From positions 1 through 24,061 of the IMG/VR virus record IMGVR_UViG_3300024299_000060: a DNA stretch of 24,061 nucleotides; one strand, given 5' to 3'. This stretch comes from a virus. Below the pieces are notes generated by a model, which saw only the letters and a program-made list of their open reading frames with translations, was not told the origin of the DNA and made no database searches. A program made the translations under genes and the position numbers. Positions 1-24,061 of this stretch are shown here, piece after piece; position 1 is the stretch's first letter, and each line of letters opens with the position of its first letter.

Positions 1-636
1 TGGTGTTGGGACCATTCGATCGCAAACGACTTCATTGGTCATTGGGTACTAGATGATAACATTTCAGATTTCTATCGGCTGCATAAGAACAAACGCATTC
101 GGGTAGAGAGTGGTGTAATTTTCAAAATTGCCGAAGACTTCATTGACCGATATGAAAATATCCCTGTCTCTGGTTTCAATTATCGGTTCTTTGTTCCGCC
201 TGATAGTGACAGACCACCATTCCTTTTCAACACCAGGATTTATTCTTGCCTATACATCTTGAACGATTGCAGGCATAGGTGGCGTGGTCGCTATAATGAA
301 GATACCGACCTATCGCTTAACGTGATGAAAGACGGCGACGTGACCTGTCAGTTCAATATTTTCTTGCAGGGCAAAGACAAAACCCAAACCGTCAAGGGCG
401 GTAACTCTGCGGAGTTTTATGACGCCGAAGGCACCATGAATAAATCTCAAATGTTGGTGGATATGCACCCGGACGTTTGCCGGCTGTCATGGAAATATGG
501 TCGCTGGCACCACCATGTGGATTACAGCGGATTCGCTAAACGGAACAAGCCCCGGTTCAAGCCTGGGGTAGAGGAAAGCCTGACCAACGAGGTGAATAAC
601 TATGGTTTGAAACTTATTTCCAACTGGCAGCGGTAA
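1..636 (+). CDS. TET-associated glycosyltransferase-like protein (TAGT), 3' part
   Basis: The reading frame is open from the first base, so the 5' end lies outside the window; 211 residues remain. A TTG at 259 is only an internal leucine. The fragment contains WDHSIANDF, a VLDDNISDFYR stretch, an EDF..RYENI segment, NTRIYSCLYI, then RWRGRYNEDTDLSLNVMKDG, KGGNSAEFYD, HPDVCRLSWKYGRWHHHVDY and a basic tail. From memory this series, above all GRYNEDTDLSL and GR-HHHVDY, matches the family described as TET-associated glycosyltransferases, which are predicted to add sugars to oxidised or hydroxymethylated bases in phage DNA. The N-terminal nucleotide-sugar region is mostly missing, and no TET/JBP dioxygenase is visible here to support the role. 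The gene is followed by an intergenic gap and an independently promoted unit. Glycosyltransferase identity is fairly likely; the DNA-base substrate is inference. Confidence 0.62.
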   Translation, partial: WCWDHSIANDFIGHWVLDDNISDFYRLHKNKRIRVESGVIFKIAEDFIDRYENIPVSGFNYRFFVPPDSDRPPFLFNTRIYSCLYILNDCRHRWRGRYNEDTDLSLNVMKDGDVTCQFNIFLQGKDKTQTVKGGNSAEFYDAEGTMNKSQMLVDMHPDVCRLSWKYGRWHHHVDYSGFAKRNKPRFKPGVEESLTNEVNNYGLKLISNWQR

Positions 637-722
637 GTGTTGCATAAATGTCACACAGTAGGCACTAACTCTCATTAATTCGCTTTTTCTTCATAAATCG
701 ACATTCTAACCCTGCTTTTTGG

Positions 723-780
723 TTGACATTTGGTCAGAAATAGTGCATGATCAAATAGTAAGATCAAGAACCAAGAGAGA
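723..780 (+). promoter_or_regulatory. Early promoter cassette, copy 1 (sigma-70 type)
   Basis: TTGACA (723-728), a 17-nt spacer and CATGAT (746-751), followed by a conserved downstream segment with TGATC-N9-GATCA dyad and a purine-rich GAGAGA that serves as ribosome binding site. The first 43 bases are identical to those at 4424 and 22321 and differ at 3 positions from the copy at 3064. Start of transcription is expected near 758. The interval 637-722 shows no gene. Confidence 0.85.
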
Positions 781-784
781 ATAT

Positions 785-3028
785 ATGTATATGTCAGTTC
801 AAAAATCAATCGAGTCAGTAAGTCGTCTGACCAACCTGTTTGCCTCCGAAAATATGACGGTTCGTCATGTTCCCGGTTGTAAAACAGCCTCCATTAATCT
901 CAAGGATCGCGTTGTGACTCTTCCAGTTTGGAAAGATTGCCCGCCTGAGACAATGGATGTTTTGACTTCCCATGAAGCCTACGGTCACGGAATCAATACT
1001 CCGGCCGAAGGATTGCATGACGCAATTATGCCCGCCGGTAAATACAAAGGCAAGGGCTACAAATCCTTTCTGAACATTGTTGAAGATGCTCGTATTGAGA
1101 AATTGACAAAACGTCATTTTCCCGGTCTGAAGCGTTCTTATCATCTTGGCTACAAGTGGATGATCGAACAAAATTTCTTCGGTGAAAATATTGTCGGTCG
1201 TCTTGAAACAATGAAGTTGATTGACCGGTTCAATGTGGCTGCAAAGGCCGGAGCCAACCTTGATATTTCTTTTGAGGGTGATGAAGCCGTTTATTGGGAC
1301 CGGTTGATGAAACTGGAAACTTTTGACCAAGCCGTCGCTCTTGCTGACGAACTTTTTGAAAAGCAAAAAGAAGAAAACGAGAACGACCAAGAAGACGATT
1401 CTCCCGAAACGGATTCTTCCGGTGAAGAAGCGGGCGAGCCTGAAGAGGGTGAGCCTGAAGAGTCTGAAGAAGATGATTCAGAAGATGAAGACGACACCGA
1501 AACCAGCGGTTCTACCGATGAAGAAGGTGACGACGATTCAGAAGAAGAAGACGACGACGAGCCTAAAGAATCTTCCGGTGGAAAATCTGAAGAGGGTGAA
1601 GACTCTGTTGTAGAAAAAGATGTTGAAGAATCTGACGACGATCCTATTGCTGAAACCGACGAACTTTTCACGGATGCTGTTGAGCAAATGGCTGATACCA
1701 ATGCTTCAGAAATTAAGTATGTTTCTGTTCCTGATATCAACACCGATTTGATTACCGTGCCTTGGAATGTTGTTATTGAGGAAACCAACAAATATGTTGA
1801 AGCATATTACGCCGAGGATGTATGGGGAAAAGTTGACCAGGATTTGATTCAGTGGCGTGCTGACAATAACAAAGCCATTAATTGGATGGTTAAAGAATTC
1901 GAAATGAAGAAAGCGGCTGACGAACTTTCGCGGACTCGTTCTTCTAAGTCTGGAATTCTTGACCCACTCAAGTTGCATTCTTACCAGTTCAATGACGACA
2001 TTTTTGCGAAAGCCGAAACCGTTGTTGGTGGCAAGAACCACGGACTTGTTATGTTCATTGATTGGTCTGGCTCAATGACAACCAACATGCGTGGCACCAT
2101 CGAGCAACTTTTGAACCTCGTGACTTTTTGTCGTCGTGTTTCAATTCCTTTTGAAGTTTATGCCTTCACCGACCGTCCTGAAATGGAAAAGTTGACTGGC
2201 GGACGGAACGACATAGATGGTCAACCTTTCAACCTGATGCAGCCTTCACCCAAAGACGGTGAATATGTGTTTGATGAATCTTTCCGGTTGATGAATATGT
2301 TTTCAAGCAAAATGTCTGGAAACGATTTTCGCCAGATGATGAAAACAATGATGATGCTGGCGCGTCGTGCTGGTGGTGCAGTTCAACTTGGCGGAACGCC
2401 TTTGAATGATACCATTATTGCTGCGGCTGATGTTGTCGAGCGGTTCACCAAGCGGAACAATGTTCAAGTTGTCAACACCGTTTTCTTGACGGATGGCGAT
2501 AGCATGTACGGCGGCTTCATGAACGGTGAACACAAGGATCACGTTATCGCTTCTAGTTACAGTTTTCGTAACAAGACGTTGGTTCTGACCGATAAGAAGC
2601 GTGGTTATATCAATGAGTTGGTTGACCAAAACCCTACTCGGCAGTTCCTTGATTATTTCCGGGCTGTTTCTGGAAATGAAGTTATGGGCTTTTTCCTGAC
2701 CAATAAAAACAAAAAGTCTTTTATTGATGCCTTCGATTCTCGGCACGGCTGTGCCTATACCGGTCGTCGGAACCAGTTCCAAACACCTGGCGGTCAAGAG
2801 TCTTACCAGGAATTCCGTAGCGCCAACTTTACTATCGTAAAGGACCAAGGCTACTCTGAATTGTATTTCATTGCCGATGGCGATTCGCTTCGTTCTGGAA
2901 ATACTGACCTGACCGGCGTTACTGCCCAGTCAACTAAAGGGCAAGTTCGGAAAGCGTTCATGGATTCAACTAAAGGTTTGAAAGAAAAGCGTGTTCTTCT
3001 GACCCGGTTCGTTGAAAAAATCGCATAA
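785..3028 (+). CDS. cobT: CobT-like VWA-domain protein with acidic linker
   Basis: Predicted 747-aa protein. The open frame continues upstream to a TTG at 719, but that lies in the promoter, so ATG 785 is chosen (ATG 791 is equally possible; GAGAGA lies just upstream). Three regions are visible. Residues about 1-190 contain HEAYGHG (63-69) and NIVEDARIE (E100, D101), resembling the metallopeptidase-like half found with some VWA proteins. Residues about 195-290 are an extremely Asp/Glu/Ser-rich linker. The C-terminal half is a VWA domain with an intact MIDAS: DWSGS (D426, S428, S430), T538 in GGTP and D570 in LTDGD. CobT with CobS normally drives magnesium/cobalt chelatases; phage homologues are annotated as cobaltochelatase subunits, but no large chelatase subunit (CobN/ChlH) is present here, so a remodelling role with the neighbouring AAA+ protein is more plausible. 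The gene has its own promoter and hairpin. Confidence 0.8.
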   Translation: MYMSVQKSIESVSRLTNLFASENMTVRHVPGCKTASINLKDRVVTLPVWKDCPPETMDVLTSHEAYGHGINTPAEGLHDAIMPAGKYKGKGYKSFLNIVEDARIEKLTKRHFPGLKRSYHLGYKWMIEQNFFGENIVGRLETMKLIDRFNVAAKAGANLDISFEGDEAVYWDRLMKLETFDQAVALADELFEKQKEENENDQEDDSPETDSSGEEAGEPEEGEPEESEEDDSEDEDDTETSGSTDEEGDDDSEEEDDDEPKESSGGKSEEGEDSVVEKDVEESDDDPIAETDELFTDAVEQMADTNASEIKYVSVPDINTDLITVPWNVVIEETNKYVEAYYAEDVWGKVDQDLIQWRADNNKAINWMVKEFEMKKAADELSRTRSSKSGILDPLKLHSYQFNDDIFAKAETVVGGKNHGLVMFIDWSGSMTTNMRGTIEQLLNLVTFCRRVSIPFEVYAFTDRPEMEKLTGGRNDIDGQPFNLMQPSPKDGEYVFDESFRLMNMFSSKMSGNDFRQMMKTMMMLARRAGGAVQLGGTPLNDTIIAAADVVERFTKRNNVQVVNTVFLTDGDSMYGGFMNGEHKDHVIASSYSFRNKTLVLTDKKRGYINELVDQNPTRQFLDYFRAVSGNEVMGFFLTNKNKKSFIDAFDSRHGCAYTGRRNQFQTPGGQESYQEFRSANFTIVKDQGYSELYFIADGDSLRSGNTDLTGVTAQSTKGQVRKAFMDSTKGLKEKRVLLTRFVEKIA

Positions 3029-3054
3029 AAGGTGAGAAATGTGCACCTTTTATG
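3024..3054 (+). terminator. Hairpin overlapping the stop codon of the CobT-like gene
   Basis: Perfect 11-bp stem: CATAAAAGGTG (3024-3034) pairs with CACCTTTTATG (3044-3054) around a 9-nt loop. The left arm contains the TAA stop (3026-3028). The U-rich right arm lacks a long tail, so it may end transcription weakly or protect the 3' end of the message. Confidence 0.6.
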
Positions 3055-3063
3055 TCGATTTCG

Positions 3064-3126
3064 CTTGACATTTGGTCGAAAATAGTGCATGATCAGATAG
3101 TAAGATCAGAAACCAAGAGAGAGAGA
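3064..3126 (+). promoter_or_regulatory. Early promoter cassette, copy 2
   Basis: TTGACA (3064-3069), 17-nt spacer, CATGAT (3087-3092), TGATC-N9-GATCA dyad and GAGAGAGAGA ribosome-binding tract. It differs from the other three copies at three positions within the 43-bp core (AG to GA in the spacer, A to G downstream of the -10). Confidence 0.85.
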
Positions 3127-3135
3127 AAAGAAAAT

Positions 3136-4344
3136 ATGTTAAATCAAGTCCGTACCGATTTCGTTCAAGAAGCCTACAAACGCTTTGGTGAATACATTAG
3201 TATCGCCCAGGCCGATGAAGTCTCCGAGGCCCTCGGCCAGAAGTCTTCATATAACTGGATGAAAAAGTATTCCGCAGGCCGGAACACTCGTAAATTGCCT
3301 TTGGCTGAGGCTGGAGTCCTTGAGGGCCCAGCCGCACTTGTTGTTCCTAACGCAACAGTCGCCATTGCGAATACGGAATCCACCGTAATCGAAAATGTTG
3401 TTTCGATTGAAGAAGCAGCCAAGCCTGCGCCCTCCGTTTTGAAAGTGGTTCAAAATTTGATTCCTAAACGTGACGCACTTTTTGTGCCCTTCGGCTTCGC
3501 AAAACAACTTGAGAAAATTTTCAAGTCTGGAAGGTTCTTCCCTACGTTTATCACTGGTTTGTCCGGTAACGGCAAGACCTATATGATTGAACAGGTCGCT
3601 GCCAAACTTGGTCGGAAGTTGATTCGTACCAACATCACCGTCGAAACCGACGAGGATGATTTGATTGGCGGCTTCCGTCTTGTCAATGGCGAGACAATGT
3701 TTTTCAAAGGCCCAGTTATCAAAGCCATGGAAGAAGGCGCGATTCTCCTGTTGGATGAAATCGACCTTGGTCACCCTTCGAAGATCATGTGTCTTCAGTC
3801 GATTCTTGAGGGCGCTTCGTATTTCATCAAAAAGACTGGTGAGACCGTAGCCCCTGCAAAGGGATTCACGATTGTCGGTACTGCGAATACCAAAGGTAAG
3901 GGTTCAGAAGACGGTCGCTTCATCGGCACCAACGTTTTGAACGAAGCCTTTCTTGAGCGGTTCACCGTTACTGTCGAGCAGGAATACCCTGCCCTGGCCG
4001 TTGAAAAGAAAATCCTTTCGAAGGTTTTCGAATCTCTTGACCTCCCTGGCGACTCAACCTTCATTGACAAATTGACAATGTGGGCCGAGACCATCCGTAA
4101 AACTTTTTACGCTGGTGGTGTTGATGAAATTATTTCAACCCGTCGTCTTGTTCACATTGCGAACACCTTCGCCGTCTTCGGTGACCGTTACGAGGCAGTC
4201 GAACTTTGCCTGAACCGGTTTGATGATGCGACCAAGGAATCGTTCCTGTCGCTTTACTCCGCTACCGACGAGGAAGCCGTTGCGGTTACCGAACCGGATG
4301 ATGCCAGCGGCTTGCATAATGGCGACGACCTTACACCCTTCTAG
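3136..4344 (+). CDS. cobS: CobS-like AAA+ ATPase (MoxR type)
   Basis: Predicted 402-aa protein; ATG 3136 is chosen because the frame upstream of it is the repeated promoter. Residues 1 to about 110 form an N-terminal region with a YKRFGEYISIAQADEV segment and an SSYNWMKKYSAG motif, not recognised as a known fold. The AAA+ core follows: Walker A GLSGNGKT (141-148), an ETDEDDLIGGF loop, Walker B LLLDEID (about 203-209), sensor GTANT, and arginine-finger region NEAFLERF. This is the CobS/MoxR pattern. Such ATPases form hexameric rings that work with a VWA partner, and the gene just upstream supplies one with an intact MIDAS. The two genes nevertheless have separate promoters. ATPase identity is secure. 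Real cobalamin synthesis is unlikely, since no other pathway gene is here; a target-remodelling or anti-host role is inference. Confidence 0.88.
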   Translation: MLNQVRTDFVQEAYKRFGEYISIAQADEVSEALGQKSSYNWMKKYSAGRNTRKLPLAEAGVLEGPAALVVPNATVAIANTESTVIENVVSIEEAAKPAPSVLKVVQNLIPKRDALFVPFGFAKQLEKIFKSGRFFPTFITGLSGNGKTYMIEQVAAKLGRKLIRTNITVETDEDDLIGGFRLVNGETMFFKGPVIKAMEEGAILLLDEIDLGHPSKIMCLQSILEGASYFIKKTGETVAPAKGFTIVGTANTKGKGSEDGRFIGTNVLNEAFLERFTVTVEQEYPALAVEKKILSKVFESLDLPGDSTFIDKLTMWAETIRKTFYAGGVDEIISTRRLVHIANTFAVFGDRYEAVELCLNRFDDATKESFLSLYSATDEEAVAVTEPDDASGLHNGDDLTPF

Positions 4345-4374
4345 GTCTCTCTTACATTTCTCTCCCTAGAAGGG
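4336..4374 (+). terminator. Hairpin spanning the stop codon of the CobS-like gene
   Basis: CCCTTCTAGG (4336-4345) pairs perfectly with CCTAGAAGGG (4365-4374) around a 19-nt loop. The left arm includes the TAG stop (4342-4344). It directly precedes a stronger terminator hairpin and may act with it or guard the mRNA end. Confidence 0.45.
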
Positions 4375-4375
4375 C

Positions 4376-4420
4376 GCTGCCGGAAGTTTCTCGCTTCCGG
4401 CAGCATTTTATCAATTTTTA
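4376..4420 (+). terminator. Rho-independent terminator after the CobS-like gene
   Basis: Perfect 11-bp GC-rich stem, GCTGCCGGAAG (4376-4386) with CTTCCGGCAGC (4394-4404), a 7-nt loop and a T-rich tail (ATTTTATCAATTTTTA). This is the clearest intrinsic terminator in the window and lies 4 bp before the next promoter's upstream flank. Confidence 0.88.
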
Positions 4421-4423
4421 GTA

Positions 4424-4483
4424 TTGACATTTGGTCAGAAATAGTGCATGATCAAATAGTAAGATCGAAAACCAAGAGAGAGA
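4424..4483 (+). promoter_or_regulatory. Early promoter cassette, copy 3
   Basis: TTGACA (4424-4429), 17-nt spacer, CATGAT (4447-4452). The 43-bp core is identical to copies 1 and 4. GAGAGAGA (4475-4482) sits almost against the ATG at 4484. Here the downstream dyad ends GATCG instead of GATCA. Confidence 0.85.
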
Positions 4484-6208
4484 ATGACTTATTTGAAAAA
4501 CGCCTGGGACATTCCTGATATTCTTCGGGTTAACCAACAAAAATATCTCGTTGAACCCGCCCTTAGATTTATTGATAGCAATGAATCTGATGGCCAGATT
4601 GGAATCCTTAGCGCCGATACCGGCAATGGTAAAACATATACCGTTATTAATGGCATCATCCCCGCAATAGTAGTCAAGAAGATCAACGCAGGTGTTGACC
4701 TTAAGAAAGAGAGCCTGAATTTTATTATTCTTGCGCCGTCGACCGAATTAGTTGATGAAATTTACGAGACGGTATATGAAACCTATACCTCACATGAATA
4801 CAACATTAGTTCTCCTGGGCGAGTAGATGTTTTCAACAATTTCATCGGTATCAAAAAGACAGGTATCAACATTGTTGTGACAACGATTCAGACATGGCTC
4901 AATAACTATGCCAACTTGAACGCTAGTTTCACTGGATTGTTTTGGGATGAAATCCATCATGGTGGTTGTCCTAGTGACTTGTTGTATTATTTCGACTTGG
5001 GGCATGGTAGCGCCGGGGGGCACTCAAACTATGAAGCCCGGTGGTATAATTCTGTTATAGATGGCGATGTGGAATACCGTTTCGGTTTCTCTGGCACCCC
5101 GATGACCAGTCATATTGAAAGCAAAGAAAAATATGTGATGGTATCCAATGATATGCCGTCGGCATCATATTCGAAGCCCGCCGTCTTTGACCCGATTTTT
5201 ACCACGACCTATTCAGATAGTACAGAAGAACTGGTCAAAACAATCTTGGTCAAAAACGCTATTGTGAAATATTTGAAAGAGGAGAAGCCCGAAGCCCTTA
5301 AGAATTTCCACCAAACAAAGGTCACTGGTATTCTGAAAGTTGGTTCGAAAGCTATGCCATACAACATATGGCATGCCAGAAGAGATATGAAAAAATTCAT
5401 AAACCAATATCAAAACACCACCATAGAATATGATGGAGTCACATTAAACCTTGAGGGTGGCAACTTCGCTGTAAATAACCATAACGAGCGTAGTAAGGGC
5501 TATGATACATCAAGGGAAGTTTTTTGTGATCTGGCTGACAACAAATCCGATTTGTTATTTGCTATTGTTGTTGAACTTGGCAGTGTGGGTATCAATGTAC
5601 CAAATCTAGGTGCGGTTGCCTTGGCAAGACGTATTGAAAATTCTGCAAGTGTATATAATAACTCGATTCAATATTACGGTCGCTTGAACCGTTGTGAACG
5701 AGATTTCTATTTTACAGCCGGTGAATTTTCAGAGGCTTCAGCCGAAGACCGCGAAACGATTTACAATTATTTCATGGCAACCAACTGCGTTCAGCCTATT
5801 GGGATAACTTCTTCTGGGTCAATCGAAGGGGTCAAAACTTTTGTTGATAAGAATGTGCCATCGGATGCTGTTTGGATAACTCTAAATTCCTTAAATGATG
5901 TGGGTTCAAATTTGGTTGGTTCGTCAACCTCGGGCTCCTCTACAGACCGAGATACCATCTATCAGAAGTACAAAAAGAATCGTTGTGAGATTCCTGGTTG
6001 TGATTGTTACGAGCGATATGTTTCTAGTCCTGATGAGCCATCATTTTCAGAAATGCGTTTCAATGAACGCCTGCATGTTTATAAGGCAATTCTTGATGTT
6101 GACCATATTGATGGTGACAGGGATAATATGGTTCCATCTAATCTTTGGACCATTTGTTCACCACAGCATAAGTTGAAATCTTATGAAAACGGCGATTACA
6201 TATCATAG
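4484..6208 (+). CDS. SF2 helicase fused to C-terminal HNH nuclease domain
   Basis: Predicted 574-aa protein. The helicase part shows motif I ADTGNGKT (44-51), motif II DEIH (155-158), motif III SGTP (203-206), a motif V-like GSVGINVPNLG and motif VI QYYGRLNR (396-403), typical of DEAD/DEAH-like ATPases that move along or open DNA. The C-terminal part has C501, C506 and C508 (CEIPGCDC), then VDHIDGDRDN (D540, H541), N553 and CSPQH (C558, H562): an HNH nuclease pattern with zinc-binding cysteines. One polypeptide therefore carries an ATP-driven motor and a DNA-cutting domain. It is not evidently T4 UvsW or Dda. Own promoter and terminator; third gene with the same promoter cassette. The helicase call is secure, the HNH call strong on motif grounds, the biological role unknown. 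Confidence 0.85.
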   Translation: MTYLKNAWDIPDILRVNQQKYLVEPALRFIDSNESDGQIGILSADTGNGKTYTVINGIIPAIVVKKINAGVDLKKESLNFIILAPSTELVDEIYETVYETYTSHEYNISSPGRVDVFNNFIGIKKTGINIVVTTIQTWLNNYANLNASFTGLFWDEIHHGGCPSDLLYYFDLGHGSAGGHSNYEARWYNSVIDGDVEYRFGFSGTPMTSHIESKEKYVMVSNDMPSASYSKPAVFDPIFTTTYSDSTEELVKTILVKNAIVKYLKEEKPEALKNFHQTKVTGILKVGSKAMPYNIWHARRDMKKFINQYQNTTIEYDGVTLNLEGGNFAVNNHNERSKGYDTSREVFCDLADNKSDLLFAIVVELGSVGINVPNLGAVALARRIENSASVYNNSIQYYGRLNRCERDFYFTAGEFSEASAEDRETIYNYFMATNCVQPIGITSSGSIEGVKTFVDKNVPSDAVWITLNSLNDVGSNLVGSSTSGSSTDRDTIYQKYKKNRCEIPGCDCYERYVSSPDEPSFSEMRFNERLHVYKAILDVDHIDGDRDNMVPSNLWTICSPQHKLKSYENGDYIS

Positions 6209-6209
6209 G

Positions 6210-6240
6210 AAAATACCCACTTTGTTGGTATTTTTGTATT
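6210..6240 (+). terminator. Intrinsic terminator after helicase-HNH gene
   Basis: AAAATACC (6210-6217) pairs with GGTATTTT (6227-6234), 9-nt loop, continuing into a T-rich tail TTTTTGTATT. It begins 2 bases after the TAG stop and its tail merges with the -35 box of the next promoter. Confidence 0.7.
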
Positions 6241-6267
6241 GACATACTGTGAGTTTTACTATATAAT
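6239..6267 (+). promoter_or_regulatory. Consensus sigma-70 promoter
   Basis: TTGACA (6239-6244), 17-nt spacer, TATAAT (6262-6267): both boxes match consensus. The start of transcription should be near 6274, giving a leader of about 26 nt with GAGGA (6289-6293) before ATG 6300. A TGTAAATAATG sequence (6279-6289) also fits a possible late-promoter motif. Confidence 0.88.
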
Positions 6268-6299
6268 GGTAAGTGAAATGTAAATAATGAGGAAATATA

Positions 6300-7334
6300 A
6301 TGGAAGTATCTATTGACGTTGAAGAACTAAGAAAACGCCGAATATTCGTCGCAACACCGATGTACGGTGGAAACTGCCATGGCATGTATACCAAATCCAC
6401 AGCCGACTTGGCTATGCTTTCGACAAAGTATGGCATTGAGGTAAAGTTCTTTTACCTGTTCAATGAATCCCTAATCACCCGCGCCCGTAACTATCTGGTT
6501 GATGAATTTTTGCGAAGTGATTTTGATTACCTGATGTTCATTGATTCGGATATTGGATTCGACCCGAATGATGTTCTGACACTGGCCGCACTATTGGACC
6601 CAGCCGACGACAAAGAAATTATCTGTGGTCCTTATCCAAAGAAAACCATCGCATGGGAAAAGATTAAACATGCGGTCGACCGTGGCTTTGCAGACAAGAA
6701 CCCAAACAACCTTGAGAAATATGTCGGCGACTATGTTTTCAACCCAGTCGGTGGCTCTGAAGAAATTCAGATTGATATTCCTGTTGAGGTTATGGAGGGT
6801 GGAACAGGCTTTATGATGATCCACCGTTCGGCTCTTGAAAAATATGCGGCTGCATATCCAGAATTCATGTACCGACCAGACCACGTTCGTACAGACGCTT
6901 TCGATGGCACCCGTGAAATCATGGCTTTCTTTGATTGCGTCATTGACGACAAGAATACCCAAATGCACCAACGGCTCCGCAACTTGATTGATGCTGATTT
7001 GCCGAAAGAAGATATTGTGGCTGACCTTGAGAAGTTGGTTGACTATAAAGACGACGAAGGTTATTCGAAACGCTACCTGTCAGAAGATTACATGTTCTGT
7101 CAGTGGGCTAGAAAAGCCGATATCAAAGTCTGGCTCTGCCCATGGATGCGCTTACAGCATTGTGGTTCGTATACTTTTGGTGGTTCTCTTGCTGACCTCG
7201 CAGAGATTGGCGCAGCCGCAACGATTGATACAAGAGTCGTTCAACAGCGGAAAGATTTGGCCAATTCAGCCAAAACTGGTCCTGTTATCGAACCACCTGT
7301 AAGGAAAAAGAAGCGCCTGAAAGCCACAACATGA
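6300..7334 (+). CDS. GT-A type glycosyltransferase-like protein
   Basis: Predicted 344-aa protein starting at an ATG with a good GAGGA ribosome site. The N-terminus has a beta strand and IFVATPMYGG, followed by NESLITRARNYLVDEF and LMFIDSDIGFDP, whose D82-S-D84 is the DxD-type metal/nucleotide-sugar signature of GT-A folds. Further segments include GGTGFMMIHRSALE and EDYMFCQWARKADIKVWLCPW, the usual acceptor-side and late core elements, and a Lys/Arg-rich tail (RKKKRLK). Similar proteins are common in T4-like phages. The substrate may be a DNA base or a structural protein; the sequence does not decide. It overlaps the dNMP kinase by 4 nt (ATGA), so the two are probably translated together. 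Confidence 0.75.
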   Translation: MEVSIDVEELRKRRIFVATPMYGGNCHGMYTKSTADLAMLSTKYGIEVKFFYLFNESLITRARNYLVDEFLRSDFDYLMFIDSDIGFDPNDVLTLAALLDPADDKEIICGPYPKKTIAWEKIKHAVDRGFADKNPNNLEKYVGDYVFNPVGGSEEIQIDIPVEVMEGGTGFMMIHRSALEKYAAAYPEFMYRPDHVRTDAFDGTREIMAFFDCVIDDKNTQMHQRLRNLIDADLPKEDIVADLEKLVDYKDDEGYSKRYLSEDYMFCQWARKADIKVWLCPWMRLQHCGSYTFGGSLADLAEIGAAATIDTRVVQQRKDLANSAKTGPVIEPPVRKKKRLKATT

Positions 7335-7933
7335 TTATTGGTCTTGTAGGGCTAATCGGTTCTGGTAAAGGAACCGTCGGAAACTGGTTGACGGATTGGC
7401 ATGATTTCGAAGCCGATTCGTTTGCCGCTCCTCTCAAGGATATGACCGCGGCTTTGTTCGGCTGGGAAAGGTCTTTATTGGAAGGCGACACCGAAGAAAG
7501 CCGTTTATTCCGCGAGGAAGTAGACGAATGGTGGTCATTGAAATTGAAAAAGCCTGGCTTTACACCACGCTTGGCTCTGCAATTAATGGGCACCGAAGTT
7601 ATGCGGGATGGTTTTCATCCAGATATTTGGCTTGCGGCGATGCAAAACAGATTACCCACTGAAGGCCAAAACATTGTGATTACCGACGTAAGATTTCCAA
7701 ACGAAATGAAACTTATCGGTGATCTGGGTGGAGAAATCTGGTGTATTCATGGTAGAACTTTCCCCGATTGGTGGGAAATCGCTATGTATGAACCAGAGCA
7801 TATGCCGGGCATGTATCCTAATGTTCATGCTTCTGAATGGTCATGGGTATCTGGTGATTTTGATCGTGAAATTTATAATCAAAGCACCAAAGAAGATTTG
7901 CGAAATAGTATTGACAAAATCCTAACCGCGTGA
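7331..7933 (+). CDS. Deoxynucleoside monophosphate kinase
   Basis: Predicted 200-aa protein. A P-loop GLIGSGK (7-13) opens the chain, and the LALQLMGTEVMRDGFHPDIW and VITDVRFPNE segments are hallmarks of the phage dNMP kinase family (T4 gp1 type; T4 gp1 is somewhat longer). It phosphorylates dNMPs, in T4 including hydroxymethyl-dCMP, for the DNA precursor pool. ATGA overlap with the glycosyltransferase suggests coupled translation. The gene end contains the promoter for the clamp gene (-35 at 7911), so its last 23 bases double as regulatory DNA. Whether it accepts modified nucleotides cannot be told from sequence. Confidence 0.86.
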   Translation: MIIGLVGLIGSGKGTVGNWLTDWHDFEADSFAAPLKDMTAALFGWERSLLEGDTEESRLFREEVDEWWSLKLKKPGFTPRLALQLMGTEVMRDGFHPDIWLAAMQNRLPTEGQNIVITDVRFPNEMKLIGDLGGEIWCIHGRTFPDWWEIAMYEPEHMPGMYPNVHASEWSWVSGDFDREIYNQSTKEDLRNSIDKILTA

Positions 7934-7939
7934 TATGAT
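7911..7939 (+). promoter_or_regulatory. Sigma-70 promoter for the clamp gene
   Basis: TTGACA (7911-7916), 17-nt spacer, TATGAT (7934-7939) running into GATCA. The -35 and spacer lie inside the dNMP kinase gene. Transcription should begin near 7946, before AAGGAA (7955-7960) and ATG 7969. Confidence 0.85.
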
Positions 7940-7968
7940 CAACTATACTTTGAAAAGGAAACTTTGTA

Positions 7969-8625
7969 ATGAAATTCTCTCCCGATACCCTTGAGGTTCT
8001 GAAAAACTTCTCCCAAATCAACCAGTCGATTTTGTTTGAAGAAGGCAAATCGTTGGCTACCGTTTCACCTCAAAAGACGATTATGGCAAAAGCCAAGATT
8101 GCTGATGATATTCCGGCTGATTTTGCCATCTATGACCTAAACAGGTTCCTAGGTTTCATCAACCTCTTTGATGACCCTACATTTGATTTTGATGTTGGCT
8201 CTGTTCAAATCAAAAACGGCAAAGCCTCGGGGCGATATGCCTTTGCAGACGCTTCGCTTATCACCGCGCCACCCAAGAAAGAACTTTCTGTTGACCCTGA
8301 AGTCGTTTTTGATATGTCGTCGGCTACACTTGGCGAAATCCTAAAGGCTGCTTCAGTAACCCAGCTTCCCGATATCGGTGTTATCGGTGATGGTTCAACC
8401 ATCTATGTAACCGCGCTTGACGCTAAGAACGACGGCTCTGATACTTTTCAGATTGGCGTTGGTTCTACTAAGTCGACCTTCCGTATGATTTTCAAAATGG
8501 AAAATTGGAAGTTCTTGCCACGTGATTATGCGATCAAAATGACTTCCAAAGGTATCGCACAATTTACCGCAACCGATGTTGAATACTTCGTTGCCGTGGA
8601 ATCTGGTTCTACATTTGATGGATAA
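7969..8625 (+). CDS. 45: Sliding clamp (T4 gp45-like)
   Basis: Predicted 218-aa protein (T4 gp45 is 228). The N-terminus MKFSPDTLEVLKNFSQIN and the AIYDLNRFLGFINLF segment correspond closely to T4 gp45 (KDTTALLKNFATIN, AIYDLNGFLGILSL), and the C-terminal FVAVESGSTFD mirrors T4 VVALEADSTHDF. Trimeric PCNA-fold ring that holds the polymerase on DNA and in T4 also activates late transcription. AAGGAA sits 8 nt before the ATG. First gene of the 45-44-62-regA block, with its own promoter at 7911. Confidence 0.93.
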   Translation: MKFSPDTLEVLKNFSQINQSILFEEGKSLATVSPQKTIMAKAKIADDIPADFAIYDLNRFLGFINLFDDPTFDFDVGSVQIKNGKASGRYAFADASLITAPPKKELSVDPEVVFDMSSATLGEILKAASVTQLPDIGVIGDGSTIYVTALDAKNDGSDTFQIGVGSTKSTFRMIFKMENWKFLPRDYAIKMTSKGIAQFTATDVEYFVAVESGSTFDG

Positions 8626-8626
8626 A

Positions 8627-8785
8627 ATGATTTTGACCGTTCGTGATGAAGGTGTTTCCACCATCGTAAAGGTGGAAACATCTAACACGATCTCTGAATA
8701 CACAATTGACCCAGAATCAGAATTAGGAAAACGCCATGCAAGAAACTCTATGGGTGGAAGCCTACAGACCACAAAAAATAGCTGA
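8627..8785 (+). CDS. Small hypothetical protein between clamp and clamp loader
   Basis: A 52-aa frame starting at ATG 8627, one base after the clamp stop (an in-frame ATG at 8618 would overlap the clamp gene). The sequence begins MILTVRDEGVSTIVKVET and contains an acidic YTIDPESELG segment, a plausible protein-like composition. It overlaps the first 50 bases of the clamp-loader gene in another frame and has only a weak GGAT-like ribosome site. Without it, 110 bases would be untranslated before gp44, unusual in so dense a region. Function unknown; it may be only a chance frame in its distal part. Confidence 0.48.
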   Translation: MILTVRDEGVSTIVKVETSNTISEYTIDPESELGKRHARNSMGGSLQTTKNS

Positions 8786-9674
8786 TTGTATCCTTCCGCA
8801 AAGGTTGAAGGACACATTTCAAGCCTTTGTCGATAAACAAGATGTACCTAATCTCCTATTGACTGGTGGTCCTGGCTGCGGTAAGACAACCGTTGCTAAG
8901 GCTATGTTGAAGGAAATGGGTGCCGACAGTTATTTGGTCAACGGTTCGCTTGATGTAAACAAAGACAAACTCCGCACCGACATTTCTTCTTATGCGTCTT
9001 CTGTCTCTTTGATGGGTGGCAAGAAATTCGTTATCATTGATGAGGCGGATTATCTTGACCCTAACTGGGTACAGCCAGGACTGCGTGGCTTTGTCGAAGC
9101 ATTCTCAAAAAACTGTGGCTTCATCCTGACCTGTAATTATGTGAACAGGCTTATCGAACCCATTCAATCCCGTATGTCGATCATTGATTTCAAAATGACG
9201 AATAAAGACAAGCCAGAAATGGCAATGGGCTTTATGAAACGGGTCATGACTATTCTTGACACCGAGAATGTTGAGTATGACAAGAAGGTTGTGGCTGAAA
9301 TTATTCAGAAACATTTTCCCGATTATCGCCGGGTCTTGAATGAACTTCAACGGTACTCTGCGGCTAACGGCAAGATTGATTCGGGTCTTCTAGCCAATTT
9401 GTCAGAAGTCAAAATGAAGGAATTGATGGTCGCTCTGAAGAATAAGGAATTTACGGTCGCTCGTAAGTGGGTAGCCCAAAACCTTGACAACGATTTCAAC
9501 ACCCTTATGCGCCAACTCTATGACACAGCCCACGAATATATTGAACCGCATGACATTCCCGAATTGGTGGTGCTTATGGCAGATTACCAATATAAGGATG
9601 CCTTTGTGGCTGACAAGGAGGTTAACACCATGGCCTTGTTGGTAGAAATTATGGCATCGGCGGATTTCAAATGA
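8736..9674 (+). CDS. 44: Clamp-loader large subunit (T4 gp44-like)
   Basis: Predicted 312-aa AAA+ protein (T4 gp44 is 319). LWVEAYRPQKIADCILP matches the T4 start (EQKYRPSTIDECILP). Walker A GGPGCGKT (44-51), Walker B VIIDEAD (D102, E103) and the SRM arginine finger (R146; SRC in other clamp loaders) are intact. With gp62 it forms the ATP-driven loader that opens gp45 onto primed DNA. AGGA lies upstream of the ATG within the preceding small frame. Overlaps the next small gene by 4 nt (ATGA). Confidence 0.94.
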   Translation: MQETLWVEAYRPQKIADCILPQRLKDTFQAFVDKQDVPNLLLTGGPGCGKTTVAKAMLKEMGADSYLVNGSLDVNKDKLRTDISSYASSVSLMGGKKFVIIDEADYLDPNWVQPGLRGFVEAFSKNCGFILTCNYVNRLIEPIQSRMSIIDFKMTNKDKPEMAMGFMKRVMTILDTENVEYDKKVVAEIIQKHFPDYRRVLNELQRYSAANGKIDSGLLANLSEVKMKELMVALKNKEFTVARKWVAQNLDNDFNTLMRQLYDTAHEYIEPHDIPELVVLMADYQYKDAFVADKEVNTMALLVEIMASADFK

Positions 9675-9829
9675 ACACCGTAGATTATTTGAAACGAGAA
9701 ATTCGGTACGCCCAGGAAAAAATTACGAAGATTCAAAACGAATGTAGTCACCCTGAATCGGTAAAGGTTGTAACAGGTTCGACAATCACCTGTGGTTTAT
9801 GCCAAAAGAAATGGACAGAAAAACTGTAA
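9671..9829 (+). CDS. Small zinc-ribbon-like protein
   Basis: A 52-aa protein starting at an ATGA overlap with the clamp-loader gene. The first half is a charged helix (YLKREIRYAQEKITKIQNE), the second carries C25, H27, C41 and C44 (NECSHPES...TCGLCQKKW), a probable single zinc site. The overlap implies coupled translation with gp44. Small helix plus zinc-ribbon proteins recur in T4-like genomes; no function is known to me. It could bind DNA or a replication protein, which is inference. Confidence 0.75.
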   Translation: MNTVDYLKREIRYAQEKITKIQNECSHPESVKVVTGSTITCGLCQKKWTEKL

Positions 9830-9873
9830 AAAGAGTAATAGACTAAATAGGTAGTAACAGCGAAAGGAGACAA

Positions 9874-10038
9874 ATGTTTCACCAGCTAAAACTACCTAAG
9901 AAAGAATCGACGCCTCGTAAAGAGCGCGCCAAACATCGCCGAGCCAAAGTCAAAAGACAACGGGTTGACGGTGCCATTCACCTCTTGCAAAGTAACGGGT
10001 ACTTTGTTCAAAAAAGAGGAGAAATTAGATTGACATAA
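9874..10038 (+). CDS. Small strongly basic protein
   Basis: A 54-aa frame with the best ribosome site in this stretch (AAAGGAGA, 9864-9871, spacing 2-5 nt to the ATG at 9874). Residues 9-30 are rich in Lys/Arg (KKESTPRKERAKHRRAKVKR), then a short segment ending QSNGYFVQKRGEIRLT. It may bind nucleic acid; the family is not recognised. Its end overlaps the -35 box of the next promoter. A CTAAATAGG motif at 9843, about 30 nt before the start, may belong to a late promoter. Confidence 0.7.
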   Translation: MFHQLKLPKKESTPRKERAKHRRAKVKRQRVDGAIHLLQSNGYFVQKRGEIRLT

Positions 10039-10058
10039 CTCTGAAAAAGTGATAAGAT
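10030..10058 (+). promoter_or_regulatory. Sigma-70 promoter giving a probably leaderless gp62 transcript
   Basis: TTGACA (10030-10035), 17-nt spacer, TAAGAT (10053-10058) running into GATCA. Only 6 bases separate the -10 box from ATG 10065, so transcription should begin at or next to the start codon. No Shine-Dalgarno sequence precedes that ATG. Confidence 0.8.
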
Positions 10059-10064
10059 CATATT

Positions 10065-10460
10065 ATGAGTTCACCATTTGACTTCACAAAAGCCATTGAT
10101 AAAGGCGTTGATATCGTTCGTACCTCTGATAATCCAGAAGTGGTGCTGAAGGATTACAATGCGTTCATTATCAATAGAGCCTATTCTCGTTACCCCGACA
10201 CCACCCTTAGGGTCAATGAATTGAATTTCAGACCTAACACACCTACCTTTATGCAACACGACTATCTTATAAATACTATCGTGCCCAAGAAACGAAAGTT
10301 TGTTCCATGGGCAAAGCCTGATAAAATAAAAGACATTGATGTGGTTCAAGAATACTACGGCTACAACAATGAAAGAGCAAGAGAAGCCCTTTTGATTATG
10401 ACAGGCGATGATATTGAAGCAATAAGAGCAAAGTTGTATAAGGGTGGTGCCATGAAATAA
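10065..10460 (+). CDS. 62: Clamp-loader small subunit (T4 gp62-like)
   Basis: Predicted 131-aa protein, shorter than T4 gp62 (187) but similar in size to gp62 of more distant T4-like phages. KDYNAFIINRAYSRYPDT, MQHDYLINTIVPKKRKFVPWAK and VVQEYYGYNNERAREAL align in order with T4 gp62 ([37 protein letters not shown]). It has no ATPase motif, as expected for the non-catalytic subunit that bridges the gp44 ring. The position after gp44 and before regA fits T4 order, interrupted by two small genes and an HNH gene. Its start is unusual: no ribosome site and a promoter -10 box 6 nt upstream. Confidence 0.83.
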   Translation: MSSPFDFTKAIDKGVDIVRTSDNPEVVLKDYNAFIINRAYSRYPDTTLRVNELNFRPNTPTFMQHDYLINTIVPKKRKFVPWAKPDKIKDIDVVQEYYGYNNERAREALLIMTGDDIEAIRAKLYKGGAMK

Positions 10461-10464
10461 CTCT

Positions 10465-10493
10465 TTGTAATGCCACTTTTTTATAAATATAAT
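10465..10493 (+). promoter_or_regulatory. Promoter of the HNH gene; overlaps a T4-late-type box
   Basis: TTGTAA (10465-10470), 17-nt spacer, TATAAT (10488-10493) form a sigma-70-like promoter. Overlapping it is TATAAATA (10482-10489), the T4 late-promoter consensus. Either could serve the HNH gene, which starts at 10508 behind AAAGGAG (10494-10500). Confidence 0.55.
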
Positions 10494-10507
10494 AAAGGAG
10501 TGATTTG

Positions 10508-11089
10508 ATGAAATTATATCAACAGGAATATGGTTATAATTGTATCCCAGAAAAAGAAAAAATTGAAGAATTATATTCTAAATACACCCAACAGGAGATT
10601 GCAGATCTATTCGGTACCTATAAAACCAGAGTAAGGAAATGGCTGAAACATTATGATATTGCGATTCGTCCACCGGGCGGCGGTAATAATAAACAATTCG
10701 AAATAAACAAAGAAACATTACAAAAATTAGTAGCGCATAATAAAATTACGAACCGCCAGATAGCAGAAAAATTTGGTTGTTCGATTTCAAATATAACAAG
10801 ATTGTTAAAGAAGTTTTCCATTACCAGAAATTATAATAAAACCGAACGGCAAAAATATATTACTAAAGTTTACTACCTAACAGAAAAAATTTATGCTGAA
10901 AACATTGCCATACTTAATCCAGATAACAAACCAAGAACTTTATGCGGGGTATCTGGCGGATATCAAGTAGACCATATCAATCCTGTTATCAATTGTTTTC
11001 GTGAGGGTATCACTCCAGAAATATGCGCGTCAATTAGTAATTTACAGTTTATACCCTGGGAAGAAAATTTAAAAAGAGGGGTGGTATAA
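10508..11089 (+). CDS. HNH homing-endonuclease-like protein with helix-turn-helix repeats
   Basis: Predicted 193-aa protein; ATG 10508 is preferred over a TTG at 10505 (AAAGGAG 7 nt upstream). Residues about 10-55 (YTQQEIADLFGTYKTRVRKW) and about 65-105 (ITNRQIAEKFGCSISNITRL) are two helix-turn-helix units of the kind that read DNA in homing enzymes. The C-terminal segment GYQVDHINPVINCF...ISNLQFIPWEENLKRG is an HNH nuclease core. The gene is clearly more A/T-rich than its neighbours, with many ATA, AAA, TTA codons, and sits between gp62 and regA, which are adjacent in T4. This points to a mobile endonuclease gene acquired recently. It carries its own promoter and its stop overlaps the regA start by one base. 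Confidence 0.85.
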   Translation: MKLYQQEYGYNCIPEKEKIEELYSKYTQQEIADLFGTYKTRVRKWLKHYDIAIRPPGGGNNKQFEINKETLQKLVAHNKITNRQIAEKFGCSISNITRLLKKFSITRNYNKTERQKYITKVYYLTEKIYAENIAILNPDNKPRTLCGVSGGYQVDHINPVINCFREGITPEICASISNLQFIPWEENLKRGVV

Positions 11090-11487
11090 TGAGTGTGTTT
11101 GGTAATTATGGTGTTGAAATTATTCTAAAAGAAGATGATGATTTCCTTAAGGTAAAAGAAACACTAACGCGAATTGGTATCGCATCCAGAAAAGACAAAA
11201 TTTTATATCAGTCGTGTCATATACTACATAAACAAGGTTGTTATGCGATAGTTCACTTCAAAGAACTTTTTGCCCTGGATGGTAAGCCAACAGATTTCGG
11301 AACCGACGATCAAGGCCGCAGGAATACGATAGCGAATCTATTAGACGATTGGGGATTACTTGAACTGGCTGAACCAGACAAGAGTGCCCAACCAGTCGCC
11401 CTACTAAGCGCAATGAAAATTCTCCCGTTCGCCGAAAAGAAGAATTGGGAGTTGAAGACCAAATACAATATCGGTCGCAAATACTAA
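11089..11487 (+). CDS. regA: Translational repressor RegA
   Basis: Predicted 132-aa protein (T4 RegA 122). VEIILKEDDDFLKVKETLTRIGIA, KDKILYQSCHILHKQGCYAIVHFKE and NTIANLLDDWGLLEL match T4 RegA almost position by position. RegA binds ribosome-binding regions of early mRNAs, including gp44 and gp45 in T4, and blocks their translation. TAATG overlap with the HNH gene and no strong ribosome site of its own suggest that its translation is now coupled to the inserted HNH gene. Confidence 0.95.
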   Translation: MSVFGNYGVEIILKEDDDFLKVKETLTRIGIASRKDKILYQSCHILHKQGCYAIVHFKELFALDGKPTDFGTDDQGRRNTIANLLDDWGLLELAEPDKSAQPVALLSAMKILPFAEKKNWELKTKYNIGRKY

Positions 11488-11503
11488 ATGATGGAGTTTT
11501 GTT

Positions 11504-11956
11504 ATGACGAATATGTTAGTGTGCCCTGTTAAAATCAAATTAGAGCCAGGTGGTAAGATGCCTTCATACGGCAGTCAAGAGGCTGCGGGTATGGATTTGT
11601 ACGCCTATGTCGATGGTGTGGATGGTATCGCGCCCGGGCGCTCAAAACTAATTCAGTGTGGCTTCTCTATGGAAATGCCTAGAGGTTATGAGGCGCAGAT
11701 TCGCCCTCGGTCTGGACTAGCATTCAAGCACGGCATTACCGTATTGAATTCCCCAGGCACAATTGATAGCGATTATCGTGGTACGGTCGGTGTGATTCTT
11801 ATCAACCACGGCGATGTAAATTTTAATGTGACCCGGGGCGACCGGATCGCACAAATGGTTATCCAAAGAATTCCGGGCGTCGATCTGATAGCGGTTGATA
11901 TGCTTGATGACACCGAGCGCGGTGAAGGTGGTTTTGGGTCTACAGGCACAAACTGA
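11504..11956 (+). CDS. dut: dUTPase (trimeric dUTP diphosphatase)
   Basis: Predicted 150-aa protein of standard length. All five dUTPase motifs are present: AGMDLYA (28-34), RPRSG (67-71), LNSPGTIDSDYRG (81-93), RGDRIAQ (111-117) and RGEGGFGSTG (139-148). It hydrolyses dUTP to dUMP, keeping uracil out of DNA and feeding dTMP synthesis. GGAG lies 7 nt before the ATG. T4 itself uses the unrelated dCTPase/dUTPase gp56. The stop codon overlaps the next start (TGATG). An intact motif III suggests an active enzyme on dUTP. Confidence 0.95.
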   Translation: MTNMLVCPVKIKLEPGGKMPSYGSQEAAGMDLYAYVDGVDGIAPGRSKLIQCGFSMEMPRGYEAQIRPRSGLAFKHGITVLNSPGTIDSDYRGTVGVILINHGDVNFNVTRGDRIAQMVIQRIPGVDLIAVDMLDDTERGEGGFGSTGTN

Positions 11957-12138
11957 TGGTTGATCTTCTTGACCACAAGATGCCAGACCAAGAATTCACA
12001 GAAGAATTACGGTCTGTTGGTTGGGCTCCTGGCTGGTATTGCCAAAAATGTTCAACATGCGGTGATGCTCATATCGCAGATAAAAGAGCAATAGTTTGTT
12101 TAGATTGTGCAAATGAGCAGTTAGAACAGACTAAATAG
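11956..12138 (+). CDS. Small multi-cysteine zinc-ribbon protein
   Basis: A 60-aa protein translated from a TGATG overlap with dUTPase. Cysteines at 29, 32, 35, 48 and 51 (YCQKCSTCGDAHIADKRAIVCLDC) form two CxxC pairs that could bind zinc. The N-terminal half (EFTEELRSVGWAPGWY) is conserved-looking but unknown to me. Such proteins may act as DNA- or protein-binding modules. The gene's end contains CTAAATAG, possibly part of a late promoter for hsp20. Confidence 0.7.
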   Translation: MVDLLDHKMPDQEFTEELRSVGWAPGWYCQKCSTCGDAHIADKRAIVCLDCANEQLEQTK

Positions 12139-12194
12139 AAGTGCAATGCCAATAATGGGTTGCATATAATTTCTTGCTTTACAGGAGAAAACAC

Positions 12195-12614
12195 ATGGTA
12201 AGAACACTAACACTCCCACAGGGTTTTGAACAATTCGGCATCGGCTTTGATCCATTTTTTGAAATGGTCGAAGGCTTTACCGGCAAAGCTCAAAACACCT
12301 ACCCTCCCCACAATGTTTGCCGTTACGACGACAACGCCTATGCCATTGAATTGGCTGTGGCTGGATTCGAGAACGAAGAACTGGTTGTCACCCTTGAGGA
12401 TAATGTCCTTACGATTGATGGCAAATGTTGCCCCGCGGGCGACCAGGTTGAATTCCTACACAAAGGAATTTCAAGCCGTGACTTCACAAAGAAGTTTACC
12501 CTATCCGATGACATTGAAGTGATGGGTTCCGAATTGGAAAACGGTCTTCTGATTATCACTCTGGAAAGAATTGTTCCAGAAGAAAAGAAAACCCGCACCA
12601 TCGAAATCAAATAA
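12195..12614 (+). CDS. Hsp20 small heat-shock protein
   Basis: Predicted 139-aa protein. ATG 12195 is chosen for its AGGAG (12183-12187); an in-frame TTG at 12174 precedes the ribosome site. The N-terminus TLPQGFEQFGIGFDPFFEMVE resembles IbpA, followed by an alpha-crystallin domain: YDDNAYAIELAVAGFENEEL, LTIDGK, SRDFTKKFTL and ENGLLIITLER, with a C-terminal IEIK anchor. It is an ATP-independent holdase that probably protects phage proteins during infection; hsp20 genes are common in T4-like phages of non-enteric hosts. A TATAAT at 12165-12170 lies upstream but lacks a good -35. A strong hairpin follows. Confidence 0.92.
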   Translation: MVRTLTLPQGFEQFGIGFDPFFEMVEGFTGKAQNTYPPHNVCRYDDNAYAIELAVAGFENEELVVTLEDNVLTIDGKCCPAGDQVEFLHKGISSRDFTKKFTLSDDIEVMGSELENGLLIITLERIVPEEKKTRTIEIK

Positions 12615-12618
12615 GCAT

Positions 12619-12659
12619 AGATATGCTGTGGTGCAATGACGTACCACAGCATATCTTTT
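12619..12659 (+). terminator. Strong hairpin after hsp20
   Basis: A perfect 14-bp stem: AGATATGCTGTGGT (12619-12632) with ACCACAGCATATCT (12643-12656), 10-nt loop, then TTT. The T run is only four bases including the stem end and the next gene's GAGG (12660-12663) follows at once, so it may be a terminator or an mRNA-stability hairpin. Confidence 0.65.
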
Positions 12660-12671
12660 GAGGTGTAAATA

Positions 12672-13142
12672 ATGAAACTATCAAACAACTTCACTTTGGC
12701 TGAAATGACCAAAAGTCAGATAGCCACCCGCAAGGGAATTTCTAACGACGCCACCGACGAACACATTGAAAATATGCGCCTACTGTGCGTTCATGTTTTG
12801 CAGCCAGTTCGAAACAAGTTTGGTTCTACCACAATATCTTCTGGTTATCGGTCAGAAGACTTGAACGAAGCAATCGGCGGATCGACAACGAGCCAACATT
12901 CTAAAGGCGAAGCCGCTGATTTTGAATGTGTTGAAAAAGATAACTACGGTCTTGCTGTGTGGATTTCCCAGATTTTGGATTTCGACCAGTTGATACTTGA
13001 ATATCTTGACGACGATGATCCCCACGCTGGGTGGATTCACTGTTCATATGTTGGTCCATGGGAAGACGGCATCAACAGAAAAGAAATTTTGAAGGCGGAG
13101 AAGATTGATGGAAAAACAGTCTATACCAAAATCGAATTATAA
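12672..13142 (+). CDS. M15-family peptidase (DD-peptidase/endolysin-like fold)
   Basis: Predicted 156-aa protein. SSGYRSEDLNEAIGGSTTSQHSKG, AADFE and GWIHCSY give the zinc ligands of the M15/hedgehog-type fold: H76, D83 and H123. It starts with NNFTLAEMTKSQIATRKGI, common in M15 phage proteins. Such enzymes cut peptide bonds in peptidoglycan, so it may be an endolysin or virion-associated murein peptidase. No signal peptide or membrane segment is visible. GAGG lies 8 nt upstream, with a TGTAAATAATG motif between. Its place in the replication block matches several other T4-like genomes; the next small gene starts inside its end. Confidence 0.85.
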   Translation: MKLSNNFTLAEMTKSQIATRKGISNDATDEHIENMRLLCVHVLQPVRNKFGSTTISSGYRSEDLNEAIGGSTTSQHSKGEAADFECVEKDNYGLAVWISQILDFDQLILEYLDDDDPHAGWIHCSYVGPWEDGINRKEILKAEKIDGKTVYTKIEL

Positions 13143-13287
13143 TACCTATACCCAAAGACAGTGGGACCGTGCCGTAGGATACGGGCGTGTACCCCCTGAA
13201 TATCAGAAAGATAAAGAAGATGAAAATCTTGAAGAAATTGGTGGCTCGAATCAAAGAGCGCCAACAAGCGAAACAGAACTACCGTGA
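13108..13287 (+). CDS. Small hypothetical protein (RVPPEY motif)
   Basis: A 59-aa frame whose ATG lies inside the end of the M15 gene (35-bp overlap), with GGAG about 9 nt upstream. It contains NTYTQRQWDRAVGYGRVPPEYQ followed by an acidic stretch (KDKEDENLEE). The first half looks like a real protein. The last 68 bases overlap another small frame, so the two cannot both be judged certain. Function unknown. Confidence 0.6.
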   Translation: MEKQSIPKSNYNTYTQRQWDRAVGYGRVPPEYQKDKEDENLEEIGGSNQRAPTSETELP

Positions 13288-13390
13288 CTATATGGACTAT
13301 CTAAGGTCAGAACACCCATACATGTATCAAGAACGCTGCAATGCGAATCCCGCTTGTCGCCCGTTCGATCACAATGCGTATAGGTGGTAA
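13220..13390 (+). CDS. Small basic hypothetical protein
   Basis: A 56-aa frame from ATG 13220 (a GTG at 13187 is in frame but lacks a ribosome site). An amphipathic basic N-terminus (MKILKKLVARIKERQQ) precedes YRDYMDYLRSEHPYMYQERCNANPACRPFDHNAYRW, with two cysteines and aromatic residues. Only it covers 13288-13390, which supports it. It overlaps the previous frame by 68 bases and has only a weak ribosome site. Function unknown. Confidence 0.6.
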   Translation: MKILKKLVARIKERQQAKQNYRDYMDYLRSEHPYMYQERCNANPACRPFDHNAYRW

Positions 13391-13392
13391 GA

Positions 13393-13503
13393 ATGTTGAA
13401 AAACTTTTTTAAGGCGTTGATGCAGGTAAGATTTACCTCTACCTTCTTTGATGCATTTGTAGCTGGACGTACCGCAGAAGCAAAGCGGAGATTACAGGGA
13501 TAA
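13393..13503 (+). CDS. Very small hypothetical protein
   Basis: A 36-aa frame (MLKNFFKALMQVRFTSTFFD... AEAKRRLQG) starting 2 bases after the previous stop, with AGGTGG just upstream. Aromatic N-terminal half and basic C-terminal half suggest an amphipathic helix. Tight packing supports coding; no homology is recognised. Confidence 0.5.
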   Translation: MLKNFFKALMQVRFTSTFFDAFVAGRTAEAKRRLQG

Positions 13504-13507
13504 TTAA

Positions 13508-13618
13508 ATGGATTGGATGTTTGTCGGTGTAACGGTAGGCGTAATAATTTATTTTGGAATACTCGGCTTGGTTTTAAAAGCCGACGAATTGAAAGCGAGA
13601 TTAGATAATGACAATTAA
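13508..13618 (+). CDS. Very small single-pass membrane protein
   Basis: A 36-aa frame from ATG 13508. Residues about 4-24 (MFVGVTVGVIIYFGILGLVL) form one clear transmembrane segment, followed by a charged tail (KADELKARLDNDN). AGGGAT lies upstream in the end of the preceding gene. It overlaps the next gene by 11 bases. It would sit in the host inner membrane; role unknown. Confidence 0.6.
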   Translation: MDWMFVGVTVGVIIYFGILGLVLKADELKARLDNDN

Positions 13619-13931
13619 TGTAGTACGACTTATCAGTGGTGAAGAATTGGTGGCAGACGTAAATAGAGGTGCAGGCCCGATGGTAGATTATATTCCGCCG
13701 GCAAATTGGGTCTTGAGTAAACCTTGGCAACTTCACGTTCAAACCGACGAAAAAGGTAACCCTCATATGGGATTATCGCCGATGCTGCCACTGGCTGTAA
13801 AAGATGAATTGACTATCGCCCACGACAAAATCATGTTTATGTATGAGCCAGTTCAAGGCATTATCGACAACTATAAACAAGCGTCCAGCCCAATTGCTAT
13901 GCCTAACACGCCGGGAATTATTCTACCATAA
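13608..13931 (+). CDS. Conserved phage protein, possible Sm-like fold
   Basis: Predicted 107-aa protein. VVRLISGEELVADVNRG, MGLSPMLPL, a MFMYEPVQGIIDNYKQ segment and the end PNTPGIILP are typical, from memory, of a protein conserved beside DNA polymerase in non-enteric T4-like phages and sometimes labelled Sm/Hfq-like. The opening beta-strand pattern (I-S-G-E-E-L-V-A-D-V) fits such a small barrel. RNA binding would be inference. No strong ribosome site; the 11-bp overlap with the membrane-protein gene suggests coupling. The DNA polymerase promoter begins 4 bases after its stop. Confidence 0.68.
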   Translation: MTINVVRLISGEELVADVNRGAGPMVDYIPPANWVLSKPWQLHVQTDEKGNPHMGLSPMLPLAVKDELTIAHDKIMFMYEPVQGIIDNYKQASSPIAMPNTPGIILP

Positions 13932-13935
13932 AGTC

Positions 13936-13965
13936 TTGACAGATCGACCAAAAGTATGATATACT
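13936..13965 (+). promoter_or_regulatory. Sigma-70 promoter for DNA polymerase
   Basis: TTGACA (13936-13941), 18-nt spacer, TATACT (13960-13965). Transcription should begin near 13972, leaving a 15-nt leader with AAGGAA before ATG 13987. Confidence 0.78.
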
Positions 13966-13986
13966 GGTAGATATAATCAAGGAATT

Positions 13987-16467
13987 ATGATGGACTTTTA
14001 TACCGACGTTCAAGTATACGGAAATAGTATTCTTCTTAGAGGAGTGAAAAATGGCACTCGGTACTCTAAGAAGGTTCCGTACCAACCAACCCTCTATGTC
14101 TCTGGACGAGAGGGTAATTTCAAAACTATCGACGGGCAAACTGTTGGTGATGTAGAATTTGACACTATCCGCGAAGCAAAAGAATTTTACAAGAGTTACC
14201 AAGATGTTGCTAATCTTACCGTTTATGGTTCTAACCTTTTCAATTATACTTACATCCACGAACAGTGGCCAGGCGTTATTGACTATGACAGTTCCGTTCT
14301 AAGAGTTGCCAACATTGATATTGAGGTCGCCTCTGAAAACGGCTTTCCACAACCGGAAGCCGCAGACGAGGAGGTTGTATCTATCACCATGGAAGTCAAG
14401 AACCGATATTTCGTTTGGGGCTGTGGCGACTTTGAGAACGAAGACCCAAATGTCAATTACATGAAATGCAAGGGCGAGAAAGATTTGCTTTTGAACTTTC
14501 TGGACTTCTGGTCGTCAAACTATCCCGACATTATCACCGGATGGTACATTCAACTTTTCGATATCCCCTATCTCGTCAACCGGATCACAAAACTCTTTAG
14601 TGAAAAGATGGCTAACAGGCTTTCGCCATGGGGTCGTATCTATGAACGAACCATAAACATGGGCTATGGTACGAAAAAGCAGGCTTATGAAATCGTGGGC
14701 ATTGCCGAATTGGATTACCTCGACCTATACAAGCGATACTCTGGCGCAATGCAGGAGTCCTATAAACTGGACCATATCTCGTTTGTCGAATTGGGTGAAA
14801 AGAAACTTGACTATGCCGAGCATGGCACCCTTCACAAACTCTACCTAAACGACTACCAGAAATTTATCGAATACAACATCAAAGACGTTGCGTTGGTTCG
14901 CCGGATTGATGATAAGATGAAACTTATCGAACAGGCTCTGTCTGTTGCGTATTTGACCAAGGTGAATTTACCGGACGTTCATAAGCAAGTAAGAATGTGG
15001 GATGCGATTACCCACAATCACTTGCTTGATAAAGGCGTGGTCGTTCCACCCAAGAGACACCATGACAAGAGCGATACCTTTGAGGGCGCATATGTGAAAG
15101 CGCCACTTATCGGTAAGCATCGGTGGATTATGTCTTTCGATCTTGCCAGTATGTACCCACACATTATTATGATGTTCAACATCGGTCCCGACACCATTCA
15201 ACAAATCAATATGGATATCCGTATTGAGGATTTGATTTACAGTCGAATCACCGAACCTATGCACGACGAATTTTCTGTGGCTTGTAACGGCTCTCTGTAT
15301 ACCAAAGAGTTCACCGGAATTCTGTCAGAACTTATGCAAGAGTTTTATGATGGTCGCACGATAGCCAAGGGTAAAATGTTGGATGCGAAAAGGCGATTTG
15401 AAAAGACCAAAGACCCAAGTGATGAAAAAGAAATCGCCCGATGGAATAACTACCAGAACGCTTTGAAGGTTACCCTCAACAGTGCATACGGCGCTATGGG
15501 CAGCCAGTATTTCCGTTTCTATGACTTGCGGAATGCAGAGGCTATCACAATGTCGGGGCAGGTGATTATTCGATTCATTGAAGACAAGTTGAATAAATAC
15601 CTAAACAAACTCCTGAAGACCGAAGGGAAAGATTATGTCATTGCGTCTGATACCGACTCCGTTTACCTTAGGCTTGACGAACTTGTTAATCAAGTCTTTG
15701 AAGAAGGAACGCCGGATGAAAAAATTGTCGAATTTCTATCCCGAACCGGTAAAGAGAAAATTGAACCGTATATTGATAGGTGTTACCAGGACCTTACTAA
15801 AACTCTGAACGGCAAACACAAGATGAAAATGAAGCGCGAGATTATTGCGCCCGTTGGAATCTGGACCAACAAAAAGCGTTATGCCCTAAACGTCTTAGAC
15901 GACGAGGGTGTTCGGTATTCAGAACCCAAAATGAAAGTGATGGGGTTGGAGGTTGTCAGATCGTCAACACCACAATCTTGCCGGACGGCTATCAAAGCCT
16001 GTATCGGCCTTATGCTGACAGGGACACAAAAAGAGTTGGTTGCCCACATTGAAGATTTCCGTGAAAAATTCTATGCAATGGATTTCATGGATGTGGCTAA
16101 ACCGAGTGGCGTGAATGGAATCGCAAAGTACGATGGCGGAAAAGAGATTTTCACCAAAGGAACGCCGTTTCATGTAAAGGGTGCTTTGGTATTCAATGCT
16201 CTGTTGAAAGCCAAGAAACTGACCAAGCAATACGATAAGGTCAAAGAGGGCGAGAAAATCAAATGCTGTTATTTGAAAATGCCGAATACCATTCAATCAC
16301 CAGTTCTTTCTGTGGTGGATATTCTACCACCCGAGTTTGGGATTGAGAAATATATTGATTACGAATTGCAGTTCACCAAAACATTTCTCGACCCGGTGAA
16401 AAACATTGCCGAAGTGATTGGTTGGAAGACCGATAACTCCGCGACATTAGAAGATTTTTTCTCTTGA
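13987..16467 (+). CDS. 43: Family-B DNA polymerase (T4 gp43-like)
   Basis: Predicted 826-aa protein (T4 gp43 is 898). Starts at tandem ATGs 13987/13990 behind AAGGAA. The 3'-5' exonuclease has motif I NIDIEV (D111, E113), motif II GWYIQLFDIPYL (F191, D192) and motif III YNIKD (Y296, D300). Polymerase motif A is FDLASMYP (D385), motif B KVTLNSAYG, motif C SDTDS (D555-S558), then TNKKRYAL. It replicates the phage genome on gp45. The usual asparagine in exonuclease motif II (GWN in T4) is tyrosine here (Y187), while acidic residues are intact, so the nuclease is probably active but may be altered. The C-terminal end SATLEDFFS looks like a clamp-binding tail. It is transcribed from the promoter at 13936, and the next promoter begins in its last codons. 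Confidence 0.97.
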   Translation: MMDFYTDVQVYGNSILLRGVKNGTRYSKKVPYQPTLYVSGREGNFKTIDGQTVGDVEFDTIREAKEFYKSYQDVANLTVYGSNLFNYTYIHEQWPGVIDYDSSVLRVANIDIEVASENGFPQPEAADEEVVSITMEVKNRYFVWGCGDFENEDPNVNYMKCKGEKDLLLNFLDFWSSNYPDIITGWYIQLFDIPYLVNRITKLFSEKMANRLSPWGRIYERTINMGYGTKKQAYEIVGIAELDYLDLYKRYSGAMQESYKLDHISFVELGEKKLDYAEHGTLHKLYLNDYQKFIEYNIKDVALVRRIDDKMKLIEQALSVAYLTKVNLPDVHKQVRMWDAITHNHLLDKGVVVPPKRHHDKSDTFEGAYVKAPLIGKHRWIMSFDLASMYPHIIMMFNIGPDTIQQINMDIRIEDLIYSRITEPMHDEFSVACNGSLYTKEFTGILSELMQEFYDGRTIAKGKMLDAKRRFEKTKDPSDEKEIARWNNYQNALKVTLNSAYGAMGSQYFRFYDLRNAEAITMSGQVIIRFIEDKLNKYLNKLLKTEGKDYVIASDTDSVYLRLDELVNQVFEEGTPDEKIVEFLSRTGKEKIEPYIDRCYQDLTKTLNGKHKMKMKREIIAPVGIWTNKKRYALNVLDDEGVRYSEPKMKVMGLEVVRSSTPQSCRTAIKACIGLMLTGTQKELVAHIEDFREKFYAMDFMDVAKPSGVNGIAKYDGGKEIFTKGTPFHVKGALVFNALLKAKKLTKQYDKVKEGEKIKCCYLKMPNTIQSPVLSVVDILPPEFGIEKYIDYELQFTKTFLDPVKNIAEVIGWKTDNSATLEDFFS

Positions 16468-16492
16468 CAAAACGCTAGAAGTGGTGTATGAT
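16464..16492 (+). promoter_or_regulatory. Sigma-70 promoter downstream of DNA polymerase
   Basis: TTGACA (16464-16469) overlapping the polymerase stop codon, 17-nt spacer, TATGAT (16487-16492) running into GATCA. TAGGAGA follows at 16498-16504, so the leader before ATG 16511 is only about 12 nt. It probably drives the small genes, uvsX and gp41. Confidence 0.87.
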
Positions 16493-16510
16493 CATAATAG
16501 GAGATTTGAA

Positions 16511-16819
16511 ATGATAATGAAACAGGGCGAAGTTGTCGAAGGTGATATAGTCGAAATGATGGGTGATTATGAAATTCATAGTTCTACCGAAGCATGGATT
16601 ATCACCGAGGCTAAAAAGGAAATTTTAGAAGTTCGGCGCTTACTAAGTCAAATCAATAAAATTGCCAATTGGAAACAAGCCGGACCATTCATTTGTGGTG
16701 CTTCCGACGAGGAGCGGATCGATGGTTTACTTCCCCAATATATTCATGTTTGCCCGATGTATGGCGCAGACGTAAGAATGACCGAAGTCTATAAGAAGGT
16801 TGAAAAAAATGATATTTGA
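16511..16819 (+). CDS. Hypothetical protein
   Basis: Predicted 102-aa protein. ATG 16511 follows TAGGAGA by 6 nt; an in-frame GTG at 16481 lies within the promoter and is rejected. The sequence is mixed alpha/beta (GDIVEMMGDYEIHSS, WIITEAKKEILEVRRLLSQI, ICGASDEERIDGLLPQ) with no recognised motif. First gene of the unit leading to uvsX and overlapping the next gene by 11 bases. Confidence 0.72.
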   Translation: MIMKQGEVVEGDIVEMMGDYEIHSSTEAWIITEAKKEILEVRRLLSQINKIANWKQAGPFICGASDEERIDGLLPQYIHVCPMYGADVRMTEVYKKVEKNDI

Positions 16820-17018
16820 GGTAGGCAAAACTTACCACCACAATGCTGGCGAGACAATAACGATTGTTGGGCATTTGGATACCTATTCATATGGCTCTAA
16901 TGCCATGATAGCAGAACGCCATCAGGCTTCACAATGGGATGGATTTTTCTATGCCGTCGGGAAAGATGAAAGCGCAACAATGAATTACACAGAAATTGAG
17001 GATGATAGAGACACATGA
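16809..17018 (+). CDS. Small conserved-type hypothetical protein
   Basis: Predicted 69-aa protein from ATG 16809 (a TTG at 16800 is less likely). MIFEVGKTYHHNAGETITIVG followed by SNAMIAERHQ and FFYAVGKDESATMNYTEI suggests a small beta barrel of the kind seen beside uvsX in T4-like phages. No catalytic motif. Overlaps both neighbours, so it belongs to the same message. Confidence 0.68.
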   Translation: MIFEVGKTYHHNAGETITIVGHLDTYSYGSNAMIAERHQASQWDGFFYAVGKDESATMNYTEIEDDRDT

Positions 17019-17166
17019 TAGCCATGATACCAGGATTTCAATAGATGCCTCAAGTTACGACGAATATTGTGTAAAATGTGGCGCAAGAGATAGAATGTTT
17101 TCATGGGGTGACCTTGCTTATCCCTGCGACGAATCGAAAATGAAGGAAAAGAATAAAGATGGCTGA
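17002..17166 (+). CDS. Small zinc-ribbon-like protein before uvsX
   Basis: A 54-aa frame from ATG 17002, overlapping the previous gene by 17 and uvsX by 8 bases. C23, C26 (YCVKCGARD) and C42 (YPC), with H5 and H8 near the start, could form a metal site. GAGG directly abuts the ATG, so the exact start is uncertain. It fills the 140-base gap between two genes in a dense region, which supports coding. Function unknown. Confidence 0.6.
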   Translation: MIETHDSHDTRISIDASSYDEYCVKCGARDRMFSWGDLAYPCDESKMKEKNKDG

Positions 17167-18214
17167 TTTTTTCAAGACAGTAACCAAGGGCATAAACAAC
17201 GAATATGCCGCGCTTGCTTCCTCCGGCATTCTTGCTGGTGACGTTGGCGGATATATCGACACCGGCTCTTATATGTTTAACGCTCTTATGAGTGGTAGCA
17301 TTTGGGGTGGTATTCCAGACAACAAGATTACCGCCATTGCTGGTGAAGAAGCAACGGGTAAAACCTTTTTCATTCTCGGTGTTATCAAGTCGTTTCTCGA
17401 TGGTAACCCAGAAGCCGTTTGTGTTTTCTTCGAATCTGAATCTGCTATCTCTAAAAATATGTTAGAGGATCGTGGCATTGATTCCAGCCGAGTGATGATT
17501 GTGCCTGTCACAACCATTCAAGAATTCCGTACCCAGGTTCTGAAGATTCTGGACAACTATGAAAAGGGTGAAGAAAAACGCCCAATGGTCATGGCTCTTG
17601 ATTCGTTTGGTATGCTATCAACGACCAAAGAAATCGAAGACACCATGGAAGGTTCTGAAACAAAAGATATGACACGCTCGGCTATTGCCAAAGCGACCTT
17701 CCGTGTTCTCACCCTGAAACTCGGCAAGATGGGCATCCCGCTTTTGGTTACTAACCACACATATGATTCAATAAGCATGTATGGCGGTAAGGTAATGGGT
17801 GGTGGTTCTGGATTGAAATATTCAGCGTCAACCATTGTGTTTCTGTCGAAGGCTGCTGAAAAAGACGGTAAGGATTTCATCGGTAACCAAATCGGTTGTC
17901 GTCTTGTCAAGTCTCGCTTGACTAAAGAAAAATCTGTGGTCAAAGTTCTATTGACTTACGCCGAGGGTTTGTCTCGTTGGCATGGTCTTCCCGATGTGGC
18001 TGTTGCGTCTGGCATTTGGAAAAAGGCTGGTCGTATCGAATTGCAAGACGGTTCGAAGGTTTGGGAAAAGGAAGTCTACCGTAACCCAGAGAAATATTTC
18101 ACCGAAGAAGTCATGCAAGCCTGTGACGACCAAGTGGGCAAGATGTTCATGTATGGTTCAGCCCAAGAAATCGAAGATTCACTGAACAGTGAAGATGGCG
18201 AGGAGAGCGAATAA
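17159..18214 (+). CDS. uvsX: UvsX recombinase (RecA family)
   Basis: Predicted 351-aa protein (T4 UvsX 391). Walker A GEEATGKT (62-69), Walker B VMALDSFG (D148), LVTNHTYDSI and the GGKVMGGGSGLKYSAST loop-2-type segment are characteristic of UvsX. It coats single-stranded DNA and drives strand exchange for recombination-dependent replication and repair in T4-like phages. The acidic tail (EDSLNSEDGEESE) resembles those that tune RecA-like proteins. The stop overlaps the next start (TAATG). Gene order 43-uvsX-41 agrees with the T4 superfamily. Confidence 0.95.
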   Translation: MADFFKTVTKGINNEYAALASSGILAGDVGGYIDTGSYMFNALMSGSIWGGIPDNKITAIAGEEATGKTFFILGVIKSFLDGNPEAVCVFFESESAISKNMLEDRGIDSSRVMIVPVTTIQEFRTQVLKILDNYEKGEEKRPMVMALDSFGMLSTTKEIEDTMEGSETKDMTRSAIAKATFRVLTLKLGKMGIPLLVTNHTYDSISMYGGKVMGGGSGLKYSASTIVFLSKAAEKDGKDFIGNQIGCRLVKSRLTKEKSVVKVLLTYAEGLSRWHGLPDVAVASGIWKKAGRIELQDGSKVWEKEVYRNPEKYFTEEVMQACDDQVGKMFMYGSAQEIEDSLNSEDGEESE

Positions 18215-18348
18215 TGTTCACCCTTGAATGGAAAGAGATCAAGAAATTTGGTCTGTGGATGTTCTATGTCGCCGCAGGCGCAACCGCCATTTGGATGTGC
18301 CTGTCTCTTGGCATTCTGATTGGCGCATTTATAATGGAGTGGTTTTAA
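18214..18348 (+). CDS. Small single-pass membrane protein between uvsX and gp41 region
   Basis: A 44-aa protein starting at a TAATG overlap with uvsX and ending in another TAATG overlap. MFTLEWKEIKKFGLW precedes a long hydrophobic stretch (about 15-41, FYVAAGATAIWMCLSLGILIGAFI) and MEWF. One transmembrane segment, perhaps slightly long. In T4 a small membrane-linked protein (gp40) lies between uvsX and 41; similarity in place is suggestive only, as sequence homology is not evident. Confidence 0.7.
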   Translation: MFTLEWKEIKKFGLWMFYVAAGATAIWMCLSLGILIGAFIMEWF

Positions 18349-18653
18349 TGTTACAATATGAATTACTTGAGACAGGACCAGACGAGGACGCATGGTACAA
18401 TGTGATTATTCAAGAGGGTAAATACCAAGGCATTGTCTACAAGTATAACTGGGTTTCAATCCCACAAAATGTCAACCCAGACGAGGATAATAGTTTACCA
18501 TTCAAGTTCTCGTATGATGTAGTCGATACCAACAATGTCGAATTTGAACCTCAGGCTTTTGAGGAGCAAATTTTCCATATCCTTTGTGACATTATCGAAC
18601 AAGAAATGACCAGGAGAGACCATGAGCCGAATCGAAACGACGATCCTAAATAG
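18348..18653 (+). CDS. Hypothetical protein before gp41
   Basis: Predicted 101-aa acidic protein from the TAATG overlap at 18348. LLETGPDEDAWYNVIIQEGKYQG, VYKYNWVSIPQ and FEPQAFEEQIFHILCDIIEQEM suggest a beta-rich first half and a final helix. Its last 32 bases overlap the gp41 gene and contain that gene's AGGAG ribosome site. No family recognised. Confidence 0.7.
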   Translation: MLQYELLETGPDEDAWYNVIIQEGKYQGIVYKYNWVSIPQNVNPDEDNSLPFKFSYDVVDTNNVEFEPQAFEEQIFHILCDIIEQEMTRRDHEPNRNDDPK

Positions 18654-20040
18654 CCTATTTTTTGATGAAGAATACAACAGGAAAGTTCTACCGTTTATTG
18701 ATGAAGCATATTTCCAAGATGAGACCGAACGCACCGTATTCACCAAAGTAAAAGAATTCTTTGAAGAATACAACGCACCACCATCCAAAGCCGCGATTGC
18801 TATCGAACTAGATAACGACGCCAATCTGAATGAGAACCTCTTTGATAATTCTAACAAACTGTTAGAGATTGTTGCGGTGGAACATGAAACTGTGTCCGAC
18901 GAATGGCTCTTGGTGAATACAGAGAAATTCTGTCAGGAGAAGGCTGTTTATAACGGCGTCATGGAATCCATTTCTATCATTGATGGCAATGTGGATGGCG
19001 TTGGTTCGGGTTCTATCCCCGAAATTATGACCAAGGCTTTGTCTGTCTGTTTCGACAATCATATTGGTCACGATTTCCTAGAAGACGCCGAGAACCGGTT
19101 TGACTTCTATCGGAAAAAAGAATCCCGCATTCCGTTTGACCTTGAGTATTTCAACAAGATCACCAAGGGTGGATTACCAAATAAATCCTTGAATGTCTTC
19201 TTGGCTGGTACTGGTATTGGTAAAACTTTGGTCATGTGCCATATGGCAGCGAAATACCTTGAGAGTGGCCATGATGTTCTCTATATCACCCTGGAAATGG
19301 CAGAAGAACGCATTGCCGAACGCATAGATGCGAATCTCCTAAATATAGCATTAGACGATATCGAAGGTGTTCACAAGGAAACCTTCATGAACAAGGTGGA
19401 TAAAATCAAAGCCAAGACAAATGGCAAATTGATTATCCATGAGTACCCAACGGCCTGTGCTGGTGTGGGTCAGTTCCGTCACTTGTTGAATGAGTTGAAA
19501 TTGAAGCGTGATTTTGTGCCGAAGGTGATATTCATTGACTATATCAATATCTGTATTTCGAACAGAGTGAAAGCGGGAAACAATGTCAATTCATACACCC
19601 TTATCAAGTCCATTGCAGAAGAAATTAGGGGACTTGCTGTTGAAAGAAACGTACCTATTATTTCTGCAACACAAACAACAAGATCAGGCTTCACTAATTC
19701 AGACCCTGGCCTTGAAGATACGTCAGAAAGTTTTGGTTTGCCAGCGACAGTGGATTTTATGGTGGCACTTATCACTAATGAGGAGTTGGCCGCTGCGAAT
19801 CAGATTATGGTCAAGCAACTCAAAAACCGATACGCCGATGTAAACAATTACACCAAGTTTGTTGTTGGTGTAGATAGACCTAAGATGCGCCTTTACGATG
19901 TTGAGCAAACCGCTCAAGATGATGAAGATAAACCTGTCATGGACAGCACCGAATATGGTGAAAGAGCAAAAGAGGAAGACAGCATGAAATGGGCGACAAA
20001 GAAGATGGGCCGCAAAAAGTTTGAGGGGTTCAAGGTATGA
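18622..20040 (+). CDS. 41: Replicative DNA helicase (T4 gp41 / DnaB type)
   Basis: Predicted 472-aa protein (T4 gp41 is 475). AGGAG (18612-18616) precedes ATG 18622. After an N-terminal helical domain (LNSLFFDEEYNRKVLPF), the RecA-like core has GTGIGKT (196-202), LYITLEMAEERIAERIDAN, VIFIDYINIC (Walker B) and SATQTTRSGF, all typical of gp41/DnaB. The C-terminal DRPKMRLYDVEQ and basic tail are usual. Hexameric 5'-3' helicase that opens the replication fork and recruits primase. The next gene begins in its stop codon (ATGA). Confidence 0.95.
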   Translation: MSRIETTILNSLFFDEEYNRKVLPFIDEAYFQDETERTVFTKVKEFFEEYNAPPSKAAIAIELDNDANLNENLFDNSNKLLEIVAVEHETVSDEWLLVNTEKFCQEKAVYNGVMESISIIDGNVDGVGSGSIPEIMTKALSVCFDNHIGHDFLEDAENRFDFYRKKESRIPFDLEYFNKITKGGLPNKSLNVFLAGTGIGKTLVMCHMAAKYLESGHDVLYITLEMAEERIAERIDANLLNIALDDIEGVHKETFMNKVDKIKAKTNGKLIIHEYPTACAGVGQFRHLLNELKLKRDFVPKVIFIDYINICISNRVKAGNNVNSYTLIKSIAEEIRGLAVERNVPIISATQTTRSGFTNSDPGLEDTSESFGLPATVDFMVALITNEELAAANQIMVKQLKNRYADVNNYTKFVVGVDRPKMRLYDVEQTAQDDEDKPVMDSTEYGERAKEEDSMKWATKKMGRKKFEGFKV

Positions 20041-20225
20041 AAAACTATGAAGTGAAAAAGAAACTTGGTGAATGGATTGTCCTTGAAATCACGACGCAAT
20101 TGAAACTCGCTTCATTCAAAGATCGTAAAGACGCGACCAAGTTCAAGAGACAGAGGGAGGGTGGAGCTGGCTTCAATGGATTCACACCAGCCTTCTTTAT
20201 CATCCCTATGGTCATGCCGTGTTAG
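20037..20225 (+). CDS. Small conserved-type phage protein (GFNGFTPAFF end)
   Basis: A 62-aa protein coupled to gp41 by ATGA. NYEVKKKLGEWIVLEITTQL, DRKDATKFKRQREGG and AGFNGFTPAFFI are patterns I associate with small proteins of many T4-like phages. No known function. Its end overlaps the GTG of the next gene by 7 bases. Confidence 0.7.
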   Translation: MKNYEVKKKLGEWIVLEITTQLKLASFKDRKDATKFKRQREGGAGFNGFTPAFFIIPMVMPC

Positions 20226-20671
20226 TCGATGTTATTGGAACCAACAAAAAGAAGATAGCCGCAATTCCACCTGCGACGATCTTCTTTGGTTCTCTGCTTA
20301 TGTCACGGCGACTTTCTGATTTGATTCATGTAACCATCAAGCTAGACCCACGACTTGTCGCGGAACATGAGGTCCAGGGCCTTTGTGAATGGGAGGATAC
20401 GAACGATCGACCCAGAGAGTTCACTTTGCATATTGACGCCGGTATGACCATGGCTGATACACTCTCGACAGTAGCCCACGAAATGGTTCACCTGAAGCAA
20501 ATGGCCAAAGGTGAGTTTATGGAATACATCCGCACAGTACAACCCCTGATACGATTTAATAGCCAGAAATACACCTTCGGTGACGACCAGGAGTATTGGG
20601 ATTACCCATGGGAAATTGAAGCGTATGGTCGCCAAATAGGATTATATACGAGATATATGGAGAGAAAATGA
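20219..20671 (+). CDS. SprT-like zinc metalloprotease
   Basis: Predicted 150-aa protein from GTG 20219, which overlaps the previous stop. An in-frame ATG at 20300 would remove the KKKIAAIPPATIFFGSLLMS segment, which looks like the usual start of this family, so the GTG is favoured though no ribosome site is visible. WEDTNDRPREFTLHID and STVAHEMVHLKQMAKGEF carry the HExxH zinc motif, and WEIEAYGRQIGLY the later acidic ligand region. SprT/SPRTN-type proteins bind zinc and, in cells, can cut proteins crosslinked to DNA. ATGA overlap with the methyltransferase. Confidence 0.75.
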   Translation: MLVDVIGTNKKKIAAIPPATIFFGSLLMSRRLSDLIHVTIKLDPRLVAEHEVQGLCEWEDTNDRPREFTLHIDAGMTMADTLSTVAHEMVHLKQMAKGEFMEYIRTVQPLIRFNSQKYTFGDDQEYWDYPWEIEAYGRQIGLYTRYMERK

Positions 20672-21489
20672 AACCTTATTTTCAGAATGATTATGTGACC
20701 CTTTATCATGGTAATTGTGTTGATGTTTTGAATAGTATCGACAGCATCGTTGATGGTGTTGTTACTTCGCCGCCGTATGGCACCCAGAGAAAAGATTTAT
20801 ATGACAGTATCGCAGAGGCTGATTATCCACAATTTACCCTGGATTGGATGAACGCTGTCAGCCTTAGAGAGACTGGTAACATTTTCATTAATATCAGGGA
20901 GAATATCAACAACGGTATTCTGTCTGATTATGTGTTGCGGACCAAGTTGCACCTAAGAGATAATGGTTGGATCGAGCCCGATGAATTGATTTGGATTAAA
21001 CCAGATTCAATGCCTGTTGGGAATAACAAAAGACCCCGAAGATCGTGGGAACGGATTTGTTGGTTTTCTAAAGTGAACCAACCAATCGTGTATCCAAAGC
21101 ATAATGGAAAACCATCGAAGCGAATAGGTTTACCAAAGGGTCAAGCCGGTAAAAATACCCAGCAATGGGGTGCAGGTTATTCAGATGGATTTACGGAAGG
21201 TATGAGTAGGTGTAAAGATTATGTCGAAGTGACGGTTAGCTCTAATGAAAAAACAAATCACCCAGCTACATATCCACCTAAACTGGCTGAATGGATGATT
21301 AAATTGGCTTCGTTGGAGGGCGAGACTATTCTTGATCCTTTCGTGGGGTCTGGTTCTAGTGCAGTGGCTGCGATGAAAACCAAACGCAAACTGATTGGTA
21401 TTGATGCCAAAGAAGAATATATTGAGTTTGCAGCTAACCGAATTTATAAATACAATGAACAAATAGAAAATGAAGTGACACTATTCTAA
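20668..21489 (+). CDS. DNA methyltransferase, beta class (N4-cytosine or N6-adenine)
   Basis: Predicted 273-aa protein. Catalytic motif IV TSPPYG (33-38) comes before the AdoMet motif I DPFVGSG (223-229), the beta-class order. TSPPY is common in N4-cytosine enzymes but also in some N6-adenine ones. The middle has DELIWIKPDSMPVGNNKRPRRSWE, likely target recognition. It methylates DNA, probably to protect phage DNA or mark it for regulation; the site cannot be deduced. ATGA overlap with the SprT gene and TAATG overlap with a probable nuclease gene make one unit. Confidence 0.9.
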   Translation: MKPYFQNDYVTLYHGNCVDVLNSIDSIVDGVVTSPPYGTQRKDLYDSIAEADYPQFTLDWMNAVSLRETGNIFINIRENINNGILSDYVLRTKLHLRDNGWIEPDELIWIKPDSMPVGNNKRPRRSWERICWFSKVNQPIVYPKHNGKPSKRIGLPKGQAGKNTQQWGAGYSDGFTEGMSRCKDYVEVTVSSNEKTNHPATYPPKLAEWMIKLASLEGETILDPFVGSGSSAVAAMKTKRKLIGIDAKEEYIEFAANRIYKYNEQIENEVTLF

Positions 21490-22241
21490 TGCAAACATTT
21501 AACGAATACTTCACCTTGATAGAATCTGCTAAGTCTGACAAATTTGAAAAGGACTTGGCTAAACATATCAGTAAGACCCCGGGCATGGAAGCTGAACGAC
21601 CATCCGTTGGCACTGGCTTTTCAGATATTCGTCTGACAAGAAACAACGGCGCTTCAACTTGGTTGGAAGTGAAAATGAATCACAGCGACCAGTTATCAAA
21701 CCCAAGAGTTTTCTATAACGGCACGACTTGGCAAACCACTTACACTACCAGGGCTGCACAAGAGGCCGTCACAAGAATGAACAAGTCAAAAATGACTAAG
21801 GCATTCATCAAGGGTCTGGCGGATTATTCAGGCATCAAAAAACCTTTCATTGCGACCAACAAAGGTCAATTGAAAAAAGAAAAAAATGTTATATCTCTCA
21901 AGACTATGAAAGAATATGTAAGCCAGCCTGGTTTCAATAGATACGTTCTAAGTGACCCTGATGTTGATCTCGGAGGCATTGTGACTGACCATTATATTAA
22001 CGGTAAAACAGAGCCCGCTTTCTATATGCAAGCTGGCGATGATTTTTATATGATTGGTCGGGCAAATCCGCTGGGTGTTCCGTCTGACGTGCCGCTTCTT
22101 GCGGGCAAAGGTTCTTTCAAAATGCGTGTTGGTACTCGCAGTGAATACTATGAGGTGCAAGGCGAAATAAAAATACACGCTATGAAAACCAGTAAATATT
22201 CGCTTTTGCCGGGGACGAAAAAGAAAAATCCTTTCAAATAA
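21489..22241 (+). CDS. Putative PD-(D/E)XK nuclease
   Basis: Predicted 250-aa protein whose ATG overlaps the methyltransferase stop (TAATG) and that has no ribosome site of its own. GFSDIRLTRNN...STWLEVKMNHSD places D46 14 residues before E60-V-K62, the spacing of a PD-(D/E)XK core. The C-terminal half (GDDFYMIGRANPLGV, KMRVGTRS) is unrecognised. The start MQTFNEYFTLIES resembles N-termini frequent in T4-like proteins. With the overlapping methyltransferase it could be a restriction-type partner or a nuclease acting on host DNA; either is inference. The nuclease call rests on one motif. Confidence 0.55.
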   Translation: MQTFNEYFTLIESAKSDKFEKDLAKHISKTPGMEAERPSVGTGFSDIRLTRNNGASTWLEVKMNHSDQLSNPRVFYNGTTWQTTYTTRAAQEAVTRMNKSKMTKAFIKGLADYSGIKKPFIATNKGQLKKEKNVISLKTMKEYVSQPGFNRYVLSDPDVDLGGIVTDHYINGKTEPAFYMQAGDDFYMIGRANPLGVPSDVPLLAGKGSFKMRVGTRSEYYEVQGEIKIHAMKTSKYSLLPGTKKKNPFK

Positions 22242-22288
22242 GTCTAATGTTGTAAATAAGCAACACAACACAATAAATGAATAAAACG

Positions 22289-22320
22289 CCCTGGTATCGC
22301 TAAAAAAAGCGATTCCGGGG
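22289..22320 (+). terminator. Imperfect hairpin ahead of promoter copy 4
   Basis: CCCTGGTATCGCT (22289-22301) faces AGCGATTCCGGGG (22308-22320) with one mismatch, one G-T pair and a 6-A loop. No T run follows; the next bases are the -35 box. It may end the methyltransferase/nuclease transcript weakly. A TTGTAAATAAG motif lies at 22249. Confidence 0.5.
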
Positions 22321-22386
22321 TTGACATTTGGTCAGAAATAGTGCATGATCAAATAGTAAGATCAATTAGAGAGAAAAGCGAGAGAA
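22321..22386 (+). promoter_or_regulatory. Early promoter cassette, copy 4
   Basis: TTGACA (22321-22326), 17-nt spacer, CATGAT (22344-22349). Its 43-bp core is identical to copies 1 and 3, about 18 kb away. Downstream, GATCA is followed by AGAGAGAAAAGCGAGAG, which serves the ATG at 22389. Confidence 0.85.
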
Positions 22387-22388
22387 AA

Positions 22389-22586
22389 ATGATTCAAGCA
22401 GGAACAAAAGTTTTCGGAAAATGGGGCTTTGGAGTTCCAACCTCATATGGTGAAATTCAAGGTTTCAAACTTGTTGGTGGCAAATCTTTAGCCCAGATAA
22501 TTTGGGACGACGATACCCTCGGCCAGTTTGAAGTTCAGCCCGCTTTCGTCAGTAAAACAATGCCTGTTGGAGTTTTTGCAATATGA
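22389..22586 (+). CDS. Small hypothetical protein under promoter copy 4
   Basis: Predicted 65-aa protein from ATG 22389; an in-frame GTG at 22341 is inside the promoter. VFGKWGFGVPTSYGEIQGFKLVGG, SLAQIIWDDDTLGQFEV and PAFVSKTMPVGV suggest a small beta-rich protein with a KOW/SH3-like feel, but no family is recognised. It is the only gene outside 723-6208 driven by this cassette. Confidence 0.65.
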   Translation: MIQAGTKVFGKWGFGVPTSYGEIQGFKLVGGKSLAQIIWDDDTLGQFEVQPAFVSKTMPVGVFAI

Positions 22587-22708
22587 TTATTATCGTTTCT
22601 ACCCCTGTCGAATCCGTTGTTTTCACCGATGATGAAGATGGCGCCAGAAAATATTTTAGCAATGCAGTAGCCGAGTTCGGTTACGATTTTGTCCTGTTAA
22701 CCGCTTAG
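22583..22708 (+). CDS. Very small hypothetical protein
   Basis: A 41-aa frame in ATGA overlap with the previous gene: MIIIVSTPVESVVFTDDEDG, then ARKYFSNAVAEFGYDFVLLTA. An alternation of strand, helix and strand is plausible. The overlap supports translation; function unknown. Confidence 0.58.
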   Translation: MIIIVSTPVESVVFTDDEDGARKYFSNAVAEFGYDFVLLTA

Positions 22709-22724
22709 AAAAGAGTAGTAAATT

Positions 22725-22934
22725 ATGAGAATAGAAACAGTTATCGCAGCCAGTGGTTCTTCCCGTGGCAAAGCCATGGGTGATTTGGTTGCGGAAGGTA
22801 TCCTAACCAAATATTCAGTGATGAATCGCATGGGCGATCGTGATATCGTTTGGACAAATGTGTCTAATGACGTTATCGTTGATAATGGCCATGAGACCAT
22901 CAACCCTGGTGAGACCATCACCTGGGAATCCTAA
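22725..22934 (+). CDS. Small hypothetical protein
   Basis: Predicted 69-aa protein with AAGAG 9 nt before ATG 22725. RIETVIAASGSSRGKAMGDLV, GILTKYSVMNRMGDRDIVWTN and HETINPGETITWES suggest a beta-rich fold. No family recognised. The stop codon lies in the left arm of the hairpin at 22933. Confidence 0.65.
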   Translation: MRIETVIAASGSSRGKAMGDLVAEGILTKYSVMNRMGDRDIVWTNVSNDVIVDNGHETINPGETITWES

Positions 22935-22954
22935 ATACTCCATAAGGAGTATTT
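22933..22954 (+). promoter_or_regulatory. Hairpin holding the ribosome-binding site of the next gene
   Basis: AAATACTCC (22933-22941) pairs perfectly with GGAGTATTT (22946-22954) around a 4-nt ATAA loop. The GGAG (22946-22949) is the ribosome site for ATG 22958, 8 nt on, so it is shut inside the stem. CCTAAATAC (22930-22938) could also be a late-promoter motif, in which case a late transcript would start without the left arm. Confidence 0.55.
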
Positions 22955-22957
22955 TCG

Positions 22958-24016
22958 ATGGCTGTTATCAGTTATAATGACTTGCTGAAGCGAGACAATC
23001 CGGCTGTATTTGCCGCTAGGGTTAAAAACAAGGGTTCCTTCCTTCTGAAAACAGAAGACGGTAACGCCTTGGTCTGCACGGGCAAAGCCCGAATGAAAAT
23101 GAATAACAAAACTTCCGCTGTTAAATTAACAGATGGGACAATGAGATTATTTCTGAACGAAAAGAAGGGTTCTGACTATCTTGAGATAGAGGTCATGGAC
23201 AAGAAAAGTAAAAAGTGGATGAGACCCACCTTCTTTTTCAAAGATAAAGATTTCGGTGGCGTCGCTGGTAAATCCTCCGGTGGTGGATCTGAAAGACAAG
23301 AATTGGGTTTGATAAATCTGATAAACAAGGCTGCCAAAAAGTCTTCAAATTTTTATTTCAAGACCCTCGGCACAAAACACAAAATGTTGAAGGCTGAAAA
23401 AAATGAGGGTCTATCGTCTGTTGGCCAAGAGCCATACATTGACGTTTATATATTGACCCAAGCCGGTAAGAAACTCGGTATATCAAACAAGGGTGAAACA
23501 GCACCGTCACTGGCTGGTGGTGGACTTGTAGGCATTCAGACTATCGCACCAGAATTGCTTGACAAATTGTATATAGCCGTCAAAAAATACATCAAGAAAA
23601 TCAAACTGAAGGATGGCGACGTTGTAGACGCAAATTCTGTGCCTGATATTTTCATCCGTATACCAGACCAATTCGTCAAAAAGATTCTTACGGGTAATGC
23701 CAAAATGGGCGGACCCATTGATTACATGTATATCGGAAAAATGGATGTTGTTGGTAAAGCCAACCCCAAATCCGGTGAAATCACAGTCAACGGATCGTTC
23801 TATAGTGTCGCCCAATATATGAAAAAGGTTCCAGACTTCTATTTCAGAATCCGTAAGAGGGATCTTGATTCTGATAACCAGATGGAAATCGCATTGAAAA
23901 GAACAAATAAAGATGGCTACCCTATCATTTTTCAATCAGCCAGAACAGGCAAAAATAATTTCCGCTTGGTGATAACAGATAAAATACCCTCTACCGGAAT
24001 TGAATTGAAAATATGA
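22958..24016 (+). CDS. Hypothetical protein, possible divergent nuclease
   Basis: Predicted 352-aa protein with GGAG 8 nt upstream. The N-terminal part (MAVISYNDLLKRDNPAVFAARV, then KGSFLLKTEDGNALVCTG) is unknown. The middle has SSGGGSERQELGLINLINKA (E115), EPYIDVYILTQAGKKLGISNKG (D162; S176-N-K178) and ETAPSLAGGGLVGIQ. The order E, D, SxK in a strand-strand setting resembles variant PD-(D/E)XK nucleases in which the glutamate of ExK is replaced. The C-terminal third (PDFYFRIRKRDL, PIIFQSARTG) is beta-rich. It might instead be a structural protein. The CDS call is secure, the nuclease idea weak. Confidence 0.8.
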   Translation: MAVISYNDLLKRDNPAVFAARVKNKGSFLLKTEDGNALVCTGKARMKMNNKTSAVKLTDGTMRLFLNEKKGSDYLEIEVMDKKSKKWMRPTFFFKDKDFGGVAGKSSGGGSERQELGLINLINKAAKKSSNFYFKTLGTKHKMLKAEKNEGLSSVGQEPYIDVYILTQAGKKLGISNKGETAPSLAGGGLVGIQTIAPELLDKLYIAVKKYIKKIKLKDGDVVDANSVPDIFIRIPDQFVKKILTGNAKMGGPIDYMYIGKMDVVGKANPKSGEITVNGSFYSVAQYMKKVPDFYFRIRKRDLDSDNQMEIALKRTNKDGYPIIFQSARTGKNNFRLVITDKIPSTGIELKI

Positions 24017-24017
24017 C

Positions 24018-24047
24018 TTGACAAACAACCCTTTATTATGATATAAT
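24018..24047 (+). promoter_or_regulatory. Sigma-70 promoter at the right edge, probably leaderless
   Basis: TTGACA (24018-24023), 18-nt spacer, TATAAT (24042-24047), both boxes perfect. An ATG stands at 24054, 6 nt after the -10 box, where transcription should begin; the same spacing occurs at gp62. Confidence 0.85.
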
Positions 24048-24053
24048 GGTACC

Positions 24054-24061
24054 ATGAAATA
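24054..24061 (+). CDS. Start of a gene cut off by the window end
   Basis: ATG AAA plus two bases immediately downstream of a consensus promoter. Only the start can be seen, so neither frame nor product can be confirmed. No ribosome site precedes it, in line with a leaderless message. Confidence 0.3.

Follow-up and report, generated by a model that had tools for sequence, protein, structure and literature searches.

A lineage-wide promoter cassette, a core VWA/AAA+ pair and a probably independent helicase-HNH gene in a fragment of a marine T4-like phage

Three neighboring phage genes, which encode a VWA protein, an AAA+ ATPase and a helicase fused to an HNH nuclease domain, are each preceded by almost the same promoter, and this raises the question of whether they form one functional set. 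The window, which is the stretch of DNA analyzed here, is a whole IMG/VR viral fragment of 24,061 bases. It is highly probable that the locus brings together a lineage-wide promoter of early type, a core chaperone pair and an accessory helicase-nuclease that is placed independently of this pair.

The window contains genes for the gp45 clamp, the gp44 and gp62 clamp loader, the gp43 polymerase, UvsX and gp41. Because of this gene content, the phage was assigned to the T4-like myoviruses, and the window is, judged by its genes, a fragment of a marine member of this group. Its AAA+ protein is approximately 51% identical to that of pelagiphage HTVC008M, which belongs to the Kyanoviridae according to its database record. 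A DNA-level search of phage records found no close relative of the window. IMG/VR metagenome 3300042106 contains a 99.97% identical contig of the window phage (L010), and the nearest relative is L011 (contig G003), with 70-75% DNA identity to the window in the AAA+ gene and in the gene named P1574 (PHROG 1574).

The promoter cassette is a sigma70-like sequence of ~44 bp, TTGACA-N17-CATGATCA-rATAGTAAGATCA, that lies 5' of the VWA, AAA+ and helicase-HNH genes. Its core hexamers are TTGACA and CATGAT with a spacer of 17 bases; next comes a leader rich in purines that contains a ribosome site of the GAGAGA type, and a conserved dyad, TGATC-N9-GATCA, covers the -10/start region. The 31-mer TTGACATTTGGTCnnAAATAGTGCATGATCA occurs exactly four times in the window, always on the + strand, at 723, 3065, 4424 and 22321. 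Copies 1 to 3 (723..766, 3065..3108 and 4424..4467) precede the VWA, AAA+ and helicase-HNH genes, respectively, and copy 4 (22321..22364), overlooked in the initial annotation, precedes a gene for a 65-aa ORFan. When 44 bases are compared with the copy at 723, 44, 43 and 41 positions match in the copies at 22321, 4424 and 3065, respectively, while the next best site in the window matches at 27/44 and the best sites in random windows at 23-25. The description of a near-identical promoter before each of the three genes is thus borne out, as is that of a single coding region per unit, with one ORF each (747, 402 and 574 aa). The gene that follows has a different promoter, a consensus sigma70-like sequence at 6239..6267 on the + strand (12/12 match).

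Cassette copies outside the window were found by pattern scans of IMG/VR, and duplicates were removed before counting. In total, 14 distinct copies are present in the window and related contigs, 4 in the window and 10 outside, and several of the outside contigs come from metagenome 3300042106. An ORF was called downstream of nine of the ten outside copies, and these are small genes, nearly all without a family. The initial annotation had taken the shared promoter to make the three genes a control unit of their own, and this view does not hold for a cassette that lies at 14 sites, mostly before small ORFans. Approximately 43 bases are near-invariant across the copies while the flanks differ, suggesting that the cassette is under constraint and does not reflect recent duplication alone. 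In most relatives, sigma70-like promoters of other sequences precede both the VWA and the AAA+ genes, and the two promoters of one phage are often alike. Since such sharing is common in the phage group, it carries no message about a three-gene system, and the cassette is best read as a lineage-wide promoter and not as the hallmark of a functional trio. In a T4-like phage, a promoter shared as strikingly as this one is the mark of a genome-wide regulon rather than of a gene system.

The cassette is probably the lineage's own promoter of host sigma70 type, reused across the genome and probably early, where "early" is suggested by the promoter type. Repeated early promoters and PeSL of T4-like phages are likewise phage-specific sequences of sigma70 type located before core genes as well as novel ones (Nolan et al. 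2006, PMC1524935), and here too sigma70-like hexamers with 17-bp spacing precede several genes of one lineage. In comparison with these, the near-invariant stretch is unusually long (~44 bp) and includes the spacer and the start region with its dyad. This dyad may bind a regulator. An RNA role for it was rejected, since folding is weak and the 5' arm lies upstream of the expected start. In every cassette of the window, the -10/start region contains two GATC sites, and the window encodes an SPPY-type DNA methyltransferase related to the PvuII and CcrM enzymes (20668-21489). Control by methylation of these sites was set aside as speculation, as the window shows no special avoidance of GATC and the enrichment of this site in the promoters is not independent. 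The most avoided 4-base palindrome of the window is AGCT.

The initial annotation had also placed a hairpin at the stop codon of each gene. Hairpins are strong around the VWA stop codon (3020..3059, z -5.1) and across the AAA+ stop codon (4336..4374, z -4.9; a similar stem is found at the stop codon in L011), which agrees with the description, but the one after the helicase-HNH gene (6209..6235), which has a T-rich tail, is weak (z -2.6) and was equaled by 3/200 shuffles. A further terminator-like hairpin of 12 pairs follows the AAA+ gene (4376..4404, z -5.6) and was the scanner's best terminator; like the others, it lies on the + strand. As the AAA+ gene alone among the three has a textbook intrinsic terminator, their existence as insulated, separate transcripts is something that we infer from the arrangement.

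The third gene (4484..6208, + strand) encodes a 574-aa accessory protein in which an SF2 helicase is fused to a C-terminal HNH domain. SF2 motifs I, II, III, V and VI occur in order (GNGKT at 47, DEIHH at 155, SGTP at 203, GSVGINVP at 366 and QYYGRLNR at 396), and the helicase part matches ResIII at 6.2e-10, placing it in SF2. The HNH part matches PHROG HNH families and Pfam HNH_3, the latter under its cut-off, and carries the HNH motif with zinc-binding cysteines (CEIPGC, DHIDGDRDN and CSPQHK); over 42 aa, the domain is 50-55% identical to phage HNH proteins. The SF2 motifs are collinear with those of T4 UvsW in a weak single-sequence alignment. UvsW-like SF2 helicases and free-standing phage HNH endonucleases differ from this protein in that it unites both domains. 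Searches of phages, plasmids, bacterial genomes and viral contigs found no full-length relative except in the same phage and in one sister phage, and a PDB sequence search returned nothing informative. A structure predicted from the single sequence was unusable (pLDDT 31), and assignment to a defense system was rejected because the PADLOC models gave only weak matches (PbeA and ZorE). The protein is predicted to be an accessory ATP-driven DNA helicase-nuclease whose role would most likely be the processing of phage or host DNA.

The position of this gene suggests that it is placed independently of the pair. It lies between the AAA+ gene and P1574 (6300..7334, + strand), the usual downstream neighbor of the AAA+ gene, and it was found at this junction in 0/71 comparable loci, a count that refers to the junction, as many of the relatives are fragments. 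The only other copy at the junction is in L010, the contig of the same phage. The gap between the AAA+ gene and P1574 is at most 300 bases in 61 of the 71 loci; a minority of relatives have other cargo in this slot, such as short putative 2OG-oxygenase-like ORFs. In L011, a terminator follows the stem at the AAA+ stop codon and is followed directly by the TACTGTGAG leader of P1574, with no helicase gene. On the right, the insert ends near 6239..6267, where TACTGTGAG is common to the window and L011. Contig G003 of this sister phage encodes a 607-aa homologue in which the architecture is the same and full-length identity is 27%; its gene is flanked by gp41 and an SprT-like gene and lies 15,153 bases from where the AAA+ gene ends. 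The gp41/SprT-like junction of the window has no insert, and the two sister phages thus carry helicase-HNH genes at different junctions.

As in a moron, the flanking genes are adjacent in a relative (L011), and the inserted gene has its own promoter, the cassette at 4424, and a terminator-like element, the weak hairpin at 6209-6235 (z -2.6). The atypical composition of lambdoid morons is not seen, with a GC content of 0.407 against 0.427 for the window. The gene thus sits at the AAA+/P1574 junction together with a cassette and a hairpin of its own, and it probably acts independently of the VWA/AAA+ pair. When a two-member helicase-HNH profile was run against 49 records, no other fusion was found, and the only matches were three HNH genes that stand alone, each immediately 5' of VWA. 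It is possible, although we stop a little short of calling it probable, that the helicase-HNH protein and its sister homologue P0001 represent an undescribed family of phage nucleases in which an SF2 helicase is fused to an HNH domain, with genes that lie in different intergenic positions of the replication region from one sister phage to the other and adopt the promoter type found locally. This family of two orphan members, apparently undescribed, is a new but minor result.

How the unit reached its position has two further explanations. The first is that the cassette, together with an upstream stem-loop, is a mobile regulatory element of the PeSL type and that homologous recombination between copies brought in the helicase-HNH unit. 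Of the four window copies, three (3065, 4424 and 22321) combine the promoter with a stem-loop, as does L006:4537, and the inserted unit begins with a cassette after a terminator. Moreover, the contig of the same phage breaks inside a cassette, possibly as an effect of assembly: L010 begins with ~60 unrelated bases (1-62) and then joins the window inside cassette copy 3, a join at a repeat that is possibly recombination or an assembly error. The stem-loop of PeSL cassettes (Arbiol et al. 2010, as cited in PMC4503421 and PMC3950731) is thus present at several copies, but inconsistently so, since a strong one (z -2.8 or lower) accompanies only 4/14 and most copies have no strong stem-loop next to them. 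In addition, no cassette marks the insert on its right side. This explanation is rather unlikely, although it fares best among the rival readings.

The second explanation, which is slightly less likely again, is that the helicase-HNH gene is a selfish gene of the homing type whose HNH domain cuts empty junctions. It accords with the short free-standing phage HNH proteins that are the nearest relatives of the domain, with the different junctions used in the two sister phages and with the further homing-type genes present in these phages. However, the gene lies between genes and interrupts none, its helicase motifs are intact and point to an ATP-driven function, which homing would not require, and its GC content (40.7%) is near that of the window (42.7%). 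Independent placement of an accessory gene is preferred.

Other insertions were observed in these phages. The window encodes an HTH-HNH protein at 10505-11089, after a small clamp-loader gene, with a GC content of 32.5% compared with 42.7% for the window; it is unmatched in L011 in the interval from gp44 to the dUTPase gene and is likely a homing-type insert. In L151 (G003), uvsX is interrupted by what appears by eye to be a split intein (reverse complement of 1608-3760). The N part, beginning CVVPETVIRTQNG, follows MGGG, the C part ends with NGVVSHN before SGLKYS, and an HNH-like reading frame lies between the putative halves. In L011, gp43 is interrupted at 8826-9807 by ~980 bases with a frame that looks GIY-YIG-like by eye and is absent from the window.

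The other two genes belong together. The VWA gene (785..3028, + strand) encodes a 747-aa protein of PHROG 459, annotated "peptidase" (2.6e-172), with an N-terminal zincin-like motif and NIVEDARIE, an acidic linker and a C-terminal VWA domain with the MIDAS motif DWSGSM. The AAA+ gene (3136..4344, + strand) encodes a 402-aa MoxR/CobS-like ATPase of PHROG 249 (2.8e-108; AAA_5, 7.5e-21). A MoxR-class AAA+ gene therefore adjoins a VWA gene with a MIDAS motif, and the two products are a MoxR ATPase and a metallopeptidase-like VWA protein, a real pair that is already known. The VWA gene is followed by the AAA+ gene in 69 fetched loci, and the AAA+ gene by P1574 in 71, with gp45 and gp44 next. The isolates HTVC008M and P-SSM2 keep the order VWA, AAA+, gp45, gp44 with extra genes between. 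From this synteny, VWA and AAA+ appear as the core MoxR-type pair of the phage group. In L036 (7349-10001), the VWA gene is on the strand opposite to the AAA+ gene, so co-transcription of the pair is not required.

The same pair, in the same order and with the same zincin-like N-terminus and C-terminal MIDAS VWA domain, has been described in jumbo phages, where a virion-assembly chaperone was proposed (Iyer et al. 2021, PMC7824862). It is also the "peptidase"-CobS core pair of cyanophages (PHROG 459 and PHROG 249), located near gp45/gp44 as here, and cobS was listed among cyanophage core genes by Sullivan et al. 2010. A PDB sequence search with the VWA protein was uninformative, and its predicted structure (pLDDT 73) gave fold matches to the NorD VWA domain in NorQ complexes and to the MIDAS domain of midasin (MDN1), systems that also share a MoxR-class ATPase with the phage pair. 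What sets the phage protein apart from these is a zincin-like region at its N-terminus, in which relatives have HExxH and EDxRxE. Together, the 69 syntenic loci and the NorD/MDN1 fold matches agree with the earlier proposal that the AAA+ protein works as a MoxR-type ATPase with a VWA partner. By analogy with homologous systems, the AAA+ ring would most likely use the VWA protein as an adaptor to remodel a target protein and, in most relatives, perhaps also to cleave it, during replication or virion assembly.

The VWA protein is only 29-36% identical to its relatives. The H-E..H, N..ED.R.E and MIDAS positions (D-S-S, T, D) are invariant in an alignment of 33 VWA proteins. The window protein, in contrast to the jumbo-phage and cyanophage pairs, has HEAYGH (residues 63-68) where aligned relatives have HExxH. 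This one-residue insertion, which is in frame and unique to the window phage among the aligned proteins, is new but minor. It suggests that peptidase activity may have been lost in this phage.

According to a published proposal, the tailed-virus pair is a viral CobST, in which the VWA protein is CobT, the AAA+ protein is CobS and host CobN is hijacked to raise cobalamin synthesis, with "peptidase" viewed as a misannotation (PMC8651126). CobS indeed ranks first among the solved relatives of the AAA+ protein when multi-domain midasins are left aside, and the VWA protein has a weak match to PHROG 5298 (cobalamin). On the other side, the AAA+ protein scores 69.3 bits with the CobS equivalog model against a cut-off of 558.55, the CobT family of Pfam matches 0/33 VWA proteins, the HExxH and EDxRxE motifs are kept in relatives, and the genomic setting is one of replication genes. 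CobN was not found in the complete relatives HTVC008M and P-SSM2; the window phage is itself a fragment. Since the AAA+ protein is far below the CobS cut-off, no CobT family match exists and complete relatives lack CobN, the data favor a chaperone-peptidase over CobST, which we consider improbable. The view of the initial annotation that cobalamin synthesis is not involved is upheld to the extent that cobalt chelation is doubtful. The conserved HExxH and EDxRxE also bear on the published disagreement between a CobT and a peptidase identity for the phage protein.

That all three genes form one set for DNA processing, anti-host action or exclusion, with AAA+/VWA driving or assembling the helicase-nuclease, is very improbable, because, set against their adjacency and near-identical promoter in the window phage and the presence of an AAA+ gene and a helicase-HNH gene on one contig of the nearest relative, the same promoter precedes many unrelated small genes lineage-wide, the helicase-HNH gene is missing from 71 comparable junctions, its homologue lies elsewhere in that relative (~15 kb away, beside gp41), and complete HTVC008M and P-SSM2 have VWA and AAA+ without such a protein. 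The co-occurrence and order of the three genes in related phages, which had been suggested as a check, thus speak against the set, with VWA-AAA+ in 69 loci and the helicase-HNH gene at none of the 71 comparable junctions. Homologues of this gene that are never near cobS/cobT had been named as evidence to the contrary, and the findings go a long way in this direction. The analysis distinguishes a conserved pair, a MoxR ATPase with a putative VWA peptidase, from an accessory nuclease that is movable.

As the AAA+ and helicase-HNH genes share one replication region in both sister phages, a looser functional link between them is conceivable and may exist. Free-standing HNH genes just upstream of VWA in L016, L019 and L061 were counted against independence; nothing else in the fetched loci matches the HNH domain of the fusion as closely. 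Another free-standing HNH gene lies directly 5' of VWA in L141 (123-398).
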